Below, in pieces: positions 1 through 43,097 of a stretch of DNA of 43,097 bases. The stretch comes from Campylobacteraceae bacterium (lineage in GTDB: Bacteria > Campylobacterota > Campylobacteria > Campylobacterales > Campylobacteraceae). The notes beneath the pieces were generated by a model. It made no database searches. It saw only the letters and a program-made list of their open reading frames with translations, and was not told where the DNA came from. The DNA is taken from the NCBI GenBank assembly GCA_031274495.1, contig JAISQB010000025.1, positions 1 through 43,097 on the forward strand, in the 5' to 3' direction. Made by a program: the position numbers and the translations under genes. The first letter of the stretch is position 1, and every line of letters starts with the position of its first letter.

Positions 1-118
1 TCAACCCACCTAAAGTTACTGTGCAAACGATATACATTTTGACTTCGCAGACGGCAAAGCCGCCTTTGCGATGGGGAGTTACACTCCCTCAACCCACCTA
101 AAGTTACTGTGCAAACGA
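1..118. repeat. 30-bp direct repeat, two copies
   Basis: The 30 bases at 1-30 recur exactly at 89-118 (both start TCAACCCACCTAAAG and end GTGCAAACGA), giving a period of 88 bp. The DNA between and after the copies is only loosely similar. The window starts at the first base of a copy, so the array may extend further left. No gene is visible in this stretch, which lies downstream of the minus-strand gene ending at 236. Confidence 0.8.
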
Positions 119-191
119 AAACTTTCGTTTTCTTATTGCACTATTTTCATAGTTTTTGCTTCACATAGCCGTCTTTGCAGTAAAAGGGCAA

Positions 192-242
192 GTCCTTTTA
201 AAACCACTCGCACAAACTGCGCTATTTTAGCGGTTTTAGGAC
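192..242 (-). terminator. Imperfect hairpin at the 3' end of waaA
   Basis: GTCC-TTTTAAAACC at 192-205 can pair with GGTTTTAGGAC at 232-242, with a 3-nt bulge and a long loop. It overlaps the waaA stop codon. No clear T run follows on the minus strand, so a terminator role is a weak inference. Confidence 0.25.
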
Positions 243-1414
243 GCACACAGGATGCTCTTTACCATACCGCTCTCTTTTTCCAAGCAAGTTGTCGAAGTTT
301 TGGGCACTCTGCCACTAAGTACGGTAGAAACCTCTTTTACATCGCAGACAACTATCCCTTCGACCTTTGAGTATAACTCTTTTTGGTTGAAGAAAAATTT
401 GCCTGAGATGATGGAGTTGTTGAACGCGGCGGGTTCTAACGGATTGTGTCCGCCCGCACCCTCTATAAATGAGCCGCCCAAAATCGTTATGTCGGTTATC
501 GCGTAGATATTGATAAGCTCGCCCATCGTATCGCACAAAACAACATCATTTTGCTCCTCAAGCCCCTCTTTGGAAAATCTGCCGTATGTTTTGCCGTGCG
601 AGTTTGCCCACGATTGCAGTAGTTTGTGCACAGCGTCAAACCGCTCGGGGTGGCGGGGCGCTACTATGATAAGAGTGTTCGACAAATCAGCAACCGAGAG
701 CTGCTCCAAAAGCGCCGCCTCTTCGCCTATATGCGTGCTGGCTAAGGTTATCACTTTTTGGTACGCGCTGTTTATCTTGTATTTTTTTGTGATTTTGGGA
801 AGCAGTGCGCTTTTTATATTGCCCGACACTTTTATATTTTGCGCGCCAAGCAGGGTAAGTCTTTTTTTATCCGTCTCGCTTTGGGCGTGCACTTCGTCCA
901 CAAACGAAAAAAGTATCTTATAAAACCAGCTAAATCTTTTGTATCTATAGTATGACCTATCCGAAATCCTCGCGTTAATGAGCATAGTCTTGATACCTTT
1001 TTTCTTGGCGACAAAAAAGAGCATAAGCCAGAGTTCTGCTTCGGTGACGACAAGGATTTTTTGCCTGTTTATCCAAAACGGTAAAAATATCTCGTATGGC
1101 AAAAAGCGCACATTTTGGGGGGCGCATATCTTGCACGCCTTATCAAAGCCCGTTTTTGTGATGACGCTTATATTGACATCACTGCTGCCGATAGCGTTTA
1201 TCAGCGGGATGAGCGATGTCACTTCGCCGTAACTGCACGCGTGAAACCAGACAGATTTTTTATCGCAAAACGGGGGATTTTTGTAGAGAAAAAAACGGGA
1301 CGGCACCGCCCTTTTGTATTTTCTGACAAAACATATCAAAATTGAAAAGGGCAACGCCACGATATATAGTAGCGCCAGCGCCGTAAAGTAAAAGTATATA
1401 AAAAAAAGTTTCAT
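236..1414 (-). CDS. waaA: 3-deoxy-D-manno-octulosonic acid (Kdo) transferase
   Basis: This is a GT30-family glycosyltransferase of 392 aa that adds Kdo from CMP-Kdo to lipid A precursors at the inner face of the cytoplasmic membrane. Residues ~3-28 form the usual N-terminal membrane anchor. WFHACSYGEV (~56-65) is the family's conserved 'hAaSvGE' region, VTEAELW (~122-128) carries the acceptor-side acidic residue, and GGSFIEGAGGHNPLEPA (~313-330) is the characteristic CMP-Kdo-binding glycine-rich segment. The length is slightly under the usual ~420. The start codon overlaps the stop of the upstream zinc-ribbon gene as TAATG, implying translational coupling. Family assignment is firm; the number of Kdo residues added cannot be read from sequence. 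Confidence 0.93.
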   Translation of the reverse strand: MKLFFIYFYFTALALLYIVALPFSILICFVRKYKRAVPSRFFLYKNPPFCDKKSVWFHACSYGEVTSLIPLINAIGSSDVNISVITKTGFDKACKICAPQNVRFLPYEIFLPFWINRQKILVVTEAELWLMLFFVAKKKGIKTMLINARISDRSYYRYKRFSWFYKILFSFVDEVHAQSETDKKRLTLLGAQNIKVSGNIKSALLPKITKKYKINSAYQKVITLASTHIGEEAALLEQLSVADLSNTLIIVAPRHPERFDAVHKLLQSWANSHGKTYGRFSKEGLEEQNDVVLCDTMGELINIYAITDITILGGSFIEGAGGHNPLEPAAFNNSIISGKFFFNQKELYSKVEGIVVCDVKEVSTVLSGRVPKTSTTCLEKESGMVKSILCAS

Positions 1415-2127
1415 TAACTTTGTGCGGCTTCCTTATACAAAATGCGCCCGCAGTGCGGACACGTGATGATGTCCTCGCTTCCTGCAACAAGCGCGTTTGT
1501 CTTGTCGTTTATACGCATAAAGCAGCCGTAGCACGCCTGTTTTCTCACGGGAACTACCGCGCTATTGTGCGCCCATTTTCTGATTTTCTCGTAAAATGAG
1601 AGTATTTTTTGGCTCATCGCGCCTACAAGTTCGCTCTTCTTAGCGTACGCCGCAGCCATCTCCTCTTCTATCGCTTCTCTCTCTCTTTCTATGGAGATAT
1701 TAAGCTCTTCGGCGGCTTTTTGAAGCTCCAAATACAACTCTTTTGCTTTTGTCTTTTCGCTCTCTTTGAGCTCGATGATCTTCTCAAATCTGGCTATCTC
1801 TTCATTTGCAAAATCACACTGCTCTTTTGCCAAATCCTCTTCAAGCTGCAAAGCCTTTACCTCTTTTTCGCTCTTAATAGCGGAGGATTTTTTGCCGATA
1901 CTTTTTAATTTTTCAGATAGTTCTGCCAAAAGGGACTCATTTTTGGCTTTTTTTAGTTTAGCCTCTTTTATCTCAACATCCAACAAATCAACGCTGTCGT
2001 TAGCATTTTTAGCTTTTTCAAAAGCAACGCTTATACTCTTCTCTATCTTTTGAACTCTTGGCTCAAAAGCGTCAATCTCTTTGTTTATCTCAGAAAGCTT
2101 AACAAGTTGATTTAGATATTTATTCAT
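1414..2127 (-). CDS. C4-type zinc-ribbon coiled-coil protein (DUF164/CdsZ-like)
   Basis: The 237 aa protein is almost entirely a long charged helical coiled coil (residues ~1-190, rich in K, E and A), followed by a zinc ribbon with C199, C202, C223 and C226 (CYGC and CPHC). This is the layout of the C4 zinc-ribbon family that is conserved in Campylobacterota and Chlamydia and is thought to bind nucleic acid or act as a chaperone-like adaptor. The exact role is not established. It lies between a Nif3-like gene and waaA, 12 bp downstream of the former and overlapping the latter by one base, so it is part of the same transcription unit. The start at 2127 has a weak AAGGA upstream. Confidence 0.8.
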   Translation of the reverse strand: MNKYLNQLVKLSEINKEIDAFEPRVQKIEKSISVAFEKAKNANDSVDLLDVEIKEAKLKKAKNESLLAELSEKLKSIGKKSSAIKSEKEVKALQLEEDLAKEQCDFANEEIARFEKIIELKESEKTKAKELYLELQKAAEELNISIEREREAIEEEMAAAYAKKSELVGAMSQKILSFYEKIRKWAHNSAVVPVRKQACYGCFMRINDKTNALVAGSEDIITCPHCGRILYKEAAQS

Positions 2128-2139
2128 CTCTTCTTATCC

Positions 2140-2883
2140 TTAGTTTTTACTGTTTTTTGAATGAAAATATTCAAACGGGTTTTTAGAATCGGCTATTATA
2201 ACCTTTAATGGAAATTTTTTCAAATATTCCTCCAAGATGCCCGTAAAATAGCGCTCGCTCTCAAAGTGTCCGATGTCTATTAATCCCAGCCCATTCTCTT
2301 TTGCCGCGACCGCGTGGTGGTATTTCAAATCCCCGCTTATAAAGCACTCCGCCTCTATCTCCCCTATCAAATCACCGCCAGAACCAGTACAGATAGCCAC
2401 TCTTTTGATATTTTGCGCCCCGTTTACGACTTTTAGATGTTCTATACCAAACTTTTCCGACACAAATGTGCAGAGTTCATCAAAACTCATATCCGTATCA
2501 AAATAGCAGACAAAATCGCTGCTTTTAGCGACCTTTAGCCCCAAAATCCGCTCAACTACATATCTATTCAGATGGGTCTTATCTATATTTGTATGCATAG
2601 CCAAAGCGGCGCACTCTTTTTTGGCGAGGGCTTTGATGATATTGGCGGGATATTTTGTAAAATCGAGCCTCTTTAAAGCACTGAAAATCAACGGGTGGTG
2701 CGTGATAAAAAGCGTCTTGTCCGGTGCTTGTTGCAAAACTTCGCTATCCAGTTCAAGGCTAAGGCAGATTTGCTCCACCTCATCTTGCATTGAACCCACT
2801 ATAAGTCCGCTATTATCCCACGCCTCTTGGAGTTCAAATGGGCTAAGAGTATCCAAAAAAGCGTAGACTTGCTCAATCTTCAT
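2140..2883 (-). CDS. Nif3-like dinuclear metal-centre protein (DUF34/YbgI family)
   Basis: The 247 aa protein belongs to the Nif3/YqfO/YbgI family, which forms toroidal hexamers with a dimetal site in each subunit. Metal-ligand motifs are visible: FITHHPLIF (~60-68), MHTNID (~97-102) and the C-terminal IDIGHFESE. The biochemical role is debated (proposals include GTP cyclohydrolase I type 2 and iron-sulfur or metal trafficking). Despite the name it is not a nitrogen-fixation gene. Its start lies inside the last codons of glyQ (11-bp overlap), so it is translationally coupled to it. The family call is confident and no specific function is claimed. Confidence 0.85.
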
Positions 2884-3736
2884 TATTTATCTCTTGATAC
2901 TTTAAAGCGCACCCCTTCGCCAATTCGCGGATTTTTAAAATATAATTTTGCCTCTCCGTTACCGAGATAGCCTTTCTTGCGTCCAAAATGTTAAATGTGT
3001 GAGAAGTTGTAAGGCAGTAGTCGTACGCGGGCAGAGGCAGATTTGCGTCAAGGCAGCGTTTGCACTCGTTTTGCGCCGCTTCAAACTGCGCGAAAAGCAT
3101 ATTGGTATCGGCTACTTCAAAGTTGTATCTGCTAAATTCGTATTCGCTCTCGTGGTGTACATCGCGGTAAGTCGTCGTACCGTGTTCGTTTGAGTTCCAG
3201 ACGATATCAAACACCGAATCAACCTCTTGAAGATACATAGCAAGCCTCTCCACGCCGTAAGTTATCTCAACAGGAATCGGGTCGCACGGTATGCCGCCCA
3301 CTTGCTGAAAATATGTAAACTGCGTCACTTCCATACCATCCAGCCACACTTCCCAGCCAAGCCCCCACGCGCCTAAAGTTGGGGACTCCCAGTTATCCTC
3401 TACAAATCTTACATCGTGTTTTTTTATCTCAAGCCCCAAAGCTTCCAAACTTTTCAGATACAGAGCCTGTATGCCGTCAGGACTTGGTTTGATGATGACT
3501 TGAAATTGATAGTAGCTTCCCAGACGGTTTGGATTTTCGCCGTATCTGCCATCCGTCGGACGGCGGCTTGGCGCGACATAAGCGGCTGACCACGGCTTTT
3601 TGCCCAAGCTTCTCAAAAAAGTAGCTTGATGAAAAGTGCCCGCACCCGCAGGGATATCATAGGGCTGTATGATATTGCAACCCTGTTTTTGCCAAAAATC
3701 CTGCAAAGCAAGCAATATCTCACTAAATGTCATCAT
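2873..3736 (-). CDS. glyQ: Glycyl-tRNA synthetase alpha subunit
   Basis: The 287 aa alpha chain of the alpha2beta2 bacterial glycyl-tRNA synthetase carries the class II catalytic core for glycine activation. Conserved segments include [20 protein letters not shown] near the N-terminus, the [21 protein letters not shown] stretch at ~50-70, and [19 protein letters not shown] near 130-148. The length matches the family (~290-300). The beta subunit gene (glyS) is not adjacent, so the two subunits are encoded apart, as is usual in Campylobacterota. Two ATG codons in tandem open the frame; the first is taken. It overlaps purE by 4 nt upstream and the Nif3-like gene downstream. Confidence 0.95.
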
Positions 3737-4251
3737 TGCGCACTTCCTTTATCGCAGCTTAAAAGTACCTCTATAACTTTGGAGTCTATCTCTATCTGCT
3801 TCGCTTTTTTGAGTCTATCTTCGCTAAGTTTTGCGGCAAGTTCCGCATCGCTTACGCTTAAAATTTGCACCGCAAGATAGGCGCTGTTTATCGCTCCGGC
3901 TTTTCCTATCGCGACTGTGGCTACGGGCATACCGGAGGGCATCTGTACGGTTGAGAGTAGCGCGTCCATACCGCTGAGAGCAGAGCCTGCCATAGGAACG
4001 CCGATAACCGGTTTTGTGGTGATAGCGGCTATCGCGCCAGCTAAATGCGCCGCCATTCCGGCTGCGGCTATAAACAGTTGCGCGCCTCTTTGTTCCGCGC
4101 TTTTTACATAATTTTTAGTTCTCTCCACACTTCTGTGCGCCGAAGAGATGACAAGTTCATACTTTACGCCGAATTTTTCAAGCGTATTCGCACACTCGCT
4201 CATCACATCATAATCGCTTTTGCTTCCTATAACGATAGAAACGAACTTCAC
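3733..4251 (-). CDS. purE: N5-carboxyaminoimidazole ribonucleotide mutase
   Basis: The 172 aa class I PurE interconverts N5-CAIR and CAIR in purine biosynthesis. The signature [11 protein letters not shown] near the N-terminus, SAHRSVERT at ~36-44 and the [15 protein letters not shown] and PVIGVPM segments are all present. The start is GTG at 4251, with AAGGAG about 9 nt upstream. The gene overlaps glyQ by 4 nt. It is separated from the U32 gene by a 63-bp gap. Confidence 0.95.
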
Positions 4252-4314
4252 CTGTTTTTGCTCCTTAATTTTCTTTGCAAGCTGTTATTGTATCCAAAGA
4301 TAGATAAATATACG

Positions 4315-5613
4315 CTATTGACAGTCGTCCTGCTTTGAATCTTTTTGTAATAAATCACTATCTATCTTTTTCCTAAAAAATGTAAAAGGGGGCAACGGGG
4401 CGGGCAAGAGTATATCGTTGGTGTTGCCGCTGTGGACTGCTTCGTAGGCTTTGCCGCTTACGCTTGTGAGTTTGGAAAAACAGATCTTCCACATACCATC
4501 TTCTTCCCAAATCCTGCCATTTTCATTATCGCACGCCGTAGGCATAGTGTGCGTCAAGATATCATAAACGCCGCCTACTTCCACCTTATCTTTTGCTTTG
4601 AAACTTACCCCATCTTCATTTACTTCACCATATACTTGATGAGTGCCTTCTAAAAGGGTGGAAGTTGTATTTTGAGTGTTGTTTCTCTCATAAGGTCTTT
4701 GGATGAGATATCCTTCGCTAAATCCTCTGTTTTTTATACTCTCAAGCTCTTTTTGATAAGATGCCAAATCAAACTTGTCGGCGTAATACCCGTCGATAGC
4801 TTTTCTGTAAGCGTTCGCGGAAGCTGCCGTGTAGTAGGGACTTTTTGTGCGGCCTTCGATTTTTAAAGCATCCACGACGCCGCTATCCAAAATCTCTTTT
4901 ATGTGCGGCATTAGATTTAAATCTTTCGCGTTAAATATATATGTGCCCTCTTCCGCCGACTGCTCTATCCTAAAAAGCGTGCCGCTCTCTTCGTTTTGAG
5001 CGTAAAGCGTGTATGCAAATCTGCAATCATTCGCACAGCTTCCCCGATTTGGCACGCGTCCGCTCTGGACTGCGCTGATGAGACACCTGCCGCTATAGGC
5101 AAAACACATCGAGCCGTGTATAAATACCTCTATTTCAAGTCCTGGCAATCTTTTTTTGAACTCTTTCAAGTCACTTAAACTCACCTCGCGCGCCGCTACT
5201 ATGCGTTTGACACCCATCTCATAGTAAATTTCGGCATCCAGATAGTTTAAAACATTTGCCTGTGTGGATAGGTGAATGGGGATATGCGGAGCTATCTTTT
5301 TTGCAAGTTTTAAAACCCCGACAGCCGCTACGATGAAACCATCAGGATTCATTTCAGCCATATTTTCTATATGTTTTTCGAGGAGTTTTAGCTGTGAATT
5401 GAACGGAAAGCCGTTTATCGTCACATATATCTTTTTACCCTGCTCGTGTGTGTAGCGAACCGCCTCTTTAAAGCTCTCATATGTAAACTCCCTACCCGAA
5501 CGGATACGCAGCGAAAAGTGACTCACCCCGCCGTAAACCGCGTCCGCGCCGTAAGAGAGCGCTATCTTTAATTTTTCAAAATTTCCCGCGGGAGATAAAA
5601 GTTCCACGCCCAC
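4315..5613 (-). CDS. Peptidase U32-family protein, TrhP/YegQ type (tRNA U34 hydroxylation)
   Basis: The 432 aa protein opens with ELLSPAGNFEKLKIAL and contains the diagnostic block EVFIHGSMCFAYSGRCLIS followed by NRGSCANDCRFAY, the cysteine-rich U32 core that ligates an iron-sulfur cluster in characterised members. TrhP (YegQ) uses prephenate to make 5-hydroxyuridine at tRNA position 34, and this is the most likely role. The family is annotated as 'collagenase' in older databases. The start overlaps the stop of the small upstream gene by one base. Other U32 branches (UbiU/UbiV, RlhA) have different gene contexts and lengths, so they are less likely. Confidence 0.85.
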   Translation of the reverse strand: MGVELLSPAGNFEKLKIALSYGADAVYGGVSHFSLRIRSGREFTYESFKEAVRYTHEQGKKIYVTINGFPFNSQLKLLEKHIENMAEMNPDGFIVAAVGVLKLAKKIAPHIPIHLSTQANVLNYLDAEIYYEMGVKRIVAAREVSLSDLKEFKKRLPGLEIEVFIHGSMCFAYSGRCLISAVQSGRVPNRGSCANDCRFAYTLYAQNEESGTLFRIEQSAEEGTYIFNAKDLNLMPHIKEILDSGVVDALKIEGRTKSPYYTAASANAYRKAIDGYYADKFDLASYQKELESIKNRGFSEGYLIQRPYERNNTQNTTSTLLEGTHQVYGEVNEDGVSFKAKDKVEVGGVYDILTHTMPTACDNENGRIWEEDGMWKICFSKLTSVSGKAYEAVHSGNTNDILLPAPLPPFTFFRKKIDSDLLQKDSKQDDCQ

Positions 5614-5987
5614 TATTTAACATCACTTATAAGTTTTTTTAAGTTACCGACCATATTTTCATCCATACTTTCTATCTTTCCTAAAATCTCAATGAGTGCT
5701 TGCCTTATGTCGCTTTTTTCTTTCAATGCGGCTTTTTGGACATTAAGCTTTATGGGCAAATCGTGAATGATTTGCGCGGCATTTTCACTATCCGCTCCTA
5801 AACGCTTTGCGCTGTCTTGCAGTTCGTGCGCCTCTTTTAAAGCGTTCGTAAACTGCTCGATATTTGGAAATCTCCTGCTTAAAACTTCAAAAAGTTCGGA
5901 CTGTTTGTGCGTAAAATTTTCGATTTCAGCTATCGAGCTTTTGATGGAGTCAAGCTTAGCGCTTAGGGTGTCAAACTCATTTTCCAT
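5613..5987 (-). CDS. Small coiled-coil protein, function unknown
   Basis: The 124 aa protein is predicted to be almost all alpha-helical, with heptad-like leucine, isoleucine and alanine spacing at ~5-50 and ~80-120. It has no cysteines, signal peptide or membrane segment. AAAGGA lies 6-7 nt upstream of the ATG. Its stop codon overlaps the start of the U32 gene, so the two are probably co-expressed. It is the first gene of this minus-strand unit and is divergent from the PHP phosphatase gene. I do not recognise the family. Confidence 0.7.
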   Translation of the reverse strand: MENEFDTLSAKLDSIKSSIAEIENFTHKQSELFEVLSRRFPNIEQFTNALKEAHELQDSAKRLGADSENAAQIIHDLPIKLNVQKAALKEKSDIRQALIEILGKIESMDENMVGNLKKLISDVK

Positions 5988-6085
5988 AAAAATTCCTTTG
6001 AGTTTAAAAATTATGCGAGATTATATAAAAAATTATATATAATCCAACTTTAGGTTTGTCTCAAAACAGAAAAATAAAGGCTCTT

Positions 6086-6865
6086 ATGTTAGTAGATCTG
6101 CACAACCACACACCCCTTTGCAAACACGCCAACGGAACACCCGAAGAGTATGTAAAAAGAGCGATTGAGGCGGGGACAAAATATTTTGGTTTTTCAGACC
6201 ACGCGCCGATGAAATTTGACGAAGAGTATAGGATGGATTTTAGCCAGATAGAGCTCTACGAAAAGATGATAGACGAGGTAAAAGAGCAATTCCACTCTAA
6301 GATAGAGATACTTTTGGGGTATGAGGTGGACTTTTTAAACTCGCTTGTGGATAGTCGCGTTATGGAGCGAAAAGCGGACTATTTTATAGGCTCCGTGCAC
6401 TTTTTGGATGATTGGGGTTTTGATAATCCCGAATTCATCGGCGGCTATCAGGATAAAAATATAGACAGCATTTGGCAAGACTATTTTAAAGCGATAGAGA
6501 GTATGGCAAAAAGCGGACTTTTTGATATCGTGGGGCATATTGACTTACTAAAGATATTTAAATTTTTGCCCAAAACCGATATAAAAATCCTCTCCAAAAA
6601 CGCCCTTAAAGCGATAAAAAAAGCGGATATGACGATAGAGATAAACACCTCCGGTTTTAGAAAACCCATATGTGAGCAGTACCCATCAAAAGCCATTTTA
6701 GAGGTTGCGCGCGAACTTGATATACCGATAACTTTTGGCTCCGATGCGCACGAGGTAGAACATATAGGATACAAAAGCGAAGAGGCTAAAGCGCTGGCAA
6801 ATGAGTGCGGCTATGATAGGTGCGCGGTTTTTTTAAAAAGAGATAGGAGTTTGATTAAATTTTAA
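6086..6865 (+). CDS. hisJ: PHP-family histidinol-phosphatase
   Basis: This is a PHP (polymerase and histidinol phosphatase) domain protein. It has the metal-binding motif DLHNHTPLCKHA at its N-terminus, FSDHAPM further in, a central GSVHFLD, GHIDLLK, and FGSDAHE near the C-terminus. HisJ removes phosphate from L-histidinol phosphate in histidine biosynthesis. I place the start at ATG 6086 (259 aa), because AAAGG sits 5 nt upstream and the PHP motif begins at residue 4. An in-frame TTG at 6056 would add 10 unconserved residues. It is divergent from the 124 aa coiled-coil gene. A non-histidinol PHP phosphoesterase is the alternative. Confidence 0.82.
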   Translation: MLVDLHNHTPLCKHANGTPEEYVKRAIEAGTKYFGFSDHAPMKFDEEYRMDFSQIELYEKMIDEVKEQFHSKIEILLGYEVDFLNSLVDSRVMERKADYFIGSVHFLDDWGFDNPEFIGGYQDKNIDSIWQDYFKAIESMAKSGLFDIVGHIDLLKIFKFLPKTDIKILSKNALKAIKKADMTIEINTSGFRKPICEQYPSKAILEVARELDIPITFGSDAHEVEHIGYKSEEAKALANECGYDRCAVFLKRDRSLIKF

Positions 6866-6900
6866 TCACTTTTAATATAGCTTTTACGCCGACATTTAAG

Positions 6901-6930
6901 TATAATAACCACAAAAAATTTTTAAGGAGC
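6901..6930 (+). promoter_or_regulatory. Sigma-70-type promoter and RBS for glnA
   Basis: A perfect TATAAT lies at 6901-6906, in AT-rich DNA typical of Campylobacterota promoters with no strong -35. AAGGAG at ~6923-6929 precedes the glnA ATG at 6935. No sigma-54 GG-N10-GC signature is apparent here, so this gene looks housekeeping-driven. Confidence 0.55.
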
Positions 6931-6934
6931 ATTT

Positions 6935-8362
6935 ATGGGCAAATTTGTAAATAATGTAGAAGAGTTCTTCGCATTTTGCAAAAAAAATGAAGTTAAATTT
7001 GTTGACTTCAGGTTTACGGATTTAAAGGGTGCGTGGCACCATCTGACTTACACTATAGAGGCTATCGACGAAGAGTCTATCAAATCGATTCCGTTTGACG
7101 GTTCATCCATCGAAGCGTGGCAACCTATCAACAAATCTGATATGTTGTTAATTCCCGATGTCCCGACCGCGTTTTTGGACCCATTTACGGCGGACTCTAC
7201 TGTTGTAGTATTTTGCGATGTGTATGATATTTATAAAGGTGATTTATACGAAAAGTGTCCGAGAAGTATCGCGAAAAAAGCTCTTGAATATCTTAAAAAA
7301 TCAGGTCTTGGCGATGAGGCATATTTCGGACCGGAAAATGAGTTTTTCGTATTTGATAATGTAAAAATCAGAGATGACATTAACTGTGGATACTACGAAG
7401 TTGACTCCGAAGAGGGCAGCTGGAACGGCTCTACCGACTATAAAGACGGCTACAACACAGGTCATAGACCCGGTGTTAAAGGCGGATATTTTCCCGTTCA
7501 GCCGATAGACTCTATGGTCGATTTGAGAGCGGAGATGGTGCAAGTATTAAACCAGATAGGCATCGAAACTTTCGTTCTTCACCACGAAGTAGCGCAAGCC
7601 CAAGGCGAGATAGGCGTGAAATTCGGCAATCTTATCGAAGCAGCCGATAATGTACAAAAATACAAATATGTCGTCAAAATGGTAGCCCATCTAAACGGCA
7701 AAACGGCTACTTTTATGCCAAAACCGCTCTACGGCGATAACGGCAGCGGTATGCACACACACCAATCTATCTGGAAAGACGGCAAAAACCTCTTTTATAA
7801 AAAAGGTGGATACTCCAACTTAAGCGAAATCGCAAAATGGTACATCGGAGGCGTCTTAGCGCACGCCAGAAGCGTCGCGGCTTTCACAAATGCTTCTACG
7901 AACTCTTACAAAAGATTGATTCCGGGCTTTGAGGCTCCGTCAATTTTGACATACTCATCACAAAACCGCTCGGCCTCTTGCCGTATCCCATATAATGCCG
8001 GTGAGAAGTCAGTACGTGCGGAGTTTAGATTTCCTGATGCGACAGGCTGCCCGTATTTGGCGTTTTCAGCTATGCTTTTAGCCGGACTTGACGGCATCAA
8101 AAATAAAATTGAACCGGTAGGACCGATGGATGAGGATCTGTTTGAGCTAACTCTTGCGGAGATTAGGGAAAAAGGCATCAACCAAATGCCGCACACTCTA
8201 AGAGGCTCTCTTGAGGCGCTAATCCGCGATAACGAATACCTAAAACCGGTTATGACGAGCGAATTTATAGATACATATCAACACTATAAATTCTCAACCC
8301 AAGTTTGGCCTGACGAAGCTCGTCCTACGGCGTTTGAATTTAAAACAACTTACTCTTGCTAA
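6935..8362 (+). CDS. glnA: Glutamine synthetase, type I
   Basis: The 475 aa dodecameric GSI makes glutamine from glutamate, ammonium and ATP, the entry point for fixed nitrogen. Signatures are DGSSIEAW, the ATP-binding loop with [16 protein letters not shown] (~264-279), and NRSASCRIP (~350). At the site where enteric GSI has the adenylylated tyrosine, this protein has Phe403 ([10 protein letters not shown]), so AMP-ylation control is structurally impossible at that residue. The same absence has been described for Helicobacter pylori GS. A TATAAT promoter and good RBS precede the gene and a strong hairpin follows, so it is probably monocistronic. Confidence 0.97.
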
Positions 8363-8371
8363 ATTTTTCAT

Positions 8372-8408
8372 CTTACCGCCGAAATTTACCACAAATTTTG
8401 GCGGTAAG
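8372..8408 (+). terminator. 16-bp stem hairpin after glnA
   Basis: CTTACCGCC at 8372-8380 pairs with GGCGGTAAG at 8400-8408. The stem continues inward through a G-U pair and AAATTT/AAATTT around a 5-nt loop. It starts 10 bp after the glnA stop. There is no long T run after it, so termination is inferred from stem strength and position. Confidence 0.7.
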
Positions 8409-8641
8409 AGCCGTTTCGATTACTATTCATCTACCTTTAAATTAAGCTTAATTAGAATATAGATAAAATATTGAAAAAAGTATTTAAATGATAATTTAAA
8501 TTATGCTAACACTGCATTTGTAGCCATAAAATGCGTATACACAAATTAGCTTATACACTTATGAGGTATATTTCTTTGCAAGATTTATTTAATCTAATAT
8601 AAGATAGAATGTACAAATTTAATTTTTAAAGGAAGCAGGCT

Positions 8642-9574
8642 TTGATTTTATACGACAAAGATACCAAATTCATCGGTGCAAGCGCAGATGTTCTCTCTGT
8701 GCTGGGGTACGAGGATATGAGCACATTCATGGCGTACAACAATGATGTCGCTGACCTTTTTGTAAACAAGCAAGGATATGTGCATAAATTTGATGATTTT
8801 TCGTGGATTAGTTATGTTTTAAACGGCAGTCTTCCCAGTAAAAATGTCATCATCAAAACGCGAAACGGCGGGGAGATTGAAGCCTCTATCGCCATCACGG
8901 AGATACTGCTTTCAATCACAAAAAACGATAAATACTACCTTGTAGCGCTAAATAATATACGCTACACGGATGTCAAAAGCGCAGAGAGTACGGCTTTGGA
9001 TAAACAGCCTATATTTAAGATTAAAAGCGAAGAAGAGCCCGTAAGCGTAGCGGCTGATTTAGAGAGCAGCAAAACAAACGCCGAAGAGAGTGCTAAAGTT
9101 ACATTTATCATGGATGAACCGGATACCTCTTCATCTTTTGCGCCGACTTTCAATGGCTCCAAAGTTGATTTTCCAGAAGAGAAGATTTTTGCAGATGAGA
9201 ATGCCAACCGCGATGAGTCGCTAAAGATATTTAAAGAAGAGAAAAAAGCGGTAGTTATCAAAATCGACATTCAAGAGGTCTCCGATATACTCGGCATCAG
9301 CAAAGAAGATGTTATAAAATATATGAAAGAGTACGCCTCCTATCTTGAAGAGAGCGTCCAATCTTTAAAGTCCTTGTATGACGATAAAGATGTAGTCAAG
9401 ATAAAGAGTCTATTGGCAAATCTAATTGGAATCGGCAGCAATTTAAGAATAAAAGAGTTAGTACAGAGCTTTCAAAAGCTGCTATCAACAGATATAGATG
9501 CCGATAAAAGCGAAATATTACAGGATTTTGAAGAGATTGCTTCCGAGTTTAAGCAGTCTGCGTTGAAACTATAA
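8642..9574 (+). CDS. PAS-like protein with degenerate HPt domain
   Basis: The 310 aa protein starts with a PAS-like segment (~1-105; GASADVLSVLGYED and VIIKTRNGGEIEASI), then an acidic disordered linker (~110-205), then a helical C-terminal domain (~208-310) that aligns with HPt phosphotransfer domains. In the position of the phosphorylated histidine (H-x-x-K-G) it reads ANLIG, with Ala259 instead of His, so it cannot carry phosphate there. The start is TTG at 8642 after AAAGGAAG. It is 15 bp upstream of a hybrid histidine kinase, so a partner or scaffold role in that pathway is inferred. HPt homology is read from pattern only. Confidence 0.65.
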   Translation: MILYDKDTKFIGASADVLSVLGYEDMSTFMAYNNDVADLFVNKQGYVHKFDDFSWISYVLNGSLPSKNVIIKTRNGGEIEASIAITEILLSITKNDKYYLVALNNIRYTDVKSAESTALDKQPIFKIKSEEEPVSVAADLESSKTNAEESAKVTFIMDEPDTSSSFAPTFNGSKVDFPEEKIFADENANRDESLKIFKEEKKAVVIKIDIQEVSDILGISKEDVIKYMKEYASYLEESVQSLKSLYDDKDVVKIKSLLANLIGIGSNLRIKELVQSFQKLLSTDIDADKSEILQDFEEIASEFKQSALKL

Positions 9575-9589
9575 TTTAAGGATTAGTCT

Positions 9590-12500
9590 ATGTTTAATAT
9601 CAAAACAAAAAATATGTTAAGGCTCATAGCCCAATTTCCGCTAATCATTCTCTTTATCGTTTCATCGTATTATCTATACATATCATACACGGCGTACCAA
9701 AACATAACACACTTAAAGCAAAAAAACGAAGAGAGTGTCATGCTCAATAAGTTGGCGATAGACTTAGCAGCCGAGAGAGGTTTGGCAAACACATATCTTA
9801 GCAGTTCGGGTATCATCGCAAGAGATATTATCCCAGAACAAAGACCAAGAACAGATAGATCTGTAAGGGCATTTGATGCTTACTATACCACTCATGAAAT
9901 GAGCCCCAGAATTCAAAGTGTAGCGCAAAAATTGTCGCAGCTTAAGGCGGTAAGAGCCCAGATCGACAACCTCAGTATTTCGGCAAAAGAGGTCTTTTTT
10001 GACTATTACACACAGATGAATCAAAACATTTTGGACGAGATGCGAGATTCGGCTCTGTCTATAACTACAAACAGCGAGATAACATCTCTTAGCAGTGCTC
10101 TTATCTCAGCATATCACGATATAGAGTTCTTAGGGCAAGAGACGGGCTTTATGGCGGGTGTACTATCATCTTACGAGCCGATACCGGAAGACTCTTTGCA
10201 TATATGGATTAGGATTTCAAGCCAGACAAATACCATCCAAACAGCGGGCTTGCGTGCAAGCGGTATAGAGAAGACTTTGCAGTCTATTTTAAATTCGCCT
10301 GACGCCCAAAGAATATATGCCGATATAGAAGAGGCTAAAGGTGGCATCATGCACGCTTCCGACACGGGTGAATTTATGATTGACCCGACCCATTGGTTTA
10401 CGATGGTATCCAGCAAAGTATCTATCATAGACTCAGCCGCGACTGCCATCCAAGGAGCGCTTGTTAAAGAGATAGAGAGATATGCACAAGAAAATATCTT
10501 AAAATTTGTCGTTTCGGCGACTGTTTGGATTGTCGCGCTATTGCTGCTTTTGACGGGCTTTATATATATAAGAAAATTCTTTAGAAATGTTCAGGATTTG
10601 GGAAGTGTCTTTGCAAGAGTCGAGGATTTGGCGGGTACTCAAAATAGACTTGATTTGGATACCGCGGAGGATACCAGCAAAGCTTATAAAATCATCGACC
10701 AAGCTCTTATCAGTATCGCCCTTGAGAAGAAAAAAGCCGAAGAGGCGAGCGCGGCAAAGAGTATATTTCTTGCCAATATGTCGCATGAGATTAGAACTCC
10801 TTTGAATGGCATCATCGGTTTTACTGACCTTTTAAGGGACAGCGGACTTGACGGCGAAAAGCTTGAATTTGTCGAAGTTATACAAAAAAGCTCCGAAAAC
10901 TTACTTACGATTATCAACAATGTCCTTGACCTATCTAAGATTGAGAGTAATAAAGTTGAGCTTGATGAGATTCCGTTCTTGCCTATTCAAGAGTTTGAAA
11001 ATGCCGTCGAAGTCTACGGACCTAAAGCGGCTGAAAAAAATATACAACTTTCGGCATATGTAGACCCAAGCCTTACAAGCTATCTAAAAGGTGATATCAC
11101 AAAAATCAAAGAGGTCTTAATCAACCTCATGAGCAACGCCGTCAAATTTACAGCCCAAAACGGCTCTATCGTCATCTCTATCGTCAGACTTGAATCCGCA
11201 ACCCGCGGAAACGCCAGAGTACAATTTAGTGTAGAAGACAACGGCGTTGGCATACCTCAATCAAAACTGCAAGATATATTTAATGCGTTTTCGCAAGCAG
11301 ACTCTACAATCACAAGAAAATACGGCGGAACAGGTCTTGGACTTACGATTTCGTCAAAATTTGTTGATATGATGGGGGGACAGCTACGCGTTGAGAGTAT
11401 AGAGGGCAAGGGGAGCAGATTTTTCTTTGCGTTAGACTTTGTAGAGACACCTTCAAATGAGCCTACTTTACTGAACGCATACCGCGAATATAGATTTGCG
11501 ATGCTCACAAAAGTCAATAATACTAAAATTTACGAGAAATTTACAAGGTCGTATTTGGAGTATTTCGGCTCACAGGTTTCACAATACTCATCGTTTGACG
11601 AACTTAAAAAACTGGTTTACGACTCCTCCATCAACTCTATATTTTTGGATTTGGAGAATGTCACGGAAGAGGATATCAAGCAATATAAAAAGATACAACT
11701 GCCTATCATAGTGATTATGAAACCGTCTCAACAAAAACGCTTTGACGAATTTAACACAGACTTCATATCGTCTATCTTTGAGCCTATAAATATCACAAAG
11801 CTTGTTAGGATATTGGACCAAAAGATAAGTAAGCTGCCAAAAGAGACGACGCCAAGAGCTGCCGCACAGCCGGTAGTTCAACCAACACAGCCTATAGCGC
11901 CGCAAACTTCATTTTTTACAACCCCACCACAACCACAACCTGAGCTAAAAATTGAAGAACATATAGAACTTAAACAGCCCGACTCTGCGCCGGAGGAGTC
12001 TTTTGTAAAATCAGAAGTTGATGAGGAGCCAAAATTGGATATTAAGTTTGATTTGAAAGATGAGATACAGCCAGTTGCTATCAAGCCTATATTTGAAAAA
12101 GCAGAAGAGTCGCCAAAAGTTGATAGCGCACCCATCCATGAGGTTTTTATAGCGCCTGCTCCGGTTCCGGAAGTAACGCCTGCGCCAATAGCACCCGAAG
12201 TATTCGTATCGTCCGACATACCACTTGTGCAGCCAACGGAAGCGCCATCTGTGATACCACCGGTGCAACCTGCAGAAGTACCGGCACCTATACCACCAAT
12301 GCAACCTGTAATAAGACATCACACTCCCGGAACTATGTTTGACGCAAAAATTCTTGTAGCCGAAGACAATGAAATCAATCAAAAGCTTATTAAAAGAGCT
12401 TTGCAAGATATCGGACTTACGATAACGATAGTTCAAAACGGACTTTTAGCCGTCGAAAAGAGTAAAGAAGAACATTTTGATATGGTATTTATGGATATCG

Positions 12501-13213
12501 CGATGCCCGTTATGGACGGTGTTGAAGCAACTCATCAGATTATCAAATACGAGCAAGCTAACGGCAAAAAACATACTCCTATAGTCGCCGTTACGGCAAA
12601 CGCGCTAAAAGGCGATAGAGAGCGTTTTATGGGTGAAGGATTGGATGAATATGTAACAAAGCCTATCAAAAAAGAGGCAATTTTGAGGGTTTTAAATATG
12701 TTTATTCCTGATAAAATTATCCCCGACCCAAAAGTCGAGCAAGCTATAAATGAAAAGTTTGAGTCAATCATAGCAAGCGATACCGTACTTCCGGAGATAG
12801 CTCAGAGCGCCGTCGAACTGCAGCCTATAGCTCAGCCCGTCGCAAGAGTGGAAACAAAAGATATTTTGATATACAAAAAGACAAAACTTGAGACAGATAT
12901 ATTTGCAGATGTTATAGAGAAGTTCGGCAACTCTATCGTGACGGTAAGCGACATTGAGGAAGTTCAAAAGGCATTTGAAAATACCCACATAAAAGTGGCC
13001 ATTCTTGATAAAGAGTTGGGCGAGGAGACTTTAGGAGAGGTTTTAAACATCATAAAAGATGCGGGGGGTAGACATAACAATGGTAACACGGCAACGATAC
13101 TCTTTTACGACATTGATTCGGTCTCGGATACTGAAGCAGCGAAGTTTAATGAGGTCAAGAAAAATATAGTCAGTAAACAGTTGCTTAAATCATTGATAGC
13201 CAAATACCTGTAA
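9590..13213 (+). CDS. Hybrid histidine kinase with NIT-like sensor and multiple receiver domains
   Basis: The 1207 aa membrane kinase has TM1 at ~12-34 and an extracytoplasmic helical region opening with [16 protein letters not shown] (~59-74), which resembles the nitrate/nitrite-sensing NIT domain. TM2 is at ~304-327. A HisKA domain follows with [11 protein letters not shown] (phospho-His399), then a HATPase with N, G1 (DNGVGIP) and G2 (GGTGLGL) boxes. Next come a receiver-like region without clear acidic residues (~630-750), a proline/glutamate-rich linker (~765-915), a full receiver (~922-1045, phospho-Asp969 in [11 protein letters not shown]), and a final receiver-like domain lacking the acidic pair. 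The ligand is not determined; the NIT assignment is a pattern match. Confidence 0.82.
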
Positions 13214-13222
13214 GGAAAACAC

Positions 13223-13600
13223 ATGAAAAAGCTTAAAGTATTATCCGTAGATGATGATTTTATAAACCTAAAACTTATCAATACTATGTTGAAAAAAAAT
13301 CCGAATGTCTCAAGCGTAATAGAGGCATACAACGGACTTGAAGCGTTGAATGTCCTAAAGAAAGAGCAAGATGTCGATATGGTGCTCTTGGATATCAAAA
13401 TGCCCGTTATGAACGGTATAGAATTTTTAGCAAATATCCGTTCTCAAGGGCTGAAAAATATGCCCATCATAGTTCTTACGACAGATGAGACCAAAAAATA
13501 TGAGGCGCTTGAAAACGGCGCTCATGATTTTTTGGTAAAACCTATAAGGGAACCTGAGCTTTCGGAGAAGATTTTAAAAATCGCGCAGCTTTTGGATTAA
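13223..13600 (+). CDS. CheY-like single-domain response regulator
   Basis: The 125 aa protein is one receiver domain: acidic pocket VDDDF (~9-13), phospho-acceptor in LLDIKMPVMNG (Asp ~57), conserved Thr in VLTTDE and Lys in FLVKPI. It has no output domain, so it acts by protein-protein interaction or as a phosphorelay intermediate. It lies 9 bp after the hybrid kinase and is probably its partner. Its TAA stop overlaps that of convergent hisG in the palindrome TTAA (13597-13600). Confidence 0.9.
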   Translation: MKKLKVLSVDDDFINLKLINTMLKKNPNVSSVIEAYNGLEALNVLKKEQDVDMVLLDIKMPVMNGIEFLANIRSQGLKNMPIIVLTTDETKKYEALENGAHDFLVKPIREPELSEKILKIAQLLD

Positions 13601-14208
13601 GAGATAGCCTCTTTGATACTTGAGTAGAGAGCGAGTATCTCATCCTTTTTTGACACAAAACTATTTTTATTGCATACTAAATGGGCTGATGAATTTGATA
13701 TCGTTTCTACTATCTTAAGTCCGTTTTGCTCCATCGTAGAGCCCGTCTCCACTATATCCACTATCGCGTCGGCTAAGCCTACAAGCGGCGCTAACTCGAT
13801 AGAACCGTAGAGCTTTATAACTTTAACCGCTACAGCTTTTTGGGAGAAATATTTTCGTGCGATGTTTTCCATCTTGGTGGCTATCTTTATCTCCGGCAGC
13901 GAAAAATCAAACTCTTTGTTTTTAGGCATACCGATACAAACTCTGCATCTGCCGATGCCAAGGTCCAAAAGTCTTGTCAAATCCGCATCCTGCTCTTCCA
14001 AAACATCAAGACCCACTACGCCGATATCCGCAGCTTGATGAAGGACATAAGCCGGAATATCCTGACTTCTTACCAATAAAAATTTAAAACCGCCCGTCTC
14101 CAAAATCAACTTTTTATCGTCAAACACAAACGGCTTTTTAAAAACTTTTTCAAATATCTTAAGCGTATCTTGCGCTATTCTGCCCTTCGGCAATGCAATT
14201 GTTAGCAT
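13597..14208 (-). CDS. hisG: ATP phosphoribosyltransferase, short form
   Basis: The 203 aa HisG catalyses the first step of histidine biosynthesis (ATP plus PRPP). It starts LTIALPKGRI and holds DIGVVGLDVL (~61-70) and the PRPP loop DAIVDIVETGSTMEQNGL (~148-165). It lacks the C-terminal regulatory domain of long HisG, so it should need HisZ, encoded elsewhere, for activity and feedback control. The gene begins one base after coaX ends, with GAGG in the coaX tail serving as RBS. It is convergent with the CheY-like gene. Confidence 0.95.
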   Translation of the reverse strand: MLTIALPKGRIAQDTLKIFEKVFKKPFVFDDKKLILETGGFKFLLVRSQDIPAYVLHQAADIGVVGLDVLEEQDADLTRLLDLGIGRCRVCIGMPKNKEFDFSLPEIKIATKMENIARKYFSQKAVAVKVIKLYGSIELAPLVGLADAIVDIVETGSTMEQNGLKIVETISNSSAHLVCNKNSFVSKKDEILALYSSIKEAIS

Positions 14209-14209
14209 T

Positions 14210-14842
14210 TTATATACTCCCCTCTTTTTTTAACTCTTCGACCGTATTTAAAAGCGTTTTAAACACGACCATCTTATCAAAGACTCCGTTTTCAAAAAAG
14301 CTTGACAGATACTCGCCGTCCCCACCCGCGAAGTAGATTTTCTTACTCTTAGCGCAATCTTTTATCGTCAAAATCACAGACTTTAAAACGGCAAAACTAA
14401 GAGCATCTTTTGTGTTTTTGGGTAGAGTATTTAACGAGACATCTCTATCTACACCTAAATCCAAGCGCGGTGATATGAGCGCGTAAGTTTTTTCGTACAT
14501 TTTAAGTCCGGGCAGTATAAATCCGCCCTCGTGCTTGCCCCTGCTCATCACATCAACCGTTATTGCGCTTCCGGCGTCCACCACCACGCCGTCATATACG
14601 GATTTGCAAGCACAGACTCTATCTATGCCTATACCCTTATACGGTGTGTCAGATTTGATGAAAGCTTCCAAATCGACAAAATTTTTCCGCTTCTTTAAGA
14701 TAGGATGCAAAGCGTCATTTACACATATATAGTAGACCTTGTCGTCAAACGAGGCAGCCAAAAATTTTTCCAAACTCTCTATCGAAAACTCACCATCTTT
14801 AAAAAGGTGAGCATTCGTATTTCCGATATCGCAAAGTATCAA
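14210..14842 (-). CDS. coaX: Type III pantothenate kinase
   Basis: The 210 aa CoaX phosphorylates pantothenate, the first step of coenzyme A synthesis. The ASKHA-fold motifs are present: DIGNTNAHLF at residue 5 (phosphate 1), GIGIDRVCA (~71-79), VVDAGSAITVDV (adenosine and Mg region) and GGFILPGL. It is short compared with ~250 aa enzymes but of typical size for Campylobacterota. The start is TTG at 14842, 4 bp after the lipoprotein stop codon and with no in-frame ATG nearby. Confidence 0.9.
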   Translation of the reverse strand: MILCDIGNTNAHLFKDGEFSIESLEKFLAASFDDKVYYICVNDALHPILKKRKNFVDLEAFIKSDTPYKGIGIDRVCACKSVYDGVVVDAGSAITVDVMSRGKHEGGFILPGLKMYEKTYALISPRLDLGVDRDVSLNTLPKNTKDALSFAVLKSVILTIKDCAKSKKIYFAGGDGEYLSSFFENGVFDKMVVFKTLLNTVEELKKEGSI

Positions 14843-14846
14843 TGTT

Positions 14847-15851
14847 CTACTCTAATGTATAAAAGTTATCTTTATAAAAGATTTTCTCTTTGGTCATAAA
14901 CAAAAAGTCGTCTATTTTAGACGGAAATTTAAAAACTTCAAACTCTTTCAATTCCAAATCGCTCTTGATAAGATAACCGTTTTTTTCTAAAATATAGAGT
15001 TTATCATTTGCCGCCGCCGAAGCGAAAATCGCAAATGGAAATTTCTTCTCAGCCAAAACTTTCAACTCCAAATCGCACAAAAGCACCCTGCCGTCTTTTG
15101 TAAATACAAACACTCTCTCCCCACTTACTAGCGCGTCTTTTATATCTTCGTCTATGTAATTTACATTTTGGCTTATGCCGATGATTCTTTTAGCGGTTGA
15201 AGCGTACATTCTATCGCCGCCTACCACATCCAAAAAGATGACATTGTTAAATTCGCGCTCCCCGCTTATGACGACATTTCTTACAAGGGTACCGCTTTTT
15301 CTATCTACTATCGCGAGTTTACCGTCAAGCGTCGGGAATACGACAAGGCTCTCCAAAAAGTACGGCGCAGCTATCCTCGAATCAACAGCCGCAATAGCGT
15401 CCATCTTCTTTTGAAAAACCGTAACATTGGCGTTCATATCTATGATATAAAGAGTATTGTCCGAGGTAATTACCGCAAGCGTCTCTTTGTCTATGGACGC
15501 GGAAGCTGTCATGATATTAAGATTAATAGCATAAAGAAGCGTGTTATCGCTATCTTTCACGCGTATGCCGTCTGTGGGGGACGCGGTGATAAATTTACCG
15601 TCAAATTCACCCAAAAAGCTCTCCCCTTTTGCAAGGTTTATGCTTTTCTCTTCGCCTTTTGCCGTGATAATTTTCCCATCTTTCAAAGAGGCTCCGTTTC
15701 GTGCCGCCTCTTTTAAAGATGATGAGAGCGGACCGCCGGATATTACTTTGCCGTTCACGCTGTCCGGCTCGAAATATTCGCGCTTAGTGCCGCATCCGCT
15801 AAAAAGTAACGCCAAAGCCAAAAAAGAGATTGAAGTTATAGTTTTTAACAT
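14847..15851 (-). CDS. Outer-membrane-type lipoprotein with beta-propeller repeats (BamB-like)
   Basis: The 334 aa protein has a signal peptide ending in the lipobox LFSGC (Cys ~20). The remainder consists of repeated four-stranded units, for example GKLAIVDRKSGTLVRNV, GRVLLCDLELKVLAEKK and GYLIKSDLELKEF, the rhythm of PQQ-type beta-propellers. BamB, a scaffold of the BAM outer-membrane assembly complex, has the same architecture. The upstream neighbour resembles YfgM, which pairs with bamB in gammaproteobacteria. The ATG overlaps the stop of that neighbour as TAATG. Fold and lipidation are well supported; BamB function is inference. Confidence 0.7.
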   Translation of the reverse strand: MLKTITSISFLALALLFSGCGTKREYFEPDSVNGKVISGGPLSSSLKEAARNGASLKDGKIITAKGEEKSINLAKGESFLGEFDGKFITASPTDGIRVKDSDNTLLYAINLNIMTASASIDKETLAVITSDNTLYIIDMNANVTVFQKKMDAIAAVDSRIAAPYFLESLVVFPTLDGKLAIVDRKSGTLVRNVVISGEREFNNVIFLDVVGGDRMYASTAKRIIGISQNVNYIDEDIKDALVSGERVFVFTKDGRVLLCDLELKVLAEKKFPFAIFASAAANDKLYILEKNGYLIKSDLELKEFEVFKFPSKIDDFLFMTKEKIFYKDNFYTLE

Positions 15852-16417
15852 TATTTTTCCTGTCTATTTGGTTGATAGTGTTCCAACCCTCTTGCCAATT
15901 CAAAAAGCGCACCGCTCGTTATCGTCATAAGTTTCAAGCTTGCTTCGTCTGATTTGCCCTCTTTTATAAGTTCATAGCCGCTTTGCAAAGCGACAAAATC
16001 ACTCATCAAGCCGCTCTCTTTCCCCAATGCATAAGCAGCAAGCTGACCGATGATATCGGAGCTATCCTCATCTATAAGCGTTTGCAAAGAGGTGTTATCG
16101 CCGTTTTTGGCAGCTTCTTTAAAAACAAACGCCCTATATAACGGCTTGTTTTTACTTTTCAGCGTATTTATAGCCTGTTCGTTGGTCGGGAACACAAGTA
16201 GCGTGCCATAAGCCTCGTTGGAGACTTTGAGATTGTTCTCTTTTATCACGCCGTTTATACTATAAACAACAAGTAAAACAGCCGCTATAGCCACTACTGC
16301 GATGATTGAGCGTTTATGTCTTTTGAAGAAGCGCTCGCCTCTTATGACATTTTTTATCAACTCTTCCTGCGCACTAAGCTCGCTTTGCAGAGCTTTTATG
16401 TTATCCTTTAAAGCCAA
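15851..16417 (-). CDS. YfgM-like membrane-anchored helical-repeat protein
   Basis: The 188 aa protein has a short cytoplasmic N-terminus with a basic stretch (RFFKRHKR), a single transmembrane helix at ~36-55 (IIAVVAIAAVLLVVYSINGV) and a periplasmic helical domain (~60-180) with TPR-like helices. This is the topology of YfgM, a periplasmic chaperone-network protein bound to SecYEG. The start is TTG at 16417 with GGAGA 5-6 nt upstream. It is first in the minus-strand unit with the beta-propeller lipoprotein, coaX and hisG. The assignment rests on topology and neighbourhood. Confidence 0.6.
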   Translation of the reverse strand: MALKDNIKALQSELSAQEELIKNVIRGERFFKRHKRSIIAVVAIAAVLLVVYSINGVIKENNLKVSNEAYGTLLVFPTNEQAINTLKSKNKPLYRAFVFKEAAKNGDNTSLQTLIDEDSSDIIGQLAAYALGKESGLMSDFVALQSGYELIKEGKSDEASLKLMTITSGALFELARGLEHYQPNRQEK

Positions 16418-16510
16418 TTTGTCTCCTTTGTATTACCAAAATTAAAAGTTATATAGTACCATAGTAAAAATAAAATCTAAATAATCGCAATTTCAGCGCG
16501 ATTGAAAACT

Positions 16511-16562
16511 CATTTTGGTACAATTGTCGCTAAAATTGAACTTACTATTTTTTCAGGTAAAG
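16511..16562 (+). promoter_or_regulatory. Promoter and RBS for gatC
   Basis: TTTTGG directly followed by TACAAT (16519-16524) resembles the T-rich, TTTTG-preceded -10 element common in Campylobacterota. AAAGG at ~16558-16562 is the RBS for the ATG at 16570. The 152-bp region is a divergent promoter shared with the YfgM-like gene. Confidence 0.4.
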
Positions 16563-16569
16563 GTTGTTT

Positions 16570-16860
16570 ATGAACATCAACGACAAACTACTCTCAAAGT
16601 TAGAAACTCTCTCCTCGTTGAAGATAGAAGATGACAAAAGAGAAAGCATCATAAATCAGCTTAGCGAAATTGTAAATTTTGTTGAAAATCTTAACGAATT
16701 GGATTTGGGTTCTTGCGAAGCGACTTTTACGACTGTAGCGGGCGGGACACCATTTCGCGAGGATGTGCCCAACAGTGATGAGAGTACCATCAAGACCATT
16801 ATCAAATACGCTCCCAGAGCTCAGAACGGTTTTTTCGTAGTTCCTAAAATTATTGAATAA
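16570..16860 (+). CDS. gatC: Aspartyl/glutamyl-tRNA(Asn/Gln) amidotransferase subunit C
   Basis: The 96 aa GatC is the belt subunit of GatCAB, which converts misacylated Glu-tRNA(Gln) or Asp-tRNA(Asn) to the correct species. It starts INDKLLSKLETLSSLKI. The typical pattern of two N-terminal helices, a T/F-x-REDVP-type stretch (GTPFREDVPNSDE) and a hydrophobic C-terminus (GFFVVPKII) is present. ATG 16570 is chosen over in-frame TTG 16564 because AAAGG is ideally spaced from the former. gatA and gatB are not adjacent. Confidence 0.92.
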   Translation: MNINDKLLSKLETLSSLKIEDDKRESIINQLSEIVNFVENLNELDLGSCEATFTTVAGGTPFREDVPNSDESTIKTIIKYAPRAQNGFFVVPKIIE

Positions 16861-16871
16861 AAGGGGTTTAT

Positions 16872-17948
16872 ATGGCAGATATTCCAAACATAAGAGCTTT
16901 GCTTAAGAATGTCGTGGCATATAAGGCTTCGGATCTGCACCTTGTGAGCAGAAGCGAGCCGCAAATAAGAATAGACGGTAAACTGACGGCAGTAAATATG
17001 CCCAAATTAGACGGCACAATGATAAAAGAGATGTGCTACTCCCTCTTAACCGACAAGCAAAAAAAGGAGCTTGAAGAGGAGAAGGAGCTTGACTTTTCTA
17101 TACACTTGCCAGAAGCGGGGCGTTTTAGGGTCAATTACTACTATACGATGAACGGCGATTTGGCTGCCTCTTTTCGTACTATTCCTCTTGTCATCCCGAC
17201 CCTAAGCGAACTAAAATCGCCCCCCATCTTTAAAACAATCATCAAAAGAGAAAAGGGTCTCATCCTTGTAACGGGACCCACGGGAAGCGGTAAATCGACC
17301 ACGCTTGCCGCGATGCTCAGCGAGATAAATAACACCGAACATAAACATATCCTTACAATCGAAGACCCGATAGAGTTCGTCCATGAAAATAAAAAATCGC
17401 TCTTTTCCATGAGAAGTGTCGGCGAAGATACCAAAAGTTTTACTGCCGCCCTCAAACACTCATTGCGCGAAGATCCCGATATCATACTTGTCGGTGAGAT
17501 GAGGGACAGAGAGACGATATCTACGGCTATCACGGCATCCGAAACAGGACACGTAGTATTTGGAACGCTACACACCACATCTGCCGTACAAACTATCAAC
17601 CGTATCATAGACAGTTATGACGGAAGCGAGCAGGTGCAGGTAAGAAATATGCTCTCCACAGCGCTCACAGCCATTATCTCTCAAGCACTGTTGCCCAAAA
17701 TCGGCGGCGGACGAATCGCTATCTTTGAGATTTTGATATCCAATCCCGCCATCGCAAACCTCATAAGAGAAGATAAAGTACACCAAATCTACTCGCAAAT
17801 GCAGTTAAACAAAGGGCAGTCGGGCATGATAACTCAAACGCAGTCAATGATGGAAGCGCTAAAAGCCAATCTCATCACCAAAGAGAATGCTATGCGCTAC
17901 TCCACACAGCAGCAAGAACTTAGCAATTTGATAACAGTAGGAGCATAG
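16872..17948 (+). CDS. pilT: Twitching-motility/retraction ATPase PilT
   Basis: The 358 aa hexameric ATPase of the type II/IV secretion superfamily drives pilus retraction. It has an N-terminal PAS-like subdomain (DLHLVSRSEPQIRIDG), Walker A GPTGSGKST (~135-143), an Asp box (LTIEDPIEF), Walker B (DIILVGEMRD) and a His box (ETGHVVFGTLHT). NLIRED replaces the usual C-terminal AIRNLIRE motif. No other pilus genes are in the window, so the partner machinery lies elsewhere. It follows gatC by 11 bp with AAGGGG as RBS. Confidence 0.92.
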   Translation: MADIPNIRALLKNVVAYKASDLHLVSRSEPQIRIDGKLTAVNMPKLDGTMIKEMCYSLLTDKQKKELEEEKELDFSIHLPEAGRFRVNYYYTMNGDLAASFRTIPLVIPTLSELKSPPIFKTIIKREKGLILVTGPTGSGKSTTLAAMLSEINNTEHKHILTIEDPIEFVHENKKSLFSMRSVGEDTKSFTAALKHSLREDPDIILVGEMRDRETISTAITASETGHVVFGTLHTTSAVQTINRIIDSYDGSEQVQVRNMLSTALTAIISQALLPKIGGGRIAIFEILISNPAIANLIREDKVHQIYSQMQLNKGQSGMITQTQSMMEALKANLITKENAMRYSTQQQELSNLITVGA

Positions 17949-17949
17949 A

Positions 17950-18558
17950 GTGGATTTTTCATGGTTTGATATATTAGTTGTAGCTTTCATACTCTTGATA
18001 GGTATAAGAGGGCTCGTAAACGGCTTTATCAAAGAGGTATTTAATCTATTAGGCTTGATAGGCGGTATATTTTTAGCCTCCCGTTTCGCCCCCAATGTCG
18101 GTAAAATCATAAATGAAAATATCTACGCGATACAAAACGAAGCCGCAGTGAAACTTGTAGGCTTTGTTATTATATTGCTATCTTTTTGGATTTTTTGTCT
18201 TATCGTAGGCTTGGTAGCTTCAAAACTCATCATCTTGGGCGAATTGACAAGCTTAAATAAGCTTTTTGGCTTTATATTTAATTGTTTGAAGACTTTTTTG
18301 ATATTTTCGGTTATTGTATTTGCGCTATCGAATATAGATTTTATAAGAAAACAACTTGACAGCGCGCTTGAAAATAGTTTTATGTATGCATCGCTTTTAT
18401 CTGTCGGCAGCAAGATAGTAAATATCGACATAAAAGCCGTCCAAGATAACGCGACGCAGATAATAAAAGATAATGTGACAGAGTTGATATTTGACAACGC
18501 GGACGAGATTTTGAACGCGGTTGAAGATATAAATATTACATTAAATCCTGAGGAGTAA
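17950..18558 (+). CDS. cvpA: CvpA-family inner membrane protein
   Basis: The 202 aa protein has four hydrophobic segments (~5-22, ~28-45, ~62-85 and ~100-120) typical of CvpA, including the conserved [15 protein letters not shown] stretch after the first helix. The C-terminal ~80 residues are hydrophilic. CvpA proteins were named for colicin V production and are linked to envelope homeostasis; the mechanism is not known. The start is GTG at 17950, one base after the pilT stop, with AGGAGC upstream. Confidence 0.85.
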
Positions 18559-18571
18559 AGGTGGGTTTCCA

Positions 18572-19030
18572 ATGAAAAAACTTGAAAATGTTGAGTACGA
18601 TACGCTGCTTTCGAATTTCAAAAGTATTTTGAAACGAAACGGGTTGAAGTTCACTGTGCAAAGAGAGGTGATTTTAAAGACGCTCTACTCTAATAACGGG
18701 CACTTTACCCCCGATGCCTTGTATCTTATCATTAAAGACAGACACCCTGAGCTGAATGTAGGCATAGCGACCGTCTATAGGACGCTGAATGTATTGGAAG
18801 AGTCGGATATCGCCACTTCGCTCTCGTTCGGAAGTCAGGGTAAGAAATTTGAGCTTGGCAACAAGCCGCACCACGACCATATTATCTGCAAAAAATGCGG
18901 ACAAATCGTAGAGTTCGAGGATAGATCCATAGAGAAATTGCAAGAAAAAATTGCAAAAAACAGCGGATTTAAACTCACGGGACATCTACTGCAGCTATAT
19001 GGCATATGCGGCGATTGTCAAAAAAAATAA
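18572..19030 (+). CDS. fur: Ferric uptake regulator
   Basis: The 152 aa Fur-family repressor has an N-terminal winged helix ([25 protein letters not shown]... and [15 protein letters not shown] recognition region) and a C-terminal metal domain with HHDHIIC, CKKCGQ and CGDC. The CxxC pairs form the structural zinc site. It likely controls iron uptake genes in response to Fe(II), relevant in an organism with a large iron demand for nitrogenase. It sits 13 bp after cvpA and directly upstream of lysS. PerR is a less likely alternative given the HHDH and length. Confidence 0.88.
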
Positions 19031-19040
19031 AGGAAGAGAA

Positions 19041-20564
19041 TTGTTTTTTACAAACCAGCTTGAGGTACAAAGAGTTGAAAAAGCCGAAGCTCTCAAAGCT
19101 ATCGGCAAAAATCCGTACAGGCACAATACAAAAAGAGATATAAACACGAGCGAATTTAAAAAAAAGTTCGCTTATATAGATAGCTTAGAAGAGAAAAAAG
19201 ATGACAAGATAATATTAACTCTTGTCGGCAGGATAAAATTCTTGCGATGGATGGGAAAGGCGGTCTTTGCTAAGATAGAGGACGAAGACGACGCTTTGCA
19301 GATATATTTCAACAAAGAAGCGCTTGGCGAAGAGTGGTTTAACCACATCAAAAAGCTGCTCGATGTAGGCGATATAGTGCAAGTGCGCGGCTATCCGTTT
19401 ATAACAAAAACGGGGGAGCTATCTTTACATACGACAGATCTTGAGATAGCCGCGAAGTCCATAACGCCGCTACCGGAGAAGTTTCACGGACTTCAGGATA
19501 AAGAGCTAAGATACCGCCAGCGATATCTTGACATCATTATGAATCCAGAAGTAAAGCAGACCTTCAAAGCAAGAAGTAAAATCATAAGCACAATTAGAAA
19601 ATTCTTTGAAGAGCACGGATTTTTGGAGGTCGAAACTCCGATGATGCACCCGATCCCAGGGGGCGCGAACGCGAAACCGTTTGTCACTTTTCATAACGCT
19701 TTAGGGGTTGAAAGATACCTTAGAATTGCCCCCGAGTTATATCTCAAAAGGCTTATCGTAGGCGGATTTAACGCCGTTTTTGAGATAAACAGAAACTTTA
19801 GAAACGAAGGTTTAGATCTTACGCATAACCCCGAATTTACAAGTATCGAGTTCTACTGGGCGCACCATAACTATAAAGATTTGATGGATTTGACGGAAAA
19901 ACTCCTGCACGCGCTCTTAAAAACGCTTGAGCTGCCCGAAGTTTTACCATACGATGATAAGACGATAGACTTTTCAAAGCCCTTTGAGAGGATTTCGCAC
20001 AAAGAGGCTTTGGTCAAAATAGGCGGCATAGACCCTCTCATCTTAAACGACAAAAAAGCGATTGAAAAGAAGATTAGAGAGGATGGGTTTGACTTAAAAC
20101 CAAACCTCAATTTAGGTCAACTGCGCTCCGAGCTTTTTGATAATTATGTAGAGGAAAAACTCATCAATCCCACTTTTATCACAGAGTATCCCATAGAGAT
20201 TAGTCCGCTCTCAAGAAAGAGCGATGAAGATGAAAGTATAGCGGAGAGATTTGAACTCTTTATCGCAGGCAGCGAGCTTGCGAACGGTTTTAACGAGTTA
20301 AACGACCCATTGGACCAGCACGCAAGATTCACAGCGCAGCTTGAAGCAAAAGCCGCAGGTGACGATGAGGCTCACGAGATGGATGAAGACTATATCAAAG
20401 CTTTGGGGTACGGCTTCGCGCCGACTGCCGGAGAGGGGCTTGGTATAGATAGATTGGTGATGTTACTTACCAATCAGACATCCATTCGCGATGTACTACT
20501 TTTCCCCGCGATGAAACAGATAAAACCAAACGACAAACAAGATGATGAAGGAGATGATGAATGA
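19041..20564 (+). CDS. lysS: Lysyl-tRNA synthetase, class II
   Basis: The 507 aa class II LysRS has an OB-fold anticodon-binding domain ([25 protein letters not shown]...) at ~45-150. The catalytic core has motif 1 ([24 protein letters not shown]), motif 2 ([20 protein letters not shown]) and motif 3 ([12 protein letters not shown]). The start is placed at TTG 19041 (MFFTNQLE...), with AAAGGAAG ending a few bases upstream and the family's usual N-terminus beginning here. The upstream extension would lie inside fur. Confidence 0.95.
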
Positions 20565-21808
20565 GCTTTTTAGCTAAAAATGACCCCGAGATTTATGCGC
20601 TTTTTGAAAAAGAGTTGGAACGCCAAAGTTATAATCTTGAGATGATAGCAAGCGAAAATTTCGCTTCAAGCGCAGTTATAGAGGCGATGGGCAGCATTTT
20701 GACAAACAAATATGCCGAAGGGTATCCGTCAAAAAGATACTACGGCGGCTGTGAAGTAGTAGATAAAGTAGAAGAGTTAGCGATTGAAAGAGCCAAAAAA
20801 CTCTTTGGATGCCAATATGTAAATGTACAGCCAAATTCCGGCTCTCAGGCAAATCAAGCCGTCTATCAGGCACTTTTAAAGCCTTACGATAAGATTTTGG
20901 GTATGGATCTAAGCCACGGCGGACACTTAACGCACGGCGCGAAAGTAAGTAGCTCAGGCAAACTTTACCAAAGCTTTTTTTACGGCGTAGAGTTGGACGG
21001 CAGGATCAATTACGACAAAGTACGAGAGATAGCCAAAATCGTCCGTCCGCAAGTCATAGTATGCGGCGCTTCGGCATATCCAAGAGAGATTGATTTTAAA
21101 ACTTTCAGAAGCATAGCCGACGAGGTCGGGGCGTATCTGTTCGCGGATATCGCGCATATAGCAGGACTTGTCGCGGCAGGTGAACACCAAGACCCATTCC
21201 CGCACGCCCACGTGGTAACTTCCACAACGCACAAAACGCTAAGAGGTCCAAGGGGTGGTATCATTATGACAAATGACGAAGAGTTATCAAAAAAGATAAA
21301 CTCCGCCATCTTCCCTGGCATCCAAGGAGGTCCTTTGGAGCACGTCATAGCGGCAAAAGCTGTGGGATTTAACGAAAACTTGAAACCTGAGTGGAAGATT
21401 TATGCCAAACAGGTCAAAACAAACGCCAAAATCTTAGCGGATGTTTTATCTGAAAAAGGCTTCAATGTAGTAAGCGGCGGCACAGACAACCATATGATAC
21501 TGCTTAGCTTTTTAAACAGAGAGTTCAGCGGCAAAGACGCCGACCACGCCCTTGAAAACGCGGGCATCACGATAAACAAAAACACTGTCCCCGGCGAGAC
21601 AAGAAGTCCGTTTGTAACTTCAGGTATCAGGATAGGCTCTGCCGCTCTTACATCAAGGGGTATGAAAGAGGCGGAGTTCACATTTATAGCCCAGAAAATC
21701 GCCGAAGTATTGAACAATATCAACGATACGGGCATACAGGCAAAAGTGCGCGAAGAGGTCAGAGAGTTATCCTCTAAATTTATCATTTACGATAGACCTA
21801 CATATTAA
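20561..21808 (+). CDS. glyA: Serine hydroxymethyltransferase
   Basis: The 415 aa PLP enzyme converts serine and tetrahydrofolate to glycine and methylene-THF. It has IASENFAS near residue 30, [18 protein letters not shown], the active-site lysine in [14 protein letters not shown] (~220-233) and [19 protein letters not shown] near the C-terminus. Length is canonical. Its ATG overlaps the lysS stop as ATGA. Confidence 0.97.
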
Positions 21809-21820
21809 AAGGATGTAAAG

Positions 21821-22477
21821 ATGGAAGAGCATGAGTTGAGCGATATTTTGTTGGAGCAAGTGGGTTCAAAAAACGCCGCCGTGGTCAAGCTAAAAAGGGT
21901 GCTTGTTATCGTTATACTTTTGATACTGCTATTTGTCGTCGTACTGCTGATAATGAAAGTTATCAACAAAAGCGATGAACAGCCCCAAAATAAGCTAACG
22001 CAAACAATGCTTGAAGAGAGTGCGAATATCCAAAGCTATCAAGCGCAAGAAGAGGATATTATCGAAGAGAATGTCTCATCTGAGATCACGCAAATCTCGC
22101 CGGAGATAACGGAAGTACCGCCTGAAATCATAGTAGAAGAGCCAAAACAGCCGCAAGCGGTAACAACGCCCCCCGCTGTTGTGACGCCTCCTGTTGTTGT
22201 AATACCTGAGCCAAAACAGCCGCAAACGCAAAACAGCGGCATAAAAAACGGCTGGTATATACAGGTAAGCTCCTCCGCAAACGCCCCCGCGAAGAGTTTT
22301 CTGGACGGCATATCAAAGAAGGGTTATGCGTATCAGCAGTACAAAACGACCGTCAACGCAAGGCAGATGACGAAGATTTTGGTGGGTCCGTATAGTTCGG
22401 AAAGAGATGCGAGAGTTGCGCTTCCTAATGTCAAGAGCGATATTAGCAAAGACGCGTTTATCTATCAAGTCAAATAA
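21821..22477 (+). CDS. SPOR-domain membrane protein
   Basis: The 218 aa bitopic protein has a short cytoplasmic N-terminus, a transmembrane helix at ~28-47, a proline/glutamate/valine-rich linker (~60-140) with repeated EPKQPQ units, and a C-terminal SPOR domain (~144-218; GWYIQVSSSANAPAKSF to KILVGPYSSERDARVA). SPOR domains bind denuded glycan strands at the division septum, so a role in cell division or wall remodelling is likely. The gene follows glyA by 12 bp with AAAGGATG as RBS. This glyA-SPOR order is familiar in Campylobacterota. Confidence 0.85.
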   Translation: MEEHELSDILLEQVGSKNAAVVKLKRVLVIVILLILLFVVVLLIMKVINKSDEQPQNKLTQTMLEESANIQSYQAQEEDIIEENVSSEITQISPEITEVPPEIIVEEPKQPQAVTTPPAVVTPPVVVIPEPKQPQTQNSGIKNGWYIQVSSSANAPAKSFLDGISKKGYAYQQYKTTVNARQMTKILVGPYSSERDARVALPNVKSDISKDAFIYQVK

Positions 22478-22483
22478 CACTTC

Positions 22484-22506
22484 GGGTCGGCTTCACAAAC
22501 CGACCC
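22484..22506 (+). terminator. GC-rich hairpin between SPOR gene and aroE
   Basis: GGGTCGG at 22484-22490 pairs perfectly with CCGACCC at 22500-22506 around a 9-nt loop. No T run follows. It lies 12 bp upstream of the aroE ATG, which has no Shine-Dalgarno, so it could equally affect aroE translation. Confidence 0.5.
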
Positions 22507-22518
22507 CCTAAATCCACT

Positions 22519-23301
22519 ATGAAACATTTTTGCGTCATCGGAAACCCCATAGAGCACTCCATCTCCCCCGCTTTGCACAACGCCGCATTTAAAGCTTTTG
22601 GCATAGAGGCAGTTTACGAAAAGATGCTGCTTGAAGACGGGGCACAGTTAAAAGAGAGTTTTGCAAGCCTTGACGGCGCCAATGTCACCGTACCGCATAA
22701 AGAGGCGGCGTTTAAAATATGCGACGAGATAAGAGGCATAGCCGCGCAAATAGAGGCGGTAAATACTGTCGTCAAAAAAAACGGCAAACTAATCGGCTTC
22801 AACACGGACGCTGAAGGTTTTTTTGAATCCATAAAAGAGTTTGGCAACATCACAAACGCGCTCATCTTAGGAGCCGGCGGCGCGGCAAAAGCTATCGCGT
22901 TTATCTTAAAACAAAACGGCATCAAACCAACCGTGCTTAACCGTGGCTTTGAGAGGCTGGAGTTTTTTCAAAAAAGAGGTTTTGAAACCTTCTCGTGGGA
23001 AAATTTCGCACCAAAACGCTACGACCTTATCATCAATACAACCTCCGCAGGCTTAAAAGAGGACGCCCTGCCCGCTCCAAAAGAGCTGTTGGACGAAGTG
23101 TTTAAAAACGCAAGGTTTGGTTTCGATGCGATTTACGGCAAAAATACCCCCTTTTTAAAGCTTTGCCGCGAAGCAGGCTTAACATATAAGGATGGCAAAG
23201 ATATGCTCTTGTATCAAGCTGTGCTTGCTTTTAATCTCTTTTTTGACAACGCTTACGACAATGCAAAAATCGCCGAAGTGATGAGGGAAAAGTTGATTTA
23301 A
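22519..23301 (+). CDS. aroE: Shikimate dehydrogenase
   Basis: The 260 aa NADP-dependent shikimate dehydrogenase of aromatic amino acid synthesis has the substrate motif GNPIEHSISPALHNAAF at residue 7, NVTVPHKEAAF with catalytic Lys (~53-63), the nucleotide-binding GAGGAAKAIAF (~120) and the C-terminal KDGKDMLLYQAVLAF. ATG 22519 is only 12 bp after a hairpin and lacks an obvious Shine-Dalgarno. It ends the plus-strand block. Confidence 0.95.
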   Translation: MKHFCVIGNPIEHSISPALHNAAFKAFGIEAVYEKMLLEDGAQLKESFASLDGANVTVPHKEAAFKICDEIRGIAAQIEAVNTVVKKNGKLIGFNTDAEGFFESIKEFGNITNALILGAGGAAKAIAFILKQNGIKPTVLNRGFERLEFFQKRGFETFSWENFAPKRYDLIINTTSAGLKEDALPAPKELLDEVFKNARFGFDAIYGKNTPFLKLCREAGLTYKDGKDMLLYQAVLAFNLFFDNAYDNAKIAEVMREKLI

Positions 23302-23819
23302 ACAGCGACTCTAAAGACCTGTGTCGCAAGAGGATAAATTTTGTCTGTTCGCGCAAATTGCCACCAAGAGGCAGTTATACTTTTCGCCGCCCTCTTCCGT
23401 AATATAACTACCACTATCATCGCGCCAAATACACTATCTTGGGCAGGGCGATAATCTTATTTGAAAAATTACACTTCATTTATCCACCCAAAATCGCAAG
23501 TACGGCAAATTAGAGTTGTATTTATGAAAACAGTAGAGCGCAACTGATATATATATTTTATGAGACAAAAGGCGGAGCGACAATCTCCTCTTTTTAAAAA
23601 CTTACACTTCGCTTTTCATCCATCCGCCCAAGCTCGCGAACATAACAAAATGCGCCCGTAACAATAGTTCAAAAACAGTAGAGGTTTATGAGACAAAAGG
23701 CGGAGCGACAATCTCCTCTTTTTTGAAAGCTTACACTTCATTTGTCATCTATCAGCCCGATTCACGACAAGGATATAAGGTAAATTTTTATTGCGAAGTA
23801 TCTTAAAAAATATAGCGCT
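23302..23819. repeat. Gene-poor gap with three degenerate ~130-bp repeat units
   Basis: A 39-bp sequence beginning TTTATGAGACAAAAGGCGG occurs exactly at 23557-23595 and 23685-23723. Both copies are preceded by AAAACAGTAGAG (23527, 23672) and followed by related TTACACTTC...CATC tails. A third, more diverged tail is at ~23455-23500. The first copy opens a 33-codon reading frame at 23560-23661, which is broken by one extra T in the second copy. No Shine-Dalgarno precedes either, so coding is doubtful. No tRNA or other gene is seen. Confidence 0.75.
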
Positions 23820-24380
23820 TTAAACTTTCGTTCTATCTTTCAGCGCTTTTGATAAAGAGAGCATATCCACATTTTCAAGTTGTACGCCGGTTGGTACGCC
23901 TTGGGCTATTTTTGTGAAAGAGAGCTCCAAATCTTTCAGTTTATCTTCTATAAAAAGTATCATAGCGTCGCTTGCCAAAGACGGTGTGAAGGCAAATATC
24001 ACCTCTTTTGCCGCCGCCTCTTTGATGATGTTTTTTAAGCCCTCTATCTTTTCTAAGTCGTCAAAGACAAAATAGCGCCCCGAAAAGAGCGCGTGCTCTT
24101 CAAGTGTAAATATATCTTTAGCGCTCTCCACAACGCAAAGCTGCCCGTTATTGCGCGCCTCGTCAAGGCAAAATTCGCATATCTCGTGCTCGCTCACGCC
24201 GCCGCACTTTTCACAGCGCTTGATATTTTGCACAGCGTTTTCGATAGCGTGGGCAAGTCTCATAGCCCCGAATGTATCGCAAAGCGTCAAATGGTACGCA
24301 AAACGCAGAGCCGATTTTTTGCCTACGGTGGGCAGAGCCATAAGAGCTTCCACTAAGCGGTTAAATTTTTGAAGTTTCAT
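23820..24380 (-). CDS. recR: Recombination mediator protein RecR
   Basis: The 186 aa RecR loads RecA at gaps with RecO/RecF. It has an N-terminal helix-hairpin-helix region (MALPTVGKKSALRFAYHL), a four-cysteine zinc finger (CEKCGGVSEHEICEFC, ~57-72) and a Toprim domain starting LCVVESAKDIFTLE. Length is close to the usual ~195-200. It is transcribed toward the repeat-bearing gap, 25 bp downstream of the two-component genes. Confidence 0.93.
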   Translation of the reverse strand: MKLQKFNRLVEALMALPTVGKKSALRFAYHLTLCDTFGAMRLAHAIENAVQNIKRCEKCGGVSEHEICEFCLDEARNNGQLCVVESAKDIFTLEEHALFSGRYFVFDDLEKIEGLKNIIKEAAAKEVIFAFTPSLASDAMILFIEDKLKDLELSFTKIAQGVPTGVQLENVDMLSLSKALKDRTKV

Positions 24381-24405
24381 AGATCGGAGTTTAACCTAAT
24401 TTATT

Positions 24406-25641
24406 TTAAGACGCGATAAGATTGATAAAAAAGCAGTGATACCCATCTTTATACTCGTAGTTTAGTTTTAGTCCGTGAAGAGTTAAGATATTGTCTACGA
24501 TGTATAGTCCAAGCCCCATTTTCATACTTGCTTTATCATCTGTATCGGAGGTGACGAAAGCTTGTCTGTAGTCTGAGAGCGGCTTGTCTAACGGCTTGCC
24601 TTTGTTGCAAAATGTAAGGGTGTTTTGTTCCAATGTAACGCTGACGCGTCCGTCGGAGCTGTATTTGATGGCGTTATCTATGAGGTTTTTGAACGCAAGC
24701 GACATAGAGTCGGCATCCGCGTCGATATAGATATCTTTTTTGGGAATCTTTTTGATGACCCTTTTTTCTAACTGCTCGGGCTCCAGCATCAAGATATTAA
24801 AAGATAGGTTGAGGATATCCTTTAAAGAGCATCTTTTCTTTTCTATTTGATAATTTTTCGTGATGAGCTGTTCGGTTTTGCCGAACTCATTGACAAGCGC
24901 CTCAAGACGGCGAAATACCTTGATAAGCCGCTCTCTATTCAGATCATCTTCCACCATCGCGGCTATGATGCGCCCTTTTCCTATCGGTGTTTTGAGTTCG
25001 TGCATAATAGTGCGCATAAAAAGGGTGCGGGAGCTGTGCAAATTTGCGATATCTTTTATAGCGTTATTGAACTCTTTTAAAGTCCGGCTATCTTTATCAT
25101 TGATAGCCTCCGCGCTCATATCGCCGCTTGCAAATTTTTTGATTGCCACACTAAGTTCCTTTATGGGTCTGATACTTTTTGCCGTAAATAGATAGAGCCA
25201 CGCGAGAAACGCGCACAGTCCTAAGAAGATCACCAGATAAAGCGTATCTGTCAAATTCTCTTTTCTACTCTCAAAAAGCGTGATATTATCTTTATCTCTA
25301 AACCCCGGATACTGTTTGCCGCCGTATGTGATAATCAAAAAATTCCCAAGAGAGTTGTTTTGCTCTGATAAAACGACCCCTTGCTTTAAAATCTTTTCCT
25401 TTAAAGCTCCGTTATCAACTTTATGAAGGTCCAAACCTTCAAAATAGCCCTCTATACCCTCTATTTGCGCGTCGGTTTGATGAAGTGTTAAGAGATAGAT
25501 ATATCGTTCGTGCTCGCTTTGAAACTCGCGCCTATTTAGCTCGTCGCTATATATGTGCAAACCCCAAAAGAGCACGAACAAAAACAGGAAACTAAGAGCA
25601 AACGCGATGTTTGCCTTAGTCCCTAAAAAGAAGCGTCTCAT
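24406..25641 (-). CDS. Sensor histidine kinase, ArsS-like
   Basis: The 411 aa kinase has TM1 (~11-30), a periplasmic sensor of ~110 residues, and TM2 (~135-155). A HAMP-like linker follows, then a HisKA box MHELKTPIGKGRI, an N box (FKNLIDNAIKYSSDGR) and a G box (MGLGLYIVDNIL). The HELKTPIGK H-box and paired OmpR-type regulator resemble the acid-responsive ArsRS pair of Helicobacter and relatives. The signal sensed here is not known. The start overlaps the regulator's stop by 4 nt. Confidence 0.85.
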   Translation of the reverse strand: MRRFFLGTKANIAFALSFLFLFVLFWGLHIYSDELNRREFQSEHERYIYLLTLHQTDAQIEGIEGYFEGLDLHKVDNGALKEKILKQGVVLSEQNNSLGNFLIITYGGKQYPGFRDKDNITLFESRKENLTDTLYLVIFLGLCAFLAWLYLFTAKSIRPIKELSVAIKKFASGDMSAEAINDKDSRTLKEFNNAIKDIANLHSSRTLFMRTIMHELKTPIGKGRIIAAMVEDDLNRERLIKVFRRLEALVNEFGKTEQLITKNYQIEKKRCSLKDILNLSFNILMLEPEQLEKRVIKKIPKKDIYIDADADSMSLAFKNLIDNAIKYSSDGRVSVTLEQNTLTFCNKGKPLDKPLSDYRQAFVTSDTDDKASMKMGLGLYIVDNILTLHGLKLNYEYKDGYHCFFINLIAS

Positions 25642-26315
25642 CCTATCAATTTATAACCTATACCTCTTACAGAGTGGATATATTTTGGAGATTTTGAGCT
25701 ATCGCCTATCTTCGTTCTGATTCTGCCGATGATAACGTCAAGGCTCTTGCCGCCTTTGTCTTTTATAGACCGACAGTTGTATACAAGCTGCTCGCGTGAT
25801 AGCGAAAAGCTGTGCTGTTGGATAAGGCAAGAGAGTATCTCGTATTCCGCCGGAGTAAGCACAAGAGGCTTATCTTCAAGGAATATCTGATGTCTTTTGT
25901 CATCCACTCTAAACTTCGAATCTTCAACAGGAGCATCCTCAAATCCTGCCATCACCTTTTTATATCTTCTGATAAGGCTTACGATTCTTGCATATAATTC
26001 TTGCGGATCGTACGGTTTAGCCAGATAGTCGTCTGCGCCTATTTGGAGACCTATGACTCTATCGGATAAATCGCTTCTGGCAGATGAAATGATGATAGGT
26101 ATATCATATTTTGCTGCAACTTCACGGCATACATCGAGTCCGTCAATGCCCGGTAGTGTTAAATCTAAAATCAATAAATCATAATTCTTAATTCCTGCGC
26201 TTAGTCCTAAGTACGGATCTTCATAATTTGTGATTTTAATATTGTAACGTGATAGGTACTCACTTAGTATCTGTGCGAACTCTATATCGTCCTCAATCAT
26301 TAAGACATTAATCAT
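25638..26315 (-). CDS. OmpR-family response regulator, ArsR-like
   Basis: The 225 aa regulator has a receiver domain (IEDDIEF; phospho-acceptor in LILDLTLPGIDG; conserved SSARS; DDYLAKPYDP) and a C-terminal winged-helix OmpR/PhoB domain (LTPAEYEILSCLIQQ...SLDVIIGRIRTKIG...SVRGIGYKLIG). It is upstream of and overlaps its cognate kinase gene. Direct repeats upstream (26390-26407) suggest autoregulation. It is not the arsenic-type ArsR repressor. Confidence 0.88.
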   Translation of the reverse strand: MINVLMIEDDIEFAQILSEYLSRYNIKITNYEDPYLGLSAGIKNYDLLILDLTLPGIDGLDVCREVAAKYDIPIIISSARSDLSDRVIGLQIGADDYLAKPYDPQELYARIVSLIRRYKKVMAGFEDAPVEDSKFRVDDKRHQIFLEDKPLVLTPAEYEILSCLIQQHSFSLSREQLVYNCRSIKDKGGKSLDVIIGRIRTKIGDSSKSPKYIHSVRGIGYKLIG

Positions 26316-26340
26316 TTTAATTCTCCTTACATAAAATTTT

Positions 26341-26407
26341 TTCTAACAAAGGGTAAAAACCTTTTTGTAATGGAATTATAACAACTATATTCTGACAAAA
26401 TTCTAAC
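26341..26407 (-). promoter_or_regulatory. Promoter of the two-component operon with direct repeats
   Basis: On the minus strand TATAAT (plus 26375-26380) is a good -10. Just upstream, GTTAGAA (26401-26407) and GTCAGAA (26390-26396) form a direct repeat with 11-bp period, the one-turn spacing used by OmpR-family regulators. A third GTTAGAA lies in the leader at 26341-26347. Regulator binding is an inference. Confidence 0.45.
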
Positions 26408-26832
26408 GAGAATTCATCTTTTATTGCAAGTAAGCAGAGTTTTTATAATTTTTTACGATTTTTTTGAATATTTATAAGGACTTTTATAAATATTCCATAT
26501 ATCGTTTACCCCGTTGATAGTATTTTAACAGTTTTTGCTTAACAAAAATCTTCTTTTGCGAAAGTTTTTATAAAAGTATTGTTTTTCATAAAATTTCGTT
26601 TTTTTACATAAAAATGTGTTACCTATTTTCACAAATTGGCGCTTTTTACTTAATATAAACTTAAACATTATGCTTACTAAAGGTAAAAACCTGCAAATTT
26701 ACGACAACAACGGTTATCAGCGATATAATATTTAATAATTTTTATATTAATCCGACTGTGAAAATACGTAAAAAATTTACTAAAGCAAATATTAGCCTAA
26801 AACACCTTAGTCTTACTAACTATTAAAGTTAC

Positions 26833-26879
26833 TTTTGATAAAATACGCTCTTTTTCATACGATGTTTTACAAAAGGATT
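26833..26879 (+). promoter_or_regulatory. Promoter and RBS for dnaJ
   Basis: TTTTG at 26833-26837 followed by TAAAAT at 26839-26844 is a Campylobacterota-style -10. AAAAGGA at ~26872-26878 precedes the TTG start at 26885. No CIRCE or HrcA-type long inverted repeat is seen. Confidence 0.4.
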
Positions 26880-26884
26880 TTTAT

Positions 26885-28009
26885 TTGGATTTTGAATATT
26901 ATGAGATTTTAGAGATTGAAAAAAATGCGCAAACGGACGAAATCAAAAAAGCTTACCGCAAATTAGCCCTCAAATACCACCCTGACCGCAACCAAGGCAA
27001 CAAAGAGGCTGAAGAGAAATTTAAACAGATAAACGAAGCCTATCAAGCCCTAAGCGACCCTTCAAAACGCGAGATTTACGACAGGTACGGCAAAGCCGGA
27101 CTTGACAGGCAAGGATTTAGCCACTTTTCGGAGCAAAATTACGAAGATATTATGGGGGATTTGGGCTCTATATTTGAATCCGTCTTCGGAAGCGGATTTG
27201 GTTTTGGTGGTGGTGGCAATAAAAGGCGAAAAGGCAGTGAAAAATACGCGATCGACTTAGAGAGCGAGATAACGCTGGAGTTCAACGAAGCCATATTTGG
27301 CTGCAAAAAAGAGGTAAAATTCTCATACAAATCGCCCTGTAAAGAGTGCGCGGGAAGCGGCAGCGAAGATAAAGAGAGGTCCGATTGCCCCGAGTGCGGC
27401 GGCAAGGGGCAGGTATACTACCGTCAAGGTTTTATGACATTTTCGCAAACCTGCCAAAGATGCCGCGGCACGGGACAGGTGATAAAAAACCCCTGCAAAG
27501 CGTGCAAAGGCAAAGGGTGGGAAGAGACAAAAGAGAGTGTTGTGGTGGATATCCCCGAGGGTATCGACGACAATAACCGCATCAGAGTCGCCAAAAAAGG
27601 CAATGTCAGCTCAAACGGCGAGAGGGGTGATCTGTATATATTTATCAGCGTCAAAAACGACGAACTATTCGTGCGTGACGGACACAATATCTACATAGAG
27701 GTGCCGGTATTTTTCACGCAGGCGATTTTGGGCGAAACCATCACGATACCGACCCTAAGAGGCAAAAAAGAGCTCAAACTCCCCGCAAGTGCGCAAGATA
27801 AACAGCAGTTTGTCTTCAAAAACGAAGGCGTTCGCGACCTGCACTCAAAACAGATGGGAAGCCTCGTCGCGCAAATCTCCATCAAATATCCCAAGTCACT
27901 AAACGAAGAGCAAAAAACCGCATTGAAAAAACTGCAAGAGTCTTTCGGCATAGAGAGCACCACGCACGATGAGAGCGTATTTGACAAAATCAAGAGTTGG
28001 TTTAATTAG
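26885..28009 (+). CDS. dnaJ: Co-chaperone DnaJ
   Basis: The 374 aa type I Hsp40 stimulates DnaK ATPase. It has a J domain (~3-70) with HPD in KYHPDRNQG, a Gly/Phe-rich stretch ([13 protein letters not shown]), four CxxCxGxG zinc repeats ([32 protein letters not shown]; ~140-205) and the substrate-binding C-terminal domains. The start is TTG at 26885 with AAAAGGA upstream, and it fits the family N-terminus. dnaK and grpE are not adjacent. A hairpin follows. Confidence 0.96.
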
Positions 28010-28015
28010 CTAAAG

Positions 28016-28048
28016 CGTCCGCTCCAAGATAAATCCTTGGCGCGGGCG
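28016..28048 (+). terminator. Hairpin after dnaJ
   Basis: CGTCCGC and CCAAG (28016-28028) pair with CTTGG and CGCGGGCG (28036-28048), with one mismatch, one G-U pair and a 7-nt loop. It begins 7 bp after the dnaJ stop. The following sequence is not T-rich, so it may be leaky. Confidence 0.5.
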
Positions 28049-28080
28049 TGGGTTGAGATTAAAAACCAAGGAGAAGAGCG

Positions 28081-28998
28081 ATGAGAGCGTTTTTTATAGT
28101 AATTTTCCTTGGTATTTTAAGCTACGGGGGCGATATGAAGCTATTTTCGACGGATATCACCGAAAAACTCAACACCAAAGATGACAACGGACAATATATT
28201 AACGACTATTTTGATGTAGGATATTTGAGTTCGTTTGTATTAGAATACGGCGACCGCTTTGATGGAAAAATTATGCGAAACAGCGGCGACAATATCCATT
28301 ATAAATTCGGTAAATTTCACGCATATATCGAGCTTGACGAGCCAAATTCCACCTGGAGGAGAGATAGAAACTACTCTCCTGATTACAGCGCGGTGAGGAT
28401 TGAAGCTGAGGGCTTTTCGTACCGCATAAAATACAAAGATACCGTTTCTCCAACCAAAACCGCCTATATCCAAACGATAATCCACCTCATAAGCGACGGC
28501 AAGGCGCTCTCACACCAAGAGATAGAAGAGCTTTTTTTAAATATTCATCTAAAAGAGATAAAAAACGAGATGCGGCGAATGCGCGATATAAAATATGTCA
28601 ATAAAGAGATACTGATAGACATAACCGACAAAATCAACGCGGAATACTTTAATAAAATTGTCGCCCTTTTGCAAAAGCGCGGCGAAAAGATAATGGACGG
28701 GAGCCTGTACGGCAATATCTTCTGTCTTATGGCGGGCGGCAAGATAAAAACTTGTCTATTACGCGTTCCGATGATTGAGCAGACCCCATATCTGATTGAG
28801 GTAGACATCAGAGAGCTTAAGGGTTTTAAGCTTGTCGGTTACGATGATGGAAAGGTCTATCTAAGGGGATTTATCGGCGAGAGAAAAATGTATGAAGAGT
28901 ATCTTAAACAAGAAAAAACAATTCACGAAATTCTCAACCGCGCCGTTAACCTCTTTTTGCAAACAATCGACAAAGATATCAAATCAAATTCCAAATAA
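28081..28998 (+). CDS. Exported protein of unknown function
   Basis: The 305 aa protein has a hydrophobic N-terminus (MRAFFIVIFLGILSYGG) that looks like a cleavable signal peptide without a lipobox. The mature part is mixed alpha/beta and highly charged, with many tyrosines (~18-105) and helices (~120-195, ~270-300). Two cysteines lie at ~215-225 (FCLMAGGKIKTC). AAGGAG sits 8-9 nt upstream of the ATG. It lies 71 bp after dnaJ, beyond a hairpin, and ahead of the GLUG lipoprotein. I do not recognise a family. Confidence 0.75.
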   Translation: MRAFFIVIFLGILSYGGDMKLFSTDITEKLNTKDDNGQYINDYFDVGYLSSFVLEYGDRFDGKIMRNSGDNIHYKFGKFHAYIELDEPNSTWRRDRNYSPDYSAVRIEAEGFSYRIKYKDTVSPTKTAYIQTIIHLISDGKALSHQEIEELFLNIHLKEIKNEMRRMRDIKYVNKEILIDITDKINAEYFNKIVALLQKRGEKIMDGSLYGNIFCLMAGGKIKTCLLRVPMIEQTPYLIEVDIRELKGFKLVGYDDGKVYLRGFIGERKMYEEYLKQEKTIHEILNRAVNLFLQTIDKDIKSNSK

Positions 28999-29115
28999 AA
29001 CAGCACTTTTTCAAACCAAAACGCTTTACTCTATCGGCTCTCAAGCGGTTAAAAAACGACGGACAATAGTCAAAAAACTTTACTCCATAAAATATATTTT
29101 TATTCTATGTTGTGC

Positions 29116-29162
29116 TAAAATAACGCAGTTTATCTTTTTTATAAATATGGCAATAAAAGGAG
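29116..29162 (+). promoter_or_regulatory. Promoter and RBS of GLUG lipoprotein 1
   Basis: TAAAAT at 29116-29121 is a plausible -10. AAAGGAG at ~29156-29162 is a strong Shine-Dalgarno at ideal distance from ATG 29169. This fixes the start of the long N-terminal extension. Confidence 0.5.
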
Positions 29163-29168
29163 TTAAAT

Positions 29169-31415
29169 ATGCTTGGTTTTTCAACAAATGCTTTAAGGAC
29201 AAATCTGTCCGAATATTCAACGGCGGCAGCATCTAAAGATACGGTTAGCCCGTCAGCGGCGATTGGCTCGATATTGTGCAAGCTCTTATCCAAAATTGTT
29301 CCTCTTGTTTTCATTTCATTGCTTTTTGTCGGCTGTGGACCATATACGGTTACATTTCTTGATGATAGCGACAATGCGATAGCCACTATGAGTTCAAGCA
29401 TGAACAGTACCATAACGGTTCCTACGGCTCCAGATAAAGCGGGTTACACATTTACCGGCTGGAAAGAGGTCAACGGGACAGCAGTAATCCCCATAGGCGT
29501 AACCTCATATCTTATATCAAAAACCATATTTTTCAAGGCGCAATATATATCAGATGCCGATATGGTCCATACGGCGATATTTTTAGATGACGATAACAAC
29601 AAGATAGCGATACTAAAAGCAGCGCAAAGCTCGCATATAACTACCCCCACAGCCCCACCGACTAAAGCGCAACACACCTTCAAAGGTTGGCAAGAGGTGG
29701 GCAAAAGCGGCACTATCGCGGCAGGCGCCTCTTATACGCTGACAAAAAATGCCTTTTTTAAGGCAAAGTATGAGTTAGACACGGGGCGTTACAAAGTCTC
29801 ATTTTACGATGCCGCTCTTAAGCTTTTAAGTTCTGATATCATTACCGTCGGCAGCGGCATAAACCTCAATACAAAAGCCTCCGCTCTTGGCGTGGCAAAT
29901 TGGTACAAGGCAAAAGAGACATCCCCAACAGTCGGCACTTTCACACCTGATAGCAGTATCAACTTTTACGCCGCCGCTAATGTTATAGAGATAAGCGACC
30001 AAGCGGGATTAAGCGATATCAGAAATAATTTATCGGGTAAATATATCCTCATAAATGATATAGTTTTAGAGAGCAGCGGCGCGGGATTTGACGCGAATGG
30101 TTGGCGACCTATCGGTCATCACGCTGCCCATATCTATGATAACCCATCCACCCCTTTTGAAGGTATTTTCAATGGCAACGGATACGCTATTAGTAATTTG
30201 CAGATAGATAGACCATCTACCAATTATATCGGCATTTTTGGATACGCTAAGGGCGCTGCCATAACAAATTTGGGTATTCTAAGCAGTGAGATAAAGGGGA
30301 ATCAGCATGTCGGCAGTATCGCGGGAATGTTCGAGAGTTCAACGATAGCCAATAGCTACTCTGCGGGAAGCGTTAACGCAGATGGAATGAATGTAGGTGG
30401 TATTGTGGGATATACCGATAAATCAACGATAACCGACATTTACTTCATAGGAGGCGTTAAAGGATTTAGCGGCATCGGCGGTGTCACGGGATATGCCGGC
30501 AGTTCAGCAATAACCAATAGCTACTCCACAGGAAGCATTAGCGGGACTTTCAATATCGGCGGCATCATCGGAGATATCAGTGGTTCAACGGTAACCAATA
30601 GCTACTCCCAAGCAAGCGTTAGCGGGGATGACAATATCGGCGGTATCGCGGGGTGGATTTATGTCGGCAATATAGCCGGCAGTTACTCTGCGGGGAGTGT
30701 TAGCGGAGTTGACAGAGTCGGCGGTATCGCGGGAGACGCCGCTAATATCAATATAACCAACAGCTACTCTACGGGAAATATTATCGGAACCAATTATATC
30801 GGCGGTATCGCTGGAGAGAGCAGTAACTCAAAGATAGACAACAGTTACTCCGAGGCAAGCGTCAGTGGAGTTGACAGTATCGGCGGTATCGCTGGACTTG
30901 TTCATAGCTCGACGATAAGCAACAGCTACTTTACGGGAAGCACTAACGGAGATAAACATATCGGTGGTATCGCGGGATATATTAACCTCCACGCAGTGAT
31001 AACCAATAACTATGCTACCGGAAATGTCAAAGGAAGCAGCGATGTCGGCGGTATAGTTGGAGCTATCGGGGAGTCGTATGAAGAAAGTCTGATTCCTAAA
31101 ATTGACTCCACCATAACCAATAACGCCGCCATCAATCAAGCAGTTCAAGGCACATTCAATGTCAATCGCGTACTTGGGTATCTGCTTTCGGATAACGGAG
31201 AGGTTAAAAACAATTTTGCAAGAGCCATAGGGGGAAGATTCAGCGATCCCAATAAAGTTGTGAACGCAGGCATAGGAAAAGCGGACAGCGATTTTAAAAC
31301 GCAATCAACCTATTCAAATAATCTCGGCTGGAAATTCGGCAACAACGACGCCAACCCTTGGAAGATAAACGCAAGCAAAAACAACGGCTACCCATATCTA
31401 TACTGGCAAGAATAA
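29169..31415 (+). CDS. Repeat-rich surface lipoprotein with InlB-type and GLUG repeats (paralogue 1)
   Basis: The 748 aa protein has residues 1-~40 as a polar extension (TNAL, SKDT), then a hydrophobic segment ending in the lipobox-like LLFVGC (Cys56). Next are two InlB_B/Listeria-Bacteroides-type repeats (~57-120 and ~125-198; AGYTFTGWKEV and QHTFKGWQEV), a third related unit (~200-265), and a unique domain. About ten GLUG repeats of ~27 residues follow (~375-640), of the form GGIAGxxxxSxITNSYSTGSVSG. The C-terminus is NNGYPYLYWQE. Such repeats occur in surface adhesin-like proteins; ligand unknown. It is convergent with paralogue 2 at 31747-33489. Confidence 0.8.
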   Translation: MLGFSTNALRTNLSEYSTAAASKDTVSPSAAIGSILCKLLSKIVPLVFISLLFVGCGPYTVTFLDDSDNAIATMSSSMNSTITVPTAPDKAGYTFTGWKEVNGTAVIPIGVTSYLISKTIFFKAQYISDADMVHTAIFLDDDNNKIAILKAAQSSHITTPTAPPTKAQHTFKGWQEVGKSGTIAAGASYTLTKNAFFKAKYELDTGRYKVSFYDAALKLLSSDIITVGSGINLNTKASALGVANWYKAKETSPTVGTFTPDSSINFYAAANVIEISDQAGLSDIRNNLSGKYILINDIVLESSGAGFDANGWRPIGHHAAHIYDNPSTPFEGIFNGNGYAISNLQIDRPSTNYIGIFGYAKGAAITNLGILSSEIKGNQHVGSIAGMFESSTIANSYSAGSVNADGMNVGGIVGYTDKSTITDIYFIGGVKGFSGIGGVTGYAGSSAITNSYSTGSISGTFNIGGIIGDISGSTVTNSYSQASVSGDDNIGGIAGWIYVGNIAGSYSAGSVSGVDRVGGIAGDAANINITNSYSTGNIIGTNYIGGIAGESSNSKIDNSYSEASVSGVDSIGGIAGLVHSSTISNSYFTGSTNGDKHIGGIAGYINLHAVITNNYATGNVKGSSDVGGIVGAIGESYEESLIPKIDSTITNNAAINQAVQGTFNVNRVLGYLLSDNGEVKNNFARAIGGRFSDPNKVVNAGIGKADSDFKTQSTYSNNLGWKFGNNDANPWKINASKNNGYPYLYWQE

Positions 31416-31450
31416 AAGATTAAAGCGCCGCATTTAACCGGCAAAGTATA

Positions 31451-31478
31451 AGGCGGATTCAACAAATCAAATCCGCCT
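31451..31478 (+). terminator. Hairpin after GLUG lipoprotein 1
   Basis: AGGCGGATT at 31451-31459 pairs perfectly with AATCCGCCT at 31470-31478 around a 10-nt loop, 35 bp after the stop. There is no T run. Confidence 0.5.
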
Positions 31479-31531
31479 CCAACGGCTTCCCCGCCTTCCC
31501 ACCCTTGAAAACTTTTGCTTCTCCTTCTGTT

Positions 31532-31551
31532 ATTCCCGTGAAGGCGGGAAT
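31532..31551. repeat. Small palindromic element (REP-like)
   Basis: ATTCCCG-TGAAGG-CGGGAAT is a perfect 7-bp inverted repeat. It matches the common type of short dispersed palindrome with 'attcccg...cgggaat' arms found between genes in many bacteria. Only one good copy is seen in the window. Confidence 0.5.
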
Positions 31552-31688
31552 CCGAATTAAAAAAACATAACAAGTCAAAGAAAATATTGGATTTGAAATT
31601 ATCTGTAAATTAAATATGGTTTTTAGTAAAAAAGACGCTTCGCTTATTTTTAAGGGAATGGCGGAGAAAATTGGCTCTTTTAAAATAG

Positions 31689-31725
31689 TCATAGGGCGAG
31701 ATTAAATATTTTATCCGCCCTATGA
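31689..31725 (-). terminator. Terminator hairpin after GLUG lipoprotein 2
   Basis: TCATAGGGCG at 31689-31698 pairs perfectly with CGCCCTATGA at 31716-31725. The AT-rich interior can extend the stem. On the minus strand it lies 22 bp after the paralogue 2 stop and is followed by CTATTTT. The whole 331-bp gap (31416-31746) contains only this, the paralogue 1 hairpin and the small palindrome. Confidence 0.6.
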
Positions 31726-31746
31726 TACAAAAAACGCGTTTAAGTC

Positions 31747-33489
31747 TTACAACGCTTGCCAATATAGATATGGGTAGCCGTTGTTTTTGCTTGAGTCTAT
31801 CTTCCATATGCCTGTAGTAGCATTGAAATACCAACCAAGATTCACATATACCCCTTCCAGCTTAAATTGATTGTCCGGTGTTCCCAGTCCGGCATACGCA
31901 TCATCATCACTGGGGCTTGCCAAGTTACTTCTTGCAAGGTTATTCAATATTGTATTGCTGTAGATATCCTTAATATATCCGACAACACGATTAACATTTT
32001 CGGAACCTGAGATGGAAGGATTAATAGCAACATTATTGGTTATTGAGCTACCATAAGCAAATCCGGTGATGCCACCTACATTTTTTGCCGTCGGACCACC
32101 AATGATTCCCGTAGAGTAGCTATTGACTATTGAGGTACCACTATTACTATACCCCACGATACCGCCTATATGTTCATCCGTTCCGCTAACGCTTCCCGTA
32201 GCGTAACTGTTCGCTATTGAGCCGCCATCGCTCGTACCCACGATACCACCGGCAATGCGATTTGTGTTAACATTTCCGGTGGAATAGCTAATGGCTATTG
32301 AACCTCTGCTATTCTCTCCGGCGATACCACCAACAGCACCTACTCCGTTGACATTTCCTGTAGCGTAGCTGCTGACTATACTACCGTAGTTCCAAACTGC
32401 TCCGGCGATACCACCAATATATTCACCCGTTCCGCTAACGCTTCCCGTAGTGTAACTGTTGATTATGTCGCTATGATACGATATTCCGGCGATACCACCA
32501 ACATAAAAATATCCATCAACATTTCCTTTAGTATAACTATTGGTTATTGAGCCATCGGTAATATATCCGACGATACCGCCGACATGTTTATCTCCTCTAA
32601 TACCGTAGGTATCTATCACGACTCCCAGATTTTTAACCTCACCGCCTTTTATAGTGCCAAATAGCCCAATATAATCAGTAGATGGACTATTAATCCAAAG
32701 TCCCGATATAGTGTGTCCATTGCCATTGAAAACGCCTGTGAAAGGATTGTTCTGATTATAGCCGATAGGAAACCAACCCTCCACGTCAAATCCGACGCCG
32801 GCACCCAATGCTATATCGCTTTGCAATATATATCTGCCCGCCAAAGACGCTGCATTTCTGTTGATGGCAGCCAATTCTGTTTGAGTTTTTACCTCCGTAA
32901 CACCTGCACTTGCATAAAGAGTAATATCCTCGGTGGGCGTAAAAGCTCCGCTTATTGAGGCTGATTGTCCCACCTTGTACCAGTTTGATATGCCGTACTT
33001 GTTGCTAAGGTCTATGCTATTGCCTTTTGAAACACCCTCAACTCCTAAAAACTCAAGATTGGCGTCGTAAAACGAAACCGCATAATCCCCCTCCAGCCTA
33101 TACTGCGCTTGAAAAAAGGTTATGGATTTTGTCGGTCTGTAAGATGTTGCATTTGCCGCTATTGTTGCAGTTCCGTTGACCTCTTTCCATTCCGTAAAAA
33201 TATAGCCTGCTCTAACGGGAGCAGCAGGAACGGTTACAGATGAAAAAACTGTTCCTGCCTCCGCTTGTGATATCAGCCTATTGTCGTAATCAATAAATGC
33301 AACCGTATTCCCGCAACCTGCAAGTAGTACGGCGACAAAGAAAAGGGGGATTATCCTACTGAAAGAAAAAAACTTTCTTTTGAGATAAGCCGATATTGAG
33401 CCTGTCGTATCTTTAGATGTCGACGAAGCCAACGCCGCTTGATGTTTGGACGGATTTACCGTCAACGCATTTGTTAAAAAACCAAACAT
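31747..33489 (-). CDS. Repeat-rich surface lipoprotein with InlB-type and GLUG repeats (paralogue 2)
   Basis: The 580 aa paralogue of the lipoprotein at 29169-31415 shares the N-terminal extension (MFGFLTNALTVN...SKDT), a hydrophobic segment ending LLAGC (Cys59), one InlB-type repeat (AGYIFTEWKEVNGTA), a second related unit (FYDANLEFLG), and about seven GLUG repeats (~300-490; GGIAGAVWNYGSIVSSYATGNVNG and similar). The C-terminus NNGYPYLYWQAL is almost the same. GGAGG lies 6-7 nt upstream of the ATG, which supports the start. It has one InlB module and about three GLUG units fewer than paralogue 1. It follows nifK on the same strand, but a 252-bp gap with a hairpin separates them, so it is probably a separate unit. 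Confidence 0.8.
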   Translation of the reverse strand: MFGFLTNALTVNPSKHQAALASSTSKDTTGSISAYLKRKFFSFSRIIPLFFVAVLLAGCGNTVAFIDYDNRLISQAEAGTVFSSVTVPAAPVRAGYIFTEWKEVNGTATIAANATSYRPTKSITFFQAQYRLEGDYAVSFYDANLEFLGVEGVSKGNSIDLSNKYGISNWYKVGQSASISGAFTPTEDITLYASAGVTEVKTQTELAAINRNAASLAGRYILQSDIALGAGVGFDVEGWFPIGYNQNNPFTGVFNGNGHTISGLWINSPSTDYIGLFGTIKGGEVKNLGVVIDTYGIRGDKHVGGIVGYITDGSITNSYTKGNVDGYFYVGGIAGISYHSDIINSYTTGSVSGTGEYIGGIAGAVWNYGSIVSSYATGNVNGVGAVGGIAGENSRGSIAISYSTGNVNTNRIAGGIVGTSDGGSIANSYATGSVSGTDEHIGGIVGYSNSGTSIVNSYSTGIIGGPTAKNVGGITGFAYGSSITNNVAINPSISGSENVNRVVGYIKDIYSNTILNNLARSNLASPSDDDAYAGLGTPDNQFKLEGVYVNLGWYFNATTGIWKIDSSKNNGYPYLYWQAL

Positions 33490-33540
33490 ATTTAGCCTCC
33501 ATATATTGGTTGAATATTTATCAAAAAGATAAATTTAGTC

Positions 33541-33546
33541 ATTTTA
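33541..33546 (-). promoter_or_regulatory. Candidate -10 for GLUG lipoprotein 2
   Basis: On the minus strand ATGATAAAATGAC contains TAAAAT, about 50 bp upstream of the start codon. Nothing clear is seen at -35. Confidence 0.3.
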
Positions 33547-33693
33547 TCATAAATGAGGTAAAAAAATATTGCATTTAGTAACTATTTTGATTATTTTCTG
33601 TAGTTATTTGATAATTTTGTAAGATATATAGGGTATTTTTTGTATTTTTACTTTACAAGAGTTGAACGCCAAGATTTACCAAATAACGAAAGC

Positions 33694-33717
33694 TTATCAA
33701 GCCCGCACGCTTGATAA
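33694..33717 (-). terminator. Hairpin downstream of nifK
   Basis: TTATCAAGC at 33694-33702 pairs perfectly with GCTTGATAA at 33709-33717 around a 6-nt loop, about 25 bp after the nifK stop. It marks the likely end of the nifH-D-K transcript. Confidence 0.5.
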
Positions 33718-33741
33718 AACTTCCGTCAAAAAGTATAAAAC

Positions 33742-35289
33742 CTACCTCACGCAGTCAAAAAAGTAGTCCGTTCTGGCTATATCTTTTGTCTGTTCGTCAA
33801 GCTCGTCAAGTACGGCGTTGACTATCCAAGTGAGCAGATTTAACGCACCCTCGTATCCGCTGATGGAGTATCTGTGCAGATGGTGGCGGTCGAAGATGGG
33901 AAATCCTATGCGTATGAGCGGTATCTTCGTATCGCGGTAGAGCTCTTTGCCGTAGACATTGCCTATCATAAAATCCACAGGCTCCGTGAACAAAAGGCTT
34001 CTCAAATGCCATAAATCCTTGCTCGACCAGATATTGCACTCATCTTTAAAAGCGCTCTTTTCAAGCAGCGCCTTCATCTCTTTTTCCCAATTTTTTCTTG
34101 GCGAATTGTGACATAAAATATGCGTCGGTATCGCCCCCATCTCTATCAAAAACGACACAACCCCCAGCAAAAAGTCAGGGTCGCCCCAGATGGCAAATTT
34201 CTTCCCGTGCATATATGGATAACTATCCTGCATAGCATCCACAAGCCGTCCGCGCTCAAGAGTCAGGGAGTCGGGCACGCTCTTACCCGTAAGTTCGCTT
34301 AGCTTCATCACAAAGTTATCCGTACCGCCAAGACCTATTGGGTTTAGCGTGATATACTCCTGCCCCCAGTCGTTTTTCACAGTCTTGCCCGTAGATACGG
34401 TGGAGTATTTTTGCAACGATATAGTCGCTTTCGCAGCGTGCGCCGTTTTGGCGATGGCAAGCGGTGTACCGCCCGCATATAGCTTGTATTCGCCCGCAGG
34501 CGTATTCCACTGCTCTTCGTGGTCGCCTATCATATATATCTTATCGCCAAAAAGGGCGGCTATGCGTTTTATCTCTCGTAAACTGCCAAGATATGTCTCA
34601 AATCCCGGGATGATATTGATACGCTCCTCATCGATAGCTCCCCTTTTATCTTCGGGATTTAACTCTTGGAGTATCGCGTTCATCATATTGTCGTAGCCTG
34701 TTATGTGGCTTCCTTGGAATGACGGCGTATGGGCGGCGGGGATGAGGACATTATCCAGCGACCCTTCCGCCTCTTTGCGCGCACCTATGACAAACGCGTT
34801 CAAATCGTCCCCGATGACCTCCGCCATACAAGTGGTAGAGACCGCTATCATCTCAGGCTTATACAGAGCTTCGCAGTTTTTAAGACCCTCTTTCATATTG
34901 GCAAGTCCGCCGAACACCGCCGCGCTCTCACTCATACTATCGCTCACGCAAGGGGTCGGCTCCTTAAAATGCCTTGTAAAATAGCTCCTAAAGTAAGCCA
35001 CACATCCGTGACTTCCGTGCACATAAGGCATAGTCTTTTCAAACCCCAAAGCCGCCATCACAGCTCCCAACGGCTGGCACGCTTTGGCGGGATTGACCGT
35101 GATATTTTCGCGGGCTAAATTTTTCTCTCTATACTCCCAGCTCTTAGTCCACTCGGCGATTTCGTTCACCTTTTCAGGATTTACCGCGCCCGCACTTCCC
35201 TCAAACTGCTTTTTATTTTTCAAGACCTCTTGGTATTCGGGCTTTAAAAAGAGCTTTTGCCCGTCGACTATCTTTGTTACATCTTGCAT
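33742..35289 (-). CDS. nifK: Nitrogenase molybdenum-iron protein beta chain
   Basis: The 515 aa beta subunit of the MoFe protein (dinitrogenase), with NifD, forms the alpha2beta2 enzyme that reduces N2. P-cluster ligands are visible: Cys71 (NPAKACQPLGA), Cys96 (GSHGCVAYFR) and Cys154 (STTCMAEVIGDD), plus Ser194 in FQGSHITGYDNM. Length is typical of Mo-NifK and too long for VnfK/AnfK. A strong GAGGAGG within the nifD tail serves as RBS. The start is 2 bp after the nifD stop, so the pair is translationally coupled. Confidence 0.97.
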   Translation of the reverse strand: MQDVTKIVDGQKLFLKPEYQEVLKNKKQFEGSAGAVNPEKVNEIAEWTKSWEYREKNLARENITVNPAKACQPLGAVMAALGFEKTMPYVHGSHGCVAYFRSYFTRHFKEPTPCVSDSMSESAAVFGGLANMKEGLKNCEALYKPEMIAVSTTCMAEVIGDDLNAFVIGARKEAEGSLDNVLIPAAHTPSFQGSHITGYDNMMNAILQELNPEDKRGAIDEERINIIPGFETYLGSLREIKRIAALFGDKIYMIGDHEEQWNTPAGEYKLYAGGTPLAIAKTAHAAKATISLQKYSTVSTGKTVKNDWGQEYITLNPIGLGGTDNFVMKLSELTGKSVPDSLTLERGRLVDAMQDSYPYMHGKKFAIWGDPDFLLGVVSFLIEMGAIPTHILCHNSPRKNWEKEMKALLEKSAFKDECNIWSSKDLWHLRSLLFTEPVDFMIGNVYGKELYRDTKIPLIRIGFPIFDRHHLHRYSISGYEGALNLLTWIVNAVLDELDEQTKDIARTDYFFDCVR

Positions 35290-35290
35290 A

Positions 35291-36757
35291 TCACGCCTCC
35301 TCTTCTTTTTTCTCCCACGGAGCTTTTGTATGTCCCCAGACGGGCGAATTTAGCGCCAAATCCATATCCCTCGCAAAAACGGCAAACGCGTCATACCCGT
35401 GATAAGGACCGCTGTAATCCCACGAGTGCATCTGCCTAAAAGGTAACCCCATCTTTTGGAAGACATATTTCTCTTTGACGCCGCTTGCTACGAGGTCGGG
35501 TTTTAATCTCTTGACAAACTGCTCCAACTCATACTCATTCGTATCGTCATATATCAAAGTAGCGTTGGATAGCTCCTCTTTTGTCCTTTTGTAGTCGTCG
35601 CCGTGACCAAATTCATACCCCGTGCCGATTACCTGCATGCCTAAGTCTTCATACGCGCCGATAACGTGTCTTGGGCGAAGTCCGCCGACATATAGCATCA
35701 CCTTTTTGCCCTCTAATTTTGGTCTGTATTTGGCGATGACCTCATCTGTCATTTTTGTATATTTGGCTATGACCTCTTCGGCTTTTTGCTGTATGCTCTC
35801 GTCAAACACAGCAGCTATCTTTCTAAGGCTCTCCGTCGTCTTCGTGGGTCCGAAAAAGTTATACTCCATCCACGGCGTGCCAAACTCTTGCTCCATATGT
35901 CGCACGATGTAGTTCATACTTCTGTAACAGTGCAAAAGATTTATCTTAGCCTTGGGGCAGATAGCCAATTCCTTATATGTAGCGTCCCCGCTCCACTGCG
36001 CTATGACACGAAGCCCCATCTCTTCGAGTAAAAGCCTTGAAGCCCACGCGTCGCCGCCGATATTATAATCTCCTATTATTGCAACATCATATGGAGTCGA
36101 TTCAAAATCCTTCTTATAGGAGTTATCCGACAACACCTCATCCCGCAGCATATCGTTTGCTATATGGTGACCCAAACTTTGAGAGACCCCTCTAAATCCC
36201 TCGCACGAGACCGCTATGACAGGCTTGCCGCTCTCTTTTTTGTAGATTCTGGCGACCGCGTGTATATCGTCTCCGATAAGTCCTATGGGGCATTCGCTCT
36301 GTACGGATATACCGTTGTTGAGTGGAAAAAGTTCATCTATCTCCAAAAGCGCGGCTTTGAGCTTTTTATCACCGCCGAAGACGATATCTTTCTCATTATA
36401 ATCGGTCGTAAAATTCACCGTCACAAATGTATCCACCCCCGTCGTACCCACATAGTAATTCCTACGCCCCGCACGGCTATACTGCCCGCAGCCCACAGGT
36501 CCGTGCGAGATATGCACCATATCCTTAACAGGTCCCCAGACAACGCCCTTACTTCCGGCATACGCGCAACCGCGCTGGCTCATAACGCCCGGCACCGTCT
36601 GCTTATTACTCTTGACGCTGTCGCACGCACCCTTAACGCCTTCGGGCAAATCAACGCCAAGATGTTTCGCCCTATCCTTTTGCGCCTTGTCGGGATACGC
36701 TTTGAGCACCTCTTCTATCGCGCTCTTTTGCAGCTCTTCTAACACTTCTGCTGTCAT
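35291..36757 (-). CDS. nifD: Nitrogenase molybdenum-iron protein alpha chain
   Basis: The 488 aa alpha subunit of dinitrogenase holds the FeMo-cofactor. P-cluster cysteines are Cys64 ([11 protein letters not shown]), Cys90 (GPVGCGQYS) and Cys156 ([11 protein letters not shown]). FeMo-co ligands are Cys277 ([10 protein letters not shown]) and His444 ([14 protein letters not shown]). The catalytic Gln193 and His197 are in [12 protein letters not shown]. All ligands of a functional Mo-nitrogenase are therefore intact. AAGGA precedes the ATG. A 63-bp gap separates it from the unknown 120-residue gene upstream. Confidence 0.98.
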
Positions 36758-36820
36758 TTTATAGTCCTTTTTTTGCCTTTCGTAAAATCCGGAAAGGCTT
36801 ATTTTTACTCATCCGCGCGT

Positions 36821-37183
36821 TTACGACACTTTAATCCTGTATAGATTCATATCGTCAAGTTTCCTGCAAATCTCCGCCGTCTTCGCGCCGTCAACGGCTT
36901 TGCTTACCTCGCTTATCTGGTATTTGTTCGTGTAAAATACCATCTTATACTCGCCCTCGATATCAGACTTCGTATAATAATCCACAAAAGCGGTGAACAA
37001 AAAAGTCCCCTTATCATCCGCGCTAAACCGCTCTATCTCCTTGCCCTCTCTCGTCTCGCTCACAAACTCTATCTTGCTGTAAGTGGATATATCGCCCGCA
37101 CCTGCGGTAACTTTCTCTACGACCTTATCAAATCCTATCTTATTTCCCTCGCTCGCGGGGAAGTGGTATCCGCAAATAAACAT
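36821..37183 (-). CDS. Unknown protein encoded between nifH and nifD
   Basis: The 120 aa soluble protein starts MFICGYHFPASEGNK and has no signal peptide or membrane segment. It is mixed alpha/beta, with strands near 42-90 (IEFVSE, GTFLFTAFVDYYT, YKMVFYTNKYQ) and a C-terminal helix ending LDDMNLYRIKVS. Two cysteines (4 and ~106) are isolated, so no cluster site is evident. GAAAGGAG sits 7 nt upstream of the ATG. It lies 14 bp after nifH on the same strand and must be co-transcribed. It lacks the PII signature, so it is not NifI, which occupies this slot in methanogens. No family is recognised. Confidence 0.85.
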   Translation of the reverse strand: MFICGYHFPASEGNKIGFDKVVEKVTAGAGDISTYSKIEFVSETREGKEIERFSADDKGTFLFTAFVDYYTKSDIEGEYKMVFYTNKYQISEVSKAVDGAKTAEICRKLDDMNLYRIKVS

Positions 37184-37197
37184 TTTTTTCTCCTTTC

Positions 37198-38675
<1,478 letters not shown>

Positions 38676-40625
38676 CTAACTCACTGTTAACTCTTGTATC
38701 TTTTCGACGATACTTGGATCCTCAAGCGTTGAGATGTCCTGCGTTATCTCTTCGTTTTTGGCGATGGAGCGTAGGATTCTTCTTACTATCTTGCCGCTTC
38801 TGGTTTTTGGAAGGGCGGGCACAAATCTTATGGCGTCGAGTTTGGCTATGGAGCCTATCTCTTTTACTATAAGTTTGTTGAGCTCTTGTATCATATTTAT
38901 CTCTTCGCCTATGCCGCCTTCGTTTTTGATGACGATGTAGGCAAAGATACCCTCGCCTTTGATGGGGTCGGGTCTGCCGACGACGGCGACTTCGGCGACA
39001 TTTTCGTGGTGGGCTAAGATAGCTTCTATCTCTGCCGTGCCAAGTCTATGTCCTGATACATTGATGACATCGTCCGTGCGTCCCGTTATCGTGATGTAGC
39101 CTTGCTCATCCACGATAGCGCCGTCCCCTGAAAAATATACGGGCTTGCCGTCCTTCTTCACATCGCCGAAATATGCCTTCTTGAACCGCTTCGGGTCGCC
39201 CCATATCGTCCTTATCATAGACGGCCACGGTTTTGTGATGCATAAAAGTCCTTTTTCGCCTACGGGGACTTGATTGCCGTCGTTGTCCAAAACTTCGGCT
39301 TTGATACCCGGAAGCGCAAATGTAGCAGAGCCCGGCTTCGTCGGAGTAGCGCCCGGAAGCGGCGTTATCATATGTCCGCCCGTTTCTGTCTGCCACCAAG
39401 TATCGACTATGGCGCATCTGCCGTTGCCGACCGCCTCTCTGTACCAGTGCCAAGCGTCGGGGTTTATCGGCTCGCCGACCGTTCCAAGGACTTTTAAGCT
39501 GCTTAGATCGTGCTTTTGAGGCTCATCGGGACCCTCTTTGTGCAGCATTCTGATAGCTGTCGGGGCGGTGTAAAATTGATTGACCCTATGTTCTTCTATC
39601 ATCTTCCACCATCTTCCCACATCAGGATAGGTCGCGACGCCTTCGTATATTATAGTAGTAGCGCCCATCGCGAGCGGTCCGTAGACTATATATGTATGTC
39701 CCGTTATCCAGCCCACATCCGCCGTACACCAGAATGTATCATTCTCTTTCACATCAAATACGTGCTCCATCGTGTACTGCGCCCAGAGGATATATCCCGC
39801 CCCTGAGTGCTGAACCCCTTTTGGTTTACCCGTACTGCCTGATGTGTACAACAAAAATAGCGGATCTTCGCTGTCCATAGGCTCGGGATCGCAGTGCTGG
39901 GACTCTTGCATAATGATCTCATTATATATAAAGTCCCTGCCTCTTACATAATTTATCGGCTCTCTGTTTCTCTGGACTATTAAGACTTTTTTGCAGCTTT
40001 CGCATCCGACACTCAAAGCCTCGTCCACGACCGGTTTTAACATATACGGTTTGCCCCGTCTAAAGGCGCCGTCCGCGGTGATGACAAGTTTTGCTTGGGC
40101 ATCTTCTATCCTATCTCTTAGCGCTTCAGCGGAAAATCCGCCAAAAACTACAGAGTGGATAGCGCCTATCTTAGCGCACGCCAACATCGCAAAAACAGCC
40201 TCGGGAATCATCGGAAGATATAAAACCACGCGGTCACCCTTTTTGACACCAAATCTATTTTTTAATAAATTTGCCATACGGTTCACGCGGTAATATAGCT
40301 GGAGATAGGTGATAATCCTCTTATCTCCAAACTCGCTCTCCCAGATAATCGCGGCTTTATTTTTTCGTACTTTTAAGTGGCGTCCCAAACATTGATGGGT
40401 AACATTTAATTTGCCGCCCAAAAACCATTTATAAAACGGCGCTTCGCTCTCGTCCAAAACGGTATGAAACGGCTCAATCCAATCTATCTTTTCACGCGCC
40501 ATCTTTTCCCAATAGCCCGTGTAGTCCTCTTCTGCCTGCAAACATAACTCTTTATATTCGCACATATTCTTGATACGCGCCTCTTTACTGAAGGCGCGAT
40601 TTGGTTCATAAATTATAGATGACAT
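38676..40625 (-). CDS. acs: Acetyl-CoA synthetase
   Basis: The 649 aa AMP-forming enzyme activates acetate to acetyl-CoA via acetyl-AMP. It has [17 protein letters not shown] (ATP-binding P-loop), [11 protein letters not shown] (adenylate core), SGDGA and [20 protein letters not shown] (hinge). The C-terminal [17 protein letters not shown] carries the catalytic lysine that is the acetylation-control site in other bacteria. Full family length. AAGGAG precedes the ATG and TATAAT lies upstream, so it has its own promoter although it sits amid nif-related genes. Confidence 0.97.
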
Positions 40626-40988
40626 TTGCGAACTCCTTACAAATTAATTTTTGACCCTGCTTCATTATAAGAGTTAAACCTATTGTAAGTGAAATTTTGA
40701 GGCATAATGTAACTTTTAGTAACATCGATAATCGGCAAGTGAGTAATTTAGTAACAAAGCGGTTTTACTTATAAAAAATAAACACTATCAGAATAATCAT
40801 CCCCCAACCCACTAAAATAGGGCGATTTGTAAGTTTATAAAACAGAATTTATTGTGTTTTTGCAAATAAGCCGTTTTTTTATCATTCATATCTATGATTT
40901 GCAGATATCTCTTTAAAAAAGGCAAGTACATAGTAGCGCGGCAGATACCAATAGCAGAGTGCCATTTGACGACAAATTCACCGCCTTG
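40626..40988. other. Gap between rpoN and acs
   Basis: Apart from the acs promoter and repeats (to 40755), the remaining ~230 bp is AT-rich. It shows no reading frame with an RBS, no RNA gene and no strong terminator for rpoN. Confidence 0.5.
40664..40755 (-). promoter_or_regulatory. acs promoter with GTTAC repeats
   Basis: TATAAT on the minus strand (plus 40664-40669) lies 39 bp upstream of the acs ATG. Upstream, TTTAGTAAC occurs at 40715-40723 and 40747-40755, 32 bp apart (about three helical turns), with an extra GTAAC at 40709-40713. Regulator binding is a guess. Confidence 0.4.
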
Positions 40989-42212
40989 TTATCGGTTCAC
41001 TTTGTATGCTCTTTTGCGCTCTCTTGAGCTACCGATACCAATACGGCTTCTATATTTTGTGATGGTTCGTTTTGAGACGCTGACGCCGAATTTTTGTTGT
41101 ACGAGCACTAAAAGGTCGTCGTCTTTCAGCGGGTTTTCTTTGTCTTCATATTGTATGCGCTCGCTTAAAAAGTTTTTGATTTGCGAGGAGGAGATATTTT
41201 TTGATGAGATTGCGCTTGAGAAGAAAAACTTCAAAGGATAAATTCCCCTTTTTGTCTCTATATATTTATTGGCAACGGCTCTTGATATGGTGGATTCGGA
41301 TAGGGAGAGTTCGGATGCCAGTTCGACCATTCCAAGGGGTTTTAACTCTCCGCCTACAAAAAAGTTTATCTGCTTTTCCACTATCAAAAGGACTATTTTG
41401 TAAAGCGTGCTTTTTCTAAGTTCAAGCAAACTGACTATTTCGCGCGCCTCCTTTAACTTATCTTTAATATTCTTCTGCTCGCTTAAAAAGCTGCCTTGCA
41501 CTATGATATCGGGATAATAGTCGCTATTTATGCGCACCTTTATATCATCCCCCACATCTATAAAAAAGTCGGGTATTATCTGTTGCGAAAAGGCTTTATA
41601 CTCGATGGCGGGGATATTGGAGAAGTTTTTTATGGTGTTCATAGCCTCATGAAAACGCTCGTGTTCCGCGAAACGGTCTATCTTTGACATATTTTTTATC
41701 ATCTCAAGACACAAGGCGTATAATTCATCGTCAATCTCATCCAACTCGTCAAGCTGAAATATAAAAGCCTCTTTTTGGTCTACCGCTCCTATCCCTTTTG
41801 GCTCCAGCTTTGAAAATCGTTTTCTGATACTCTCCACAAACGCCGTGCTTGTGTGACACAAAGAGGCGATGCGCTTTATATTTCCGTCAAAATATCCGTC
41901 TTCGTTGATATCGCAGAGTATCTCGTAAGCTATTTTTTGCGATAGTCCGGTAGGGAAAAGCGGAGGGATTAACTGCGCTAAAACATCCTCGTGAAACGAT
42001 TCGGAGTTTAATGCGAACTCTTCCACAAACTCACCGCTTTTAGGTATATTTCGCTCTTGCGGGTATCTTATCTCCAAAAACGGATTTTCGCGTGAGATGA
42101 GTTGCAAATGTTCATTTAACTCGTCCAAAGACGACAGTAGCAGGGGCTGCCATAATTTAAAAGATAAGTTAAGAGTGGGTTTGGTTTGTAACCTTAAGCT
42201 TGTCGTTTTCAT
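40989..42212 (-). CDS. rpoN: RNA polymerase sigma-54 factor
   Basis: The 407 aa sigma factor has an N-terminal activator-interacting region (LRLQTKPTLNLSFKLWQPLLLSSLDELNEHL, residues ~6-36), an acidic and core-binding middle, a helix-turn-helix region (GMVELASELSLSESTISRAVANKY), and the diagnostic RpoN box SKRTITKYRSRIGI near the C-terminus. It directs transcription from -24/-12 promoters, such as the one upstream of nifH. In Campylobacterota sigma-54 also drives flagellar genes. A hairpin lies immediately before the ATG and no Shine-Dalgarno is visible. Confidence 0.95.
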   Translation of the reverse strand: MKTTSLRLQTKPTLNLSFKLWQPLLLSSLDELNEHLQLISRENPFLEIRYPQERNIPKSGEFVEEFALNSESFHEDVLAQLIPPLFPTGLSQKIAYEILCDINEDGYFDGNIKRIASLCHTSTAFVESIRKRFSKLEPKGIGAVDQKEAFIFQLDELDEIDDELYALCLEMIKNMSKIDRFAEHERFHEAMNTIKNFSNIPAIEYKAFSQQIIPDFFIDVGDDIKVRINSDYYPDIIVQGSFLSEQKNIKDKLKEAREIVSLLELRKSTLYKIVLLIVEKQINFFVGGELKPLGMVELASELSLSESTISRAVANKYIETKRGIYPLKFFFSSAISSKNISSSQIKNFLSERIQYEDKENPLKDDDLLVLVQQKFGVSVSKRTITKYRSRIGIGSSRERKRAYKVNR

Positions 42213-42219
42213 AATATAA

Positions 42220-42251
42220 TTTTGCCCAAAATAGAACCATTTCGGGCAAAA
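42220..42251 (-). promoter_or_regulatory. Hairpin in the rpoN leader
   Basis: TTTTGCCC at 42220-42227 and GGGCAAAA at 42244-42251 are perfect arms. The inner AAAT/ATTT extends the stem (one mismatch) around a 6-nt loop. It sits between the ferredoxin stop (42266) and the rpoN ATG (42212), 7 nt from the ATG. It could be a partial terminator or control rpoN translation. Confidence 0.55.
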
Positions 42252-42265
42252 TTATTGATTAAATT

Positions 42266-42562
42266 TTAATATTTTATGCGGACTACACCGTTTGGTCTCT
42301 CTATCTTCATTTGACAGGAGAGCCTCAAATTTTGCGTATTGAGCCCCGCGCAAACCTCTTTGATGACCTTTATCTCTTTGGCGTTTATCTCCGATAAGAA
42401 CTCCATCCCCTGCACTATCTCCACCACGCAGGTCCCGCATTCGCCGTTACGGCAGCCAAAAGGCAGCGCGCTTCCCGCGGCTTCGACCACATCTTGTATC
42501 GTAGTGCCGGGCTTTACATTGATAGCCAGAAAATCGTTTATAATCTCCACTCTCGTCATCAT
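42266..42562 (-). CDS. 2Fe-2S ferredoxin (plant/adrenodoxin-like fold)
   Basis: The 98 aa small electron carrier has cluster motif CRNGECGTC (Cys37, 42, 45) plus Cys83 (RLSCQMK), the pattern of plant-type 2Fe-2S ferredoxins. Cys71 is extra. It may supply electrons to nitrogenase or its cofactor assembly. The start is tandem ATGs at 42562/42559; the first overlaps the stop of the preceding gene as ATGA, with AAAGGA upstream. It is embedded in a nif-linked unit; partner identity is inferred. Confidence 0.88.
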   Translation of the reverse strand: MMTRVEIINDFLAINVKPGTTIQDVVEAAGSALPFGCRNGECGTCVVEIVQGMEFLSEINAKEIKVIKEVCAGLNTQNLRLSCQMKIERPNGVVRIKY

Positions 42563-42897
42563 TTTGTATCCTTTGATTTTTTATAAGGTTTGACAAGCAC
42601 ATCGCCTTTTACCAGCATCATCGACGCGACGCGTACTTTGGGGCTTATGGTGTACTGCTGGGAGATTTGCGCCTCTTTGTCGCTGATAGCGCCGAACTTT
42701 TGCAATATCTCCAACTCCTCATCCTCCGTGTATGTCGTAGGCTCGTCAAATATATGCTCGATACTGAGCAATCCGCCCTCCGCACCACTTATATCTATGC
42801 CCTTTTCCTGTGCCAAACGGATGATCGGCTCGCCGATCTTGGCGTCATAGATACCGTCCTTTTCTTCATCAAAATGCATAAAGATAACTTTTGCCAT
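42559..42897 (-). CDS. Cysteine-free ferredoxin-fold protein (pseudo-ferredoxin)
   Basis: The 112 aa protein follows Isc-type (adrenodoxin-like) 2Fe-2S ferredoxins along its length: GIYDAKIGEPIIRLAQEKGIDISGAEGGLLSIEHIF parallels the strand, helix and cluster loop, and VRVASMMLVKGDVLVKPY parallels the last strands. All four cluster cysteines are replaced; AEGG stands where ACGG is expected and the protein has no cysteine at all. It therefore cannot bind a conventional cluster. It overlaps the real ferredoxin gene by 4 nt, so a partner or chaperone role is likely. RBS TAGGAG is clear. Fold assignment is by eye. Confidence 0.7.
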   Translation of the reverse strand: MAKVIFMHFDEEKDGIYDAKIGEPIIRLAQEKGIDISGAEGGLLSIEHIFDEPTTYTEDEELEILQKFGAISDKEAQISQQYTISPKVRVASMMLVKGDVLVKPYKKSKDTK

Positions 42898-42905
42898 AAC
42901 TGCTC

Positions 42906-43097
42906 CTAATTAAAATTTTTATCTTCGTAGTGATTTTTAAGCCACTCAAGCTCCTCAGCTTCCAAGTCCCTATATGGCTCTTCCGCCGCCAGCTCGCTAT
43001 CTTTGCACCCTACCACTTCGACAGCAGCGTCCAAGTCCATAAAATGCACCTCATACACGCGTATCACCTGCAAAAATTCGCCGATCTTACGCACATA
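42906..43097 (-). CDS. nifZ: NifZ-like protein, C-terminal part (5' end outside window)
   Basis: The visible 63 residues run off the right edge, since the frame is open to the last base. YVRKIGEFLQVIRVYEVHFMDLDAAVEVVGCKDSEL matches the NifZ core pattern of G-Y-V-x-x-I-G-x-F-L-Q, Y-x-V-H-F and V-G-C-x-x-x-E-L. NifZ assists assembly of the second P-cluster of MoFe protein. A GTG at 43094 could open the frame, but the motif begins before it, so truncation by the window is more likely. It ends 8 bp before the pseudo-ferredoxin gene. Confidence 0.7.
   Translation of the reverse strand, partial: YVRKIGEFLQVIRVYEVHFMDLDAAVEVVGCKDSELAAEEPYRDLEAEELEWLKNHYEDKNFN

Follow-up and report, generated by a model that had tools for sequence, protein, structure and literature searches.

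A gene between nifH and nifD in Campylobacterota encoding a probable dedicated nitrogenase partner

The conventional picture of Mo-nitrogenase comprises NifH, NifDK and a common set of helper proteins. The small G subunits of the Fe- and V-nitrogenases, AnfG and VnfG, are encoded between the D and K genes and not between H and D. AnfG was shown to contact AnfH and to stabilise the alpha-III domain and the cofactor (PMC10803253), and CowN protects the MoFe protein, to which it binds weakly (PMC8047169). Further, binding of NifI to dinitrogenase is documented in methanogens (cited in PMC8809328). In the window, i.e. the whole stretch of 43,097 nt of Campylobacteraceae DNA analysed here, a gene which we call X is located between nifH and nifD. 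Curated family libraries do not contain the X family, which very probably represents a new kind of lineage-specific accessory protein for nitrogenase.

The nifH-X-nifD locus

The features of the locus are listed in Table 1. The identity of nifH, nifD and nifK relies on NCBIfam equivalog models. The true start of nifH is the ATG at 38109, which has AAGGAG upstream, rather than the TTG at 38190 in the mechanical ORF list. The distance from the end of X to nifD is 63 bp, and the bases directly 5' of the X start read GAAAGGAGAAAAAA-ATG. An earlier note on this DNA, which did not give the strand of X, had claimed a tight spacing to nifH and a strong ribosome-binding site. Indeed, the two genes are only 14 bp apart, and an AGGAG-type site is kept before 70 of 80 homologues, the remainder having a weaker core. 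The note also held that X must share the nifHDK transcript. Since no terminator-like sites were found on the minus strand between 36600 and 38700, X is likely to be co-transcribed with nifHDK.

Table 1. Coordinates of X and of other features in the window
Feature	Position	Strand	Description
GLUG-motif gene	29169-31415	plus	lipoprotein-like
GLUG-motif gene	31747-33489	minus	lipoprotein-like
nifK	33742-35289	minus	TIGR01286, 764 bits, over cut-off
nifD	35291-36757	minus	TIGR01282, 822.1 bits, over cut-off
X	36821-37183	minus	ATG start 37183, stop at 36821; 120 codons, 120 aa; family undescribed
nifH-X gap	37184-37197	minus	14 bp; contains X ribosome-binding site AAAGGAG
nifH	37198-38109	minus	stop 37198; TIGR01287, 419.8 bits, over cut-off
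region upstream of nifH	38110-38676
rpoN	40989-42212
orphan gene	42559-42897	minus	112 aa

Some other features of the window are of interest in their own right. In the region upstream of nifH no sigma-54 promoter (TGGCAC-N5-TTGC, at most one mismatch) was found, although rpoN is nearby. The gene of the 112-aa protein, which has no Pfam match, is flanked by a NifZ-like gene and the gene of a 2Fe-2S ferredoxin; it is a second orphan nif-linked gene beside X. Downstream of nifK, the two GLUG-motif genes are related, contain List-Bact repeats and are oriented oppositely to each other.

The X family and its linkage to nitrogenase

Searches with X revealed no match worth naming in Pfam, NCBIfam and PHROGs and no convincing match among PDB sequences. 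In a Pfam search of 47 homologues no consistent family was found. Matches of single homologues (Mso1_Sec1_bdg with a best E-value of 1.2e-4, and others) were read as chance, since X itself has no match and the families are unrelated. In the accessible part of the open literature on nif genes, Campylobacterota included, we found no mention of the protein. X is a real gene and more than a chance reading frame, because it belongs to a conserved family, its pairwise dN/dS is 0.04-0.13 where estimable (about 0.04 among close relatives), and the AGGAG-type site is kept as described above.

X is present in 14 of 100 related genomes, always between nifH and nifD wherever the contig extended far enough; a weak match in G021 (E-value 6.8e-4), located within a Sel1-repeat-like frame, is spurious. 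A wide scan by pattern plus tblastn, covering 84,980 species with one genome each, yielded 108 relatives, of which the best 80 were kept; the 28 weaker matches may include other phyla. The order nifH-X-nifD was found in all of these 80 loci, and all belong to Campylobacterota as judged by record title or nif similarity. The titles name Campylobacteraceae, Sulfurospirillum, Sulfurovum, Sulfurimonas, Sulfuricurvum, Arcobacter and others, and the few loci with uninformative titles have nif genes of the same kind as the Campylobacterota ones. No relatives were found in viral contigs and plasmids, and a viral fold library gave nothing at E<=0.001.

At the level of the phylum, 397 Campylobacterota genomes were surveyed with the X profile and the nifD model (scores over the cut-off). 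X was matched in 73 genomes, nifD also in 73, and both in 72. In the one genome with nifD and without X (G421), the contig stops 89 bp after the nifD match, at the expected place of X. In the genome with X and without a full nifD (G262), X is located beside a frame-broken nifD in a nif cluster with many frame breaks; at this locus (L157) the frames of nifH, nifD and nifK are broken and X is run together with nifH. Similarly, in G008 (L050) the frames of all three genes X, nifH and nifD are broken. The two clusters represent decaying operons or poor assembly. In G434 the contig ends inside nifD, and four genomes (G239, G282, G399 and G442) had only weak or partial nitrogenase-like matches and no X. 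In the genus of the window, X was found in six of six other nif-positive genomes and in none of seven nif-negative ones; within this genus it is gained and lost along with nif.

The earlier note had proposed beforehand that presence of X only in nif-positive genomes, and at this position, would support a dedicated nitrogenase role. The outcome was clearly positive (80/80 loci and 72 genomes with both genes), and homologues were not common in genomes without nifHDK, either among the 397 genomes or in the genus of the window. Because X is nearly universal in nif-positive members of the phylum and was not found where nifHD is absent, it is very probably a dedicated nitrogenase partner. To this extent, by genomic distribution, the earlier interpretation is supported. 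It is very improbable that X is a conserved operon hitchhiker, functionally unrelated to its neighbours: its position and co-occurrence are held across many genera, it is under strong purifying selection, and in G008 and G262 it decays along with nif.

Predicted structure of X

X is confidently predicted by AlphaFold2 to form a single compact alpha/beta domain (pLDDT 91.6, pTM 0.86), and the same arrangement was obtained for a Sulfuricurvum homologue with approximately 40% identity (pLDDT 91.1). The invariant residues comprise the N-terminal motif MFxxGxxFPxxxGN and the motif YxNxYQ...SK..D, which opens the third main helix. In addition, Cys106 is near-invariant in the family.

Foldseek comparison of the models to the PDB revealed nothing at E<=0.001. 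For both models, the best ten PDB matches were all DapD of P. aeruginosa (E-values 0.007-0.05, probability 0.96-1.00, TM 0.43-0.48), in the distal N-terminal subdomain of which helices flank a four-stranded sheet (PMC3281039). X is likewise a sheet-plus-helices domain, but DapD has an enzyme domain and X has none attached. Descent of X from the DapD N-domain was considered but is not supported: the top match is repeatable, but the TM scores are below 0.5, and hhalign of X against 30 Campylobacterota DapD N-domains (THDPS_N) gave a probability of 0.3%. Since the DapD N-domain of Campylobacterota has no profile similarity to X, the likeness of the models should be read as a resemblance and not as a family assignment. 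Thus, a clear match to an unrelated metabolic family, which according to the earlier note would speak against a nitrogenase role, was not found; the DapD fold resemblance is weak and without sequence support. Independently of X, we observed that the frame with the DapD N-terminal domain is unusually short in G068, G086 and G161 (233-242 aa vs about 400).

Possible roles of X and comparison with known proteins

We tentatively suggest that X is a nitrogenase-binding modulator of activity or docking, with the role of NifI. X would be produced from the nifH-X-nifD-nifK message at a level matching that of the enzyme, would bind the Fe protein, the MoFe protein or both, and could modulate their docking or turnover. 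In this way it would take the place in the operon, and probably also the function, of the P-II-type NifI1-NifI2 of other nitrogenase lineages. Binding to NifH or NifDK is favoured because the slot is common with NifI and matched expression is expected from the operon. Mirror-tree analysis showed that X co-diverges with NifH as well as with NifD/K. At first NifH seemed to be favoured by partial correlations, but NifD has the higher raw correlation, and the signal is in part common to NifD and NifK; co-divergence therefore singles out no one nitrogenase partner. A more doubtful idea is that X is an obligatory extra partner of the phylum's Mo-nitrogenase, whose fold has no confident PDB match and which either replaces the NifI switch or is an unprecedented Mo-nitrogenase subunit. 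In our ranking the modulator is favoured over an extra subunit, an assembly factor and a protector, in this order.

As a stoichiometric extra subunit like the G subunit of V-/Fe-nitrogenase, X would sit on NifDK and aid Fe protein docking or cover the cofactor site. It is encoded inside the structural operon, as AnfG and VnfG are, and is never lost with an intact nifD of the usual type; its size is similar to theirs (about 115-120 aa), and AnfG shows that small subunits of such kind exist (PMC10803253). However, AnfG and VnfG are alpha-helical whereas X is predicted to be alpha/beta, no match of X to their families was found in Pfam and NCBIfam, X has no Pfam match in general, and it evolves 3-5 times faster than NifH/D/K, which is fast for a core subunit. 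We consider this role unlikely.

Next in the ranking, and unlikely as well, is a role in maturation or assembly: in the manner of NafY, NifZ, NifW or NifT, X would hold NifH or apo-NifDK at cluster insertion. The universal presence of X among nif-positive genomes is in line with such a task, and so is the median pI of 5.0 of the family, nif assembly proteins being often small and acidic; the place right behind nifH would suit co-translational action. On the other hand, assembly genes are rarely located between nifH and nifD, NifX and NifZ are already encoded in related genomes, and X lacks similarity to NafY, NifZ, NifW and NifT. It has no Pfam match to NifX, NifX-associated or NifZ, and the hhalign probabilities were 0.1-1.2%, while two X clades compared to each other as a positive control gave 100%. 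Pfam and profile comparison thus rule out that X is one of these three.

Many carriers of X live microaerobically, which would fit a role similar to that of CowN or the FeSII protein, namely protection of nitrogenase against inhibitors, e.g. O2 or CO. CowN provides a precedent (PMC8047169): like X it is a small nitrogenase-associated protein, it occurs in many genomes that also have X, and the 30-residue stretch 76-105 of X faintly resembles CowN residues 64-93 near the C-terminus. However, hhalign of X against CowN gave a score of 12.2, and shuffled profiles reached up to 22.9; homology to CowN was rejected, as the look-alike stretch scores inside the shuffled null. The CowN domain PF20543 had no match to X or its homologues. 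CowN is all-helical and its homologues end in ECC/QCC, whereas X ends in NLYRIKVS and thus lacks the Cys-Cys end. A separate gene for true CowN is present in 49 of 75 nif-positive genomes (none was found in the genome of the window), and X is kept in lineages whose oxygen habits differ widely. Altogether, a protector is improbable. Since X is retained with nifD across these lineages and is universal among nif-positive genomes, unlike CowN, its task at the enzyme seems to be constant rather than conditional.

The strict tie of X to nifD and its absence from the curated libraries suggest that Campylobacterota fixers may control, build or equip nitrogenase differently. This concerns Sulfurospirillum, Sulfurimonas, Sulfuricurvum, Arcobacter relatives and termite-gut-like Campylobacteraceae, which are ecologically important nitrogen fixers. 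X is a diagnostic marker for the common Campylobacterota nitrogenase lineage and may matter when nif operons are moved between hosts. It is directly testable, because cultured hosts fixing 15N2 exist (PMC11474244, PMC12029903).

The modulator role, which we favour, has to be weighed against what is known of P-II proteins. X has no P-II sequence or fold similarity and no known effector-binding motif. The P-II domain (PF00543) had no match to X at E<=10 and none was listed for the 47 homologues, hhalign against NifI1 and nif-linked P-II profiles gave nothing, and no P-II structures were among the best 50 Foldseek matches of the models. In line with the earlier remark that X has no PII signature, Pfam and profile comparison rule out its membership in P-II/NifI. 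Also against a modulator, many X-positive genomes encode in addition a divergent P-II protein linked to nif, and this protein, rather than X, could be the ammonium switch-off regulator. In several Campylobacterota this protein (133-152 aa, about 66-73 bits to PF00543; L214:11713-12111, L213:6059-6457, L215:4338-4793) is encoded in or near a nifE-nifN-nifX-flavodoxin-nifZ-ferredoxin-rpoN group. The genome of the window has only two P-II matches, both ordinary and high-scoring. In favour of a modulator, DraT was not found in the 75 genomes, in a search without a positive-control match.

A second nitrogenase type, probably acquired from elsewhere, exists in one Campylobacterota genus (G073, L156:6240-9463; G437, L230). 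Its NifD has 544 aa and scores 645-652 bits, below the cut-off. These two genomes have no X, and two P-II proteins, NifI1 and NifI2, are encoded between nifH and nifD (64-79 bits with PF00543 in G073). In the same family, X is present in seven of seven genomes with the usual nifD. NifI1/NifI2 are encoded by two genes and X by one, and X matches P-II proteins neither in sequence or profile nor in fold; however, both are small soluble proteins encoded in the slot between nifH and nifD, which in Campylobacterota is occupied by one or the other in the cases seen.

Follow-up and report, generated by a model that had tools for sequence, protein, structure and literature searches.

FeSII, or Shethna protein II, is the nitrogenase oxygen-protection ferredoxin of Azotobacter, and together with the MoFe and Fe proteins it is described as forming an inactive, O2-resistant complex, with an oxidation-induced conformational change as the activating step (PMC12585515). 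This activation has been disputed: a large oxidation-induced opening of FeSII was proposed in 2016 and reread in 2024 as a domain swap induced by crystallisation (PMC11301756), and cryo-EM work on the complex again reports an oxidation-induced change in the protein (PMC12585515). In the FeSII structure, a lid helix (residues 68-79, including residue 70) lies over the cluster (PMC11301756). A role in O2 protection has also been suggested for another 2Fe-2S ferredoxin associated with Mo nitrogenase, FdxD (FdV) of Rhodobacter capsulatus, which differs from the protein described here in that its cluster is kept (PMC10936413). Ferredoxin folds that lack cluster ligands are known from mitochondrial complex I, where plant mFDX-like or C1-FDX proteins have become structural components of this large redox enzyme and show a progressive loss of cysteines; they are eukaryotic, of unrelated lineage and with an unrelated partner, and the land-plant forms keep three of the four cysteines (PMC10069907, PMC11446459). 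The mFDX-like protein is the closest precedent for the change proposed below (PMC10069907). Among the top matches in the open-licence literature, no cluster-less FeSII was found.

The window analyzed here, a 43,097-nucleotide stretch of DNA from a Campylobacteraceae bacterium, contains nifH, nifD and nifK together with a gene for a ferredoxin-like protein that has lost its cluster ligands (Table 1). The cysteine-free reading frame put forward by the original prediction is real, encoding 112 residues with zero cysteines, and it starts 8 nt after the end of nifZ, which encodes a P-cluster assembly factor, and overlaps the following Fer2 ferredoxin gene by 4 nt at ATGA. Directly downstream of this ferredoxin gene lies rpoN (sigma-54; 40989-42212 (-)). 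Between nifH and nifD, a 120-aa open-reading frame without a Pfam match (36821-37183 (-)) has relatives in 60 of 61 nifHDK loci, the window counted, which suggests a conserved nif gene of Campylobacterota that so far has no name. Beside nifK, a lipoprotein-like pair with GLUG motifs and Listeria-Bacteroides repeats is arranged end to end (29169-31415 (+) and 31747-33489 (-)).

Table 1 Features of the cluster-less gene and its neighbors in the window
Feature	Position	Strand	Basis or remark
Genuine 2Fe-2S ferredoxin, 98 aa	42266..42562	(-)	Full Pfam Fer2 match, E 6e-13
Cluster-less FeSII-type protein, 112 aa, zero Cys	42559..42897	(-)	ATG start; ORF, alignment, AF2 model
Former fourth-cysteine site, codons 90-93	42619..42630	(-)	Alignment; V-A-S-M replacing L-A-C-Q
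Codon 60 (Glu), lid helix	42718..42720	(-)	Aligns with FeSII residue 70; fixed in 35/35 cluster-less relatives compared
Shortened former cluster loop, codons 37-42, SGAEGG	42772..42789	(-)	Alignment; orthologues have C-x4-C-x2-C
Likely ribosome-binding site AGGAG	42903..42907	(-)	Overlaps nifZ stop codon; 5 nt before ATG of cluster-less gene
NifZ, C-terminal part	42906..43097	(-)	Pfam NifZ, E 2e-7; contig end at 43097 cuts gene

Searched by itself, the window protein gave no useful match to Pfam or NCBIfam families and no significant one in the PDB (best E 0.11), and its assignment to FeSII depends on the profile of its family. A profile built from 57 relatives matched FeSII residues 1-113 with E-values from 2.7e-18 to 1.1e-15, the next ferredoxin following at 6.5e-4, and an intact orthologue alone reached Azotobacter FeSII (PDB 5ffi, 9cu1, 9iey) at 9e-14 to 2e-12, compared to 2e-3 for the next ferredoxin. 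Identity between the window protein and FeSII amounts to 24 of 103 aligned positions. A single-chain AF2 model of the window protein (57-row alignment; pLDDT 84.5, pTM 0.74) likewise matched ferredoxins, bearing out the predicted ferredoxin fold without a cluster beside nifZ and a true ferredoxin gene. Its best match was 9cu1_N, FeSII within the MoFe-Fe-FeSII filament (Foldseek E 2.6e-5; Z 14.4, rmsd 2.5 Å over 107 residues), compared to Z 9.3-10.3 for free FeSII and at most 10.0 for other ferredoxins, a gap between bound and free forms that may come in part from the incomplete N-loop of the closed free FeSII chain (PMC11301756). The model of an intact orthologue gave the same ranking (17.0 vs at most 12.2), indicating that the likeness to bound FeSII is a trait of the family and is not tied to cluster loss.

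The architecture of the family agrees with this assignment. The match to 9cu1_N includes the extended N-loop and lid helix that FeSII carries on an adrenodoxin fold, and 35 residues separate the lid motif from the position of the fourth cysteine (C4) in 62 of 63 sequences, among them FeSII; the single miss is a truncated copy. Spacing between C3 and C4 is 51 residues in FeSII and 49-68 in the family. The original prediction had seen an Isc-ferredoxin pattern around the cluster loop, which does not hold: intact orthologues carry C-x4-C-x2-C...RLAC (ECQEGNCGSC) where the window copy reads SGAEGG--LL. Isc-type ferredoxins (TIGR02007 fdx_isc) share the adrenodoxin fold and differ in their cysteine pattern and in a shorter lid region; this class was rejected, as the window protein has no NCBIfam match and the family profile prefers FeSII, the closest relative of solved structure in both sequence and model comparisons. 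It is thus well supported that the window gene descends, in place, as an orthologue of the FeSII-type ferredoxin of Campylobacterota nif loci. By descent it groups with FeSII; as a [2Fe-2S] ferredoxin it is disqualified, since the four cluster cysteines that define FeSII are absent from the window copy.

The gene was present in 9 of 60 related genomes, and the seven named contigs with it belong to Campylobacteraceae MAGs, Sulfurospirillum, an uncultured epsilonproteobacterium and Sulfurovum, some copies being complete for the C-x4-C-x2-C...RLAC motif and others not. A phylum survey with an intact orthologue as query identified carriers in 57 of 397 Campylobacterota genomes. Matches to the nifD family were found in 76 of the 397 (73 above the curated cut-off), and all 57 carriers were among them, two (G255 and G393) with matches only below that cut-off, while the gene occurred in none of the 321 genomes lacking such a match. 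This link to nitrogenase genes is shared with FeSII. G255, whose copy has internal stops, was excluded from counts after the survey (57 to 56), and the 56 readable copies comprised 34 without the cluster motif and 22 with it. The extended set used for alignment held 37 cluster-less and 26 intact sequences, with FeSII counted as intact, and absence of the motif from 37 of these 63 is not a matter of chance. Five loci (L010, L011, L013, L014 and L015) were left out because their genomes were represented already, the truncated copy of G286 was excluded from trees of the cluster-less/intact gene and from its column counts, and the paralogue G387b was used neither in the flank trees nor in the second gene tree. 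Outside the nifZ-fdx slot, G387 carries a further, distant FeSII-like gene that is intact (L092:6011-6388 (-)). The copy of G255 (L100) is broken by stops and that of G286 (L085) changes frame near the C-terminus, and in both cases sequencing error is possible.

At a threshold of E 1e-8, no second intact copy was found in any cluster-less genome of the survey. Among the 76 genomes with a nifD-family match, 19 had no clear copy of the gene, including four (G240, G173, G280 and G281) whose kin with the same genus code carry a cluster-less copy, indicating that the gene is dispensable; cluster loss may sometimes run ahead of gene loss. Beyond the phylum, the search covered a plasmid collection, in which the intact orthologue had one match, in Methylococcus, and the window protein had none; cluster-less forms may exist outside Campylobacterota. 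Pfam Fer2 (PF00111) recognizes 23 of 57 family members, and the window copy is named by neither Pfam nor NCBIfam, so that genes of this kind have likely been overlooked.

Conservation of the gene pair, which the original prediction had suggested as a check, was borne out: the gene lies between nifZ and fdx, all on one strand, in 60 of 62 loci. The two exceptions are G387b, a distant paralogue, and a copy located at the end of a contig, where nifZ is still present. Because they occupy the same nifZ-X-fdx slot, a setting that distinguishes them from FeSII, intact and cluster-less genes are orthologous. The neighboring ferredoxin has retained its four cysteines in 60 of 60 true neighbors (two further rows of that set were the family gene itself), and overlaps or adjoins the gene throughout the 60 conserved loci, which would suit a heterodimer in which this ferredoxin supplies the cluster. 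The same ferredoxin, however, also adjoins intact orthologues, it is of a different subtype with a C3-C4 spacing of 35-39, none of its 98 columns changes with cluster loss, and FeSII itself is reported as a homodimer (PMC11301756), leaving such pairing quite improbable.

The position directly after nifZ is still more constant (61 of 62 loci) and would be consistent with an assembly or maturation factor that acts on immature nitrogenase together with NifZ, perhaps also with the adjacent ferredoxin, the cluster never having been central. Comparison of cluster-less with intact genomes points weakly the same way, with 2 of 124 NifZ columns separating the two groups compared to 0 of 98 in the ferredoxin and 0 of 1300 in NifHDK. 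Those two columns, however, sit in a variable stretch, and no convincing change that goes with cluster loss was seen in NifHDK, the ferredoxin or NifZ. The nearest solved relative by sequence and model is moreover FeSII, by model in its nitrogenase-bound form, and we regard an assembly role as unlikely, though less so than the heterodimer. Set beside the three roles offered by the original prediction (decoy, assembly platform or half of a heterodimer), that of a nitrogenase-binding scaffold would fit best.

C4 is absent from all 37 cluster-less relatives, while the first cysteine is kept in 4 of them, the second in 1 and the third in 27. Among 35 cluster-less sequences, C4 is replaced by S (20), P (14) or Q (1), and three positions cleanly differ from the 9 near intact orthologues. 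These are E60 (35/35; K, M, S, F or L in intact copies), position 90 (I in 29 and V in 6; L in intact copies) and M93 (35/35; Q in intact copies), aligned with FeSII residues 70, 100 and 103, positions 90 and 93 flanking C4. G022, in which C4 has become D, shares none of the three. E60, I/V90 and M93 may repack the emptied cluster site.

These changes could also be the start of decay, with cluster loss as the first step of pseudogenisation, and the intact orthologues that the original prediction had named as a sign of it do occupy the same slot; some kin also lack the gene, and single copies are truncated (G286) or carry stops (G255). Selection argues otherwise. NG86 dN/dS medians for cluster-less genes, calculated with many saturated pairs left out, were 0.083 within the own genus (5 usable pairs), 0.050 in the Sulfurospirillum group (72) and 0.115 in the f9 group (54), the same range as 0.089 for near (13) and 0.074 for far (17) intact copies. 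Moreover, 47 of the 112 window positions are identical in 35 or more of the 36 cluster-less proteins compared, and the loss is common to four family codes and a Sulfurovum contig. Cluster-less genes are under purifying selection, and values of about 0.05-0.12 indicate that they are not decaying. The pseudogene reading, in which selection should be relaxed, is therefore disfavored and highly improbable, also in view of the number of genomes with the loss.

The number of cluster losses depends in part on the tree used. On the NifHDK tree (61 rows), the cluster-less rows need six changes, at least four of them forced by well supported branches, and a single cluster-less clade is rejected (p = 0.011). 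The tree of NifZ plus ferredoxin (60 rows) needs four changes, at least three forced, and again rejects a single clade (p = 0.0007). On the gene's own tree, calculated without the loop and C4 columns, 35 cluster-less rows form one clade (99/95) with G022 apart, giving two changes, and support for that clade drops to 91/83 once nearby fixed columns are also removed. The conflict would be explained either by convergent losses or by an exchange of the middle gene without its neighbors. G022 stands as an independent loss on the gene tree and on the NifHDK tree alike. A minimum of two losses is firm, and there were likely more if the gene did not move between lineages by itself. Given the number of ligands involved, the direction was presumably from intact to cluster-less and not back.

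Taken together, we consider it somewhat probable that the window gene encodes an FeSII orthologue that has lost its [2Fe-2S] cluster and docks on nitrogenase through the lid helix and N-loop, giving a protected or standby state without a redox switch of its own. The cluster-less protein would bind the MoFe and Fe proteins through these conserved elements and, once docked, would hold the enzyme in that state, with the emptied site repacked by the exchange of C4 for S, P or Q, Q for M, L for I or V and the lid residue for E. The low identity to FeSII, the absence of the gene from kin and the lack of co-adaptation in NifHDK speak against this reading, as does the cost of a permanently binding inhibitor, which means that some gate must exist; it would come from elsewhere, with the redox or nucleotide state of the Fe protein, or the amount of protein, as the simplest sources. 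Retention of a cluster-less orthologue by selection speaks for binding, and not electron transfer, as the conserved function. More tentatively, and with somewhat less confidence than in docking itself, the losses may have been independent in several Campylobacterota lineages at the same locus, with convergent repacking at E60, I/V90 and M93, each giving a cluster-free docking protein gated by nitrogenase and conformational protection without [2Fe-2S].

The cluster has been removed naturally in dozens of species, and if the reading above is true, the family would offer a direct test of whether conformational protection requires the [2Fe-2S] cluster. Cluster-less proteins on nitrogenase could tell if the cluster acts as a switch, has a structural role or can be dispensed with, and they may provide a cluster-free, perhaps simpler protection protein for nitrogenase engineering in aerobic hosts.
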